Positions 1 through 64,000 of a DNA stretch of 64,000 nucleotides are shown here, piece after piece (the stretch's first letter is position 1; each line of letters starts with the position of its first letter). This DNA is from Bacteroidia bacterium. Lineage in GTDB: Bacteria > Bacteroidota > Bacteroidia > Bacteroidales > Prolixibacteraceae. A model generated the notes under the pieces. The model was given only the letters and a program-made list of their open reading frames with translations, had not been told where the DNA came from and ran no database searches. A program made the position numbers and the translations under genes. The DNA lies in the NCBI GenBank assembly GCA_026391315.1, contig JAPLDT010000053.1, positions 25,828 through 89,827 on the forward strand, in the 5' to 3' direction.

Positions 1-2
1 AT

Positions 3-407
3 TTTACTCCGTTTGAAGGATCCAAAGAGCAGGCGGCCAAAACTCTGAAAGAGCGGAACATCAGGTCGGTTGAATTTATCACCACACGAAATAGCCTTGA
101 GGTTTTGGAAGAATATGTGCAATTCTTTCACCACGAAGGATTTGTTGTTACCTTGGGCAGTGAGCACAATACACCTGCCATGGAGCCCATCGAACTTTTT
201 GCCCGCAAAAAAACGGAGCTTTCACCAGTTTTGAAAGAAATCAATTATCGGGGAGTCTGTCTGGTGGCAGCCCACCAATACCTCAATGCGACTGAAGGAG
301 TGGGTTATCTCGATCAAAGCGGAAAACCATTTTTGGACAGACGCGATCAGTTGGTCACCCTCGGAATGGCCCTCATTACCTACCTAAATCATACCAACCA
401 TGCATGA
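3..407 (+). CDS. C-terminal part of a hypothetical protein (PHP-like/sugar metabolism neighbour), truncated by window edge
   Basis: Open frame runs from base 3 without a stop (FTPFEGSKEQAAKTLKERN...) into the listed ORF 105-407; stop overlaps the next start. Confidence 0.55.
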   Translation, partial: FTPFEGSKEQAAKTLKERNIRSVEFITTRNSLEVLEEYVQFFHHEGFVVTLGSEHNTPAMEPIELFARKKTELSPVLKEINYRGVCLVAAHQYLNATEGVGYLDQSGKPFLDRRDQLVTLGMALITYLNHTNHA

Positions 408-1584
408 CGAAATTGTAAAACACGTTCTGCCTGCCCTTCGGATGCAGGCATCCAGGGAAAATATTCTAAACATTCGTTTGGATAACAGCGAGGCAATTTT
501 AAAAACTGAGGATGAACAGGAGCTGAGAGATCTCCCTTTTATTCTGGATGATTCGACCATTTTGGTGGTTGATGAAACTACCAATCCCGCTGAAATTATC
601 TCCGATTTGGAGGTTAAGCTATCGATGTGGAGAGAAGAGCGATCCTATTATCCCGATTATGTATGGATTAGAGGAATCGGGCTGGTGGCGCTGGCGCCTA
701 ACGCTGCCCAGCTGGATGAAATGCTGGGTAAAGCGGAAGTTGACTATTCAATTGTACAGGGAAGATTATCAGACAAAATTACCATTGTAACCGGTGCCGC
801 CATGGGTTTTGGTGCAGGTATAGCGGAGATGCTGTTCCAGGAGGGCGCCAATGTGGTCATTGCCGACTGGAATGAGGAGGCCGGCAACCAGATGACTGAT
901 GCTCTAAATGAAGCGCTGACCAGCAACCGTGCCTTGTTTGTCAAGGTGGATGTCTCCGATGCGGCATCTGTTGAAAATTTAGTCGCTGCAACGGTCAAAC
1001 ACTTTGGTGGATTGGATCTGATTGTGAGCAATGCTGGGGTTTTAAGGGCCGGTGACCTCGATGAAATGACCCCTGAGAATTTTGATTTCATGACCAATGT
1101 CAATTACAAAGGTTATTTCCTTTGCGCGAAATACGCCTCGGCGGTGATGAAGATCCAGGCGAAATACAGGAAGGATTATTTTACGGATATCATCCAGATC
1201 AATTCGAAATCAGGATTGAAAGGGAGCAACAAGAATTTTGCCTATGCAGGCGGAAAGTTCGGCGGGATTGGCCTGACGCAATCTTTCGCCATGGAGTTAA
1301 TGCCTTACAAGATCAAGGTGAATTCTGTATGTCCCGGGAATTTCTTCGAAGGTCCGCTTTGGAGCGATCCTGATAAGGGTTTGTTTGTTCAATATTTGAA
1401 AGCGGGGAAAGTAGCCGGAGCAAAAACAATTGAGGATGTCAAAGCCTTTTACGAGGCGCAGGTTCCTGCGGGACGGGGATGCCGCGTCAAGGATGTATTC
1501 CGCGCGATCCTTTACATCATCGAACAGGAGTATGAGACTGGACAAGCCGTTCCTGTTACCGGCGGACAAAATATGTTGAACTGA
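400..1584 (+). CDS. SDR-family oxidoreductase (sorbitol-6-phosphate dehydrogenase-like) with ~130 aa N-terminal extension
   Basis: Rossmann TGAAMGFGAGIAEMLFQEGANVVIAD, NAG motif, YAGGKFG catalytic region. Confidence 0.85.
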   Translation: MHDEIVKHVLPALRMQASRENILNIRLDNSEAILKTEDEQELRDLPFILDDSTILVVDETTNPAEIISDLEVKLSMWREERSYYPDYVWIRGIGLVALAPNAAQLDEMLGKAEVDYSIVQGRLSDKITIVTGAAMGFGAGIAEMLFQEGANVVIADWNEEAGNQMTDALNEALTSNRALFVKVDVSDAASVENLVAATVKHFGGLDLIVSNAGVLRAGDLDEMTPENFDFMTNVNYKGYFLCAKYASAVMKIQAKYRKDYFTDIIQINSKSGLKGSNKNFAYAGGKFGGIGLTQSFAMELMPYKIKVNSVCPGNFFEGPLWSDPDKGLFVQYLKAGKVAGAKTIEDVKAFYEAQVPAGRGCRVKDVFRAILYIIEQEYETGQAVPVTGGQNMLN

Positions 1585-1596
1585 TAAATAAAAATG

Positions 1597-1779
1597 TTAC
1601 ACAGAGTTACACAGAGAAGCACAGAGTTACACAGAGGAATATATAAAATGAGGAATGAAAAGACTATAGGACTAGGGGACTAAGGGACTTGGAGAGAGAA
1701 ATTTAAAAAAATCAGATCACCGTTTTTTTTTACAGTAATCTCTGTGTAACTCTGTGCTTCTCTGTGAAACTCTGTGTAA
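1597..1779. repeat. Long palindromic intergenic repeat (ACACAGAGTTACACAGAG family), copy 1
   Basis: Arms 1597-1636 and 1740-1779 are inverted complements over 40 nt with one mismatch; interior has GACTAGGGGACTAAGGGACT. Confidence 0.9.
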
Positions 1780-1798
1780 GTTCTTAAAAAATCAAATT

Positions 1799-3067
1799 AT
1801 GAAAACAAAAGCGATCCGATTATACGGGAAGAAAGACCTTCGTTTGGAAGAGTTCGAACTTCCGGCCATCAAAGAGAACGAGATTTTGGCCAAAGTAATA
1901 TGCGACTCCATCTGCATGTCCTCCTACAAGGCGGCCTCTCAGGGTACTGATCACAAGCGCATCCCAAACGATGTAGCACAAAACCCGATCATCATTGGTC
2001 ATGAATTTGCCGGCGAACTGATCGAAATCGGTTCAAAATGGCAAAGCCAATTCAAACCCGGTGATAAATTCTCCATTCAGCCAGCGCTGAACTTTGCCGG
2101 TGGTCCAGTTGGTGTGCTGAGCGCCCCGGGTTATTCCTATCAGTTTATTGGCGGAGATGCCACCTATGTGATCATCCCGAATGAGGTGATGGAGCTGGGA
2201 GCATTGTTGCCCTTTTCGGGAGCAGGCTTTTACCCGGCATCACTGGCTGAACCGCTCTCCTGCGTGATCGGCGCCATGCATGCCAATTACCACATCACGC
2301 CCGGTTCCTACATCCACAACATGGAAATTGTTGCAGGAGGTAAAATGGCGATTTTGGCAGGTGTCGGCCCGATGGGGCTGGCTGCCATCAATTACGTACT
2401 GAATCGCGGGGACCGCAGACCCTCCCTTTTGGTGGTCACAGACATTGAACAATCGAGGCTCGACAGGGCTGCATCGCTTTATACTGTTGAATTTGCTGCT
2501 TCACGAGGAATTGATCTCCAATACATCAATACCTCAGGTTTTGCAGATCCTGTTAAGTCCCTAAAATTACTTACTGGTGATACCGGATACGACGATGTGT
2601 TCGTTTTTGCACCGGTAACTCCCGTGGTCGAGCAGGCAGATGCATTACTGGGTTTTGACGGATGTCTCAACTTCTTTGCAGGTCCTTCAAATCCTGAATT
2701 CAGTGCGAAAGTCAATTTTTACAATGTGCATTACGCTTATACCCATCTTGTTGGGACCAGTGGTGGCAATACCGACGATATGAAAGAGGCAATTCAACTG
2801 ATGTCGGATGGATTGGATCCTGCCGGACTGGTCACCCATATTGGGGGACTGAATGCCGTAATCGATGCGACCCTTCATCTTCCCGAAATCCCGGGAGGCA
2901 AAAAATTGATCTACAACCACATCGAAATGCCACTGACTCCCATCACCGATTTTGCAGAAAAAGGAAAATCAGATCCGCTCTTTGCCGAACTTGACCGGCT
3001 CTGCCAAAAGCACAATGGACTCTGGAACCTGGAAGCAGAGCGTTATCTTCTCAAAACGATTTCATAA
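1799..3067 (+). CDS. Zinc-type alcohol dehydrogenase, L-sorbose-1-phosphate reductase (SorE)-like
   Basis: MKTKAIRLYGKKDLRLEEFELP..., GHEFAGE motif, medium-chain dehydrogenase fold; start at 1799 preferred over 1754 because 1754 lies within the repeat arm. Confidence 0.8.
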   Translation: MKTKAIRLYGKKDLRLEEFELPAIKENEILAKVICDSICMSSYKAASQGTDHKRIPNDVAQNPIIIGHEFAGELIEIGSKWQSQFKPGDKFSIQPALNFAGGPVGVLSAPGYSYQFIGGDATYVIIPNEVMELGALLPFSGAGFYPASLAEPLSCVIGAMHANYHITPGSYIHNMEIVAGGKMAILAGVGPMGLAAINYVLNRGDRRPSLLVVTDIEQSRLDRAASLYTVEFAASRGIDLQYINTSGFADPVKSLKLLTGDTGYDDVFVFAPVTPVVEQADALLGFDGCLNFFAGPSNPEFSAKVNFYNVHYAYTHLVGTSGGNTDDMKEAIQLMSDGLDPAGLVTHIGGLNAVIDATLHLPEIPGGKKLIYNHIEMPLTPITDFAEKGKSDPLFAELDRLCQKHNGLWNLEAERYLLKTIS

Positions 3068-3101
3068 TCAGACTTAACTGTAATTTTCCACATTAAAATT
3101 T

Positions 3102-3167
3102 ACCACAATAGGCACATAGGTCACAATAGAATCCTATGTGACCTATGTGCCTATTGTGGTTTTTTTA
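3102..3167. terminator. Perfect 24-bp inverted repeat followed by T-run; terminator-like and related in style to other intergenic repeats
   Basis: 3102-3125 ACCACAATAGGCACATAGGTCACA complements 3137-3160; T7 follows. Confidence 0.75.
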
Positions 3168-3292
3168 TCAGGGTTGACGCATTGACCCGTTCACTTCGCT
3201 GAGTGCCCGAATTTCAAAAGTGAAAATAGTTAAGGTTGCCTTCATTTCCATTTTCCATAAAATTGTTAACTTTCAGCATCAATTGACGTGCT

Positions 3293-6280
3293 ATGGAAAA
3301 AGAGAAGCTTGACCAAATTTCGATCTCTTCGCTGTTTAAACGACGAAAAACCGACCGCGACATCTTCCAGGAACTGATGCCCAACAAAGTCAAGGAGGTA
3401 CTGCTATTTGCCACATTATACGATGCGTACTCCATTGAACGCGAGGGGCAGTTTTCAGACAAGATATTTGGCGAATACCTGCAGCTAAACCTCTATGCCG
3501 CGCCTCGTTTTACCAGTGTCAATACACCTGAGGATGTAGTCCAGACACTCAACTCCCGCCATTTCGATCTTATTATCATCATGGCAGGTGTTGACAAGGT
3601 GATGCCCATCAAAGTAGCTGAACTGATCCATGCGCACAAATCCAGAATACCCATCCTGCTGTTGGTCAACAACAACAATGATGTTGGCTATTTTAAGCGG
3701 TCAGCTGCCCAAGTCCCAGCCATCGACCGTGTCTTCGTCTGGAATGGCAATTCCAATATCTTCCTGGCCATGATCAAATACATCGAAGACAAGCGTAATG
3801 TCGATAGGGATACGGTACTTGGGGGAGTTCGGATTGTTCTGTTGGTCGAGGATTCAGTTAAATATTACTCCAGGTATCTGCCTCTGTTATTTTCCAGTGT
3901 TTTGACCCAGACACAGGCGCTTGTATCGGATGATTCGACCGATGAACTGCACAAAATATTCAAGTACAGGGCGCGACCAAAGATATTGTTGGTCAGTACC
4001 TACGAAGATGCGATTCAGATTATCAACAATTACAAGGATTTTCTCCTTTGCGTGATTTCGGACGTTAAGTTTGCCAAGGAGGGAGTCAACGATGAGGAAG
4101 CCGGAATTGAACTTTTAAAATATACCAAGAAGAGTTTAAAGTACCCGATTCCACTGCTTTTACAATCCCATGATATCGAAAATGCCAAAAGGGCCGAGGC
4201 AATCGGGGCGGGCTTTATTACCAAAAATTCGGATACCCTGTCACACGATATCCATGAGTTTATCAACTGCAAACTTGGGTTTGGGGATTTTATTTTCAAA
4301 GATAAAAAGGGAAACAAGATTGCCTGTGCCAGAAACCTTCATGAGTTTGAAGCGCTGGTCGCAAAGGTGCCGATGGAGTCGCTGTTGTTTCATGCCCGGG
4401 AAAATGGTTTCTCTACCTGGCTCATGGCCCGGGGCGAAATCAATATGGCAGAGCGGCTCATCCCGTACAAAGTCGAAGATTTCGAAGATACTGCGAGGCT
4501 GCGCGATTTTATTATTAGCGTATTTAGCGATGTCAGTGAAAAGAAGAACCGTGGACGGATAGTGAATTTCGATGCGAGTCTGATTGCCGGAAACCGATAT
4601 ATTGTCCGCATGGGACTCGGATCACTCGGTGGAAAGGGAAGGGGTCTGGCCTTTATGAGCAATTTGCTGGAGAACATCGATATGAAGGCGATTCTTCCTG
4701 GAATAAACATCCGGATGCCTGCCACATCCATCATCGGAGCCATCGAATTCGATAAGTTTTTGGAGTCGAACAATCTGTTTGAACTGGCCTTTCATACTGC
4801 CGATCAGGAGCGTATTAAAGATGCATTCTTAGCAGGTGATTTGGGTATCTCTCTGAAGGATAAGTTAATGCAATACATCCATCAGATCGGTCAACCGCTG
4901 GCGGTTCGCTCGTCCGGATTGTTTGAAGACTCACTGTTGCAACCCTTTTCAGGTGTTTACGATACCTACCTCATTCCGAACAACCATCCCGATCCGGAGA
5001 TTCGGTTCGAACAGCTGCAAAATGCAATAAAACTGATCTATGCCTCCGTCTTCAGCAACGATGCGCGCTCCTATTTTCAAGCCATCAACTACAAAATTGA
5101 AGAGGAGAAAATGGCTATCATCATTCAACCGGTGGTCGGACATGAACACAACGGAAAATTTTATGTCGATATCAGCGGAATAGCGCAATCCTACAACTAT
5201 TATCCCTATTCCTACATGCAGCCCGAAGACGGTTTTGCCGTGGCTGCCATGGGACTGGGGCAGGCAGTCTCGGGAGGTGAGAAGGCATTCCGGTTTTGTC
5301 CGAAATATCCGGCCATGAATGTTGGTTCCATCTCGGATCAGGTTCGGGATACCCAAAGGGAATTCTATGCCATCGATTTGACGCACAATGAGTTTGATAT
5401 GTTTCAGGAAGGCGAATTGGCAGCTATCCGTAAGTTTCCTGTCTCTGCTGCCGAAAAAGATGGGGTCATCGATCAATGCGTCTCTACCTATGACATGGAA
5501 AACGAAGTGATCCTGCCTGGCATAGGATCCAGGGGGCCCCGGGTCGTGGACTTTGCCAATCTGCTGAAATACAACCAGGCGCCGATGGCCGATTCCCTGC
5601 TTGCTTTGATGAAACTGTTTCAGCAGGCGATGGGTTCACCGGTTGAAATGGAATTCGCCATCGATCTGAAAAAGGGAGACAATGGCTGGCCCACCTTTTA
5701 TCTGCTCCAATTGAAACCGCTTATCCGCCGTGAGGATGACATAGAAATTGATCTTGACGAACTTGACAGGAGTGATCTCGTCCTACTCTCCCAAAAGGGA
5801 ATGGGCAATGGAAAGATCAAAGGAATCCATGATGTTTTGTATGTCGACATCACTCGTTTCGATAGAACCAGAACCAAAGAAATTGCCGCTGAAATCCTGG
5901 AATTCAATAAGCTTCTGTGCAATGAAGATCGGAAGTATGTATTGATCGGTCCCGGCAGGTGGGGCACACGGGATGAGTATACGGGTATCCCAGTCAGATG
6001 GGCACACATCAACAATGCCAAAGTAATCGTTGAAATTGGATTGCCGGATTTTCCTCTGGATGCATCACTTGGGTCCCATTTTTTCCACAATGTAACCTCC
6101 ATGAATGTTGGCTATTTCTCAGTTCCGGTGGTCGATGGAAATGAATTTGTCAACATGAAATTGCTGGATGAGCAAAAATTGATTCAGGAAGGGAAATTTG
6201 TGAGATGGGTTCGCTTCGAAAATGATTTGGAAGTGTTGATGGATGGGCGGAAAAGAACAGCGGTGGTGAGAATGAAGTAA
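3293..6280 (+). CDS. PEP/pyruvate-binding (PPDK_N-like) domain protein with N-terminal receiver-like domains
   Basis: 995 aa; GSLGGKGRGLAFM, LAVRSSGLFEDSLLQPFSGVYDTY, ATP-grasp-like PPDK_N signatures; N-terminal half alpha/beta receiver-like. Confidence 0.8.
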   Translation: MEKEKLDQISISSLFKRRKTDRDIFQELMPNKVKEVLLFATLYDAYSIEREGQFSDKIFGEYLQLNLYAAPRFTSVNTPEDVVQTLNSRHFDLIIIMAGVDKVMPIKVAELIHAHKSRIPILLLVNNNNDVGYFKRSAAQVPAIDRVFVWNGNSNIFLAMIKYIEDKRNVDRDTVLGGVRIVLLVEDSVKYYSRYLPLLFSSVLTQTQALVSDDSTDELHKIFKYRARPKILLVSTYEDAIQIINNYKDFLLCVISDVKFAKEGVNDEEAGIELLKYTKKSLKYPIPLLLQSHDIENAKRAEAIGAGFITKNSDTLSHDIHEFINCKLGFGDFIFKDKKGNKIACARNLHEFEALVAKVPMESLLFHARENGFSTWLMARGEINMAERLIPYKVEDFEDTARLRDFIISVFSDVSEKKNRGRIVNFDASLIAGNRYIVRMGLGSLGGKGRGLAFMSNLLENIDMKAILPGINIRMPATSIIGAIEFDKFLESNNLFELAFHTADQERIKDAFLAGDLGISLKDKLMQYIHQIGQPLAVRSSGLFEDSLLQPFSGVYDTYLIPNNHPDPEIRFEQLQNAIKLIYASVFSNDARSYFQAINYKIEEEKMAIIIQPVVGHEHNGKFYVDISGIAQSYNYYPYSYMQPEDGFAVAAMGLGQAVSGGEKAFRFCPKYPAMNVGSISDQVRDTQREFYAIDLTHNEFDMFQEGELAAIRKFPVSAAEKDGVIDQCVSTYDMENEVILPGIGSRGPRVVDFANLLKYNQAPMADSLLALMKLFQQAMGSPVEMEFAIDLKKGDNGWPTFYLLQLKPLIRREDDIEIDLDELDRSDLVLLSQKGMGNGKIKGIHDVLYVDITRFDRTRTKEIAAEILEFNKLLCNEDRKYVLIGPGRWGTRDEYTGIPVRWAHINNAKVIVEIGLPDFPLDASLGSHFFHNVTSMNVGYFSVPVVDGNEFVNMKLLDEQKLIQEGKFVRWVRFENDLEVLMDGRKRTAVVRMK

Positions 6281-6292
6281 GGTGCAATTTTT

Positions 6293-6430
6293 TTTTCATT
6301 GCCGTCTGCTTTAGCTGACGGAGCAGAAATGTTAATAAAAAGGGGGCTTTAGCCAAACAAACATGTTTTGGCTAAAGCCCTCTGGAATTTTGGATTGTAA
6401 ACCGTCAGCTAAAGCAGACGGCAATGAAAA
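6293..6430. repeat. Nested double-palindrome intergenic repeat (GTCTGCTTTAGCTGACGG / GGGCTTTAGCCAAA)
   Basis: Outer arms 6293-6321 and 6402-6430 perfect 29 nt; inner arms 6344-6357 and 6367-6380 perfect 14 nt. Confidence 0.9.
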
Positions 6431-6458
6431 GAGAAAATGTTTTACTGGCACCAATGAA

Positions 6459-7223
6459 CTATAAATAAAAAAAGTGTTTCAGGAACAGTGCAGCCTCCTC
6501 TCCACGCAGGTTATAGAACTCTTCCAAAAAAGAATTGAAAGGTTTTTGACCCTGTTCTGCGATACTTTTTGCACTTGAAGTTAGGTCTGCAAATTCTATG
6601 GTTACCGTTCGTTTTGGCAGGAAGAAAATCAAATTTGCCAGGACTAAAAAAAGGCCTTTCAACAATTGCATGAAAAAATCGGGTGATTTACCTGTCCTGG
6701 CTTTCGACCACATGCTACCCCACAATCCCGTGATGCGAACGCCAATAACCTGAACATCTTCAGGTAACTTATTCACGATGTGATAGGCCGATTTTTTATT
6801 ATAAATTTTCTCAAACCCCTGTCCGGCAATTTGCCCACTGGGGTATAGAATGATGTTTTGTCCGCGCTTAAACCCTTTGATGGCTGATCGGGTTATTACT
6901 TTTAAAACCTGTGTATCCCGGCTGCCGTTTTCAAGATCGCTGACCCTTACGGCACCCAACCGTCTGAAAAATGTCTTCGCAACCGGAATGTCAAAATACT
7001 TTTCCGACATGACCGGAGTCACCGTTGAGAAGCGGTAAATATGGCTTACCAGGATAACTGGATCAATCAATGCCTGATGGTTGGGTAAAATAAAGGCAGG
7101 CGAATTTTTGGTGAAAACGTCGGATCCCTGGACCAAAATTTTGTAACGTGAACGTAGTATCAACCTGACAGTGAAAGCTATAGTTTTGGAAAATAGGTGA
7201 AAGAAGAAGCTGGGTTTTTTCAT
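6459..7223 (-). CDS. 1-acyl-sn-glycerol-3-phosphate acyltransferase-like (PlsC domain)
   Basis: NHQALID HX4D motif, YPSGQIAG. Confidence 0.8.
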   Translation of the reverse strand: MKKPSFFFHLFSKTIAFTVRLILRSRYKILVQGSDVFTKNSPAFILPNHQALIDPVILVSHIYRFSTVTPVMSEKYFDIPVAKTFFRRLGAVRVSDLENGSRDTQVLKVITRSAIKGFKRGQNIILYPSGQIAGQGFEKIYNKKSAYHIVNKLPEDVQVIGVRITGLWGSMWSKARTGKSPDFFMQLLKGLFLVLANLIFFLPKRTVTIEFADLTSSAKSIAEQGQKPFNSFLEEFYNLRGEEAALFLKHFFYL

Positions 7224-7420
7224 CCGTTAGATTTTGTCTCAATATTTCAGTATCGAACGTTTTAATTAAATTTTCATCCGCACTTCTGTTGCTGAATATA
7301 TATTCATCCTTCAAAAATAGCAACTATGTGTATATAAGACAACTTCATGGCGAGATATGTGATTGGTAGAATCATATCCAATAATTAATATATTTGTATA
7401 GGACTCTAAAACTAACTAAA

Positions 7421-8833
7421 ATGACGAGACCCATTTTACCTGTAAATTCCCCTAAGGTTATAAATGCCTGGTGTTCATACGACATCGCGAATTCAGCCTA
7501 CATTTTAAGTGTCAATACGGTGTTGTACCCGATATTCTACCAGGAGGCGACAAAATCTTCTTTTGGTTCAGAAATGGTGCGGTTTATGGGTATGACCATC
7601 AAGAATACCGTCTTGTATGAATATGCCATCGCGCTTGGTTACTTGTTGGTTATATTTCTGACTTTGTCCCTTTCGGGGATTGCCGATATGGGAGGCTACC
7701 GGAAGCGGTTTATGCAGTTTTTTACCTTGCTGGGTTCACTGGCTTGTATGGGATTGTACGGTTTTACCGGTGCCAATTTAGGATTGGGGCTTCTCCTTCC
7801 AATGCTGGCCGTACTCGGGTTCGCAGGTTCCCTGGTCTACTACAATTCATTTCTGCCAATGATTGCCACACCCGATCAGCACGACCGCATCAGCGCCAGG
7901 GGCTTTTCTTTCGGTTATGCAGGCAGTATGTTGTTGCTGATTTTCAATATTTTCTCGTTGCAGAATTACCAGATGTTCGGATTTGCAGATAAAATGGAAG
8001 CCATCAGGTTTTCATTCATTGAGGTTGGAATCTGGTGGTTGGCCGTCTCGCAAATAGCTTTCTACTATTTACGGGAGGAGCGCAAAAAGGTTCAATTGGA
8101 CAGAACGATTTTCGCCAAAGGATTTCATGAAATTTTTAAAGTGTTGGGTTATATCAAAAGACACAAATCGATGTACCGGTTTCTGCTCTCCTTTTTCTTT
8201 TTCAGTATGGGTGTGCAAACTGTCATTATCATAGCGTCCCTTTTTGGCAAAGCAGAACTTGGGATCACGGATACCAAACTGATCATGACGATCCTGATTA
8301 TCCAATTGGTAGCAATTATAGGGGCTTTTATATTTGGAAGGGTTTCTTCCCGTTTTGGGAACAAAACTTCACTTTTGTGGATGCTTTCAATTTGGATATT
8401 TATCTGTTTTTTAGCCTATTTGGTTCACAATGAATACCAGTTTTATGTTTTGGCCGCTTTGGTTGGCCTTGTCCTGGGAGGAATTCAATCTCAGGCACGT
8501 TCAACATGGTCAAAATTGATTCCATCCGGTACCACAGATACTGCCTCCTATTTTAGTTTTTATGACAGCACGGAAAAACTGGCCATCGTTATTGGAATGT
8601 TCGGGTTTGGGCTCATTGAACAACTTACAGGCAGCATGCGGAACAGCACATTGTTACTTTCCCTGTTTTTTATCGTAAGCTTTGTTATTATCGCGGTTAC
8701 AAAACTGAAAATCCGTAGCAGCCTTGATCCTGGTCTACTTTGTCGGGCCTACCATGCCAAAACCGGTTCTGAACCAAAATCTGCCAACCATCCAGGGGAG
8801 CGTTACAAATTATGTAGCCTCCATGGAAAGTAA
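7421..8833 (+). CDS. MFS transporter, UMF1/Atg22-like
   Basis: INAWCSYDIANSAYILSVNTVLYPIFY and multiple TM segments; likely start MTRPIL at 7421. Confidence 0.8.
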   Translation: MTRPILPVNSPKVINAWCSYDIANSAYILSVNTVLYPIFYQEATKSSFGSEMVRFMGMTIKNTVLYEYAIALGYLLVIFLTLSLSGIADMGGYRKRFMQFFTLLGSLACMGLYGFTGANLGLGLLLPMLAVLGFAGSLVYYNSFLPMIATPDQHDRISARGFSFGYAGSMLLLIFNIFSLQNYQMFGFADKMEAIRFSFIEVGIWWLAVSQIAFYYLREERKKVQLDRTIFAKGFHEIFKVLGYIKRHKSMYRFLLSFFFFSMGVQTVIIIASLFGKAELGITDTKLIMTILIIQLVAIIGAFIFGRVSSRFGNKTSLLWMLSIWIFICFLAYLVHNEYQFYVLAALVGLVLGGIQSQARSTWSKLIPSGTTDTASYFSFYDSTEKLAIVIGMFGFGLIEQLTGSMRNSTLLLSLFFIVSFVIIAVTKLKIRSSLDPGLLCRAYHAKTGSEPKSANHPGERYKLCSLHGK

Positions 8834-9686
8834 ACCTGGCTTGAGAATCAAGGCAGGTTGCGAAGCGAAAATCGTTTGGGCCAACGATTCCACCAAGCAA
8901 TCTACCGAATATGCTCTCCTCTACCTGCACGGATTTTCGGCGAGCTGGAGAGAAGGCTATCCTGTCAATGAAGAATTTGCGAAAAGATATGGCTGCAATG
9001 CCTTTTTTGCCCGTTTGGCAGCTCATGGAGAAATTTCTGAAAATCCATTGCTGGATATGACTCCCGAAAGACTTTATGAATCAGCCAAAGAGGCGCTTAT
9101 TATAGCCCATCAGTTGGGGCAAAAGGTGGTGATCATGGGTTGCTCAACAGGTTGCACCCTCGGATTGAAATTAGCAGCCGATTTCCCGGATCTGGTTGCC
9201 GGAATGATTCTTTACTCTCCGAATGTCCAGATCAAGCAGAAGATGGCAGTTCTCCTCTCCGGCCACTGGGGATTGCAAATTGCGGAGATGAACTATGGAG
9301 GTAAATTTAGGGTAACAGGTAATGATCCTAACGGGGATGTCTGTAAATACTGGAATTGCATCTATAGGGCAGAGGCCACGGTCTATTTGCAGCAGCTGCT
9401 GGATGCCACAATGAGTAAGGAGCAGTTTGCCAAAGTAAAATGTCCGGTCTTTGTGGGTTATTATTACAAAGATGAGCAAATCCAGGATGAGATAGTTGAG
9501 GTTAAGGCCTCCTTAAAAATGTTCAAAGAGTTGGGCACACCTGAAGCCCAAAAACGTGCTGTCGATTTTCCCAACGCCGGAAATCATGTGCTGTGCAGTA
9601 CGCTACTTTCCGGGGCGGTTCCTGAGGTCAGAAATGCGACCTTTCAGTTTGCCGAGGAGATTCTGGGAATGAGATCAAATAAATAA
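8724..9686 (+). CDS. Alpha/beta hydrolase
   Basis: LLYLHGFSASWREGYP, GCSTGCTLGLKLA nucleophile elbow; true start may be 8754 (MPKPVL). Confidence 0.8.
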   Translation: MILVYFVGPTMPKPVLNQNLPTIQGSVTNYVASMESKPGLRIKAGCEAKIVWANDSTKQSTEYALLYLHGFSASWREGYPVNEEFAKRYGCNAFFARLAAHGEISENPLLDMTPERLYESAKEALIIAHQLGQKVVIMGCSTGCTLGLKLAADFPDLVAGMILYSPNVQIKQKMAVLLSGHWGLQIAEMNYGGKFRVTGNDPNGDVCKYWNCIYRAEATVYLQQLLDATMSKEQFAKVKCPVFVGYYYKDEQIQDEIVEVKASLKMFKELGTPEAQKRAVDFPNAGNHVLCSTLLSGAVPEVRNATFQFAEEILGMRSNK

Positions 9687-9704
9687 TATTAGTGCCAAAA
9701 AATT

Positions 9705-9871
9705 ATTACACAGAGTCACACAGAGGAATCACAGAGTTACACAGAGGAATATTGAAATGAGGAATGATGATACAATAAGACTAGGAGACTTGGGGACTAA
9801 GGGACTAGGGGACTCGTTTTTACAGTAATCTCTGTGCAACTCTGTGATTCCTCTGTGTGACTCTGTGTAAT
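9705..9871. repeat. Long palindromic intergenic repeat (ACACAGAG family), copy 2
   Basis: Arms 9705-9746 and 9830-9871 complementary over 42 nt with one mismatch; interior shares AATGAGGAATGA and GGGACTAAGGGACT with copy 1. Confidence 0.9.
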
Positions 9872-9889
9872 TTTTAGAGCTGTTACAAA

Positions 9890-10234
9890 TTACAATGAAG
9901 CCAATTCCGCCTGAAGCTCCCTGATAGCCGCCTCGCATTGAATTTCGAAATTCCTGATGTGCATGGGATAGCTTTCCACATCCACCCCTTCAATGGTTTT
10001 AAGCTGAAATTGTTTCATCTCCTTCTCCAAATCTGTCATTCCCATAATTTGCAGGGAAGATTTCGCTTTATGCGCCTCCTTCCCCAATGCCGGATATTGT
10101 CCCGACTGGAAGAGCGAATTTAAATTTTTTATAAAGTCTGGCACCTGTAAGATAAACATTTCAATCATTTCGCGGACAATTTCATTGTTGCCTTCGGTAA
10201 TCGTCTTGAGGTAATTTAAATCTGTATAGGCCAT
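9890..10234 (-). CDS. Hpt (histidine phosphotransfer) domain protein
   Basis: 114 aa all-helical, EAHKAKSSLQIMGM phosphorylation-site-like motif. Confidence 0.7.
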   Translation of the reverse strand: MAYTDLNYLKTITEGNNEIVREMIEMFILQVPDFIKNLNSLFQSGQYPALGKEAHKAKSSLQIMGMTDLEKEMKQFQLKTIEGVDVESYPMHIRNFEIQCEAAIRELQAELASL

Positions 10235-10525
10235 TTTTAAAGGTTTTTTTTAGTCTCTTTTTAAAGGTTGATCAGGGCACAATATCTGTATTACAATCTC
10301 TATTTGATATGAGTTTTGTTAGGTACTCCTCTCTATTTTTTTCTTATTTTTGGCACTGCCAGAGAAATTCAAAACTACCTCTCCGTGACCATGACCAAAT
10401 AGGTTTTCGGAATGCTGAAAATCAGATTTTTGGAAAAAGTGCATATAAAAATAGTAAGTATTATGGATTAAATAGGCATATAGAAGCTTATTAAAGGAAC
10501 AAGTATAAAATTCAAATTTTGACTG

Positions 10526-11608
10526 ATGCTTAAAACCAATTTTCACCAGATCCATCTGGGCTACCATGCGAAGATGGCTGAGTTTGCAGGCTTTGATATG
10601 CCAATTGAATACAGCGGCATAAAAGATGAACACCTCACTGTTCGTCATGGTGTTGGTGTTTTCGACGTATCCCACATGGGCGAAATATGGGTGAAGGGTC
10701 CAAAGGCTCTGGATTTTCTTCAAAGGGTAACCTCCAACGATGTTTCGGTACTTCAGCCCGGACAAGCGCAATACTCCTGTTTTCCGAATGCGAAAGGAGG
10801 AATTGTAGATGATTTGCTTGTCTACTTTTTCTCACCGGAGAAATATTTACTGGTTGTGAATGCTGCAAATGTTGAGAAAGACTGGGAATGGCTTGTCAGT
10901 CAGAACAACATGAACGTTTTGCTCGAAAATACCTCTGATGCTATCTCCCAATTGGCAGTTCAGGGTCCAAAAGCAATCGAAGTACTTCAGAAGCTCACAG
11001 CTCTAAACCTTGCAGATATCAAATATTATACATTCACGGTAGGAGAAATGGCAGGAGTAAAGGATGTAATCATCTCAGCAACAGGATATACAGGTGCCGG
11101 AGGTTTTGAGTTGTACTTCCATAACAAGTATGCAGAAACCATGTGGAACGCCATCTTTGAAGCTGGTAAGGATTTGGGAATCAAACCCATTGGATTGGCC
11201 GCCCGTGACACATTGCGTCTCGAAATGGGATTTTGTCTTTATGGTAACGATATCGACGATACGACCTCACCCATTGAAGCCGGTCTGGGCTGGATCACTA
11301 AATTCAATGATCACAAAGCATTCATCGACAAAGAACTGCTTTTTAAACAAAAAAAGCAGGGAACTGCCAACCGGTTGTGCGGATTTGAGATGATTGACAG
11401 GGGAATTCCACGTCATCACTATTCAATCACAGATGTATCGGGCAAAGTTATCGGTAGGGTAACCTCAGGAACACAATCCCCGATTCTCGAAAAGGGTATT
11501 GGTATGGGTTATGTGCCAACAGAGTTGTCAAGACCTGGAAGTGAGATTTATATGGAAGTGCGTGGCAAGTTGCTAAAGGCCAAAGTGGTAAAGATGCCGT
11601 TTATTTAG
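10526..11608 (+). CDS. gcvT: Glycine cleavage system aminomethyltransferase
   Basis: [24 protein letters not shown] N-terminus, [24 protein letters not shown]. Confidence 0.95.
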
Positions 11609-11814
11609 ACTCTTTCCATATCCCGCATATCGTGCATACTTAACCTAAAATTAACTGATTTTTGTCATATTTTAAGGATAAAAGTACTAATTTCACGCAC
11701 TCAAGTCAAAGGTTAAGTTCATAAAATTTAAGTAGTTAAATATCTAATTGAATCAATATTTTAATCCTTCCGGCAAAGTCCGGTAAGTAAGTCAAACCAT
11801 TAAAACCGATCCCC

Positions 11815-12885
11815 ATGAAGAAGCATAATTTTTACGCGGGACCCTCTATTCTTCCCGAGTTCACGATTCAGAAAACAGCTGAAGCCATTGTCAATTTTGC
11901 CGGAACCACATTGTCCGTAATGGAAGTATCGCACCGGAGCAAAGAGTTTGTAGCTGTTATGGATCAGGCAATCGCGCTGGTTAAAGAACTTCTGGAAATT
12001 CCTGAAGGTTATGAAGTCCTTTTCCTGCAAGGTGGAGCTAGTACACAGTTTTACATGGCTCCTTACAACCTGATGAAAACCAAAGCCGGATATATGAATA
12101 CGGGTGTTTGGGCAACAGCCGCCATCAAGGAGGGGAAATTTTTTGGTGAGGTTGTAGAAGTGGCTTCCTCAAAGGACAAAAATTTCAATTACATCCCCAA
12201 AGGCTTTGATATCCCTGCTGATCTGGATTACCTGCACATCACAACCAACAATACCATTTTCGGTACTGAGATGCTCTATGATCTGGATTCTCCGGTTCCG
12301 TTGGTCGCTGATATGTCGTCCGATATTTTCAGTCGTCCGCTCGATATCTCCAAATATGCTGTGATTTATGCCGGTGCGCAGAAAAATCTCGCTCCAGCTG
12401 GTGTCACTCTGGTCATTGTTCGAAAGGATGTCCTCGGCAAAACCGGACGTGCAATCCCAACCATGATCAACTACCAGACACACATCGATAAAGAGTCGAT
12501 GTTCAATACTCCGCCATGTCTGCCAGTATTCGCCGCACTCCAGACCCTTTTGTGGCTGAAAGCGAATGGTGGCATCAAAGCCATGGAAGCGAAGAATATC
12601 GCGAAGGCAAAATTGCTTTACGACGAGATCGACCGTAACTCATTGTTCCAGTCTACAGTACCGGATCCTGCCGATCGTTCCCGCATGAATGTCACTTTCG
12701 TGATGACGCCTGGTAACGAGCACCTGGAGAAGGATTTTCAGGCATTTGCCAAAGAGAACAACATGGTTGGTATCGAAGGTCACCGCAGTGTCGGTGGATT
12801 CAGGGCATCTATTTACAATGCCATGCCAATCGAGAGTGTTGCTGCACTTGTACAAACCATGAAAGATTTCGAAGCAAAACAATAG
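11815..12885 (+). CDS. serC: Phosphoserine aminotransferase
   Basis: [44 protein letters not shown]. Confidence 0.95.
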
Positions 12886-12886
12886 T

Positions 12887-14134
12887 ATGGCCATCTTAAA
12901 ACCTTTCAAGGGACTCCGTCCGCCGGTAGATCTGGCGGCCCGGGTCGCATCCCGACCATACGATGTACTCAATTCGGAAGAAGCGCGCCGCGAGGCAGAG
13001 GGGAATCCTTACTCACTGCTCCACATCATCAAGCCCGAAATCGACCTTCCTGTTGAAATGGATGAACACAGTCCTGAAGTTTACCAAAAAGCTGCTGCCA
13101 ACCTGGGTCTTTTCAAGTCCAAAGGCTGGTTGCGCAAAGAGGATCAGGAGCATCTATATATTTATGCCCAAACCATGGATGGCCGCACCCAATATGGCCT
13201 GGTGGGTTGTGCCTCTGTGGATGATTACCTGAACGGCATCATCAAAAAACACGAACTCACCCGCGCCGACAAGGAAGAGGATAGGATGAAGCATGTGCGC
13301 ATCACCGATGCCAACATGGAACCTGTATTCTTTGCCTATCCTGCTGTTGCTGAAATAGATCGCATTGTTTCCAGTATCGTTGAATCCCGCAAGCCCGAAT
13401 ATGACTTCGTGGCCAGCGATGGTTTTGGTCACCATTTTTGGTTGGTCGATGACAGGAAAACGATCGATAAGCTTGTCGGATTGTTTGCCGCGATCCCTGC
13501 AACCTATGTGGCTGATGGCCATCACCGCACGGCTGCTGCAGCTTTAGTAGGTAAGGAAAAGAGAGCTGCAAATCCCGGTTACAACGGAAGAGAAGAGTTC
13601 AACTACTTCCTGGCTGTCCATTTCCCGGATAATCAATTGCGCATCATTGACTACAACCGAGTGATCAAGGATTTGAACGGACTCTCTTCTGTAGAATTGC
13701 TTGAAAAGCTCAGCGAAGATTTTGAGGTAGCCAAAATTGGCTCTGAGATCTACAAACCGGAAGCATTGCACATCTTCTCAATGTATCTGGATGGTGTATG
13801 GTACAAACTGACAGCCAAACCCGGCAGATACAACGACAATGATCCAATCGGGGTTTTGGATGTAACCATTCTCTCCGCATTGGTGTTGGATAAACTCCTT
13901 GGAATCAAAGACCTTAGAACCGATAAGCGGATTGATTTTGTTGGCGGTATCAGGGGATTGGGCGAGTTGACCCGCAGGGTGGACTCAGGCGAAATGAAGG
14001 TGGCTTTTGCCCTCTTCGCGGTTTCCATGCAGCAACTGATCAACATTGCCGATTCAGGTAACATCATGCCCCCAAAAACAACCTGGTTCGAACCAAAACT
14101 ACGCTCCGGGCTGGTCGTTCACGAACTGCATTAA
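12887..14134 (+). CDS. DUF1015 family protein
   Basis: FKGLRPP...SRPYDVLNSEEAR, YVADGHHRTAAA; 2 nt from serC. Confidence 0.9.
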   Translation: MAILKPFKGLRPPVDLAARVASRPYDVLNSEEARREAEGNPYSLLHIIKPEIDLPVEMDEHSPEVYQKAAANLGLFKSKGWLRKEDQEHLYIYAQTMDGRTQYGLVGCASVDDYLNGIIKKHELTRADKEEDRMKHVRITDANMEPVFFAYPAVAEIDRIVSSIVESRKPEYDFVASDGFGHHFWLVDDRKTIDKLVGLFAAIPATYVADGHHRTAAAALVGKEKRAANPGYNGREEFNYFLAVHFPDNQLRIIDYNRVIKDLNGLSSVELLEKLSEDFEVAKIGSEIYKPEALHIFSMYLDGVWYKLTAKPGRYNDNDPIGVLDVTILSALVLDKLLGIKDLRTDKRIDFVGGIRGLGELTRRVDSGEMKVAFALFAVSMQQLINIADSGNIMPPKTTWFEPKLRSGLVVHELH

Positions 14135-14160
14135 AAAAGTTTGAAGGGTTTATAATGTTT

Positions 14161-14204
14161 AAAAGGTTTGAAATGTTCGTGTTACCGAACATTTCAAACC
14201 TTTT
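14161..14204. terminator. 19-bp perfect stem-loop, bidirectional terminator-like
   Basis: AAAAGGTTTGAAATGTTCG (14161-14179) / CGAACATTTCAAACCTTTT (14186-14204). Confidence 0.75.
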
Positions 14205-14303
14205 TCGATTTTGGGAATTCTGGTCTTTTCTTCTCCTGTTCCCATCCTTCGCACCTTTCAAAATTGTTACTGTTCCGTCCGAAATCAACTTACCATCTTT
14301 TTT

Positions 14304-14475
14304 TGGCATGCTACCGCGGACGGTGGTCGTATGGCATACCTAACCCGGGGTGTCGCTCCTTCGTCGCTTTACCACGGGCTATTGACATGTAACCCCTCCG
14401 GGGTAAGATACGAGAGGGATCAACGGCGTAGCTACTCCAATCCTAGTCGAGGCATCCCTTCTCTCAAGGACCGTC
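14304..14475. repeat. Noncoding Bacteroidetes-type GC-rich intergenic repeat (AACCCGGGGTGTCGCTCC...ACCACGGGCTATTGACATGTAACCCCTCCGGGGT)
   Basis: Local inverted repeats (ACCCCTCCGGGGT; GAGAGGGAT/ATCCCTTCTC), only out-of-frame short ORFs; resembles repeats I recognise from Bacteroidetes intergenic regions. Confidence 0.55.
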
Positions 14476-14540
14476 TCTTCTTGCATTTTTTAACTTCGTC
14501 CCTCAGTCCCCCAGTCTTTCCGTCATCCCAGTCGCCCCAG

Positions 14541-15266
14541 TCATTTCTTCACCGGGTTCAATCTGAACAAATAAGCCAGCGTCACCTGTAAACCATTGGT
14601 TTGAGAGGGATCATATCCATAATTCTTGTAATCGTACAGGTTGGTTAGCGAGTAAAAGACACGGGCATCGAGGGACAATGCACCGGCATGCTTGAAATGG
14701 AACTCTGAACCAATTCCGCCGGTGAAAAGAAAGTCCACCCTCGAATCGATTGGTTTGCCCCAGTAGGGTATAGGAACAACAGAGGGGATGCCGGGAGAGG
14801 ATGGATTCATTCCCTGACTGTCGGATATCAAAAATGCGACAGTCGGACCCAGATTGAGCGTAAAACGGTAAGCCTTGGTTCCGAGGTTGGCATGGGTCAT
14901 AATCGGGATGTCAATGTAATTGAGTTTGTGCACATAAGTTTGGGTTAGTCCGGCTATCGGCTTCTCTTCCCACCCTTTTTGAAGATAGTTGACCTCAACC
15001 TGGATACCCACATGTGGCTCTGAAATCATTCTGAAAAGGAGTCCGGCAGAGTTTCCGGTAAACATATTCTGCTCGACATTGGGTTTAAATTTTACCCTGC
15101 TGAAAACCATGCCACCCTTGACGCCGAAATAAAACTCCTTTTTAAACGGTTCATTTTGCGCAAACGCAGACAACGAAAACTGTAAAAATAACAATAGTCC
15201 AAAACAGATTTTTAAAACATTGAATTTAAGGCTATTGGCCAGATGGTATTTTTTTTTGTTCTTCAT
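14541..15266 (-). CDS. PorT-like outer-membrane beta-barrel protein
   Basis: Signal peptide, KKEFYFGVKGGMVFSRVKF, alternating barrel pattern. Confidence 0.7.
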   Translation of the reverse strand: MKNKKKYHLANSLKFNVLKICFGLLLFLQFSLSAFAQNEPFKKEFYFGVKGGMVFSRVKFKPNVEQNMFTGNSAGLLFRMISEPHVGIQVEVNYLQKGWEEKPIAGLTQTYVHKLNYIDIPIMTHANLGTKAYRFTLNLGPTVAFLISDSQGMNPSSPGIPSVVPIPYWGKPIDSRVDFLFTGGIGSEFHFKHAGALSLDARVFYSLTNLYDYKNYGYDPSQTNGLQVTLAYLFRLNPVKK

Positions 15267-15389
15267 TTGCTAAATTATACTCACTTCGTTTAAACTTTGG
15301 CAGCCGATTTAAGTCAGACCTATACCAATCCTTCTGTAAAAGTAGAAAAATGAATCTCTTTTGCTAAATTTGGTTTCAATTTATTTTCA

Positions 15390-16052
15390 ATGACGACCAC
15401 TGAAAACCTTAAATTTATTCATAGTCAGCTTCCTGCTAAGGTAAAACTCGTTGCCGTTTCAAAAACCAAAAGCGTAGATCAGATAATGGAAGCCTACCAG
15501 ACGGGGCAACGGCTTTTTGGCGAGAACAAAGTACAGGAACTGATCGGAAAATGGCAGCAGTTGCCCAAAGACATCGAATGGCATTACATCGGTCATCTCC
15601 AAAGCAACAAAGTGAAGCAGATCGTCCCTTTTGTCTCCTTCATTCATGGCGTTGATAGTTATAAACTGCTTGCCACGATCAACAAAGAGGCTGAAAAGTG
15701 TAACCATGTGATTCCGGTGTTGCTGGAGTTTCATATTGCTGAAGAGGAGAGCAAATTTGGTTTGTCGTTGGAAGAGGCTGAACAAATCCTCTCGATGCCG
15801 GAAATCGAATCTCTGAAAAATATCACAATATCCGGTGTGATGGGTATGGCAACCTTTACAGATGACCAAAATATGATTAAATCTGAATTCGAACTACTTC
15901 AACATATATTTCAGTCACTCAAAAACAGATTCTTCTCAAATTGCGAACAGTTTCGGGAAATTTCTATGGGGATGTCTGACGATTATCCGATTGCCGTCGC
16001 GGCCGGAAGCACCATCGTTCGTATAGGAAGCAAAATTTTTGGTTCACGGTAA
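15390..16052 (+). CDS. YggS-family pyridoxal phosphate-binding protein
   Basis: VKLVAVSKTKSVDQIMEAYQTGQRLFGENKVQE, WHYIGHLQSNKVK, GMSDDYPIAVAAGSTIVRIGSKIFG. Confidence 0.93.
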   Translation: MTTTENLKFIHSQLPAKVKLVAVSKTKSVDQIMEAYQTGQRLFGENKVQELIGKWQQLPKDIEWHYIGHLQSNKVKQIVPFVSFIHGVDSYKLLATINKEAEKCNHVIPVLLEFHIAEEESKFGLSLEEAEQILSMPEIESLKNITISGVMGMATFTDDQNMIKSEFELLQHIFQSLKNRFFSNCEQFREISMGMSDDYPIAVAAGSTIVRIGSKIFGSR

Positions 16053-16082
16053 ATGATTGCATCATCAGTATGAATTGACAAT

Positions 16083-19000
16083 TTGAAATTCAGGAATATC
16101 ATATTTTTATTTATGTTGTTCTTTGCCCAATTTGCCCGGGCTCAGGACATCTCAATAGATCCCAAGCAACCATTGGGAATATTCTATTGCAACCAATCCT
16201 TTTATATTTCACCCAATTTTTACATGGTTGCCTCTTCTTCCGTTACAGGGATGAGAATATCGTTCACAACGGGTTACATTTATGGCGAAGATGAACTTCA
16301 CATGGTTGGATACAGCGGATCTGTCCATGAGACCTGGTATGCGGCACAGGGATATTTAGAATTGTTGGGAGGATCAAGTGTAGATGATTATATCAATGCC
16401 ATCCGCAAGGTTCAGTACATGAACAAAGCCCCCAGCCCCACCAAGGGAGACCGAACCATCACTTTCTCTCTCAATGATGCTGATTATTTACCTGATACGC
16501 AGCATTTTTATAAATTTATCTCCTGGCCGGGCATCACCTGGACTTCAGCCAAAGCAGAAGCAGAGTCTGCAGCTATGAAATATCATGGTTTACAGGGATA
16601 TTTGGCCACGATCACTTCAGCTGCTGAAAATGCATTTATTCAGTTAAAAACAAAGGGTGTTGGTTGGATTGGCGCGTCAGATGCGGCAGTAGAAGGCGAT
16701 TGGAAATGGGTAACAGGTCCGGAAGCAGGAACATTATTTTGGCGTGGACTTTCCACCGGATCCGCTGTCAATGGGATGTATAACAATTGGAACACTGGTG
16801 AACCGAATGACTGTTGCGATGCAAATATACCTCATCAAGAAGATTATGCACACATCACTTTTTTTCCGAACAATCCAGCTCAAAACCTCCGGTGGAATGA
16901 TCTTCCCAATGGAGGTACCAGTGGTAATTATTACCCTGCTGGTTATCTGGTCGAATACGGAGGAATGCCAGGTGATCCTCCCGTCAACCTGATCGCCAGC
17001 GTAGCTTTGCAGGTAATAGTTCATAGTTTCAGTGCAGAGAGGATTTTTTCAAGGTGCCAGGGTATTCCGGTCCAGATCAATCAGCAGGACAATTCTGCAA
17101 CCTATTCATGGACCCCGGTTGCCGGTCTTTCAAATCCCAAAATCTCGAATCCGATCGCAAAACCTGATGTATCCACAGTCTATACGGTAACTGCCATCAA
17201 CGGATTCTGTAGGGATTCTGCGAGATTTACAGTTAACATCGATCCTCTTCCTGTCTCAATACTCAAAAAGGTAGTGGATATCTGTGCCGGAAATAAAGCT
17301 ACGCTTGATCCTGGCCCTAGCACTTCTTACCTCTGGAATACAGGTTCTACGGCAAGATCGCTGGTTACCGATATGCCTGGAAAATATACCGTGAAACTCA
17401 CAAGCGACAAGGGATGCACTGCCTCCGATTCTGCCATGGTATATGTCCATCCCTATCCCAAGATGGATCTTTCCGGAATAAATAAATTGGTGTGTGGATC
17501 AAAAGCAACCAACCTTAATATTTCCAAAGATAGAGGTGAATGGTTAATAACTAATTTAAGTTCGAAAGAACAATTTTCCACAACTTCCATTCAGGTTGCC
17601 TCTTTTGGCATCTATCCGTTCGACCTGAAACTCTCAGATAGTTACGGTTGCGTTGTTGATTCCTTAGTGTCCATTGGGTTTCATGAGACAACAGCAGTCA
17701 ACCTTGGAAACGACACCACAATTTGCAATCCCCGTTCAATTATCCTTGATGCAGGTCCTGGTTTGGCGCTTTATCAGTGGTCGGGTGGAGAAACAACCCG
17801 AAAAATTGAAGTCAAACAATCCGGCAAGTACAATGTACTCGTTAAAAACAGCTTTGGGTGTTACACCAAAGACAGCATAAAAGTGGGTTTTACCGACAAT
17901 CCTAGATTAAATTTGAGCCATCTGGATACATTGATTTGCGGCAGTAAGGCTACAACAGTCAACATCACGGTCGACAAGGGAATCTACCAGTTAACGAGTA
18001 TAAACCCCGCTGTACAGATAAACAGCTTATCGGCAAATGTACCGGCTTACGGAAAATATCCGTTTTCATTCAACGCTACGGATCAATATGGATGCAGGTC
18101 GGATACCTCATTTTCCATGGGCTTTCATAAAATTCCCGATGTGAAATTCACCATCGACGAGTCGCAATGTTACGGTTACAATCTTCAGGCTACTTATATC
18201 GGAAATGCAAACCTGCTTAATTCCCGTTTTACCTGGATTTTCGGAGGAGATACCATCAGCAACAAATTGGGCCGGAACATCGAGACGATTCCTTTGGGTG
18301 TTGGTCAGACAAAAAGGGACCTCAAACTCATTGTCAGTGACGAAGGATGCGCCAACAGCGATGCCATCAGGGATATCCATGTCATTCCGACATTGAGCGC
18401 GTCTGTCAAAAATGCTGTGCAATGCCAGCCTTTAGCCTTCGAATTCAATGGCTTCAATACAGAAACAGGAGTAACCTACCTATGGGACCTGGGCGATGGG
18501 TCTTTCGCTGCCACTAAGGATGTTATGCATTCATATACCAAGGATGGCTATTATGATGTTTCATTGACAGTTACAACTGATAAGGGCTGCACCAATACGG
18601 CGGCCATAAAAAGAATGGTCTATGTGGCACCTGTACCAACCGCTGGTTTTTCGATAACCCCTGATCTCTGTTTGAAACCCGGCAAAGACACCCTTCGCTA
18701 TGTGGGCACAGCCGGGTCCAAAGACACTTTTTTCTGGGATTTAAAGGGTTTTGATCCTGTTGAGATCGTGCAATCGCCGGATACTACCGCGGGTCCGTTC
18801 GTGTTCGATTTGATCAACAAACCCAAAACCCAATTGTCGCTCTATGTTGTCTCAAGTTATGGCTGTCGGAGCGCTACGGCCTCGCTGGAGGTGAAAAGAT
18901 GGCCCATCTTTTCGTTTAAGTCATCGGTGAAAGATGGCTGCGCACCATTGCTGGTTAACTTTCAGGCCCACCCTGAAGATCCGGTCGACAAACTGGATTT

Positions 19001-19688
19001 TCAATGGGATTTTGGAGATGGAAACAAGGGATCCGGCGCTGATGTCAATAACAGTTATATGGTTCCTGACTTGACACATGACATGAGACTGAGTGCAAAA
19101 TCTACGATTACCGGATGTTCCGACAGCGTTTTTAATGCCGGGTACATTGTTGTTCATCCCAATCCACGGGCGGGTTTTGTCATGGATCATGATATTGTCT
19201 ACAACGACCTGCCAAAGGTCTCTTTTACGGATCAAAGTACAGATGCGATTAACTTTAAATGGGATTTTGGTGATGGAACCCATTCGCGGGAGAAAGATCC
19301 TGTACACAATTATGAGGTCGTTGGGAAGAGAAAAATCATACAAACCGTGTACAATCAATTTGATTGCCCGGATACAACCTCAAAAGTTGTTCTGGTCGCT
19401 TTCAACAAGATTTTCCCTCCAAACGCATTCTCCCCCGGTGCAGCCAATAGCATTGACAGGGTCTTCCTGCTTTCTTCCGAAGGGATCAAAAAGGAAGGAT
19501 ACCATTTGACTATTTTCAGCAGATGGAATGACATCGTTTTCGAATGCCGGGATGAGATAAAAGGATGGGACGGTAAAATGGCCAACGGGGTTTATGCGCC
19601 TGGCGGTAGTTACATCTGGATCCTTGAGTGCTTCGATTTTCTGGGCCGTCCGCACAAGCAAAGCGGATCGCTGACACTGGTTTTTTAA
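16083..19688 (+). CDS. Secreted C-type-lectin/PKD-repeat protein with T9SS type-B (CHU_C) C-terminal domain
   Basis: Signal peptide; WNTGEPN C-type lectin region; repeated WDFGDG PKD motifs; C-terminal FSPGA..DRVF...GYHLTIFSRWNDIVFE...GWDG. Confidence 0.88.
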   Translation: MKFRNIIFLFMLFFAQFARAQDISIDPKQPLGIFYCNQSFYISPNFYMVASSSVTGMRISFTTGYIYGEDELHMVGYSGSVHETWYAAQGYLELLGGSSVDDYINAIRKVQYMNKAPSPTKGDRTITFSLNDADYLPDTQHFYKFISWPGITWTSAKAEAESAAMKYHGLQGYLATITSAAENAFIQLKTKGVGWIGASDAAVEGDWKWVTGPEAGTLFWRGLSTGSAVNGMYNNWNTGEPNDCCDANIPHQEDYAHITFFPNNPAQNLRWNDLPNGGTSGNYYPAGYLVEYGGMPGDPPVNLIASVALQVIVHSFSAERIFSRCQGIPVQINQQDNSATYSWTPVAGLSNPKISNPIAKPDVSTVYTVTAINGFCRDSARFTVNIDPLPVSILKKVVDICAGNKATLDPGPSTSYLWNTGSTARSLVTDMPGKYTVKLTSDKGCTASDSAMVYVHPYPKMDLSGINKLVCGSKATNLNISKDRGEWLITNLSSKEQFSTTSIQVASFGIYPFDLKLSDSYGCVVDSLVSIGFHETTAVNLGNDTTICNPRSIILDAGPGLALYQWSGGETTRKIEVKQSGKYNVLVKNSFGCYTKDSIKVGFTDNPRLNLSHLDTLICGSKATTVNITVDKGIYQLTSINPAVQINSLSANVPAYGKYPFSFNATDQYGCRSDTSFSMGFHKIPDVKFTIDESQCYGYNLQATYIGNANLLNSRFTWIFGGDTISNKLGRNIETIPLGVGQTKRDLKLIVSDEGCANSDAIRDIHVIPTLSASVKNAVQCQPLAFEFNGFNTETGVTYLWDLGDGSFAATKDVMHSYTKDGYYDVSLTVTTDKGCTNTAAIKRMVYVAPVPTAGFSITPDLCLKPGKDTLRYVGTAGSKDTFFWDLKGFDPVEIVQSPDTTAGPFVFDLINKPKTQLSLYVVSSYGCRSATASLEVKRWPIFSFKSSVKDGCAPLLVNFQAHPEDPVDKLDFQWDFGDGNKGSGADVNNSYMVPDLTHDMRLSAKSTITGCSDSVFNAGYIVVHPNPRAGFVMDHDIVYNDLPKVSFTDQSTDAINFKWDFGDGTHSREKDPVHNYEVVGKRKIIQTVYNQFDCPDTTSKVVLVAFNKIFPPNAFSPGAANSIDRVFLLSSEGIKKEGYHLTIFSRWNDIVFECRDEIKGWDGKMANGVYAPGGSYIWILECFDFLGRPHKQSGSLTLVF

Positions 19689-19733
19689 TTCGTTTTTTTT
19701 ATCTTTTGACGTTGATTATATGACATTTTCTTC

Positions 19734-22700
19734 ATGATCAAAATCCGCCTGACACTCTTTCTTCTCTTGGTTCTAACTGGGGTACTTAGCGCGCAAAGTA
19801 CTTCCAATACCTGTATGAAATCGACGGAAGGAAAAGAATTCTGGATGGGATTTATGGAGAGCAGGCACCATCAGCCAGGCCATTACCTGGAAATAACCTG
19901 TACCTCCATATTTACTTGTAACTTCAAGGTTTACCTGGGTAATTCCATAGTCCCATCTTACACAGTCCAGATACAGCCAAATACCCCTTACCGGTTTAAG
20001 CCAGTCTGGCAACAGGTAGAACCCATTGGTTCCGAAGTTGTTGAAGAAAAGGCGATCCACATTGTATCCGATCAGCCGATGAATGTGTTTGCGATGAACT
20101 GGAGCCCGAGTTCGGCCGATGCTGCAGTTATTTTCCCGATCGACGCCATCGGGAACGAATATTATGCCATGTGTTACGATCCGCATATCAATGAGAGTTC
20201 GTCAGGTGCGCCGGGAAATGGGAAAAACAGCGAGTTCCTTGTGGTCGCTACCGAGGATAATACAAAGATCTCAATTACACCCACTAAGATTACAGATCAG
20301 CTTCGTGCCGCCAACGTGTCTTTTACCATCACATTAAACAAGGGTCAACTCTACCAGGTTCAATCAATGAACCATGCAAATTTGGTCGGGCAAGGGGATT
20401 TGACCGGGAGCTACATCAAAAGTGATAAGCCTGTGGCTTTTTATTCCGGATCCTGGTCAACAACCATTCCGGCAGATTCAAATGTTGATGCATGGGATCA
20501 CCTCTATGAACAGATCCCTCCGGTACGGTCGTGGGGTCGGAAATTTGTTACGGTACCCCTGAAAGGAAGAAGCGAAGACCGGTTCAGGATCATAGCTTCA
20601 GAGGACAAAACAAGTATCCGGATAGGAAGCAACAATCCAATTGTGTTGAACAAAGGGCAGTTTTACGAATTCAAACTCACAAAAGATCAACCCTCTTATA
20701 TTGAGAGCGACCATCCAATCCTGCTGGCCCAGTTCATGGTCTCCAACAGTGTTGATCGACCTGCGGGTGTGAGTTCAAGCAACTGGGATGGAGATCCTCT
20801 TATGTTGATAATCAGTCCGGTGGATGAAACCAGGGAGGCCGTTACTTTCGTCGCTTATGATTCCCCCAACATCAAAAGTAAATATTTTGTCAATGTAGTT
20901 ACTAAAATTGAATACAGCAGTTTTATAACATTGGATGGTCAGCCGATTGTTTTTCAAATACTACCCAGTTCTGGATTTGCTTACGCACAGGTCGCTATCA
21001 CAAAAGGAAATCACAATCTGAACAGCTCGCAGCCGGGTAAAGGATTTATCGCTTATGTTTATGGTTACGGAGGTGTTGAATCGTATGGTTATGGTGTTGG
21101 CTTTAACCTCAGCATCAAACTGGACCTGGGCGGGGATCTCCATTTTGTGAAGGATACCATTTTACTTTGCAAAGGGCAGGCGAAAATTCTGGATGCTGGG
21201 TCGCATTTCTCGAAATTTTTATGGAGCACCGGAGATACAACCCAGACCATCTTTGTAACCAAGGCCGGATATTCAAGTGTAAGAGCATCTACATCAGATG
21301 GTTGTACTTTAAAGGACAGCATCTATACCTACGTAAGCAACCCGGTTATCAACCTCGGGAATGACACCACAGTATGCTTTCCAAAGAGCATAAAGCTTGA
21401 TGCAGGACCAGGGTTCCTATCCTACAACTGGAATACAAAGGATACTGTCAGTTACATTATTGCCAAAACTCAGGGGATGTATAGTGTTCTGGCGAAAAAC
21501 AAGTACGATTGTCCCTGCAGTGATTCACTCTACGTGTTTTTTGTTGCCAAACCTAAAATTAGCCTGAGTGGTCTCGATACCTTGATGTGTGGCAGCAAGG
21601 TTTCGACCTTTAACCTTACTGCGGACAAGGGAAAGTACCAACTGAAAGCGGATAATCCGCTGATAACTTTCAATGGCCTGACGGCCACCGTACCTCAGTT
21701 TGGCACCTATCCATTTACATTCATTGCAACTGATCCGTATGGATGTATTGCAGATACAGTTTTTAAGGCCGGATTTCATGAAATTCCAAAGTTGAACCTC
21801 GGAAACGATACCACGATATGTAATCCCAAATTGTTATTGCTGGATGCAGGAGCTGGATTGTCTTCTTATCTGTGGACAACAAAAGATACGCTCAGGACTT
21901 ATGAGGTGAAATCTCCCGGAAGTTATGGTGTTCAGGTACGGAACAAATATGGATGTGCCAACCAGGACAATATCTCTGTTAATTTCGTAAATAATCCCAA
22001 ATTGGACCTCAGCAAGTTGGATACACTGATCTGCGGGGTCAAATCTACCAACCTGAATATTTCAGTTGACAAGGGTCAATACCTTCTTGGAAGCACAGAC
22101 CCTTCAGTGACCATCAATGGTCTTTCAGCCAACGTTTCCAAGTATGGAACTTTCCCGTTTAGTTATAGATCCATCGACCAGTTTACCTGCAGGTCGGACA
22201 CAAACTTTACAATTGGGTTCCATAAAATACCAACCGTAGAAATTTCTGTAGACGACACTACATGTTACGGGTATAGCCTTGATGCGAAATATCTTGGGGA
22301 TGCAGAGCCGAATTTAACCCGTTTTACCTGGGTTTTTGCAAAAGATACGGTGGCAAATGAGATTGGTAGAACACAAATGCATGTTAAATTGGGTCTGGAC
22401 CGTACCAAACGTGACCTTTACCTCCATGTTATGGAGTTGGGGTGCCATAACAGTCAGGTCATCAAAGAGATAAGTGTAATCCCAGACCTTGATTTCTCTG
22501 TGCATGATTCGATCCTGTGCCAACCTTTCCAGTTTAATTTTGCCGCTACAAATACGGAGAATGTTGTAGATTACCTGTGGGATTGGGGTGACGGAAACTT
22601 GGAACACCAGGGAAAAGGAGCTTCGCATTCCTATGCTAAGGATGGCTATTATACTGTGCAACTGACTGCAACAACCGATAAGAAATGTATCAACACGGTC

Positions 22701-23018
22701 AAAAAATTGAATTTCCTTTATGTAGCGCCGGTTCCCAATGTGGATTTTTCTATCAGCGATAACAAATGCCTTGAAACAGGGCCGCAATCTTTGCTTTATA
22801 CAGGCTCTGCAGATGACAAGGACCACTACAATTGGGATTTGTCGGCCTTTATGCCCAACGAGTTGATTAAAAAACCGGGAGACACAAAGGGACCTTTGGT
22901 CTTTGAGTTTGTATCAGCGAAACCAAGGCCCTGGAATTGCAACGTATTCCCAAATTTGCCTTGCAGGTCAAAGATAGTTCGGGATGCATCCCCTTCTTGG
23001 TTGACTTCAATGCGTTAA
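19734..23018 (+). pseudogene. Secreted IgGFc-binding-like/PKD protein, N-terminal fragment of a frame-disrupted gene
   Basis: EGKEFWMGFMESRHHQPGHYLEITCTS N-terminus paralogous to 23779 ORF; frame leaves homology at ~22910. Confidence 0.8.
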
Positions 23019-23734
23019 CAGCAGATAAAGTCGACCAGGTTGATTACAAATGGAATCTGGGAGATGGTAAATGGGGGTATGGTTCTACAGTAGCTCATAC
23101 TTATCCTTTTCCGGATTTGGTTTATGACATAACGCTTTTTGCGGATTCAAAAACAACAGGTTGTAAGGATACCCTGTACAAACCGTCGTTTGTGAAGGTG
23201 TTTCCACAACCAAAGGCCTCATTTACAATCAAACAGAAGATTCTGAGCAATGAAAATCCTGTTGCCACATTTACAAATGAATCCGCAGGCGCTGACCATT
23301 TCCTATGGACTTTCGGCGATGGACTTTTCTCACACATCAAGGATCCGACCCACAAATACACGGCGGTTGGTCCCCGACAGGTTTTGCTTGAATCCATCAA
23401 TGAATTTGGATGTTCTGATACCATTTCGGATGAGGTAATCATCTCATTGCTAAAGATATTTGTTCCGAATTCTTTTTCACCCGCTGCGCCGAATCCTGTC
23501 GACAGGGAGTTTTTTCCCTATTGCAACGGAGTCCTTCAAAAAGGATACCATCTAAAAATAGTGAGCAGATGGAACGATGTAATTTTTGAGACCAAAAATG
23601 AGTTGAAAGGATGGGACGGCAGGTTATCGGACGGCTCTTTCGCCCCTGCCGGGAATTACATTTGGTTACTTTATTATGAAGATTTTCTTGGAAAATTCCA
23701 TTACCAGAATGGAACGGTTACTTTGATTTTTTAA
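22937..23734 (+). pseudogene. C-terminal fragment (PKD + CHU_C type-B CTD) of the disrupted IgGFc-like protein
   Basis: ETKALELQRIPKFALQVKDSSGCIPF... aligns with the paralog; overlaps preceding ORF in another frame. Confidence 0.8.
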
Positions 23735-23778
23735 TCCATCTTTCTTCATTTTGCCCTTTAAAATCCGATCTTTGTGCG

Positions 23779-26700
23779 ATGATCAAATATGGACTTATTC
23801 TGATATTTGTATTTTCGAACCTTTCAAAGCTTTCGGCTTTGGGCCCATCGGATATTTGTGTCAAAACCACAGAAGGCAAGGAATTTTGGTTTGGCTTTAT
23901 GGAAAACCGGCCGGGCTTCGGTTGTCCTACACCGGTACCGGTAAATTATCTGGAAGTAACAGTAACCTCCAGGTTTAATTGTCAGTTTACCATTGCGGTT
24001 GGAAGACCGGGTACCACCATCATCTCAGACATTTTGCAACCAAATATTCCCAAAAAATTCAGAATTGACAGGTCATTGGGTGAACCATCAGGGTCCGAAA
24101 ATATTGAAGCGAAGGCCCTTCACCTGGTCTCCGATCAACCCCTGAACCTTTACGCCATGAACTGGGGTTATAACTCGGCAGATGCGGCAGTGATTTTTCC
24201 GGTCGAGGCGCTTGGCAACGAGTATTATGCCATGTGCTATGAACCACATAACGAGGTTCAGTCTGTGTTCAATATTTTCTGCGGGTTTATCACGCTCACC
24301 AATGGCAAAAACAGTGAATTTGTGGTGGTTGCATCGGAAGATCAGACCGCCGTGACCATAACGCCCAATAAAATTACAGATCGGCTACAACCTGCCAATG
24401 TTCCCTTTACCATTACCCTGAACAAAGGTGAACTCTACCAGGTTCAATCGATGAACGCCCCGGGTCTCATTGGTCAGGGGGATTTGACAGGCAGCAACAT
24501 CAAAAGCGATAAGCCCGTCGCTTTGTATTCCGGATCCTGGGCTACCACAGTGCCGGTAACATCCAGCTATGCATGGGACCATCTTTACGAACAGATTCCG
24601 CCGCTCCGTTCCTGGGGCAGAAAATTTGTAGCTGTTCCTTTAAAATCGAGAGGAAAAGATATCTATCGGATCCTTTCTTCTGTGGATCAAACCACTATCA
24701 AAGTTGGTAATAAAATTCCGGTTGTTAGGAATCGCGGTGAATTTTATGAATTCATATTGAATGCAAATGAGCCCTCCTTAATCGAAAGTGACCATCCAGT
24801 TCTTCTTGCTCAGTACAGCGCTTCTAACGAATTTGACCGTCCGCCTTCAATTCCGCAGGGCGGTGCATGGGATGGAGATCCATCGATGTTGGTTATCAGT
24901 CCGGTAGATGAAACCAGGGAACAGGTAACTTTTGTAGCCTACGACACTCCCGAAATAACCAACAAATTTTTTGTCAACGTGGTAACCAGGGATGATGCAG
25001 TAAATCAAATACAACTGGACAATAGTCCCATTTCCTTCACCTCCCTTCCCAACACTGGATATGCTTTTGCACAGGTTCAGATTGCTGTTGGAAACCATAA
25101 CCTTGCCAGCACCGAAGCTGGCAAGGGTTTCATTGCCTATGTGTATGGGTTTGGAGGCGTTGAGTCGTACGGATATGGGGTAGGTTTTAACCTTAGCACG
25201 CGTCTTGATCTCGGAGGGGATATCCATTTTGCAAAAGATACCATTTTGTTGTGCCATGGTGAAACCAAAATACTGGATGCAGGTCCTTATTTCTCTACTT
25301 TTCAGTGGAGCACTGGAGAGACCACCCAGAAAATCAGCGTGAATCAGAAGGGATATTATTCAGTTACAGCGACCACCCCCGACGGATGCACCCTGAATAA
25401 GCAGGTCTATGTATTTGAAAGCAATCCTGTTGTAAACCTGGGCGCCGATACAACCATCTGTCGTGAGCCGTCCATTCTTCTTGATGCCGGAGCCGGTTTT
25501 ACCTCCTATCTATGGTCGACCAATGCATCCACACAAAAGATTTCGGCCAATTTAACAGGTAGTTACAGCGTTCAGGCAACAAATAAATATGGATGCAGCG
25601 CCAGGGATACGATCCATGTTAATATTGGCTACACCCCAAAACTAAATCTTAGCAAGTTGGACACTGAAATCTGCGGAGTAAAATCCACCATCGTGAACAT
25701 AACCGCAGACAGAGGGCAGTATTCATTGTACAGCGCTAATCCTGCCGTATCAGTTACAGGACTTACAGCAGTAGTTCCTCAATTTGGCGCTTTCCCTTTT
25801 ACTTTCAGGGCAACCGGTGATTATGCCTGTGCTGTTGATACAAATTTCACCATCCGGTTCAACGAAAAACCCACCATCAGTTTTGATATAAGCGATAACC
25901 AATGTCTGAAAGTGGGTACACAAACCCTTCATTATACCGGAACAGGAGATGATTATGCCCGTTATAACTGGGATTTGTCTGGTTTTATACCTGGCGAGAT
26001 CATCAAAAATCCAGGTATTACAAAAGGACCGCTGATATTTGATTTGAAAACCCAACCAAAAGTAACAATAGGACTGCAGGTTGTATCAAAAGAAGGTTGT
26101 ACCAGCGATAGAAAGCAGCTCCGGTTGCAGCGGAACCCTGACTTTTCAGTAATTGCATCAGATAGTCTGGGATGTGCCCCATTGTCTCTCACCTTTAGCG
26201 CTATCACGCATGGATCATTTGATCAGGTAGACTATAAGTGGGATCTTGGCAACAATGACATCAATTATGGTGCACAGTTTTCTTATACATATCCGAATCC
26301 AAAACAATCGTATGATATCAGCATATTTGCCGAATCCAAAATAACAGGGTGCAAAGACACGCTGTTTAAGCCTCAATGGATCAGTGTGTTTCCAAAACCT
26401 AAAGCTGAATTCTCAGTCCAAAATCCCATTCAATGCGTAAACGACCTGTTCGCGTTTCAGGCTTTAGACAATGGGGTGGGAGTACAATACAACTGGGATT
26501 GGGGAGATGGCAGCAAAGCTGAAGGAATGAACGCTCAGCACGGATACAATGCCGAGGGTCGTTACAATGTCTCCCTTGCCGTCCTGAGCAGCCATGGCTG
26601 CAGTGATCAGTCTCTTGTCAGGGAAATGGTCTATGCAGCGCCGATCCCCACTGTCGGATTCTCATTGGATCCGGAGTCTTGTCTTGAACCGGGTCATAAT

Positions 26701-27699
26701 ACTTTAAGCTACATCGGATCAGCCACAGATAAGGATAAATTCAATTGGGATTTGGCAAGACTGGATGCCGAAGAAATAGTTCAGGCTCCGGGGACCACAC
26801 AGGGTCCTCTGGTTTTTGACCTTATCAATCATCCAACCTCCACTGTATCACTGCAGGTCGTTTCGCAATATGGCTGCAAAAGTGAAACGAAGGTCATAAA
26901 TCTCAAGAGAAAGCCGGTATTTTCTTTCACTTCGGATGTCAGATCGGGTTGTGCACCGCTTCATGTACGATTTAAGGCAAAACCAAACGACGCTTTCGAT
27001 CAGCTGGATTATCAGTGGAGTTTCGGTGATGGCACAACTCAATCGGGAGATGAAATGCTCCATTCTTTCCTAATCCCAGATCATTCATTTGATATTCAGG
27101 TAAACGCGCTCTCGAAAATTACAGGCTGCAGGGCAATGGTAGAAGAAAAGAAGTATATTTCTGTTTGCCCGAATCCTAAAGCCGGATTTTCGATGAATCC
27201 CTATATGGTTTACAATGATCAACCGCTAGTCTCTTTTGCCGATCGAAGTATAGGCGCTATCCATTTTGACTGGGATTTTGGCGACGGGACACGGTCAGTT
27301 TTGCAAAATCCTTCTCACAATTTTGGGAGTGTGGGGATTAAAAAAATTATACAAACAGTTTACAATGAATTCGATTGCAGTGACACGACAGGCAAAGAGC
27401 TGGTCGTAGCAATTCATAAAATTTTCACGCCGAATGCCTTCTCTCCAAGGGCGAAAAATCCGGCAGACCGTCAATTTCTCCTTTATATCAATGGAGTTCA
27501 AACGGATGGTTACCATCTGAAAATATTAAGCCGTTGGAACGATGTGGTTTTCGAATGTAAAAATGAAATTAAGGGATGGGATGGCAGGTTATCTGACGGT
27601 TCGATGGCACAGGTTGGTAATTACATCTGGATACTGGAGTTCATCGATTTTCTTGGGAAAGCCCACCGGCAAACAGGAACCGTGATGTTGTTGGATTAA
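23779..27699 (+). CDS. Secreted IgGFc-binding-like/PKD protein with CHU_C type-B CTD (intact paralog)
   Basis: 1306 aa; EGKEFWFGFMENRPG, repeated Ig-like LGxDTTICR..LDAGxG motifs, PKD motifs, C-terminal CHU_C. Confidence 0.88.
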   Translation: MIKYGLILIFVFSNLSKLSALGPSDICVKTTEGKEFWFGFMENRPGFGCPTPVPVNYLEVTVTSRFNCQFTIAVGRPGTTIISDILQPNIPKKFRIDRSLGEPSGSENIEAKALHLVSDQPLNLYAMNWGYNSADAAVIFPVEALGNEYYAMCYEPHNEVQSVFNIFCGFITLTNGKNSEFVVVASEDQTAVTITPNKITDRLQPANVPFTITLNKGELYQVQSMNAPGLIGQGDLTGSNIKSDKPVALYSGSWATTVPVTSSYAWDHLYEQIPPLRSWGRKFVAVPLKSRGKDIYRILSSVDQTTIKVGNKIPVVRNRGEFYEFILNANEPSLIESDHPVLLAQYSASNEFDRPPSIPQGGAWDGDPSMLVISPVDETREQVTFVAYDTPEITNKFFVNVVTRDDAVNQIQLDNSPISFTSLPNTGYAFAQVQIAVGNHNLASTEAGKGFIAYVYGFGGVESYGYGVGFNLSTRLDLGGDIHFAKDTILLCHGETKILDAGPYFSTFQWSTGETTQKISVNQKGYYSVTATTPDGCTLNKQVYVFESNPVVNLGADTTICREPSILLDAGAGFTSYLWSTNASTQKISANLTGSYSVQATNKYGCSARDTIHVNIGYTPKLNLSKLDTEICGVKSTIVNITADRGQYSLYSANPAVSVTGLTAVVPQFGAFPFTFRATGDYACAVDTNFTIRFNEKPTISFDISDNQCLKVGTQTLHYTGTGDDYARYNWDLSGFIPGEIIKNPGITKGPLIFDLKTQPKVTIGLQVVSKEGCTSDRKQLRLQRNPDFSVIASDSLGCAPLSLTFSAITHGSFDQVDYKWDLGNNDINYGAQFSYTYPNPKQSYDISIFAESKITGCKDTLFKPQWISVFPKPKAEFSVQNPIQCVNDLFAFQALDNGVGVQYNWDWGDGSKAEGMNAQHGYNAEGRYNVSLAVLSSHGCSDQSLVREMVYAAPIPTVGFSLDPESCLEPGHNTLSYIGSATDKDKFNWDLARLDAEEIVQAPGTTQGPLVFDLINHPTSTVSLQVVSQYGCKSETKVINLKRKPVFSFTSDVRSGCAPLHVRFKAKPNDAFDQLDYQWSFGDGTTQSGDEMLHSFLIPDHSFDIQVNALSKITGCRAMVEEKKYISVCPNPKAGFSMNPYMVYNDQPLVSFADRSIGAIHFDWDFGDGTRSVLQNPSHNFGSVGIKKIIQTVYNEFDCSDTTGKELVVAIHKIFTPNAFSPRAKNPADRQFLLYINGVQTDGYHLKILSRWNDVVFECKNEIKGWDGRLSDGSMAQVGNYIWILEFIDFLGKAHRQTGTVMLLD

Positions 27700-27711
27700 G
27701 GTTGAAGGGAA

Positions 27712-28791
27712 TCAGAGGGTCGGTATTCGCATTGTATCGTAAAATGGCCTTTTCCGGAGGTTTCTTTCCAGGTAAAAAATAAGGGAGATTTCATGTGAAC
27801 CCATACTGTAGGTAGAGAGATCAGAAAGCACATAATCGAAGCTGTATCCCAATTGAAAGAAGGTTGTAGAATAACCGACCATCCCGATAATGGCATCAGG
27901 ACGGGCTGAGAGGTTGTTTCTGTACCAGGCCCCAAAGGTGAGGGAGTTGGTAATAACCATATACATTCCCAGGTTCAATTGTTTAAAAACTCCCTGTTGT
28001 TGGTAAATGGCATTTGGTGAAAGAGAGAAACCCTTCGAAAACAGTTCCCTTACGAAATCATGCGTTTTTGCTCCGATGTGCAATGTAAATTTCATCGGCA
28101 ATCTTCCCATTCTGTCTCCCTCCATGATGGACTGGTTGGGATTAGTCAGGTGACTGAGTGCAAAACCAAAATAGGTATCATTTCGTTGCCCTACCATCCC
28201 AAAAGTAAAATCAGGAAATATTTTTTGTCCGCTTTCTACCGGTAAAGCATAATTATCTGTAATCGAACCATTCTCCTGGTTAATCATACCGGGAAAGATC
28301 AGGTTTTTAGTATTGAATTGCTTCAGGATGAAGCCGGCCTGTAGCGCTGTGGTAAGGAAAAACCGGTCGTTGATTTTGATGTGGTGGCAATAAATGAAAG
28401 AGCTCTGAACCGTGTTAATATTACCATCAACCTCCCTGTCATAAAGCGCCTGAAAGCCGATGGCGCCATTCATTCCCAATATATATTTGTCGTAGGAAAG
28501 ATTATAGGTAACAAATGTATTTCCTGAGGCAGGCCATTGGTTCCGGTAGTTGGATACTATACGGGGATATGTACTGGTTCCGGCAAATCCGGGGTTAAGA
28601 TAGAGCGGATTCGAGTAAAATTGTGAAAACTGAGGATCCTGAGCATTTGATGTAATCGGCGAAAAAAGGCCAATGCCAAGGACAATGACAAGCAGAAAAC
28701 ACTTTACTTGAGATCTGGTAGCATGGGAAAATAGGCAGCAGCAAACTCTTTTTTGTCGTATCATGGTTAAATAATGCCGATTAAAAATCAA
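27712..28791 (-). CDS. PorP/SprF-family type IX secretion-associated membrane protein
   Basis: AQDPQFSQFYSNPLYLNPGFAGTSTYPRIVSNYRNQWP signature; start probably MIRQKRV at 28764. Confidence 0.93.
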   Translation of the reverse strand: MIFNRHYLTMIRQKRVCCCLFSHATRSQVKCFLLVIVLGIGLFSPITSNAQDPQFSQFYSNPLYLNPGFAGTSTYPRIVSNYRNQWPASGNTFVTYNLSYDKYILGMNGAIGFQALYDREVDGNINTVQSSFIYCHHIKINDRFFLTTALQAGFILKQFNTKNLIFPGMINQENGSITDNYALPVESGQKIFPDFTFGMVGQRNDTYFGFALSHLTNPNQSIMEGDRMGRLPMKFTLHIGAKTHDFVRELFSKGFSLSPNAIYQQQGVFKQLNLGMYMVITNSLTFGAWYRNNLSARPDAIIGMVGYSTTFFQLGYSFDYVLSDLSTYSMGSHEISLIFYLERNLRKRPFYDTMRIPTL

Positions 28792-29320
28792 CCGGATCCT
28801 GATCTAGTGGAATATTTGGTATAATTTCCAACAATCCTTTTAACAGATACAGTTTTCTCTCTTCCGCAAGAGACAGGCTTTTTTCAATTTTGTTCAAAAG
28901 CATGGATTCTGTATCTCCCTCTATTTTGCCATACATATTTTCGATGACCGTAAAAGCTTCGAAAGCAATCTGGAACTCCTGATCGATGATGAGCTGAACG
29001 AAGAAGGGAAGGTGCTTGCTGTAATTCAGACCGTTTTGCCAGCATGAGGCTACCAACCGTTCCAAAATGTCCAGATCCTTTTCATTTTTAAGCTCTTGGA
29101 TTAGTTGATCTACCGAATTTTCATGCTTTAAATCAATAAACAACTGGTAGATAATCTCTTTAACCTCTTTGCTTGTTGTTTGGTGAAGAAATGTAATCAG
29201 CGGGGCAACATAAGATTCGTCACCTTTGGTTTTTATCTCCTCCAGTGCATGATCAATTAATTCCTGGTTACTCGTCTTTATGGCAGATTTTAAACGGTTT
29301 AGTTTGTCCGGATTATCCAT
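28781..29320 (-). CDS. HEAT-repeat-like hypothetical protein
   Basis: 179 aa helical repeat-like; compact with downstream gene. Confidence 0.6.
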   Translation of the reverse strand: MDNPDKLNRLKSAIKTSNQELIDHALEEIKTKGDESYVAPLITFLHQTTSKEVKEIIYQLFIDLKHENSVDQLIQELKNEKDLDILERLVASCWQNGLNYSKHLPFFVQLIIDQEFQIAFEAFTVIENMYGKIEGDTESMLLNKIEKSLSLAEERKLYLLKGLLEIIPNIPLDQDPVDF

Positions 29321-29398
29321 CAGTTTCTGTTTTCCTTTTTGTATACGACAAAGATAAAATTATTTAAATAAGCCTGCCTGCTGAGTATGATTAACGTG

Positions 29399-32188
29399 TT
29401 AAATAAGGTGGTGTCTACTAAGAAATGAGCCGGTAAAGGAAGAACTGCATCTTGCTAAACCTTCAGGCGTTCCTTCATAAAGCTTGTACCCTCCCTGATC
29501 TCCCCCCTCTGGTCCAAGATCAATTACCCAGTCGGCTACCTTGATAACCTCAGGATTGTGTTCGATGACTAGTACGGTATGACCTCTGGAAATCAAAGCA
29601 TTCATGGAGTCAAGTAATTTGTGGATGTCATGAAAATGCAATCCCGTTGTGGGTTCATCGAAGATAAAAAGTGTCGCTCCTTCTTTTTCCTTGGCAAGGA
29701 ATGAGGCTAGTTTTACCCGCTGACTTTCACCTCCTGAAAGTGTGCTCGAGGATTGACCCAGATGAACATACCCTAACCCAACATCTTGCAGTGGCTGTAA
29801 TTTTTTGGCAATCTTTTTTCCTGTTGGTTTTTCATTGAAAAACTCGATTGCTTCATCAACAGTAAGCTCAAGTAATTCAAAAATATTTTTCGAGCGATAG
29901 CTTACATCCAAAACATCAGATTTGAATCTTTTGCCTCCGCAACTTTCACAGGTTAAAAGAATATCGGCCATAAATTGCATTTCCACCTTAATCTCTCCCT
30001 CTCCCTGGCAGGTTTCACACCTTCCACCGTCAATGTTGAAAGAGAAATGGGATGGCGTAAATCCATTGACTTTTGCTGCCGGTTGTTCGGCATACAACTT
30101 TCTGATCTCATCATAGATTTTTAGGTAGGTGACTGGATTGGACCTGGATGATTTCCCTATTGGGTTCTGATCTACAAATTCAATGGCCGTGATTCTGTCC
30201 AGATCTCCCCCAAGACCTGTATGATCGCCAGTCTTCTCACCATATCCGCCATAATATTTTGAGAGAGCGGGATAGAGTATGCGTTTAATCAATGATGATT
30301 TGCCCGATCCGCTGACTCCTGTGATGACAGTCAGTGTATTGAGCGGAAATTTTACATCAAATCCTTTCAGGTTGTTCTCCCTTGCACCGGTTATTTCGAG
30401 ATAATTGTTCCATTTGCGACGATGATCAGGTACCGGAATTTTCTCGGCCCCGGTCAGGTATTTGGCGGTACTGCCAACAGGATTAAGCAGCAACTCTTCC
30501 AGTGTTCCTTCAAACACAACCTCTCCGCCATGCTGACCGGCCAATGGGCCAATGTCAATCAGGTAATCCGCTGCCCGGATGATCTCCTCGTCATGCTCGA
30601 CTACAATGACACTATTTCCAAGCTGTTGGAGCTTTCGCAGGACTTTTATCAATCGTCCGGTGTCACGGGCATGAAGACCGATCGATGGCTCATCCAGAAT
30701 GTACATTGAGCCTACCAAGCTGCTTCCAAGTGAGGTAGCCAGGTTAATCCTCTGGGATTCTCCTCCTGATAAGGTGGATGAGAGCCTGTTTAGGGTCAGA
30801 TAACCCAACCCAACATCGCAAAGGAACTCAATTCTGTTGTTGATTTCGATCAAAAGTCTTTCTGCTACTACCTGATCTGTTTCGGAAAGCGAGAGTTGCT
30901 TGAAAAATTGTTGCAGCTCTGTTATTGGAAGATTTACAAGTTCTGTTACCGATTTACCTGAAACCTTTACAAATGCAGCTTCCTTTTTTAGCCTTGTACC
31001 TTCACATTCAGGACAGGTTGTCTTTCCACGGTACCGGGAAAGCATGACCCTGTATTGGATCTTGTATGTTTGCTCCTCCAACTGCTTAAAAAAGGCATTT
31101 AGTCCCTCAAAATAGCTGTTGCCAGTCCAAAGTAATCTTTTCTGCGCTGTTGAAAGCTCATAGTATGGTTTGTGAATCGGAAAATCAAATTTGGCTGCAT
31201 GCTTGATGAGCTGATCCTTCCATTCTCCCATTTTTTCACCTTTCCAGCAAACCAGGGCATCACTGAAAACGGATAGTGATTTGTTAGGAACCACAAGGTC
31301 TTCATCGATACCGATGGTCTTACCGTAACCTTCACAAACAGGACAGGCGCCAATTGGGTTGTTAAAGCTAAAAAGGTGAAGGGAAGGCTCTTCAAAGATA
31401 ATTTCGTCCAATTCGAAGCGGTTGGAAAATTTCCTGGTTTCTGTAGAATTCTCCTGCTCTATCCTGGTAAGGCACTCACCTTTACCCTCAAAAAAGGCAG
31501 TTTGTACAGAATCCGCGATTCTGGATGGGAAATCCTCATCCTCCGAAACCGGCATTCTGTCAATAAGAACATTTATTTCGACAGGTTTATTTTTGTAACG
31601 GTCCAGATCACTTATTTTAATTACTGCTCCATCCAGTTCAAGTCTGGTAAATCCTTGTTGCAGAAGTAATTCTGCCTCTTTTGCCAGGTTTCTTCCCTTG
31701 TTAAGCTGCATGGGAGAGACGATGGTAATTCTGGTGCCGATTGGGAAGGAGGTTAAATAGTTCACTACATCCACCACTTCATGCCTAACTACCTGTTTTC
31801 CGGAAATTGGCGAAAAAGTCCTTCCAATTCTGGCATAAAGCAATTTGATGTAATCGTAAATCTCGGTGGAGGTACCTACCGTGGATCTGGGATTGCGGGT
31901 ATTAACCTTCTGTTCGATTGCTATAGCAGGCGGTATGCCTTTGATGTAATCCACTTCCGGTTTGTCCATTCTTCCAAGAAACTGACGGGCATAGGAGGAG
32001 AGCGATTCAACATACCGGCGCTGTCCTTCGGCATACAAAGTATCAAAAGCAAGGGATGATTTTCCGGAACCTGAAAGTCCGGTGATGACAACCAATTTAT
32101 TTCTGGGAATCTTTATATCGATGTTTTTAAGGTTGTGGACTTTTGCACCTTTAATTTCAATATATTGATTTTTAAGATCTTGAGACAT
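29399..32188 (-). CDS. uvrA: Excinuclease ABC subunit A
   Basis: [39 protein letters not shown] signatures LSGGESQR x2, Zn-finger CPVCEGYG. Confidence 0.97.
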
Positions 32189-32363
32189 AGTGAACCGTTT
32201 GAATGTTCAATTTTACGAACCGGTAAAAATACAAATACTTTCTTGTTTTGTGTGAATATTAAAAGATTGTCAAATCTTGCAGGATAGTGGGTATGATTGC
32301 GGAATATTCGGATTTTGTACTGTTATTTTGTGTAAATAGTACAAATAGATTTTTTTAAAGAAT

Positions 32364-34022
32364 ATGATCAAGAGTGCCTTACAAATAGAAAGGGCAAAGT
32401 ATGCGCCAAAGGTGCCAAAAGCTTTGCAGGGAAATGTTAAAATAGTAGCCGGGAAGAGTACTGAATCAGTTGCCGACCAGGATGAAATAAAGAAGCTCTT
32501 TCCAAATACCTACGGGATGCCGATTCTCACTTTGGAAAAAAGTGAGGAAGCTGTTACTACAAAGATTGTGAATGTTGGAGTTATTCTGTCAGGAGGACAA
32601 GCTCCCGGGGGTCACAATGTGATATCCGGTATTTTCGACGCTTTGAAAAAATTGAATCCAGCCAACCGTTTGTATGGTTTTATGGGCGGTCCCAGCGGGT
32701 TGGTGCTTCACGATTACATAGAACTTACCAGCGATATCGTTGAGGAATTTAGAAATACCGGCGGATTTGACATCATTGGATCAGGTCGCACAAAACTGGA
32801 GGAAAATGAGCAATACGATAAAGGGCTTGATATTTGCAAGAAGCTCTCCATTTCGGCCATCGTCATTATTGGTGGTGATGATTCCAATACCAATGCCTGT
32901 GTTTTGGCGGAATATTATCTGCGAAAGAAGAGTGGTGTTCAGGTAATTGGATGTCCCAAAACGATTGATGGCGATTTGAAAAACGAAATGATTGAGACCT
33001 CTTTTGGTTTCGACACGGCCTGTAAAGTCTATTCCGAGTTGATTGGAAACATCATGCGTGATGCTACCTCCGCCAAAAAATATTGGCATTTCATCAAATT
33101 AATGGGACGTTCAGCCTCTCATATCGGATTGGAATGCGCCCTTCAGACTCAGCCAAATATTTGCCTGATTTCTGAAGAAGTAGCATTCAAAGAGCAAACA
33201 TTGCAACAAATAGTGGATGATCTGGTTAGAACCATTACCAAACGGGCAGTAAATAACGAAAATTTTGGTGTTGCGCTGATTCCTGAAGGTTTGATAGAGT
33301 TCATTCCTGAAATGAAAATATTGATTGATGAGTTGAATGAACTTCTTGCCGAAGGTTCAGCCTCCGCGAAAGCATTTATAGCCATTGCAACTGATGATGA
33401 CAAGCGTGATTTTGTGATCAAACAACTTTCTGAAGCATCAGGTAAAGTTTTTAAGGTATTGCCAAAAGGTATTGCCAAACAGCTTACCCTTGACCGTGAT
33501 CCTCATGGAAATGTGCAGGTATCAAGAATTGAGACAGAAAAACTATTGATCGAGATGGTTGAAAAGCAGCTCTCTATCCTGAAAAAGCAGGGAATTGCTA
33601 AAGTGAAATTTTCGGCTCAAAATCACTTTTTTGGTTACGAAGGGCGCTGTGCAGTACCTTCCAATTTTGACGCGGATTACTGCTATTCTTTGGGTCAAAC
33701 GGCCGCGATACTCATTGCTGGCGGTAAATCCGGTTACATGGCATCTGTCAGAAACACGACAAAATCCTCCAATGAATGGGTCGCAGGCGGAGTTCCTATT
33801 ACCATGATGATGAACATGGAGCGGAGAAATGGAGTCATGAAACCGGTCATTCAAAAAGCCCTGGTTCGAATGGATGGTGCGCCGTTTAAGGCATTTGCTG
33901 CCCAACGTGACGAGTGGGCTATTCATACCTCCTTCGTATATCCGGGGCCAATTCAATATTGGGGACCTGCCACTGTTTGCGATGCTACTACCAAAACCCT
34001 TCAGTTGGAGCAAAATAAATAA
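32364..34022 (+). CDS. pfp: Diphosphate--fructose-6-phosphate 1-phosphotransferase (PPi-PFK)
   Basis: [39 protein letters not shown] (GGDD type). Confidence 0.92.
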
Positions 34023-34057
34023 TTGTTTGTTTTCCTATCGGATGATAGTTTATATAC

Positions 34058-34092
34058 AAAAACCGTCGGAAAGACATTTTCCGGCGGTTTTT
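34058..34092. terminator. Terminator hairpin between convergent genes
   Basis: AAAAACCGTCGGAAA-GACAT-TTTCCGGCGGTTTTT. Confidence 0.75.
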
Positions 34093-34795
34093 ATTTTTCG
34101 TTGATCAAACAAACTGTATGGCATGCGACGATTCCAGCAGTCTCCGTTCTAAGTCTGGAGTTCCCAAGAGAGACGGGGATAAAACCCTTTTCTAAGGCCA
34201 GTTTTATTTCCGAGGGATCAAAATCTCCTTCAGGACCAATAAGTATAAGAATATTTTTACCGGGCAGAACAGAATTTTTGAGTAGTCTCTTTTCACCGGA
34301 TTCGCAATGGGCAATCAGTTTAATGCCGTCAAAAGTTGAATTGACAAACTCTTTGAATGAGATCAATGAAGCAAGTTCGGGAAGAAAGGTTTGCCCTGAC
34401 TGTTTCATTGCAGAGATCAATATTTTCTCTAATCTTTCCGATTTAATATCTTTACGTTCAGAATGTTGACAAATTATTGGAACAATTCTGTCGATGCCAA
34501 TTTCAGTCGTTTTTTCAATAAACCATTCAAATCTTTCGTTATTTTTGGTAGGTGCAATGGCAATGGTTAATCGAAAATTCCGGGTGCTTTGAAATTTTTC
34601 TTCTTCCACTATCTCCAGGAGGCATTTTTTTGAATCAGGATCTTGAATGACAGCTTTATACAAAGAGCCGTTCCCGTTCATAAGTTGAACCATGTCTCCC
34701 TTTTTTAGTCTCAAAACTTTGATGCAATGTTTCGATTCATTCGCATTAAGTTGAATTGAGCTGCCTGAAATGTTGGATATATAAAATGAATTCAT
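34091..34795 (-). CDS. rsmE: 16S rRNA (uracil1498-N3)-methyltransferase
   Basis: HCIKVLRLKKGD, ILIGPEGDFDPSEI, SLGNSRLRTETA. Confidence 0.93.
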   Translation of the reverse strand: MNSFYISNISGSSIQLNANESKHCIKVLRLKKGDMVQLMNGNGSLYKAVIQDPDSKKCLLEIVEEEKFQSTRNFRLTIAIAPTKNNERFEWFIEKTTEIGIDRIVPIICQHSERKDIKSERLEKILISAMKQSGQTFLPELASLISFKEFVNSTFDGIKLIAHCESGEKRLLKNSVLPGKNILILIGPEGDFDPSEIKLALEKGFIPVSLGNSRLRTETAGIVACHTVCLINEK

Positions 34796-35169
34796 CTTTT
34801 TTCTTCAATTTTATGTTTAAAGTATAAACTGTAATTCTGAACAATTATTAACTTAAATTGTTTATTTATAAATTGGAATGGCTTTTTGGGAATATTTTGT
34901 TTTTTTCCTAACAAGAATCATGCTTACAAAACTTTATGGTGGTGATTCCGCATGAATATAAATAAGAAAAGAGATTCATTTATTCATCAGATATAAAACA
35001 ATTTAGCGTAATTTCACAAAAGATTAAATTTAATTGCATGATTTGTTAAAATATTGTAAAATAAATAAAAAAAAAGTTGTATTTCTTTTCAAACTTTTGT
35101 TAATTTGCATAATCTAAATACAACAAATATTAAATAAGTATATTGTCAATCAATCTTAAATCGTCTATT

Positions 35170-36324
35170 ATGAAAAAACTTAGCTTAGTAGCTGTATTTC
35201 TCTTCTTGAGCTATTCCCTTATTTTTGCTCAGGAGAAGGGTGAGAAATTGCCCTATAACAGGTGGGAAATTGGTGTGAATGCTGGAGTATCTAATTTTAC
35301 TGGATCTTATGTGGTTTCGAAGAGTGACTTTCTGAAGTATTTTAACAATTTTAATTCAAATTACACCCTCGGATACGGTGTTCTTGTCAAAAAGAATTTT
35401 ACCCATGTTTTTGCGTTGGAAGCGGCATACAATGGCACCACTTTGACTGGTTCTCCCGTAACGATATACAGTGCTTTTAAAACTGGGATCAATGAATTTG
35501 CTTTGAATACAGTTTGGAACATGAGCAACCTTTTCTCAAAAAATAAAATAGACAGAAAGATTTATTGGTATACTAAACTTGGAACAGGCCTGACACATGT
35601 TAACAACAAGAATTTTACGGATCCCACTGTTCAGGGGCCCTGGAGATATTGGACTGTTCCTGTTGGCGTAGGCCTCGTTTACCGTTTATCAGACAACTTA
35701 AGACTGGATCTCGGTACACAATGGAGTTGGGTTAATACCAACCGTTTGGACGGAGTTAATCAGGGGGGATTGGGAAAAACATTCCTGATTGGTGCAGTTC
35801 GTGAGAATTATTTGTATAGCCATGCAGGATTATCCTTTATGCTTGGTAAAAAACCAGTGAAACCAGCTCCGGTTGTTGAAGCGCCAAAACCGCAACCCAA
35901 ACCAGAGCCCAAACCAGAGCCCAAACCAGTTCCTGCTCCACCGGCACCTCCAAAACACGTAACTCCTTCTTGTGTAGGTGAAATTTTCAAGGTGTACTTT
36001 GCATTTGACAAATGGAATTTGAATCCTACTTCTAAGTCTGAATTGGATCGTTTGGCCAAGGATATGCAAGAGAATCCTTCTGTAAATCTGGAGATGAAAT
36101 CACATGCTGACAGTAGAGGCCCTGCAAGCTACAACATGAAGCTTACTGAAAAAAGAGGCAAATCGGTACTCGATTACCTTACAGCCAAAGGTATTAGCGC
36201 TTCCAGGGTGAATGCTCAGGCTTTCGGTGAAACACAACCTGTCAACAAATGTAAAGATGGCGTGAAATGCACTGAAGCCGAATACGCCGTCAACCGCAGA
36301 ACTGAAACCTTGGTTATCGAATAA
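35170..36324 (+). CDS. OmpA-family outer-membrane protein with Pro/Lys/Glu linker
   Basis: Barrel, PKPQPKPEPKPEPKPVPAPPAPP linker, OmpA C-terminal LEMKSHADSRGPASYNMKLTEKRGKSVLDYL. Confidence 0.9.
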   Translation: MKKLSLVAVFLFLSYSLIFAQEKGEKLPYNRWEIGVNAGVSNFTGSYVVSKSDFLKYFNNFNSNYTLGYGVLVKKNFTHVFALEAAYNGTTLTGSPVTIYSAFKTGINEFALNTVWNMSNLFSKNKIDRKIYWYTKLGTGLTHVNNKNFTDPTVQGPWRYWTVPVGVGLVYRLSDNLRLDLGTQWSWVNTNRLDGVNQGGLGKTFLIGAVRENYLYSHAGLSFMLGKKPVKPAPVVEAPKPQPKPEPKPEPKPVPAPPAPPKHVTPSCVGEIFKVYFAFDKWNLNPTSKSELDRLAKDMQENPSVNLEMKSHADSRGPASYNMKLTEKRGKSVLDYLTAKGISASRVNAQAFGETQPVNKCKDGVKCTEAEYAVNRRTETLVIE

Positions 36325-36345
36325 TCAAAAAACACAATATAAATC

Positions 36346-36379
36346 GAAGCCGTCTCTGAGCACAGGGACGGCTTCTTTA
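36346..36379 (+). terminator. Terminator hairpin downstream of ompA-like gene
   Basis: GAAGCCGTCTC...GGGACGGCTTC then TTTATT. Confidence 0.7.
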
Positions 36380-36577
36380 TTGTTTTCCAAAGCCTATTTG
36401 AAATGTCGTTATAAATTAGTTAACTTACAAAGACAAATCCTGAGATGAGAGTGAAATTTATTTTAAACTTTCCGGGTATTTGAATTTAACGTTAAAATTG
36501 TCTGCATGTTGTTTCATCTTGCACCAATTATCATGATATTTGCTTCAATTAATCAGGTCACCTAAAAAAAGTTCAAA

Positions 36578-37753
36578 ATGCTAAAAATTCAAACGCTGAA
36601 TAAGATTGACCACGAAGGTCTTCAGGTTTTTCCATTGTCAAAGTATGAGATAGTCAGTGAGACTCCCAATCCGGATGCTATTTTGTTACGTAGTTTTTCG
36701 ATGCATGAAATGGAACTTCCGGCATCTCTCAAAGCTGTAGCAAGGGCAGGTGCTGGAGTGAACAATATTCCAATTGATCGTTGTACTGAGAAAGGTATTG
36801 TGGTCTTTAATACACCGGGAGCCAATGCCAATGCCGTAAAGGAATTGGTGATAGCTGGAATGTTGCTGGCTTCCAGGGATATCACCGGAGGAATCGCCTG
36901 GGCCCAAACACTTCTAACTGACGGTGACAAGGTTCCAGCTCTTGTAGAAAAGGGGAAAGCAGCCTTTGGAGGGATAGAGCTAAAAGGGAAAACCCTTGCC
37001 ATCATTGGTCTGGGCGACATAGGTGTTTTGGTCGCCAATGTGGCAAAGTCCCTTGGAATGAAGGTAATAGGTTTCGATCCATTCATTACGGTTGATAATG
37101 CCTGGAAGCTTGACCAAAGCATTGTCAGATCAGAGAGTATTGAGGGATGCCTTTCACAAGCCGATTTCATTACATTGCATGTTCCATTGATGGATGCAAC
37201 ACGTGGATTGATTAACTCAGAAAAAATCGCCGTTATGAAAGACGGAGTGAAGATATTGAATTTTGCCAGGGGTGAGTTGGTTTCAAACCCGGATATCATT
37301 GCAGCCATTGAACGCAAAAAAGTTACCCGTTATGTAACGGATTTTCCGGATGCCACCATGCTAAATGTCCCCGGAGTTATTCCAATTCCGCACTTAGGAG
37401 CATCCACCAATGAATCTGAAGTAAATTGCGCCATTATGGGCGCCAATCAACTGATGGATTTTCTGGAGAACGGAAACATTAGAAACTCTGTGAATTTCCC
37501 AAAAGCAACCATGGATCGAACATGTTGTGCAAGAATTATAATCGCCAACCGCAACGTTCCAACCATGGTAAGTCAAATTACATCCATTCTGGCTCAGGAA
37601 GGAATCAATATCTCCAATATGCTCAACCGCAATAGAAACGAGGTTGCCTATAACATCATTGATACAGACCAAAATTTTATTGCCGAGGAGGTAAAACAAA
37701 AAATTGAAGGCATTGATGGAGTTTTGATGGTTCGAATCATTCTTCCCAAATAA
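36578..37753 (+). CDS. serA: D-3-phosphoglycerate dehydrogenase-like
   Basis: VARAGAGVNNIPIDRCTEKGIVVFNTPGANANAVKEL, GLGDIG, C-terminal ACT-like domain. Confidence 0.88.
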   Translation: MLKIQTLNKIDHEGLQVFPLSKYEIVSETPNPDAILLRSFSMHEMELPASLKAVARAGAGVNNIPIDRCTEKGIVVFNTPGANANAVKELVIAGMLLASRDITGGIAWAQTLLTDGDKVPALVEKGKAAFGGIELKGKTLAIIGLGDIGVLVANVAKSLGMKVIGFDPFITVDNAWKLDQSIVRSESIEGCLSQADFITLHVPLMDATRGLINSEKIAVMKDGVKILNFARGELVSNPDIIAAIERKKVTRYVTDFPDATMLNVPGVIPIPHLGASTNESEVNCAIMGANQLMDFLENGNIRNSVNFPKATMDRTCCARIIIANRNVPTMVSQITSILAQEGINISNMLNRNRNEVAYNIIDTDQNFIAEEVKQKIEGIDGVLMVRIILPK

Positions 37754-37776
37754 TCACACCATTCTATATTTTCAAA

Positions 37777-39804
37777 ATGAATAATACAATTGTCAACAAA
37801 GCTGCAGACAACATTCGGATTCTTTCTGCCGCGATGGTTGAAAAATCGAATTCCGGTCATCCGGGGGGAGCTATGGGAGGAGCGGACTTCATCAATGTCC
37901 TCTATTCAGAATTTTTAAAATATGATCCGGCTGACATGACCTGGCCTTTCAGGGATAGATTTTTCCTGGATCCGGGACACATGTCACCAATGCTCTATTC
38001 CGCGCTTTCACTGGGAGGTTATTTTTCTATGGAAGACCTCAAGAATTTTCGCCAATGGGGTTCTGTAACTCCGGGTCACCCGGAAGTTGATCCGGAAAGG
38101 GGTGTTGAGAATACTTCTGGGCCTTTGGGCCAAGGCCATACCATGGCAGTAGGCGCTGCCATTACCGAACGCTTCTTGGTTTCCCGTTTTGGAGAATGGA
38201 TGGCCCATAAAACCTATACTTTTATTTCGGATGGGGGAGTGCAGGAGGAGATATCTCAGGGAGCAGGCCGGTTGGCCGGGTATCTTGGATTGAGCAACCT
38301 CATCATGTTCTATGATTCAAACGATATTCAGTTATCAACAGAAACCTGTTCAGTAACTTCTGAGGATACTGCCGCCAAATACAAAGCCTGGAACTGGAAT
38401 GTTACAACCATCAATGGCAACGATGCCGGAGAGATCCGTGAAGCGCTGAAATCGGCCTTAAAGGAGAAGAAACGTCCATCTTTGATCATCGGAAAGACGA
38501 TCATGGGAAAAGGCGCTGTGAAGGAGGATGGTTCCAATTTTGAGCGTCAATGCTCAACTCATGGCCAACCACTCTCCCATGCAGGCGCTTCTTTTAAAAA
38601 GACCATCGCAAATCTTGGGGGTGATCCTGAAAATCCTTTTGTGATCTTCCCTGAAGTCGAAGAACTCTACAGGAAAAGGAGAGAAGTTTTGCTCAAATGG
38701 GCAGATGAAAAGAATCTGGAAGAGGATAAATGGGCGGTTGCAAATCCCGATTTGGAAAAGAAACTGGAGATTTTCCTTTCGGGGGAAACGCCTGAATTTG
38801 ATTTCTCCAAAATTGCGCAAAAACCGGGTGCAGCAACACGAAATGCCTCCGCAACGGTGTTGGCGGCTTTCGCAAAGGGTGTGGAAAATATGATTGTTGC
38901 CTCTGCCGACCTTTCCAATTCAGATAAAACTGACGGTTTTCTCAACAATAGTCATGCTTTTACGAATGGAGACTTCTCAGGAGCTTTCCTTCAGGCAGGA
39001 GTAAGCGAGCTCACTATGGCATGTGTAATGAACGGGATGGCCTTGCATGGCGGTGTAATTCCCGCTTGCGGGACCTTCTTCGTATTTTCAGATTACATGA
39101 AACCTGCCTTGCGTATGTCTGCCCTTATGCAGCTTCCTGTTAAGTTTATCTGGACGCATGATGCCTTCAGAGTTGGAGAAGACGGTCCAACCCATCAGCC
39201 TGTTGAACATGAAGCTCAGCTGCGCTTGATGGAACAACTAAAGAACCACCACGGCGACAATTCCGTTTTGGTATTGCGACCTGCTGATGCCAGTGAAACT
39301 ACGGTCGCATGGCAAATCGCCCTGGAGAATACATCCACCCCTACAGCGCTTATACTATCGCGCCAAAATATTAAGGATCTTCCGTCTGTTACAAGCAGAA
39401 CTGAGGAGGCCAAACAATTGGCCAAAGGCGCTTATGTCGTAGAAGTTTGTGATCAACCGGATGTAATTCTTGTTGCTTCGGGTTCTGAAGTTGCTACCCT
39501 TGTTGAAGGGGCTCAGCTGCTCAGATCTAGGGACGGGAAAAAAGTTCGCGTTGTTTCTGCTCCTTCCGAAGGACTATTCAGGGATCAGGAGAAAACTTAC
39601 CAGCTTCAGGTTCTTACACCCGGCATTCCTAAGTTTGGATTAACAGCCGGTCTGCCAGTTACATTGAAAGGATTGGTAGGAGACGACGGAGCTGTGTGGG
39701 GTTTGAACTCTTTCGGTTTTTCTGCTCCATATCAGGTACTTGACGAACAGCTCGGATTTACTGCCGAGAATGTATACAATCAGGTAAATATCTTGCTTAA
39801 ATAG
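37777..39804 (+). CDS. tkt: Transketolase
   Basis: SGHPGGAMGGADF, GPLGQGHTMAVGAAITER, EDGPTHQPVEHEA. Confidence 0.95.
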   Translation: MNNTIVNKAADNIRILSAAMVEKSNSGHPGGAMGGADFINVLYSEFLKYDPADMTWPFRDRFFLDPGHMSPMLYSALSLGGYFSMEDLKNFRQWGSVTPGHPEVDPERGVENTSGPLGQGHTMAVGAAITERFLVSRFGEWMAHKTYTFISDGGVQEEISQGAGRLAGYLGLSNLIMFYDSNDIQLSTETCSVTSEDTAAKYKAWNWNVTTINGNDAGEIREALKSALKEKKRPSLIIGKTIMGKGAVKEDGSNFERQCSTHGQPLSHAGASFKKTIANLGGDPENPFVIFPEVEELYRKRREVLLKWADEKNLEEDKWAVANPDLEKKLEIFLSGETPEFDFSKIAQKPGAATRNASATVLAAFAKGVENMIVASADLSNSDKTDGFLNNSHAFTNGDFSGAFLQAGVSELTMACVMNGMALHGGVIPACGTFFVFSDYMKPALRMSALMQLPVKFIWTHDAFRVGEDGPTHQPVEHEAQLRLMEQLKNHHGDNSVLVLRPADASETTVAWQIALENTSTPTALILSRQNIKDLPSVTSRTEEAKQLAKGAYVVEVCDQPDVILVASGSEVATLVEGAQLLRSRDGKKVRVVSAPSEGLFRDQEKTYQLQVLTPGIPKFGLTAGLPVTLKGLVGDDGAVWGLNSFGFSAPYQVLDEQLGFTAENVYNQVNILLK

Positions 39805-39825
39805 GCCGATTGCAGGTAAAAATAA

Positions 39826-39854
39826 AAAAGGGCGACCATTTGGCCGCCCTTTTT
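39826..39854. terminator. Terminator hairpin after transketolase
   Basis: AAAAGGGCG...CGCCCTTTTT. Confidence 0.75.
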
Positions 39855-39887
39855 CGTATGATGTAGAATAGTTAATCTAAAGTAATT

Positions 39888-40010
39888 TCAGTTGTTTTTG
39901 TAATCGGAGGGTGTTGAACCGGTAACTTTCTTAAAAAAACGGTTGAATGAAGATTTTGAATTGAAACCGCAATCAAAAGCGATGGCTAAAAGGGTAAACT
40001 GAAACATACA
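39888..40010 (-). pseudogene. C-terminal remnant of an AraC-family regulator
   Basis: Reverse-strand translation MFQFTLLAIAFDCGFNSKSSFNRFFKKVTGSTPSDYKNN* matches the second HTH of AraC proteins; no preceding domain in frame. Confidence 0.8.
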
Positions 40011-40328
40011 TGCCAAGAAAAATCAGCCATGTACCTATTAAAAAATCATGAGGGGCCTTTCCTTTTTTTTGATTAGTGAAGCTGCCAGAAAAAATGCTTG
40101 AAAAGCCCCTAATAACAGGATTCTATCAATTATAAGTTGGTTCATTTTTCAAAAATTTCTCAAAATTACAGAAATATAGCACTTGAATGATTAAAAAAGA
40201 AGACTACAGAAGCAAGTTGCCATGCAAGGCAAATAATAAAAATTCTTACGAAATATATTTGTAAGTGATTGAATATGAGCTATTGTACGGTAGGGCATGA
40301 TCCTAATCCTCCAGATTATCGCCTAAAA

Positions 40329-42275
40329 TTACACCTCCTTTTTCGGCTCAATTCCAAAGGTAAATCCGGCTTTAACACGGTCGATCAATTCCGGTAAAAT
40401 ATCTTGATATTCACCAATGATACCAAAATCGGCATTATGGAAAATGTTTGCTTTAGGGTTGTGGTCGATGGCAATAATTTTTTCGGCTTCTTTCATACCG
40501 GCAATGTGTTGAATGGCACCTGAAATGCCAACGGCAATATATAACTTAGGACGAATGGTTTTACCTGTTTGTCCAACTTGACGGGCATACTCGGCCACAC
40601 CTTCGTCAACTACCGGACGGCTACATGACCATTCAGCATTTACACCCTGACTTCTTAAAGCTTCGGCAAGTGCTTTGATCAAGCCTAAATTATCAGTGGT
40701 TGTGCCTCTACCTCCTGAAACGATGATGTCGGCTTCGAAAAGATTTTGCAATCCGCCTTCGCCTCTCACCGTTTTCAGAATCTCAACAACAAAATCCTGA
40801 TCGTTTAAAACAGGCTTGACACTTGAAACAATACCTTGTCTTCCCTCAACACGTTTAGGGACTTCAAATGTACCGGCACGTGCTGTTGAAATTTGAGGAC
40901 AAACAAAGCCAAGAATAGTGGCCAGTTTACTTTCTCCATAAGTAGGCCGACGTGATTCAAGAATGGGTGTATAAATCACTTTTTCTTTTTTATCAACGTA
41001 TTCTCCGATTTCAAGTCCGGTACAATCTGCGGTTACTCCGCTATCGGTTTTCATGCCTATCCGGGGAGCTAATTCACGTCCTGAGGTAGTTGCAGCAAAA
41101 AGAGCAATTTCCGGCTTCCGGACTTTGATCACTTGTTCAAAAATGGATGAAAACGGAAGTACCAGATATTCTTCAAACTTGTCGTCTTCGACAATGATTA
41201 CCTCATCCGAGCCATGTTCAATCAGTGTTTGAGCCAAATGCTGTACATTTTTCCCGATCATTAAAGTCATTACTTTGGTGCCGACACCTAATTGGGTGGC
41301 CAGGTTCCGGGCAGGAGTCAGCAATTCGAGCGAAGGTCTGGACACATTCCCGTTGGTTATTTCGGCCCAGGTAAGAATTCCGCTTGATCCATCTCTGAAG
41401 TCTTTTTCAGGGAAATCCGGACGCTCTGTATCTTTTTTTGCCTCAGCCTCCTTCTTCACCAAAACATTTCCGCCTTTTTTTAAGTTTGCGATTAAACTGT
41501 CAACCAAAGAAGCTTCATTGTGACCTTCAGACAAGGTAATAGGTGGACGTTCGCTTACGATATTAATCACTTTGGCAACAATAGTAGGGGACCCGCTAAT
41601 GCCAATCTTTTCGGTTCCTAATCCAATATCGTCAATTCCAAAAGTTGTAATTTTCAGGTTGCGGGCTTTGATGGCTCCGCTTAATGTCGGTTTACGGGGA
41701 GGAATTCCGGTTGGAGTTAATGAAATCACACAAGGCATGGGTAATTTCATCATTTGATATCCACCTTCAATGATCCTTTTTGCAATTACATTGCCTGTAC
41801 CGTCAGATTTTACACTCTCGACAAAAGTGGCTTGGGGAATTCCTATGTTTTCGGCTACCTGTGATGGAACGTGAGCCGTATCGCCATCGCTGGTTTGGCG
41901 GCCGGCTAAAATAATATATGGGTCTTTCGAATCTTTGGTAAAACCCAGGTGTTTCAGCATAGTCGCAATCGCCAACCCTGTCGCATACGTATCACTTCCG
42001 CCAAGTTTCCGGTCCGATAAAAGATATGCTTCGTCATAGCCCATCGAAATGGCCGTACGTAGAGCAACATCAAATGAACCCGGACCCATTGAGCAAACAA
42101 TTAACCTTGATTCAGGATTCTGTTTTTTTAGTTGTAAACCTGCTTCCAGTCCGAATGTGCAATCGATATTGATAATTGATTTTGCTTTTGTCCGGTCCAT
42201 TAGCCCGTCTTCACCCATTCTCATTTCGCTGGGTACCGGGACTTGTTTTATTAAACTTATTATCGTTAAAGCCAT
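40329..42275 (-). CDS. Electron transfer flavoprotein, fused beta-alpha (EtfB-EtfA) single polypeptide
   Basis: N-terminal SLIKQVPVPSEMR...AGRQTSDGDTAHVPSQVAE (EtfB); C-terminal VSGGRGTTT...GISGAIQHIAGMKEAEKIIAIDHNPKANIF (EtfA). Confidence 0.92.
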   Translation of the reverse strand: MALTIISLIKQVPVPSEMRMGEDGLMDRTKAKSIINIDCTFGLEAGLQLKKQNPESRLIVCSMGPGSFDVALRTAISMGYDEAYLLSDRKLGGSDTYATGLAIATMLKHLGFTKDSKDPYIILAGRQTSDGDTAHVPSQVAENIGIPQATFVESVKSDGTGNVIAKRIIEGGYQMMKLPMPCVISLTPTGIPPRKPTLSGAIKARNLKITTFGIDDIGLGTEKIGISGSPTIVAKVINIVSERPPITLSEGHNEASLVDSLIANLKKGGNVLVKKEAEAKKDTERPDFPEKDFRDGSSGILTWAEITNGNVSRPSLELLTPARNLATQLGVGTKVMTLMIGKNVQHLAQTLIEHGSDEVIIVEDDKFEEYLVLPFSSIFEQVIKVRKPEIALFAATTSGRELAPRIGMKTDSGVTADCTGLEIGEYVDKKEKVIYTPILESRRPTYGESKLATILGFVCPQISTARAGTFEVPKRVEGRQGIVSSVKPVLNDQDFVVEILKTVRGEGGLQNLFEADIIVSGGRGTTTDNLGLIKALAEALRSQGVNAEWSCSRPVVDEGVAEYARQVGQTGKTIRPKLYIAVGISGAIQHIAGMKEAEKIIAIDHNPKANIFHNADFGIIGEYQDILPELIDRVKAGFTFGIEPKKEV

Positions 42276-42296
42276 TGTTACCTTTTCTTTTAATTG

Positions 42297-43955
42297 TTAC
42301 ATATTTTGAAAATCCGGACCATTGCCGCCATTGGGAACCACCCAGGTAATTCCGTCGCCGGGAGATTTAATGTCGCAAGTTTTGCAGTGCATACAATTTT
42401 CAGCATGAATCCGAAGCTCTTTCTTTCCGTCCTTGTTAATATGAAGCTCGTAAACTTCTGAAGAGCAGAAAAACTGTTCCGGAGCCCCGTATTGTTCTAT
42501 ATTGATGGCATTAAATTTCTCCTGATCTTTAATATGAAGGTGTACAACTTGCTGCTCGTCATGATAAACTCCTGAATGGTAAATATCGGTTGCTTTATCA
42601 AATGTCAATACTTTATCGAACTCCAATTTACCCTTAAACCGTTCTTTAAAAGGTTTCGCTTTAAGTTCGCTCAGCTTTTGTGTAGTCTGATAGTCGGCAT
42701 GAGATCGCAGCCTGCCAAAGAAACCTGCTCCACCGCTAATTAATTGCGTTCCAAAATGAAATCCTCCAACAATTGTTCCTTTTGCAAATCCTTGCCTGAA
42801 ATTACGGACAGGATACATATCATCGTGAATCATACTGTTATTTACCAAGGTCTCGTATTGTTGAAGGCTTTTTTCCGAAGTGTCGTTGTTTGATAATGCA
42901 TTGGCTGCTGTTTTCGCGGCTAACATTCCGGATTTGATCGCCAGATGGATGCCTTTTAATGCAGGCATAGTAACAAAACCTGCGCTATCACCAATGATCA
43001 AAGCATTGTCAACATACAATTTAGGAATAGCATAATGACCTCCTTCGGGAAGTGTCTTGGCGCCATATTCAAGTAATCTGCCACCTTTTAAAATCTTAGA
43101 AACAAAAGAAGTGGTTTTCCATACCTGCATGGCATCGTGAACATCGAAAGACGGATCTTTATAATCGAGTCCAACAACCAAACCAACGGCGACCTTATTA
43201 TCGTTTAATCCGTAAATAAAACCTCCGCCAAATTCATCGTTATTGAGCGGATAACCCATCGTGTGGTAGATCTGACCGGCCTCAATATTACCTTGCGGAA
43301 CTGACCACAATTCCTTGCAGCCTAATGAGTAAACCTGCTCATTTTTGTCCTTGTCCAGATTGAATTTTTTAATCAGCATTTTGGTCAGACTGCCCCGTGT
43401 TCCTTCGGCAAAAATGGTGATTTTAGCTTCGATGCGGGTACCGGGCTGAAAATTTTCCAGTTGATTTCCGTGATGATCCAAACCCGTATCTTTGGTTTTG
43501 GCACCGATTACTTTCCCGTCTTTGTACAAAATCTCATCTACGGCAAAACCCGTATATATTTCCACACCTTTTTCGGCTGCTTTTATGGCTAGATACTTAC
43601 ATATCTGGCCCAGGGAAGCGGTATAGTTGCCAATATTGTTCATATATGGAATATGAAATGGCAAAGTGATGTTTCCATTTTTGCTCAGCAATACCGTGCT
43701 GTCCTTTATTACCTTAGCATTGAAAGGAATTTCTGAGAGTTCAACTCCAGGTAATAATTCTTTAAAAACCTCAGGCTTAATTACTGCACCTGACAATATA
43801 TGGCTTCCGATAGAACCTCCTTTTTCGATTAACAATATTCTTTGAATCAGACCTTTGTGTTTTAAGCTATCCGCTAAATGAATTGCCGAGGCTAAGCCAG
43901 ATGGTCCACCTCCGATTATTAACACGTCTGTTGTTACCGTATCAACATTACTCAT
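42297..43955 (-). CDS. Electron transfer flavoprotein:quinone oxidoreductase (FixC/FixX-like)
   Basis: IIGGGPSGLASAIHLA, GAVIKPEVF, C-terminal CMHCKTCDIKSPGDGITW Fe-S motif. Confidence 0.93.
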   Translation of the reverse strand: MSNVDTVTTDVLIIGGGPSGLASAIHLADSLKHKGLIQRILLIEKGGSIGSHILSGAVIKPEVFKELLPGVELSEIPFNAKVIKDSTVLLSKNGNITLPFHIPYMNNIGNYTASLGQICKYLAIKAAEKGVEIYTGFAVDEILYKDGKVIGAKTKDTGLDHHGNQLENFQPGTRIEAKITIFAEGTRGSLTKMLIKKFNLDKDKNEQVYSLGCKELWSVPQGNIEAGQIYHTMGYPLNNDEFGGGFIYGLNDNKVAVGLVVGLDYKDPSFDVHDAMQVWKTTSFVSKILKGGRLLEYGAKTLPEGGHYAIPKLYVDNALIIGDSAGFVTMPALKGIHLAIKSGMLAAKTAANALSNNDTSEKSLQQYETLVNNSMIHDDMYPVRNFRQGFAKGTIVGGFHFGTQLISGGAGFFGRLRSHADYQTTQKLSELKAKPFKERFKGKLEFDKVLTFDKATDIYHSGVYHDEQQVVHLHIKDQEKFNAINIEQYGAPEQFFCSSEVYELHINKDGKKELRIHAENCMHCKTCDIKSPGDGITWVVPNGGNGPDFQNM

Positions 43956-44060
43956 CTTATGTCCTCCTTTATAAACTTTGATGATTTTGAAAAATTAATT
44001 TTTGTGAAATCAAAAATACTTTAACTATAGCAAGTTTTAATTTCTTCAATAATCTAAAAG

Positions 44061-44095
44061 AAGGCTGACTAAATTGGTTTAGCCAGCCTTTTTTT
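44061..44095. terminator. Stem-loop with T-run between the two minus-strand operons
   Basis: AAGGCTGACTAAA...TTTAGCCAGCCTT TTTTT. Confidence 0.6.
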
Positions 44096-44203
44096 AATGT
44101 ATTTTAGATTGTCTATTTAGCTTGCAAATAGAGCAAAATAGGTATGATTTGTTACTAAACTGATGGAAAAATAGAAGTCAAAATTCACTTCTTCAAAAAT
44201 ATA

Positions 44204-45820
44204 TTATTTTTGAAGAAGTTCTTCTGTTTTTAATTTGGAAGGTTTAAAAATCCCTATAACTCCATTCAATCCAACTGTCATCACAATATTGTAGAAGAAT
44301 GTAAGGAAACCTAAAAGCAAAAAAGTTCCACAAACAGCCGCTAAAATCATATAGAGGTTAAATTCTCCGTTTACATACAAAGAACGTCTTAACATACCCT
44401 GAAGTCCGGCCATGCCCATAAAAGCACCCATTCCGACTCCGCCAAGCAGCTGAGCCCAAAAGTGGAAGTTGGCTAGTTTCTGGCTATATATTTTGGCTCC
44501 GTTTGTCAGGATTGGAAGAAGAAAATAGATGGCTGAATAGAGTGTCATTGCCAGGCCAACCAGAACGGCAACGTGAACATGCGGCCCAATGACCCATTGG
44601 GTATTGTGTAATATCCGGTTAAGACCGATATCTGCCTGCATGATTCCGGCCGGAACTGCCAGGGCAAATCCGAGTAACCCACCAAGTAAGAATTTCAAAG
44701 GATTGGTCATTTTTAATGGACGGGCACTCCAAAGAGTAGTTAGCGTGATAAAGAATGCAAGACCCTGTGTAATCAACTCAAAAGCTGTAACTAATTCACC
44801 GGAAACTACTTTAAGGTACCCTGGTTGTGCCTGATCGGAAAGCAGATGGTGGGACCATACGGTCCATGAAACTACCAGTTCAACCAGCAAAGCTATACGT
44901 GCAACTTTTTCCATGTAAAGCTTTTTGCCAGTGATGAGGGTAGCCAGCAAATACCAGGTACCGGCAACAAAAATCAATACCAGACCGTCAGCAACCAAAT
45001 CAAGTCCCCACCAAAACCAGTTTTTATACAACAAAGCGTCAACAGCCGTCGATTTTAGGTCAACGCCAAAGAGCGCAGAAACCATATAAACCAAAATCAA
45101 AACACCGGTAAATAGAATTATGGCTGCATTGAAGGCCACATCTACAGTCCCCTGCGCAATAGCTGCTACCGGTAATGAAACCAGTTGTTCTTTCTTCTTA
45201 CTGCGGAATAGGTTGGCTACGGCAGTAATCCCTAATGCAGATTTAAGCAAGGAGGCTTTGGGCTGTTTTTCCCATCCATCAGGCGTAAAAGTAATGGTCT
45301 TAAAAATGTTAATCACAAAAAAGACAGTACCGAGCATAACCAGTGCGATACCGGTGATAAAAAAGGTTCCTCCAATGACACTAAATTGAGTGAAATCAGC
45401 TGGAAGAGGCCAATATAAAGTGTACAGAGGCGCATAGTGGGTAATAAATCCGGATAACCAAAAAATCATGGTTCCACCTGCAATCAGCCAACAGGTCCAG
45501 TTCCCTAGTTTTATACTCCATAGTGGTTTGCCCATCAGAAAGGGTACCAGAAACAGAAAAGCACCAAAAACAATGGAATAGGTAGAACCAAAGATACCAA
45601 CCAGCGGATGCGCCGTCATAATGGCGAAAAATTGTTTGGTTTCCAGACCAGGGATCGGCTGGATCTCATAGATCCGCATAATCATCCCTTCTATAACTGC
45701 AAAGGCATAATAAAAAAGTCCGATTACAACGAAGCGCAAAGTCATTTTCTGCATTCTGGTTAGCGTATCTGGCTTAAATACACCCTCTTCCCCCTTCATA
45801 AGTGTCTCAATAAATTTCAT
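44204..45820 (-). CDS. Heme-copper oxidase superfamily subunit I, likely non-canonical nitric oxide reductase
   Basis: TAHPLVGIFG (TM2 His), WFWWGLDLVADG (TM6), VWSHHLLSD (TM7 HH), GPHVHVAVLVGLAM (TM10 HxH). Confidence 0.8.
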   Translation of the reverse strand: MKFIETLMKGEEGVFKPDTLTRMQKMTLRFVVIGLFYYAFAVIEGMIMRIYEIQPIPGLETKQFFAIMTAHPLVGIFGSTYSIVFGAFLFLVPFLMGKPLWSIKLGNWTCWLIAGGTMIFWLSGFITHYAPLYTLYWPLPADFTQFSVIGGTFFITGIALVMLGTVFFVINIFKTITFTPDGWEKQPKASLLKSALGITAVANLFRSKKKEQLVSLPVAAIAQGTVDVAFNAAIILFTGVLILVYMVSALFGVDLKSTAVDALLYKNWFWWGLDLVADGLVLIFVAGTWYLLATLITGKKLYMEKVARIALLVELVVSWTVWSHHLLSDQAQPGYLKVVSGELVTAFELITQGLAFFITLTTLWSARPLKMTNPLKFLLGGLLGFALAVPAGIMQADIGLNRILHNTQWVIGPHVHVAVLVGLAMTLYSAIYFLLPILTNGAKIYSQKLANFHFWAQLLGGVGMGAFMGMAGLQGMLRRSLYVNGEFNLYMILAAVCGTFLLLGFLTFFYNIVMTVGLNGVIGIFKPSKLKTEELLQK

Positions 45821-45849
45821 ATTTATCTTATTTTAATTCTGTTTTTTAT

Positions 45850-46425
45850 CTATTCTCCACATTTTACCACAACAGCATCTTTGATCACCATGTTGTAACC
45901 TTCGGGACCTGAATATTCGGTTGACCTGATAGTATACACTCCGGGTTTATCAAATTGCCACAGGATATCATTTTTATGTCCGGGTACTACCTGCATCTGA
46001 AAGAGCATGGAATTGTCCTGCCTGAAAAGTCCGAATCCATAGGTGAGGTCTTTGGAAGTCACATTGAAAAGTACTTTGTCATTGCATTTGACGACAAGTT
46101 TTTCTGAAGGTAAGTGAAATTGATGCTTTTCAACCGAGATTTCAAAGACTTTGTCTGCTTTGATATTGGCCCGGTTAAGGTCCATCTCCGCCCAGGGAAT
46201 GGTGTTGTAGGTGACAATGTGCAACGAAACGCCCAATATCACAAGCATGGTTACGAATGCATAAAACAATCCATCTTTTGCTTTATGTTCTTTGCCTTGA
46301 CGCGTAATTTTATACCCGAACCAGCCCATCAGCGACAGGATTGCAAGGGAATAAAGGGTGTAGGCCAGTGTCTGGCCATGGAGAACAACTGAAGAGTCGA
46401 CCATAGTAATAATTTTAAAAGTCAA
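45850..46425 (-). CDS. Cytochrome c oxidase subunit II-like cupredoxin protein lacking CuA cysteines
   Basis: One N-terminal TM region, cupredoxin-like VEKHQFHLP...VPGHKNDILWQFDKPGVYTIRSTEYSGPEGYNM. Confidence 0.75.
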   Translation of the reverse strand: MTFKIITMVDSSVVLHGQTLAYTLYSLAILSLMGWFGYKITRQGKEHKAKDGLFYAFVTMLVILGVSLHIVTYNTIPWAEMDLNRANIKADKVFEISVEKHQFHLPSEKLVVKCNDKVLFNVTSKDLTYGFGLFRQDNSMLFQMQVVPGHKNDILWQFDKPGVYTIRSTEYSGPEGYNMVIKDAVVVKCGE

Positions 46426-46447
46426 ACATTTGGTTAATGAAGTTATA

Positions 46448-46867
46448 TTATGAAATCTGAAGTCTATTTTTTTTCTCTTTCAGATCATACAAGGTCGTAT
46501 TCGAAAGGGTATCCAGCATCTTGGTTTTGGCTTCTACCCAGGTTTCGTGCATGACACAAGGTTGTTCCTCCTTGCATTTCTGATGACCAAGAATACAGCT
46601 TCCCATTACGTCTGCTCCCTCTACAGTTTTGATTATGGAAGCAAGACTAATCTCTTCAAGGGGTTTTGCAAATACAAATCCTCCTTTTCTCCCTTTGGAA
46701 CTGCGGATAAAGCCCATTCTTGACAAATCTGTCATAAGCCTGCGCAAATACCGGCGTGGTATTTCCAATTCATCGTGAAGGAATTCGGCTGAAGATATTT
46801 CATTCTCACTGATTGCCATATAACTCAAAACTGTTAATGCGTATTCTGTTGTTTTATTTAAAATCAT
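46448..46867 (-). CDS. Rrf2/NsrR-like transcriptional regulator
   Basis: MILNKTTEYALTVLSYMA, PRRYLRRLMTDLSRMGFIRSSKGRKGGF, three-Cys motif CILGHQKCKEEQPC. Confidence 0.9.
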   Translation of the reverse strand: MILNKTTEYALTVLSYMAISENEISSAEFLHDELEIPRRYLRRLMTDLSRMGFIRSSKGRKGGFVFAKPLEEISLASIIKTVEGADVMGSCILGHQKCKEEQPCVMHETWVEAKTKMLDTLSNTTLYDLKEKKNRLQIS

Positions 46868-46965
46868 ATATATACTACAAAATGGTGGTAATTTATTTTG
46901 AAACAAAGTTAAATAATTATTTCTTTACATCAAGTTTTGTTTTCAAAATTTTTTAACGGAAAAGT

Positions 46966-48495
46966 ATGAAGTCAAATGTTGCAAAATGGATCAGAAAAAT
47001 GAAGAAATACCACAAATGGCCTGGTATTGTCGTATCACTGTTTGCGCTTTTGTTCGCCTTTTCAGGAATCATTCTCAATCACCGCGACCTTATCTCCTCA
47101 GTCGATATTTCACGCAAATGGATGCCACCCGGTTACCAATATGATAACTGGAACTTGTCGGCTGTGAGATCTTCTCTGCCAATTGGGAAGGACTCCTTGC
47201 TGGTATACGGCAATATTGGCATCTGGATGGGGACGAAAGGATTATCTGAGTTTCGGGATTGCAACCACGGTTTTCCGAATGGGATTGATATGCGTAAAAT
47301 TTATTCGATCGTAAAATTCAGGGACAAGTTGGTAGCAGGAACTCATTTTGGAGTTTTCACCAACAGTCTTGTTCCTTCAAATTGGATGCAGTTTCAAATG
47401 CCCAAAGGGGAGGAAAGGATCAGTGATTTAACTGTCAAAGGAGATTCACTGCTCATCCTTACCCGCAATTATCTCTATTGTACAACTGATTTAATTCATC
47501 TGCAAAAACTAACTATTCCGCCAAAGCCAGGATATAATAGGCAGGCCACACTGTTTCTTACCTTATGGAAACTGCATAGTGGAGAGCTTTTCGGATTTGC
47601 TGGAATGCTTTTTGTCGATCTGCTTGGATTTGTTTTGATTTTTCTCTCTATCACAGGATTGCTGCATTTCCTCTTTCCCAAGCTGATCAGCCGGTTAAAA
47701 AGATCCAACCGCTCCTTTTCAGGAACGCTTACTGCAAAAAAATGGAATTTGAAGTGGCACAATCTGATAGGGTACGTTTTTGCTATTTTCCTATTGCTCA
47801 ATACAACCGCAGGCATGTTTTTAAGACCACCATTGCTGATTCCAATCTCCTCAGCTCAGGTAGGCATAATACCATATTCAGATTTGGATACCGGGAATCC
47901 CTGGCAGGATAAATTGCGAAGGATTTTGTGGAATAGAGAGACCGGAAGATTTTTGATTTACACCTCTGATGGATTCTTTTTTGCCGATCAGAATCTCTCC
48001 AGAGAACTGTATCAATCTTACAATCAGCCAAATATAAGTATTATGGGGTGCAATGTATTGGAGTCTATGGGTGGCAATAGTTACCTTGTAGGGTCATTTA
48101 GCGGATTATTTGTTTGGAATACAGTTGCCGGAACTGTTTTAGATTATTATACAGGAATGGCAGCAGAAACGCCTCATGATTTAAGTCGCCCGGTTGGACA
48201 GAATATGGTGGCTGGTTTTGTGCAGGATTGTGAAGGAAAGAAATACTGGATTGATTACAACAGGGGCGCAATTTCAACAAATGGAGCTTCAGCCTTCCCT
48301 CCCATGCCAAAGAAAGTTCTGCTGAACTCCCAAATCTCTCTTTGGAATGCAGCGCTTGAAATTCATACTGGCAGGATATTTGAACATCTGGTTGGCCCGT
48401 TATACCTACTTTATGTTCCTTTGATGGGATTCACAGTGCTCATTGTGCTGATCAGCGGATTCATGGTGTGGTGGCTCGCCTACCGCAAACACTGA
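46966..48495 (+). CDS. PepSY-associated TM-like membrane protein
   Basis: KKYHKWPGIVVSLFALLFAFSGIILNH; WHNLIGYVFAIFLLLNTTAGMFL; WWLAYRK. Confidence 0.75.
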   Translation: MKSNVAKWIRKMKKYHKWPGIVVSLFALLFAFSGIILNHRDLISSVDISRKWMPPGYQYDNWNLSAVRSSLPIGKDSLLVYGNIGIWMGTKGLSEFRDCNHGFPNGIDMRKIYSIVKFRDKLVAGTHFGVFTNSLVPSNWMQFQMPKGEERISDLTVKGDSLLILTRNYLYCTTDLIHLQKLTIPPKPGYNRQATLFLTLWKLHSGELFGFAGMLFVDLLGFVLIFLSITGLLHFLFPKLISRLKRSNRSFSGTLTAKKWNLKWHNLIGYVFAIFLLLNTTAGMFLRPPLLIPISSAQVGIIPYSDLDTGNPWQDKLRRILWNRETGRFLIYTSDGFFFADQNLSRELYQSYNQPNISIMGCNVLESMGGNSYLVGSFSGLFVWNTVAGTVLDYYTGMAAETPHDLSRPVGQNMVAGFVQDCEGKKYWIDYNRGAISTNGASAFPPMPKKVLLNSQISLWNAALEIHTGRIFEHLVGPLYLLYVPLMGFTVLIVLISGFMVWWLAYRKH

Positions 48496-48504
48496 TATTT
48501 TTAA

Positions 48505-49200
48505 CTAAGTTATTTTCGAATGAAAAAGGAAGCCCACTTTTGGAACATTCTCAATTAGAATGTTGGAATCATCCTGCAGGTATTTCCTCAATTTGGAAAT
48601 ATAAACATCCAGACTTCTACCCGAAAAATAGTCGCTGGTACCCCAGATCTTGTTCAAAATCACCTCCCTTTTTACAATCTGGCCTGCATTCTGGATAAGA
48701 ATGTACAACACAGCATTTTCCCTTGCCGTCAGCCTTCGTGATTCCTGGTTGATGTTTAGTGACTGATTTTGAAATTCATAGGTATATTCGCCCAATTGAA
48801 TTTTTTTATTGTCGGCAGCCGGCCTTGCCTCTATCCTGTTGAGGATCGCCTGAATACGACAGAAAAGCTCATCTTCATCAAATGGTTTAGTAATATAATC
48901 ATCAATTCCAAGATTAAAACCTTTGATTTTATCCTCCTTCATTGATCGGGCTGTTACAAGAATGATTGGGACGTCTGATTGCTTCTCCCTGATTTTTTTA
49001 GCAAGGGAAAATCCATCCAATCCAGGTAACATCACGTCCAGAACTGCAAATTGAAAAGAATGAGCATTAAAAGTCTTCCATCCTAATAAGCCATCTTTGC
49101 ACAATGTGACATCAAAACCTTTGGAGGCTAAGAATTCAGTCATCAGGAAACCAAGACTTTGGTCATCTTCGACAAGTAATAATTTAGTTTTTTGTTCCAT
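48505..49200 (-). CDS. OmpR-family response regulator
   Basis: LLVEDDQSLGFLM, AVLDVMLPGLDGF, DYITKPFDEDEL, winged-helix C-terminus. Confidence 0.93.
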   Translation of the reverse strand: MEQKTKLLLVEDDQSLGFLMTEFLASKGFDVTLCKDGLLGWKTFNAHSFQFAVLDVMLPGLDGFSLAKKIREKQSDVPIILVTARSMKEDKIKGFNLGIDDYITKPFDEDELFCRIQAILNRIEARPAADNKKIQLGEYTYEFQNQSLNINQESRRLTARENAVLYILIQNAGQIVKREVILNKIWGTSDYFSGRSLDVYISKLRKYLQDDSNILIENVPKVGFLFHSKIT

Positions 49201-50467
49201 TTTCTTCCTGTTCTTTCGGGAAAAAGATAGAAAAATTGCTTCCTTTTCCTGGTTCACTTTCGATTTCGATTGAGGCATGGTGTGCCTTCAAAACCTCTTT
49301 CACATAATACAATCCAATACCGAATCCTTTTGTGTTGTGTTGATTACCTGATGGTATTCTGTAATATTTGTCAAAGATTTTCTTTTTCTCGCCATGGGCC
49401 ATACCTATTCCTTTGTCCAAAATACTTACCTGAATACCTTTGCTTGAATTTTTTAGGACAATTGTGATTTCAATCAAATCAGGTGAATACTTGCAGGCAT
49501 TTGCCAATAGATTCAATATCACATGGACCAATTCATTGTGATCGCCACGGATCAGGAATGAACCTTTTTCGTATTGTCTAATGATCTTACCTTCACATTG
49601 TTCAACATGAATTTCGATAGATCGGATCGCCTCTTCAAGAATGATTGTTAGATCCAATGTTTCGAACCTGAAGGCCAGATTGTTTTGTTCGATGGCTGCC
49701 AGTTGAAGGATATGGTCGGATTGTCGTTGAAGACGTTTGTTCTCCTCTATGATTGTATCCGTATATTTTTGGATCTTGGAATTGCCGGAAGCCTCAGGGG
49801 TCTGGTTTATCATTTTGGCAGCAAGCGAGATACTGGAGATAGGCGTTCTGAATTCGTGAGCAAGATTATTCACCATCTCCTTGATATTATTGGAAAGGCT
49901 AACTTCCTTCAGATAGTAACGAATCACCAGGAAGAATGAAATGCCGATGAGCAAAATTAAGAGAACCGAGCCGGTAAACATCAATCCCATGTGGTGCATG
50001 AAAAATTTGTATCGGTTTGGGAAAACAACTCCTATTTCCGTATCCGAAATTTTAAGGGCGCTATTTAAACTAAGCCGATAACAGGAGGCACCAACCAATT
50101 GATCCAGATTGTTGATTTTCAGCGTGTCTTTGCCCTTGAAAATAGCAAGGTCATAAGCCAGGTCGATATCATACAAAGCAAGCTCATCCCTGATTTGACG
50201 ATCGAGATTTTGCCAGACGTGGGGTGGATGGTTCCTGCTGGCCCTGAAAGAACTATCGCAGGAGATGCTTTTTTGCATGGATTGACACATGTCCTCATCT
50301 TTGCTCAAAGCAGCAATTGATTGATTGAGCGCTACCCGTACGCTTTTACTGAAAAGTGCCTCCTCGATCCGGTAGGAGTAAAGCAACCAATGAACCTGCA
50401 ATCCCAATAGCAGCAGGATTGACAGGAGTGCGGTAAAAACCAGAATTCTCCTTTTTAGTTGGCTCAT
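49184..50467 (-). CDS. Sensor histidine kinase
   Basis: NNLAHEFRTPISSISLAAKM H-box, LANACKYSP N-box, GFGIGLYYVKEV G-box. Confidence 0.93.
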   Translation of the reverse strand: MSQLKRRILVFTALLSILLLLGLQVHWLLYSYRIEEALFSKSVRVALNQSIAALSKDEDMCQSMQKSISCDSSFRASRNHPPHVWQNLDRQIRDELALYDIDLAYDLAIFKGKDTLKINNLDQLVGASCYRLSLNSALKISDTEIGVVFPNRYKFFMHHMGLMFTGSVLLILLIGISFFLVIRYYLKEVSLSNNIKEMVNNLAHEFRTPISSISLAAKMINQTPEASGNSKIQKYTDTIIEENKRLQRQSDHILQLAAIEQNNLAFRFETLDLTIILEEAIRSIEIHVEQCEGKIIRQYEKGSFLIRGDHNELVHVILNLLANACKYSPDLIEITIVLKNSSKGIQVSILDKGIGMAHGEKKKIFDKYYRIPSGNQHNTKGFGIGLYYVKEVLKAHHASIEIESEPGKGSNFSIFFPKEQEENGTKN

Positions 50468-50591
50468 GCCAACAAAATTAAGAACAAATTCAAATGATTA
50501 TAATTTTTAACATCGTATTAACAACAACCAGTGTCGAACGCATCATTTTTTTATTTTATTTTGAATTTAAATAAACAGTAAAATTGACGTT

Positions 50592-50813
50592 ATGAAAAAA
50601 TTAGCTCTTGTATTATCTTTCGTTTTCTGTGCAGCCATGATAGCTCCTGCTTTCGCAGCAGATCCAGTAAAACCAGCCGCCAAAACAGAATGTGCCAAAG
50701 CATGTGCCAAAGATGGTAAAACTTGTACCAAAGAAGGTGCAGCTTGCTGCAAAGCTGGTGCTGCTGCCAGCAAAGATGGTAAAGCTACGGTTACTCCACC
50801 AGCTAAAAAGTAA
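50592..50813 (+). CDS. Small secreted Cys/Lys/Ala-rich protein
   Basis: Signal peptide ending AFA; mature TECAKACAKDGKTCTKEGAACCKAG. Confidence 0.75.
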   Translation: MKKLALVLSFVFCAAMIAPAFAADPVKPAAKTECAKACAKDGKTCTKEGAACCKAGAAASKDGKATVTPPAKK

Positions 50814-50829
50814 TTTAGTTTATAATTTG

Positions 50830-50861
50830 AAAAAAAAAGAGGCTCTTGTCTCTTTTTTTTT
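50830..50861. terminator. Terminator hairpin
   Basis: AAAAAAAAGAG...CTCTTTTTTTT. Confidence 0.6.
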
Positions 50862-50876
50862 GCTTAACAAAGGTGA

Positions 50877-52343
50877 TTACTTACCATCAAATATTGCAGA
50901 ATTGTTTTTGTAGCTGATCAGATTCTTGGCCATACCATTGAAAATGAAGAGATGAAAGGGCAATTCAGCATACCAGTAAAGTCGGCCGGCAACACCCACA
51001 GGTCTGAAAGTCGCTGTTTGTTGCAGAAAAGGTTTACCCGCTTTTTGAATAATTTTAAACTCTAGCCAGGCCTCTCCAGGTAATTTCATTTCCGCATAGA
51101 GTAACAATCTTTTGTTTTGTTTGTCGGCTGCCAATACACGCCAAAAGTCGAGAGTGTCACCGGTATGGATCGAATTTGTATTGGTTCTGCCTCTGCGCAA
51201 ACCAACTCCTCCTGACAATTTATCCACATATCCCCGGATATTCCAAAGCCAGTTGCCATAGTACCATCCACGGTCTCCTCCAATCGACCACATGTTGCAA
51301 AGCACCTGGTCGATGCTTGTCGTAATTTCCATTTTCCTCCTGTCTCTGTAGCATCCTTTTGTAGGGATTTTCACATGCTCAAGCAATGAATTGTCTTCGT
51401 AACTTGAGATTAGCGAATCTTTCCAGCTAGAAACCACGTTGTTTTGTTCTATCCGCAGAAAAGCTAGTTTTACCGCCTCCTTATAAGATATCAATTGAAT
51501 GTTAAGCAGTTGATTAAGATCATTGGCTCTTGGAATCACATCCTTCTTCATGCTGTCGATCAACTGTTTGGCGAGTCTAACCGAAGTGGAAGTAATCAAA
51601 TTCACCCAATAGGAAGAAAACCTGGAGGCATTCAAAGGAAGTGTAAAGATGTATCGTTTCATTCCTCTGACTTCCGCGAATTGATGCAACATCTCCTTAA
51701 AGGATAAAATATCAGGCCCTCCAATTTCATAACACTTGCCATAAGTTTCAGGTCTTGACACAACACCGCTCAAGTATTCAAGCACATTCCTGATTGCAAT
51801 GGGTTGACTTTTGGTATTGATCCACCTGGGAGCCACCATCACAGGGAGCAGTTCAACCAGATCGCGAATGATTTCAAAATTGGCGCTGCCCGATCCCACA
51901 ATGATTTCTGCTTTAAAAGAGGTCACCGGTATGCCGCTGTTTTCCAAAATTTTTTCTATACTATTTTTTGAGCAGGATAGATCGGTAGATAGATGACTTG
52001 TTAAGCTTCCAAGATATATAATCTGCTTAGCAGTTGTTTGTTGGATAAGGTTGACGAAATTCATTGCCGGAGAATCGTTGTGATACCCGGGATCATCCCT
52101 CTTGTTGCTCATTGAATCTATCAGATAGTAGGCAACATCAATAGGCTGAATGAGTTCAGTAGGATTTATCTCTTTTAGAAAATCAATTTCGAAAAGAGAG
52201 ACGTTGATGTGTCTGTAAATTCCTCCGTTAGGAAATCTGTTTTTATCCCTGACACAGCAAATCACCTCATGACCTTGCTCCAAGAGAACAGGAAGCAGTC
52301 TTTTCCCAATGTATCCGGTTGCACCTGTCAGTAATATCTTCAT
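50877..52343 (-). CDS. NAD(P)-binding epimerase-like protein with DUF2867 C-terminal domain
   Basis: ILLTGATGYIGKRLLPVLLEQGHEVICCVRD; C-terminal GDTLDFWRVLAADKQNKRLLLYAEMKLPGEAWLEFKI. Confidence 0.82.
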   Translation of the reverse strand: MKILLTGATGYIGKRLLPVLLEQGHEVICCVRDKNRFPNGGIYRHINVSLFEIDFLKEINPTELIQPIDVAYYLIDSMSNKRDDPGYHNDSPAMNFVNLIQQTTAKQIIYLGSLTSHLSTDLSCSKNSIEKILENSGIPVTSFKAEIIVGSGSANFEIIRDLVELLPVMVAPRWINTKSQPIAIRNVLEYLSGVVSRPETYGKCYEIGGPDILSFKEMLHQFAEVRGMKRYIFTLPLNASRFSSYWVNLITSTSVRLAKQLIDSMKKDVIPRANDLNQLLNIQLISYKEAVKLAFLRIEQNNVVSSWKDSLISSYEDNSLLEHVKIPTKGCYRDRRKMEITTSIDQVLCNMWSIGGDRGWYYGNWLWNIRGYVDKLSGGVGLRRGRTNTNSIHTGDTLDFWRVLAADKQNKRLLLYAEMKLPGEAWLEFKIIQKAGKPFLQQTATFRPVGVAGRLYWYAELPFHLFIFNGMAKNLISYKNNSAIFDGK

Positions 52344-52940
52344 CTGTCATTTTTGTATCGGAATACCTTGATATGCAGCGTTATTTCTTATGAAAAAGAG
52401 GTCTGTTTTCGATGCAGCAAGATAAGCAATTTGCATCCAAAACACAGCTATTATCAAGAATAAAACAAAAAGAATCGGGTTATGGTTTATTAAATCTGAT
52501 TCTTGTTTTCAAAATTCAATTTCAAAATTTCAGACTGTTCCAAGCTTTGTTCGTTGAATTTTTAATTGGAATCATTACAAATACAGTGTTTTACCTAATT
52601 TATATTGAAAATAAATTGGATTAGAGTCTGTTTGACACCATTTTGTTATGGTATTTTAAGTCACTTATATTCAGTTAGATATCAAATTGATGAAATTGGC
52701 TTTAAGGAAAAATTATTCGCTTTTTTTAATTTTAGAATGATTTCATAAAGTTCGATGAAAATCCTGTCTGATGAAATCATATCCTAAATTTCATCCATTC
52801 TATTAGATTTGCGACAGGTTTTGGTTAAGGCAGCTTACATTCTTCAATCGGATATAAGTTTGTTGTTACCAAATAATTTTATTATCTTCACTGCTTAAGA
52901 CGCAAATAATAAGATAATTAGCCATACATTTAGTATTATC

Positions 52941-53801
52941 ATGAAATTGAAAGACTCCACAATTCATCAAATTGTAATATCTTCCCTGGTTGTGATTGTA
53001 GTGACCACTGTCTCTGTTCTGTTATACATAGGATACAATTACTATTCAATACCATTGGAGGAGCGGCCTTTCCATGCATTGAACCAAACTTTTAAAGCAA
53101 GCGGACTTGTTGGCCATGGTCTGGGCATTGTAGGTTCTTTGTTGATTCTGTTTGGAGTTTTCTCATACATGTTAAGGAAACGGTTGCGGATTTTCTCCAG
53201 GATTGGAATTCTTAAGCATTGGCTGGAGTTCCATATTTTCCTCTGTACCCTGGGTCCTTTTCTTATTCTCTTTCACACAACATTCAAATTCGGAGGAATT
53301 GTAGCGGTTAGTTTCTGGAGTATGGTGGCAGTCTTCCTGAGTGGAATTCTTGGACGATATATTTATCTTCAAATACCAAGATCTATTGAAGGTCAGGAGC
53401 TTACACTACTTGAGCTGGAAGATCAAAAAATTGAAATGAACAAACAGCTTAGGCAAACTGTTACATTGGATGAGAGCATTTATGAATTGATCGGTAATTT
53501 TCCGGATAAATCAAAAGGGCAAACTAGTTTTTTTGGTCGAAGCAAGGAAGAGCGAGTTGCTTTGAAAAAATTGAGAGTTGAATTAAAGAGTCAAAGAATC
53601 CCTATTAAGAGGGCAAAGGAAATTGTTCAACTTTTTAAGAGCCAGTTAGGTCTGAAGAAGCGGATAGAGCGATTGGTTACCATGCAGAAACTTTTTGCCT
53701 ATTGGCATGTTGCTCATTTACCATTTGCGCTGATTATGTTGATAGTCATGATCATTCATGTAGTGGTAGCAGTCACTTTTGGATACAAATGGATTTTTTA
53801 G
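52941..53801 (+). CDS. Multi-pass membrane protein, b-type-cytochrome-like
   Basis: His-containing TM segments VGHGLGI, WLEFHIFLCTLGPFLILFHT, WHVAHLPFALIMLIVMIIHVVVAV. Confidence 0.6.
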   Translation: MKLKDSTIHQIVISSLVVIVVTTVSVLLYIGYNYYSIPLEERPFHALNQTFKASGLVGHGLGIVGSLLILFGVFSYMLRKRLRIFSRIGILKHWLEFHIFLCTLGPFLILFHTTFKFGGIVAVSFWSMVAVFLSGILGRYIYLQIPRSIEGQELTLLELEDQKIEMNKQLRQTVTLDESIYELIGNFPDKSKGQTSFFGRSKEERVALKKLRVELKSQRIPIKRAKEIVQLFKSQLGLKKRIERLVTMQKLFAYWHVAHLPFALIMLIVMIIHVVVAVTFGYKWIF

Positions 53802-53803
53802 CT

Positions 53804-55141
53804 ATGGAAGCACTAATAGAAAAATTGGTAACCTATTTGGTTGTTACGATTTTCATTGTAGCAATTATCGCAATCTATCTCTACAGACAAAAAAGGAATT
53901 CCCGTATAGTGGAAGCTAAAATTGCCATCGCAAAAGAAGAGGGAATGCATGAACCTGTCTCCTTACATCCTGTCATTGATGTGAACAGCTGCATCAAAAG
54001 CGGAGCCTGCATTACAGCATGTCCTGAAAAGGATATTATTGGGATCAAAGATGGGAAAGCCACGATAATAAATGCATCGCATTGTATCGGCCACGGCGCC
54101 TGTTTTCATGCCTGTCCTGTTCAAGCCATTACCCTGTTTATTGGAACCGAAAAGCGGGGTGTTGAACTACCACATGTCGATCAAACCTTTGAATCCAACG
54201 TGCCTGGAGTTTATATTGCCGGAGAGATGGGTGGAATGGGGCTGATCAAGAATTCGGTCGAGCAGGGGAAGCAAGCTGTTGAGAATCTGATCAAAAAGAT
54301 AGATAAAAGTGTGAACGCCCAGTATGATCTGATCATCATAGGTGCCGGTCCGGCAGGTGTGGCAGCCTCTTTGAACGCAAAAAAAAATAAACTAAATGCC
54401 TTGACCCTGGAACAGGATAGTTTAGGCGGGACAGTATTTACGTTTCCCCGTCAAAAAATTGTCATGACTTCTGCCATGGATTTGCCGCTGCATGGGAAAG
54501 TTAAGTTATTTGAAACCAGTAAATTGGAGTTGTTAAATCTTTGGACAGAAGTAATTTCAAAGAATCAAATTAGTTTGATAGAAAATGCAAAAGTTGAGTC
54601 TGTTACTCCGACCGATAAGTATTTTATAACCAAGACATTAAGCGGGGATGAATATACTTCAAGAAAAGTTTTGTTGGCCATTGGCAGGAGAGGATCTCCG
54701 CGGAAACTGAACGTTCCTGGTGAAGAGAGTATGAAAGTGGCTTACCGATTACTTGAACCTGAGCTTATTGAAGGTAAAAAAATTCTGGTAGTAGGAGGAG
54801 GGGATTCAGCGATTGAATCGGCATTGCTTCTTGTCGACCAAAATCAGGTGACAATATCATATAGAAGCGAGGTTTTCGGGAGGTTAAAACCCAAAAACAA
54901 TGAAAAAATAAAGGAAGCCATCGCGAATAATAAGGTTAATGTTCTGTTTAATTCCAACATAGCCGGCATTGAGGACCATCAGGTAAAGATACAGAAGACA
55001 GATAGTGAAAAGGAATTGGTTCTGGAAAACGACCTGGTGTATATTTTTGCTGGAGGAGAATTGCCAACACAATTTCTTGAAAAGATAGGAATCCGAATTA
55101 CTAAGAAATTTGGGGAAGCCATTTTAAAACACGAGGAGTAA
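53804..55141 (+). CDS. Membrane-anchored FAD-dependent NAD(P)-type oxidoreductase with N-terminal ferredoxin-like domain
   Basis: N-terminal TM; CIKSGACITACP and CIGHGACFHACP; DLIIIGAGPAGVAASLNAKK; KILVVGGGDSAIESALLL. Confidence 0.85.
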   Translation: MEALIEKLVTYLVVTIFIVAIIAIYLYRQKRNSRIVEAKIAIAKEEGMHEPVSLHPVIDVNSCIKSGACITACPEKDIIGIKDGKATIINASHCIGHGACFHACPVQAITLFIGTEKRGVELPHVDQTFESNVPGVYIAGEMGGMGLIKNSVEQGKQAVENLIKKIDKSVNAQYDLIIIGAGPAGVAASLNAKKNKLNALTLEQDSLGGTVFTFPRQKIVMTSAMDLPLHGKVKLFETSKLELLNLWTEVISKNQISLIENAKVESVTPTDKYFITKTLSGDEYTSRKVLLAIGRRGSPRKLNVPGEESMKVAYRLLEPELIEGKKILVVGGGDSAIESALLLVDQNQVTISYRSEVFGRLKPKNNEKIKEAIANNKVNVLFNSNIAGIEDHQVKIQKTDSEKELVLENDLVYIFAGGELPTQFLEKIGIRITKKFGEAILKHEE

Positions 55142-55162
55142 TTGATGATAGTAGATTGAGGT

Positions 55163-56767
55163 ATGATTAAGAGCAAGTCTTTACAAAGGATAATCGTCAT
55201 TTTATGTGCCATGATACTGTCAATGAGAGGAATGGCTCAAATTTCGCCCGGAGATCTCACCAAAGTGCATGCCCATCTGGAAGGGATGGCCAATTGTACC
55301 TTGTGTCATACCTTGGGGGCCAAGGTTTCCAACGAAAAATGCCTTGATTGTCACAAAGAAATCAAAAAACGTTTGGATGAATCAAAAGGATTTCATGCTT
55401 CCTCCAAAGTAAAAGGAAAAGATTGCATCATTTGTCACAGTGACCATTACGGACGAAATTATGATATTGTCCACCTAGTGAAAGATAAATTTGATCACAA
55501 CGATACCGGTTACAAATTAGAAGGAAAGCACTCAAAAAAAGATTGTCTGGATTGCCATAAGAAGGAGAATATTGCTGACAAACAGCTAAAGAGCAAACAT
55601 GAGACGTTTTTGGGGTTGAACGATCTTTGTTTGACCTGTCATGAAGATTACCACCAAAAGACGCTCTCTGTGAACTGTTTGAATTGTCATATCGTCGATG
55701 CCTTTAAACCTGCTTCAAAATTCAACCATACAAAGGCCAAGTACCAGTTACGGGGAAAACATACAGAGGTGACCTGTGTGAAGTGCCACGCTTTAAACGT
55801 AAGAAATGGGAAAAATTTTCAGCAATTTACCGGTTTACAATTTCAAAATTGTGTGAATTGTCACAAGGATCCGCACGAAAACAAATTCGGCCAAAATTGC
55901 ACCCAATGTCATGTGGAAACCTCTTTCCAGACTGTTAAGGGTATTGGTCAGTTTGACCATAGCAAAACGGGATTTTTACTGGAAGGACGACATGCTCAGG
56001 TAGCCTGTAAATTATGTCATAAAGTAAATATCACTGCGCCGGTCAAGCACGAAAAATGTACGGATTGCCACAAAGACTACCATAAAAATCAATTTGTGAA
56101 AGATGGCAAATCCCCGGATTGTTCTGAGTGTCATGATGCGACGGGTTTCACCAGGTTTTCATATTCGTTTGAAAAGCACAACTTAACCAAATTCAAGCTT
56201 GAGGGAGCGCATCAGGCTACACCCTGCTTTGAATGTCATAAGAAAGAGAAGGATTGGAATTTCAGGGGGATCGGTGAACGCTGTGTCGATTGCCACAAGG
56301 ACATTCACCAAAACTTGATCGATGCCAAATATTACCCTTCCCAAAAGTGTGAAAATTGCCATCAATCATCGGCCTGGAGTGACGTAAAGTTTGACCATCA
56401 ACTTACATCATTCGCCCTTGAAGGCAAACATGCTACTGCAACTTGCAGAAAATGCCATTTCAAAGATAACAGAGTAAGTATTGACAGTCAGAGATTTAAT
56501 GCCTTGAAAGCTAGTTGTGAGAATTGTCACAACGATGTTCATCACGCACAATTCAATGAGAATAAGGAGATCGTTTGCCTGAGGTGTCATGGTTTCGAAA
56601 ATTGGAAACCAGAAAAATTTAACCACAATTCCACACGGTTTAAGTTAGACGGAGGTCACAAGGATGTTGCATGTATAAAATGCCATAAACCCATAACAGA
56701 AGGGAATTTGAGATATATTAACTACAAATTTAAAGAGATATTATGCGCAACTTGTCACTTACAATAG
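55163..56767 (+). CDS. Multiheme c-type cytochrome, 20 CxxCH motifs
   Basis: Signal peptide and 20 CxxCH motifs counted by eye. Confidence 0.92.
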   Translation: MIKSKSLQRIIVILCAMILSMRGMAQISPGDLTKVHAHLEGMANCTLCHTLGAKVSNEKCLDCHKEIKKRLDESKGFHASSKVKGKDCIICHSDHYGRNYDIVHLVKDKFDHNDTGYKLEGKHSKKDCLDCHKKENIADKQLKSKHETFLGLNDLCLTCHEDYHQKTLSVNCLNCHIVDAFKPASKFNHTKAKYQLRGKHTEVTCVKCHALNVRNGKNFQQFTGLQFQNCVNCHKDPHENKFGQNCTQCHVETSFQTVKGIGQFDHSKTGFLLEGRHAQVACKLCHKVNITAPVKHEKCTDCHKDYHKNQFVKDGKSPDCSECHDATGFTRFSYSFEKHNLTKFKLEGAHQATPCFECHKKEKDWNFRGIGERCVDCHKDIHQNLIDAKYYPSQKCENCHQSSAWSDVKFDHQLTSFALEGKHATATCRKCHFKDNRVSIDSQRFNALKASCENCHNDVHHAQFNENKEIVCLRCHGFENWKPEKFNHNSTRFKLDGGHKDVACIKCHKPITEGNLRYINYKFKEILCATCHLQ

Positions 56768-59700
56768 TCATTTTGATGATGGCTTTCTGTGTGCAGGGGC
56801 AAACTTCACCTCACGGGAAAGCTTTTCACGTCGATTGTGCCCAGTGTCATACTTCTAATAGTTGGAAAGTTAATACCAAGGACATAAAATTTAACCACGA
56901 CAATACAGATTTTAAGCTGGTTGGACAGCACACTGTGATCAATTGCAGGGATTGTCACCTGACGCTCACTTTTAAAGATGGAAGAAGGAATTGTATTGAT
57001 TGTCATATTGATGTGCACAATCAGTCCCTTGGAAAAGATTGTGAAAAGTGCCACACCCCGAAAACCTGGATTATCAGTGATATTACATCTATACATCAGA
57101 AAACCAGGTTTCCTCTCCTTGGGGCCCACAAATCGGTTAATTGCACTGAATGTCATAAATCAGCCTCTAATTTTCAGTATGAACCACTAGGAATTGAGTG
57201 TGTCAATTGTCACCTCAGCGATTTTCAGAAAACGACCACTCCAAACCATGTAACAAGTAAGTATTCAACAGACTGTCTGGAATGCCACAATCAAAATTCA
57301 AGCAGTTGGCACACAGGATTAATCAACCACGATTTTTTCCCGTTAACCGGCGGACATAACGTTGGATGCGGGCTTTGTCATACGACAACCCCCTTCACGA
57401 AATTATCGACTGAATGTAATACCTGTCATAACAAACATTTTACTGCTGCGCAAACCCCTAAGCATGTTGAAGCCGGAATTCCGGTTAAATGTGAAACTTG
57501 CCACAACATTTCTGCATGGAAACCATCAACGTTCAATCATATCTCAACGGGTTTTGAATTAAAAGGAGCTCACAAGAATGTAGTACAATGTTCTGATTGT
57601 CATAAAGGTAATCTGACATCAGCAAAACAGGAGTGTTTAAGTTGTCATCAGGTTCAGTACGACAATGCACTAAATCATAAAAAAGTAAATTATCCGGTTG
57701 ATTGTATTAAATGTCATACGCAAAACAACTGGGTGGAGAATATTTTTAGCCATTCAACGACCAATTATCCATTAACAGGAGCTCACTTAAAAGCCAATTG
57801 TGCCGATTGCCATTTGACAACCCTTGCAGGAACAACAACCGTTTGCAGCAATTGTCACCTGGCAGCTTACACCGGCTCGCAAATACCGGCGCACGTAACT
57901 GCCGGCATTCCAAAGGATTGTTCCACTTGTCATACTACAGCCGCATGGAAACCTTCCAGTTTCAATCATACCACAACAGGATATGAACTAAAAGGGGCTC
58001 ACAAAACTCTGGTGCAATGTTCGCTGTGCCACTTAGGAAATGTTACCTCAGCACCTACAACATGTGTTGGCTGCCACCAGGCAAAATATGATGCTGCCCC
58101 TAACCACAAAGCTCAGGGCTATCCGGTGGATTGTTCGTCTTGCCATACCCAGAATAACTGGCTGGAGAATGGTTTTAACCACGCAGCGACAAGTTTCCCC
58201 TTGACTGGCGCACACACCACTGTTTTGTGCTCGAAATGTCATGCAGTTGGATTTAAAGGAACACCCAATGTATGTAGTAGTTGCCACTTGCCGGTCTATA
58301 CGAGTTCTCAGCTTCCTGGACATGTGGCCGCAGGAATACCAAAGGAATGTGCCACCTGCCATACAACGGCTTCGTGGAAACCATCAGCTTTCAACCATAC
58401 CACTACCGGGTATGAATTAAAGGGCAGTCATAAGTTGATTGTTCAGTGTTCTTCATGCCACAAGGGCAATGTCACTACGGCCCCGCAAGTTTGTATTGGT
58501 TGCCATCAGGCACAGTATGATGTTGCCCCGGGACACAAACAAAGCGGATTCTCGACTGATTGTGCAAAATGTCATTCCCAGGATAATTGGCTATCATCCA
58601 GCTTTGATCATAGTACAACCAATTTCCCGTTAACCGGATCACATACCAAGGTGCTTTGTTCTGTCTGCCATGTGAACGGATACATTGGAACACCAACTGC
58701 TTGCAGTAGTTGCCATTTACCGGTTTATACCAGTTCTCAGCTGCCAGCACACGTTGCTGCAGGAATACCCAAGGAGTGTGCCCAGTGTCATACACCCGCG
58801 TCCTGGAAACCCTCCCTGTTCAACCATACTACCACCGGTTATGAATTAAAAGGTGCGCACAAAAATATTGTTCAGTGTTCGCAATGTCACAAAGGGAACC
58901 TTACATCCGCCCCATTGACTTGTATTGGGTGCCATCAGTCCAACTATGATACGGCCCTCAATCATAAATCCCAGGGATATCCTACTGATTGTACCATTTG
59001 TCACACTCAGAATAACTGGCTTGAGAATAGTTTCAATCACGCAGCAACAGCTTTCCCATTGACTGGTGCTCACACCACAGTATTGTGTTCAAAATGTCAT
59101 ACCGTAGGTTTTAAAGGGACTTCCACTGTTTGCAGCAGTTGCCATCTGCCGGTCTATTCCAGTTCTCAGTTGCCTGGCCACGTAGCAGCAGGTATTCCTA
59201 CCGATTGCTCAACCTGTCACAATACTACCGCATGGAAACCTTCTTTATTTAACCATACCACTACCGGTTATGAGTTGAAAGGGGCACACAAAAATATCGT
59301 TCAATGTTCAGATTGCCATAAGGGGAATGTCACAACCGCTCCACAGACTTGCGTCGGATGTCATCAGAGCAATTATGATGCTGCTTTGAATCACAAGGCT
59401 CAGGGGTATCCGACAGATTGTACGATATGCCACACACAGAACAACTGGCTGGAAAATATTTTCAACCATGCTACAACTGCCTTCCCATTGACCGGAGCCC
59501 ATACAACTGTTGTCTGTGCAAAATGCCATACCACAGGATTCAAGGGAACCTCCACGCTCTGTTTCACTTGTCATGCAGCCAAATACAATGCCTCGACAAA
59601 TCCGAACCATCTTGGGGCGAAATTTCCCACCAATTGTGAAATTTGTCATTCAACCACAGCATGGACTCCTTCTACCTATAATCATGATGCCCAGTATTTC

Positions 59701-59904
59701 CCGATTAACAGTGGCAAACACAGGGGAGTTTGGACGTTATGTAGCGAATGCCACAATGTTTCGACCAATTATGCCGCTTTTACCTGCATTTTGTGTCATA
59801 CACACAGTAACAAAGCATCGGTAGATAGTGAACATAAGGGTGTAACGAATTATACCTACACAGCTACATCGTGCTACGTTTGTCATCCAAGGGGAACCAA
59901 TTAG
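56743..59904 (+). CDS. Large multiheme c-type cytochrome, 43 CxxCH motifs
   Basis: Signal peptide and 43 CxxCH motifs counted by eye in 1053 aa. Confidence 0.93.
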   Translation: MRNLSLTIVILMMAFCVQGQTSPHGKAFHVDCAQCHTSNSWKVNTKDIKFNHDNTDFKLVGQHTVINCRDCHLTLTFKDGRRNCIDCHIDVHNQSLGKDCEKCHTPKTWIISDITSIHQKTRFPLLGAHKSVNCTECHKSASNFQYEPLGIECVNCHLSDFQKTTTPNHVTSKYSTDCLECHNQNSSSWHTGLINHDFFPLTGGHNVGCGLCHTTTPFTKLSTECNTCHNKHFTAAQTPKHVEAGIPVKCETCHNISAWKPSTFNHISTGFELKGAHKNVVQCSDCHKGNLTSAKQECLSCHQVQYDNALNHKKVNYPVDCIKCHTQNNWVENIFSHSTTNYPLTGAHLKANCADCHLTTLAGTTTVCSNCHLAAYTGSQIPAHVTAGIPKDCSTCHTTAAWKPSSFNHTTTGYELKGAHKTLVQCSLCHLGNVTSAPTTCVGCHQAKYDAAPNHKAQGYPVDCSSCHTQNNWLENGFNHAATSFPLTGAHTTVLCSKCHAVGFKGTPNVCSSCHLPVYTSSQLPGHVAAGIPKECATCHTTASWKPSAFNHTTTGYELKGSHKLIVQCSSCHKGNVTTAPQVCIGCHQAQYDVAPGHKQSGFSTDCAKCHSQDNWLSSSFDHSTTNFPLTGSHTKVLCSVCHVNGYIGTPTACSSCHLPVYTSSQLPAHVAAGIPKECAQCHTPASWKPSLFNHTTTGYELKGAHKNIVQCSQCHKGNLTSAPLTCIGCHQSNYDTALNHKSQGYPTDCTICHTQNNWLENSFNHAATAFPLTGAHTTVLCSKCHTVGFKGTSTVCSSCHLPVYSSSQLPGHVAAGIPTDCSTCHNTTAWKPSLFNHTTTGYELKGAHKNIVQCSDCHKGNVTTAPQTCVGCHQSNYDAALNHKAQGYPTDCTICHTQNNWLENIFNHATTAFPLTGAHTTVVCAKCHTTGFKGTSTLCFTCHAAKYNASTNPNHLGAKFPTNCEICHSTTAWTPSTYNHDAQYFPINSGKHRGVWTLCSECHNVSTNYAAFTCILCHTHSNKASVDSEHKGVTNYTYTATSCYVCHPRGTN
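57463..59607 (+). repeat. Five tandem in-frame 429-bp (143-aa, 6 CxxCH) repeats within the multiheme cytochrome gene
   Basis: HV.AGIP.. unit boundaries at 57463, 57892, 58321, 58750, 59179 and 59608, each exactly 429 nt apart. Confidence 0.93.
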
Positions 59905-59980
59905 TATTTGTTGGATGAAAAGGAAAAGAATAAATTGATATACTGGTGGTCAGCAGAAATTTTTTAACATATTAAATTGA

Positions 59981-61588
59981 TTGATGAGAATTTTTATTAT
60001 TGTACTGGGAATGTTTCTGTTTATTCAGGTTATCTCAGCTCAAAACAAAAAAAACGAGATAGAGGGAGCTGTAACATTCATGACAGCTCAAAATATATAT
60101 GTTAAATTTCTGTCCGCCAAAGGGATCAGTACCGGTGATAAAATATTTATCCGAAAAAATGATCTTTTGGTTGAAGTATTGTCTGTTGAAAATGCTTCAT
60201 CGGTTTCCTGTGTTGGGAAGCCGGTTGGTTCAGAAAAATTAAAAGTCGGAGATAAAGTGATCGCTTTGGTTACTAAGGAAGATGCTGTAGCTGTACAAGA
60301 AATACAAAAGGAACAAGTTAACCAGGCGGTTGCTGATACTTCAAAATCCCTGAATCTAAAAGCAGGACCAACGCCTCTATTTAGGAAAGAACGAATAGAT
60401 GGTCGGGTGCAAATTTCCTCTTACACAAATCTTTCCAATTTGCAGCCAGCGAACAACCGACTTCGGTATATCTTTTCGATGAATGCCTCCAATATCTCTA
60501 ATTCGCGTTTCTCACTGGATACTTACATCTCTTTTGCGCATAAGCTAAATGACTGGACACCAGTTAAGGACAATATCTTTAATGCGCTGAAAATCTACGA
60601 CTTGAATCTGAAATATGAAGCAGATAGTAAAACAACGATTTGGCTGGGCCGGAAAATAAATCCCAAGATCTCCAGTCTTGGAGCCATTGATGGGGTACAG
60701 TTTGAGATGAATTCCGGCCAATTCTTCTGGGGTGGCGTAGTTGGTTTTCGACCGGATTATGTCGATTACAGTTTTAACGGGAAGCTATTGGAATATGGTG
60801 CGTTTATTGGCCATACGATAAAGAATGACAATGGTGTCATGCAGACCTCCCTGGCCGGATTTAATCAAACAAACTCCGGAAATACCGACCGCCGGTTTGT
60901 CTATTTTCAGCATGACAACTCTCTTTTTAATAACCTGAACCTGTTTGTCTCTTCGGAAGTTGACCTCTATAAAATGGTTAACGGAATTCCTTCAAATGGA
61001 CTGTCGCTGACAAGTTTATACCTGATGCTGAACTACAGGATATCCAAAAGATTATCTGTTTCAACTTCTTACGACAACCGTAAGAATATTATTTATTACG
61101 AGACCTTTAAGAACTATATTGACGTAATGCTTGCGGATGCCACACGTCAGGGTGTGCAAGCCAGGATCAATTACAGACCCGTTAACTATATGAGTGTGGG
61201 TGTATCTGCTAGTTACTGGGATAGGGCAGGGGATAGCAAGCCAACCAAAAATTTTAATGTAATATTTAACTATTCCCAATTAACTTCCTTGAAAATTTCG
61301 ACTACTTTAACTGCCAATATTTTAAAAACCAGTTATGTCGATGGAGTCGTTTATGGTGTCAGATTTGACAAGGACTTTCTGAATGGCAAGATGAACTGGG
61401 GAGTGAACTATAGGTTTGTCGATTATAACTATCTCATTTCTTCTTCGAAACTCATTGAACACATCGGTGGAATTGATTTATCTTATCAATTTACCCGCAA
61501 ATTCTCGATGTCTTTCAATTACGAAGGAACCTTCGAAAAACAGAATAAATATCACCAGATCTATTGCAGTCTGATCAAGCGCTTCTAG
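59981..61588 (+). CDS. Outer-membrane beta-barrel protein (porin-like) associated with the multiheme cytochromes
   Basis: Signal peptide, SH3-like N-terminal segment, alternating barrel strands, C-terminal SLIKRF. Confidence 0.75.
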   Translation: MMRIFIIVLGMFLFIQVISAQNKKNEIEGAVTFMTAQNIYVKFLSAKGISTGDKIFIRKNDLLVEVLSVENASSVSCVGKPVGSEKLKVGDKVIALVTKEDAVAVQEIQKEQVNQAVADTSKSLNLKAGPTPLFRKERIDGRVQISSYTNLSNLQPANNRLRYIFSMNASNISNSRFSLDTYISFAHKLNDWTPVKDNIFNALKIYDLNLKYEADSKTTIWLGRKINPKISSLGAIDGVQFEMNSGQFFWGGVVGFRPDYVDYSFNGKLLEYGAFIGHTIKNDNGVMQTSLAGFNQTNSGNTDRRFVYFQHDNSLFNNLNLFVSSEVDLYKMVNGIPSNGLSLTSLYLMLNYRISKRLSVSTSYDNRKNIIYYETFKNYIDVMLADATRQGVQARINYRPVNYMSVGVSASYWDRAGDSKPTKNFNVIFNYSQLTSLKISTTLTANILKTSYVDGVVYGVRFDKDFLNGKMNWGVNYRFVDYNYLISSSKLIEHIGGIDLSYQFTRKFSMSFNYEGTFEKQNKYHQIYCSLIKRF

Positions 61589-61671
61589 CTCTCGAGGTGC
61601 AAATAATAAGCTTAATGCACAGTTTGTATTATTTCGAGAACTGATTAGTAACGATTATTTCGTACATACAG

Positions 61672-61721
61672 CTACTTTTTTAGCCGGTCTAGCAATTCAT
61701 TAACATTTGGCTCCCTAATTA
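61672..61721 (-). pseudogene. C-terminal part of a small antitoxin-like gene split by the IS
   Basis: Reverse strand encodes (V)IREPNVNELLDRLKK*; joins 63381-63534 in frame. Confidence 0.85.
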
Positions 61722-63380
61722 GGGCCTGCTGAAAAAGTGTTTACTATTTGATTTCATGTCAATTATAACGATATTTGAGAGAATAAGTGCAAGGAATTAT
61801 GGAAAAAGTAAAAAGAAAGCATGCACCGACTCCAGCATACATGAGTCCGAATCAACTTACTTTGGATGCATTTAAGAGTCCATTCGAGCGTGAACTTAAC
61901 CCCAGTAACAGATGGGTAGTTCTTGCCGGACTGATTCCATGGGACGAGATTAGCTCATTATATCTCAAAAATGTACCAGCGAGTAATACGGGGCGTCCTG
62001 CTTTAAATCCTAGAATTGTTATAGGTTCTCTGATCATTAAACACATGTGTAATCTTGACGATCGTGAGGCAGTTGATCAGATAGCTGAAAACATTTATAT
62101 GCAGTACTTTCTGGGCTATACGAGCTTTATCAAGGAACCACCGTTTGATGCCTCTCTGTTTGTTGATTTCCGGAAGAAACTTGGAATGGATAGCCTGAAT
62201 GCCATCAACGAAAAGATAGCTGAACTAAAGGCTGATTTTCTTTTTCAGAACGACAATAGAAAACCTGAGAAAGATGATCATGATTCATCTGGTGCTGACA
62301 ATCATTCTGATTCCTCTCAGGTTGAAAATAAAGGCAGAATCATCTTTGATGCCACAGCCTGTCCTCAGGATATTGCTTATCCAACGGATCTGGACCTGCT
62401 TTCAGATGCAAGAGAGAAATCAGAGCAATTGATTGATCAGCTCTACAACCCCGTATTGCATAAGAAAAAGCCCAGGACTTATCGTAAAATTGCCCGTCAC
62501 CGTTACCTGAAAACAGCTCAGAAAAAGAATAAAACTCACAAAGAAATACGCAAAGCGACAGGTAGCCAGTTAGGATTTTTAAAACGTAATCTTAACTCAA
62601 TCAATAGGTTATTAGACTCATATAAAACGATCCCTCTCAAGCACAAAAACCACAAATACCTTTTGGTGATAAACACGTTGTATGCTCAACAGAAAGAGAT
62701 GTATAGCAATGGAGTTCATCGCATTGATGATAGGATTGTCAGTATCCACCAACCTCATGTTCGACCAATCGTTCGCGGGAAAAGCCAGGCAAAAGTCGAG
62801 TTTGGGGCAAAGATCCACCTTTCACTCATTGATGGAATATCATTTCTCGATCAGCTGAGCTGGGATGCCTTTAATGAAGGAAGCCACATGATGGAGTACA
62901 TTGAGAAATACCGGAATCGTTTTGGCTTTTATCCCAAGGAGGTTCTGGCAGATCAGATCTACTGCAACCGAATTAACCGTGCTGCCCTGAAAGAGAAAGG
63001 AATCAAGCTGCTGGCCAAGCCACTGGGAAGGCCATCGGCTGTGCAAAAACACGTAAGTCCGGGAGAACGTAATCCAATCGAAGGAAAGTTTGGACAAGCC
63101 AAAACAGCCTACGGGTTAAACCGTGTAAAGGCCAGACTTAGAGAAACCAGCGAATCGTGGATTGCCTGCATCATCCTGGTGCTTAACCTGGTCAAATTGG
63201 CCGGGGTGGCACTCCCATATCTTATTGTCAACTTGCTTTCCAATTTAACAGCACAGGTGATAAAAATATGTCGATCATATTCTTACCAAGATTTTCAGAT
63301 AGATTTAAAAATTATTATACAAATGCTCTACTCTAAACAAGTTGAGCTAAAAAATCTGGCCTGAGTTTAACAGCAGACCC
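61722..63380 (+). mobile_element. IS element (IS5/IS1182-like), 1659 bp
   Basis: Imperfect terminal inverted repeats GGGCCTGCTG (61722-61731) / CAGCAGACCC (63371-63380); flanking TAATTA direct repeat at 61716-61721 and 63381-63386. Confidence 0.88.
61799..63364 (+). CDS. IS transposase, DDE type
   Basis: RPALNPRIVIGSLIIKHMCNLDDREAVDQIAENIYMQYFLGY; DATACPQDIAYPTDLDLLSDAREKSEQLID; C-terminal PIEGKFGQAKTAYGLNRVKAR. Confidence 0.93.
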   Translation: MEKVKRKHAPTPAYMSPNQLTLDAFKSPFERELNPSNRWVVLAGLIPWDEISSLYLKNVPASNTGRPALNPRIVIGSLIIKHMCNLDDREAVDQIAENIYMQYFLGYTSFIKEPPFDASLFVDFRKKLGMDSLNAINEKIAELKADFLFQNDNRKPEKDDHDSSGADNHSDSSQVENKGRIIFDATACPQDIAYPTDLDLLSDAREKSEQLIDQLYNPVLHKKKPRTYRKIARHRYLKTAQKKNKTHKEIRKATGSQLGFLKRNLNSINRLLDSYKTIPLKHKNHKYLLVINTLYAQQKEMYSNGVHRIDDRIVSIHQPHVRPIVRGKSQAKVEFGAKIHLSLIDGISFLDQLSWDAFNEGSHMMEYIEKYRNRFGFYPKEVLADQIYCNRINRAALKEKGIKLLAKPLGRPSAVQKHVSPGERNPIEGKFGQAKTAYGLNRVKARLRETSESWIACIILVLNLVKLAGVALPYLIVNLLSNLTAQVIKICRSYSYQDFQIDLKIIIQMLYSKQVELKNLA

Positions 63381-63534
63381 TAATTACCTTGCCAGTCTCA
63401 GCTTCATCGATTGATTTCTGCAATATCGCATTGGGTGTTTTTTCATCGATGATTTTAGCGTAGCGTTGGGTTTTCAGGTACTCAACCATCTTTTTTGCAT
63501 CTATGGTTTTATCGTCGATTACTATTGTTGTCAT
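63381..63534 (-). pseudogene. N-terminal part of a small antitoxin-like gene (MTTIVIDDKTIDAKKMVEYLKTQRYAKIIDEKTPNAILQKSIDEAETGKVI) split by the IS
   Basis: Reverse-strand translation from ATG at 63534; reading frame meets the IS end. Confidence 0.85.
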
Positions 63535-63916
63535 CTCAATCCTAATTTTTTACAAATATATGAAACCTTTAGGCCAAAGCATAAATGATTAACATGCCAT
63601 TTTTTACAAACCCGCATGGCCTTGATCGTAGAGGTTGGCGGGTTTGGATTTAGAAGATAGAAAGATTGATCCGCTGCTGGCGGATTTTCTTTTTTAAACA
63701 AGGTGAATGACATGAAAATTACCATGATAATAATGGTAAAGAATTTATTTTATTACTTTTATTGTTGCCAACAATATGAACCTGAACCTATACAGCCCCC
63801 GTTAGTTGTTGATGTATGGTTTTATTGTACATATAAACGAGGTTGAACTAAACCTATCGGTAATTTTCTAATAGTTTTAAGATGAACATTTTAAAACTAT
63901 TTGTCATGAAAAAAAA

Positions 63917-64000
63917 GAATCTCTTCTGGTAGAGAAGCTGATCCAAGAGATGCAGCTCCGTAATTACAGTCCACGTTCGGTACACACCTACAGTGAACTT
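63917..64000 (+). CDS. N-terminal fragment of a tyrosine recombinase/integrase, truncated by window edge
   Basis: ESLLVEKLIQEMQLRNYSPRSVHTYSEL is typical of the phage-integrase SAM-like N-terminal domain. Confidence 0.65.

Follow-up and report, generated by a model that had tools for sequence, protein, structure and literature searches.

PCC3 is a porin-cytochrome cluster, a putative electron conduit described in Proteobacteria by He et al. in 2017 (PMC5566968). The cluster consists of four genes in the order IMP, cytochrome, cytochrome, porin, and Sideroxydans lithotrophicus ES-1 possesses two such loci (Slit_1446-1449 and Slit_0867-0870). The IMP of PCC3, like that of PCC4, is a protein of about 300 aa with five transmembrane (TM) segments, two WX3HX13H motifs and an SGXXG motif; the four histidines were read as ligands of two b-hemes, and He et al. 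proposed that the PCC3 protein is a quinone-active diheme cytochrome b (PMC5566968). The first PCC3 clusters to be described came from Fe(II) oxidizers, where electrons were modelled to flow inward; the PCC3 clusters of ES-1 were reported to be down-regulated, not induced, with Fe(II).

The window analysed in the present study, which is the whole stretch of DNA of 64 kb, contains five genes, designated A to E, that resemble this arrangement. Judged against the published description, protein A has the IMP signature of PCC3 (size, five TM segments, two WX3HX13H motifs and SGXXG), and the order A-C-D-E corresponds to the order of the PCC3 genes. Protein C has 20 hemes, compared with about 21 in the periplasmic MHC of PCC3; protein D, with 43 hemes in three-heme repeats, is comparable to the second MHC, which is larger and repeat-built (median 34 hemes, up to 85), and the values of 26.7 and 24.5 aa per heme, calculated for C and D, respectively, fall inside the PCC3 range of 22–39. 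PCC3 clusters encode an outer-membrane barrel, and protein E fits this description, given its 22-strand prediction and its matches to barrels in the PDB, whereas up to 42 strands have been reported for PCC3 barrels.

The FAD/Fe-S gene B, which makes five genes out of four, and the distribution in Bacteroidota and Ignavibacteria rather than in Proteobacteria are the only features that look additional to PCC3. Gene B is absent from the described PCC3 genes (its absence near the ES-1 clusters was judged by consecutive locus tags only) and looks like an addition in the Bacteroidota form; the PCC3 literature, as far as it was examined, mentions neither a B-type gene nor a Bacteroidota cluster. A literature search, with preprints and most subscription journals outside its scope, found no paper on this gene set in Bacteroidota that described B or named the operon. 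On balance, we favour the reading of the operon as a PCC3-type conduit that moves electrons across the envelope and receives them from the cytoplasm through an NAD(P)H-type oxidoreductase of its own.

Gene content of the operon

An ORF check in the 64 kb window found five ORFs, all on the + strand at positions 52941–61588 and with very short junctions. The stop codon of A (53801) and the ATG of B (53804) are 2 nt apart, the gap between B and C is 21 nt and C and D overlap by 25 nt; for E, the ATG at 59984 is a more likely start than the TTG at 59981, and this sets the D–E gap at 79 nt. An earlier, sequence-only reading had listed the same five co-directional genes, with short gaps and a C/D overlap, and the ORFs bear this out; the stop/start overlap that it placed between A and B does not exist, its B–C gap of 22 nt is one nucleotide too long and its D–E gap of 76 nt becomes 79 nt if E starts at the preferred ATG. 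Neither a Bacteroidota-type promoter consensus upstream of A nor a terminator-like site after E was found.

Motif counts revealed exactly 20 CXXCH motifs in C and exactly 43 in D, in agreement with the numbers given earlier, and none in A, B or E. Of 65 DNA matches encoding this motif on the + strand of the window, 63 are located within positions 55295–59872; the other strand has 3. The other assignments made in the sequence-only reading have stood as well: the histidine pairs noted in the TM segments of A are confirmed and form two conserved HX13H motifs, B is an N-terminally anchored FAD/Fe-S oxidoreductase of the NAD(P) type and E is predicted to be an outer-membrane β-barrel.

Conservation of the five genes

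Among 148 close relatives, 45 have gene A; a sample of 396 genomes from across the phylum yielded it in 46, corresponding to 37 of 172 genera. GTDB genomes contain at least 525 relatives of A, the best 80 of which include proteins from Prolixibacteraceae, Saprospiraceae, Cyclobacteriaceae, Flavobacteriales, Melioribacteraceae, Ignavibacteriaceae and Chlorobiota bins. Most of the A neighbourhoods examined contain the whole unit; at 107 distinct loci, A is followed by B in 100 of 104 cases, B by C in 90 of 96 and C by D in 78 of 84, and E comes next in 68 of 71, the exceptions including a three-gene arrangement on plasmids of Alteromonas and Methylophaga, discussed below, small inserted ORFs and contig ends. 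The five genes, whose co-conservation the sequence-only reading had proposed to check, stay together across 134 non-redundant loci from Bacteroidota and Ignavibacteria, with distant lineages added, and their order is either A-B-C-D-E or A-C-D-E-B.

The A-C-D-E-B arrangement represents a separate clade. Each of the trees constructed for A, B, C and E parts the two arrangements by one split (support 0.95–1.0); the A-C-D-E-B side includes two additional loci, on contigs that end before B is reached. The pairwise distance matrices of the operon genes correlate at 0.88–0.93, a level reached in 0 of 500 permutations; for the distances of E, compared with those of A, B and C, the correlation is 0.91–0.93. 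Gene B is present in every intact Bacteroidota cluster and is still linked where the order is A-C-D-E-B. The retained linkage, the common tree split and the correlated distances together indicate that the five genes have been inherited together and that B stayed linked after moving; retained linkage is the stronger argument, since shared host descent contributes to the correlation of distances. The five genes are a real unit, and a chance or artefactual origin of the gene set is ruled out by these tests. The barrel might have turned out to be an unrelated porin, a case that the earlier reading had allowed for, but E is part of the unit, and the split in its tree is the one found for A, B and C. 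Conserved neighbours comprise a downstream gene for a 245-aa lipoprotein-like product, on the same strand in 20 cases, and, at 7 loci, CcsA-type cytochrome c maturation genes upstream; beyond these, nothing among the conserved neighbours stands out as a clue to function.

Membrane protein A and oxidoreductase B

Protein A (positions 52941–53801, 286 aa), with its five hydrophobic segments, WX3HX13H motifs at residues 94 and 255 and SGXXG at residue 134, is a candidate transmembrane diheme cytochrome b of the PCC3 IMP type. Among 134 relatives of A, both strict WX3HX13H motifs are present in 125 and SGXXG in all. The window protein has no Pfam match; a PDB sequence search gave nothing meaningful, and a fold search against the PDB, made with a model of low confidence, found no meaningful match.

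Protein B (positions 53804–55141, 445 aa) contains an N-terminal hydrophobic segment followed by basic residues, suggesting that the body of the protein is cytoplasmic, an Fe-S domain, and a Pyr_redox_3 module with FAD and NAD(P) motifs. The Fe-S domain includes C63, C69, C73, C94, C100 and C104, with Ser66 and His97 in the second-ligand positions; B has no other cysteines, and with all six serving as Fe-S ligands it would lack the active disulfide of TrxR. The second-ligand position of cluster 2 is occupied by His in 123 of 123 sequences, and that of cluster 1 by Ser, Thr or, in the aligned A-C-D-E-B members, mostly Cys.

Plasmids of Alteromonas and Methylophaga encode a distant relative of A located between a flavoprotein with FAD_binding_6, NAD_binding_1 and Fer2 domains and a 7-heme cytochrome. 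Annotation indicates the same three-gene arrangement in plasmids of Sphingobium and Bradyrhizobium, the flavoprotein domains having been checked in Alteromonas and Methylophaga only; the flavoprotein gene of the Bradyrhizobium plasmid is short and adjoins an IS element. A-type proteins pair with NAD(P)H-type flavoproteins of two unrelated folds, that of B and the plasmid Fer2 type, which supports a cytoplasmic feed of NAD(P)H electrons into A.

A different input has to be considered, in which menaquinol is the redox partner of A and B lies off the main path, whether as an additional input, as a redox sensor or in maturation. Such a scheme would agree with the quinone-active function proposed by He et al. 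for the PCC3 IMP (PMC5566968), with the four-gene ES-1 clusters, described without B, and with the sub-threshold matches of some Bacteroidota relatives of A to DUF4405 and cytochrome b561-type families; however, the presence of B in every intact Bacteroidota cluster, even after the gene had moved, and the pairing of plasmid A relatives with another NAD(P)H-type flavoprotein argue against it, and we regard a quinone-linked A as unlikely.

Cytochromes C and D and barrel E

Protein C (positions 55163–56767, 534 aa) has a signal-peptide-like N-terminus and is probably a periplasmic wire. The unfiltered counts gave 20 hemes in 73 loci, 23 in 9 and 2, 15, 17 and 19 in four others, which are probably fragments; 19 hemes were found in two distant loci, and a later listing shows 20 and 23 hemes alone by construction of its filter. 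In 95 sequences of 20-heme C proteins, every one of the 20 motif histidines is invariant, and so are exactly 20 histidines outside the motifs, as expected for bis-His ligation at every heme with no open catalytic heme. Distant sequence similarity was found to solved wire-like cytochromes, including MtrA and OmcS.

Protein D (positions 56743–59904, 1053 aa), which also has a signal-peptide-like N-terminus, is composed of tandem 71/72-aa three-heme modules within a 143-aa super-repeat; the PDB sequence search revealed nothing meaningful for it. Its relatives contain about 9–67 hemes, with 82 at one locus, and even within the genus of the window the numbers are 43, 34 and 31. The heme count equals 1 modulo 3 in 88 of 114 cases (p about 1e-21, by a statistic that ignores kinship). 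The near-fixed size of C, compared with the elastic size of D, suggests a C that bridges the set width of the periplasm and a D that reaches into the unconstrained space outside the cell; D is probably an extracellular wire, placed at or beyond the cell surface. Reading the sequence by eye gave no obvious lipobox or known export signal in D.

Protein E (positions 59984–61588, 534 aa from the ATG) is modelled as a 22-strand barrel with a small N-terminal β-domain in front (pLDDT 81). The window protein has no Pfam family, and the PDB sequence search gave nothing meaningful; the fold search found only generic barrels in the PDB, with MtrB (6r2q_B) ranked 42nd at a TM score of 0.34, and the search against viral proteins added nothing. 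No MtrB-type match was present among 29 members of the E family.

Proposed electron path

In the favoured PCC3-type conduit, NAD(P)H would reduce the FAD of B, and electrons would pass to two Fe-S centres, one with the invariant His in a ligand position, and then to A, where a stack of two b-hemes would span the inner membrane. From A they may enter the 20-heme wire C, cross the periplasm and continue through the barrel E to D, the wire made of repeats, which would lie at or beyond the cell surface and could reduce an outside acceptor, such as a mineral, a humic quinone, an electrode or another cell; the steps after A are drawn from architecture and from analogy with porin-cytochrome systems. 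The trans-envelope reading made from the sequence has stood up to the co-conservation and barrel-membership checks, and its extracellular role and direction are an inference. The outward direction is suggested by thermodynamics, as electron flow from NAD(P)H to the outside is downhill.

Electrons might also move the other way, with Fe(II), a cathode or another cell as their source, via D, E, C and A into respiration or to the reduction of NAD(P)+. The inward model proposed for PCC3 in Fe(II) oxidizers, the heme-copper-oxidase-type genes of the host genome and the presence of the operon in Emticicia oligotrophica are consistent with this, but B is an NAD(P)H-type flavoprotein without visible energy coupling, the inward transfer of electrons to NAD(P)+ would run uphill, and the ES-1 clusters are not induced by Fe(II), so that inward transfer seems improbable. 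The host genome contains four heme-copper-oxidase-type genes, two NapC/NirT-type genes and a few other multiheme genes, and no cytochrome bd was found in it; the host looks like a respiring organism, to which the conduit would add a further outlet (or inlet). Cultivable carriers of the operon include E. oligotrophica DSM 17448, which is generally known as an aerobe, and Labilibaculum sp. K2S. A system in which C and D act within the periplasm as heme capacitors, for electron storage or for a soluble acceptor, and the barrel is an ordinary transporter, would suit the lack of a recognised export signal in D and the capacitor roles suggested for such large cytochromes in the literature, but it is very improbable, as E adjoins the other genes in nearly all intact clusters with distances that track those of A, B and C, and D varies freely over about 10–82 hemes with C nearly fixed at 20, a variation hard to fit in a periplasm of roughly fixed width.

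The outward conduit fed by NAD(P)H can be taken a step further, if tentatively and with somewhat greater doubt than confidence: the operon might encode a quinone-bypassing, surface-wired NAD(P)H oxidase, in which an Fe-S flavoprotein of the TrxR fold, with His as a ligand of one cluster, passes electrons to a diheme-b protein and on to a cytochrome wire, functioning as a redox valve, not a respiratory chain, for many Bacteroidota, possibly including aerobes. Extracellular electron transfer is, to our knowledge, scarcely associated with Bacteroidota; if the proposed path is true, abundant soil, lake and sludge bacteria could deliver electrons straight from NAD(P)H to the cell exterior. Unexplained porin-cytochrome clusters have been reported in lake Bacteroidetes and giant cytochromes in sludge Saprospiraceae, and the operon could tie both to one defined gene set. 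The D family, in turn, would offer a natural series of wires differing mainly in the number of three-heme repeats, useful for relating conduction to length.

Comparison with other electron transfer systems

The MtrCAB, MtoAB and PioAB systems share with the operon the common logic of a periplasmic multiheme cytochrome and an outer-membrane barrel, to which MtrCAB adds an outer cytochrome. The components differ: C scores 46.2 bits against the DmsE/MtrA family (TIGR03508), the cut-off of which is 192.2, and has 20 hemes, not 10, and E does not match MtrB_PioB or any other porin family. Mtr systems use CymA, not a pair such as A and B. The OmbB-OmaB-OmcB system, compared by heme counts, has 8-heme and 12-heme cytochromes as opposed to 20 and 43 hemes here.

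NOX/FRE proteins likewise have two HX13H motifs on two TM helices, here predicted to provide b-heme ligands, and a cytoplasmic NAD(P)H flavoprotein partner. However, neither the window protein A nor its relatives match PF01794 (Ferric_reduct), the flavin domain of NOX/FRE is of the FNR type, whereas B is of the Pyr_redox_3 type with a ferredoxin domain, and, unlike these proteins, A appears to hand electrons to a cytochrome wire. The plasmid trio of Alteromonas, Methylophaga and Sphingobium also has an A-family protein adjoining a redox flavoprotein and a multiheme cytochrome, but the flavoprotein has another fold, the cytochrome is small, with 7 hemes, and there is no 20-heme or repeat-built cytochrome or recognised barrel alongside; among the plasmids, this 7-heme trio was found and no proteobacterial PCC3.

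The view that the components differ from those of known systems, expressed in the sequence-only reading, holds for MtrCAB, but it overlooked PCC3, with the same IMP signature, heme pattern and gene order. Likened by described features rather than by sequence homology, the operon is best read as a PCC3-like variant with an added NAD(P)H-type enzyme.

Iron–sulfur motifs of B and genes flanking the operon

The anchored oxidoreductase B (window positions 53804–55141) lacks the usual second cysteine in both of its ferredoxin motifs (residues 63–104). In cluster 1 of B relatives this position is held by Ser or Thr and sometimes by Cys; in cluster 2 it is an invariant His (all 123 sequences), and a His-ligated Fe-S cluster is possible there.

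Downstream of the barrel gene E, about 20 of the 107 distinct neighbourhoods of A relatives have a co-directional, lipoprotein-like gene of about 245 aa (locus L136 and relatives), which is a candidate accessory component. CcsA/ResB-type cytochrome c maturation genes are located directly upstream of the membrane protein gene A in about seven loci (L064, L070 and others); the Emticicia plasmid pEMTOL02 carries the whole operon, with these genes in that same place. In the window, a DDE transposase gene (61787–63364, plus strand) starts about 200 nt past E; at same-genus loci, judged by ORF size only, no transposase was seen at this position.

Smaller loci with A-like proteins and other cytochrome regions

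Plasmids of Alteromonas, Methylophaga, Sphingobium and Bradyrhizobium (L071, L072, L229, L230) carry a compact trio of a 2Fe-2S flavoprotein, an A-like membrane protein and a 7-heme cytochrome, adjoined on the Alteromonas plasmid by a NiFe hydrogenase. A-like proteins scoring 33–69 bits, namely those of L200, L202, L213 and L214 and the short paralogues of L143 and L186, are found near 10- to 12-heme cytochromes, and a B-like protein is present at some of these loci, which possibly represent a smaller relative of the A–E system.

The genome of the window contains a further cytochrome region on contig C62 (L226), encoding 6-heme, 4-heme and 7-heme proteins, the last adjoined by a small membrane protein, and a 307-aa gene in duplicate. 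Within the window (44204–45820 and 46448–46906, both minus strand), a stand-alone COX1-family protein has in its vicinity an Rrf2-type regulator and an ORF of 191 aa that belongs to no family; this neighbourhood is perhaps a nitric-oxide-reductase-like unit.

Repeats and heme number of D

Pairwise comparison of the repeat units of the 43-heme cytochrome D (56743–59904) gave identities of 0.59–0.73 for DNA and 0.55–0.84 for protein, the DNA values mostly not exceeding the protein values, most clearly in the closest pairs; the repeats are therefore old and held by constraint at the protein level rather than recently duplicated. Two loci of the Saprospiraceae bin Go_SlAct_bin_393 encode larger D-family members: L129, with 72 CXXCH motifs in a gene interrupted by the contig end, and L132, with 82 motifs in 2075 aa, which is near the 85 hemes mentioned as the record as of 2017 in He et al. 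2017 (PMC5566968).
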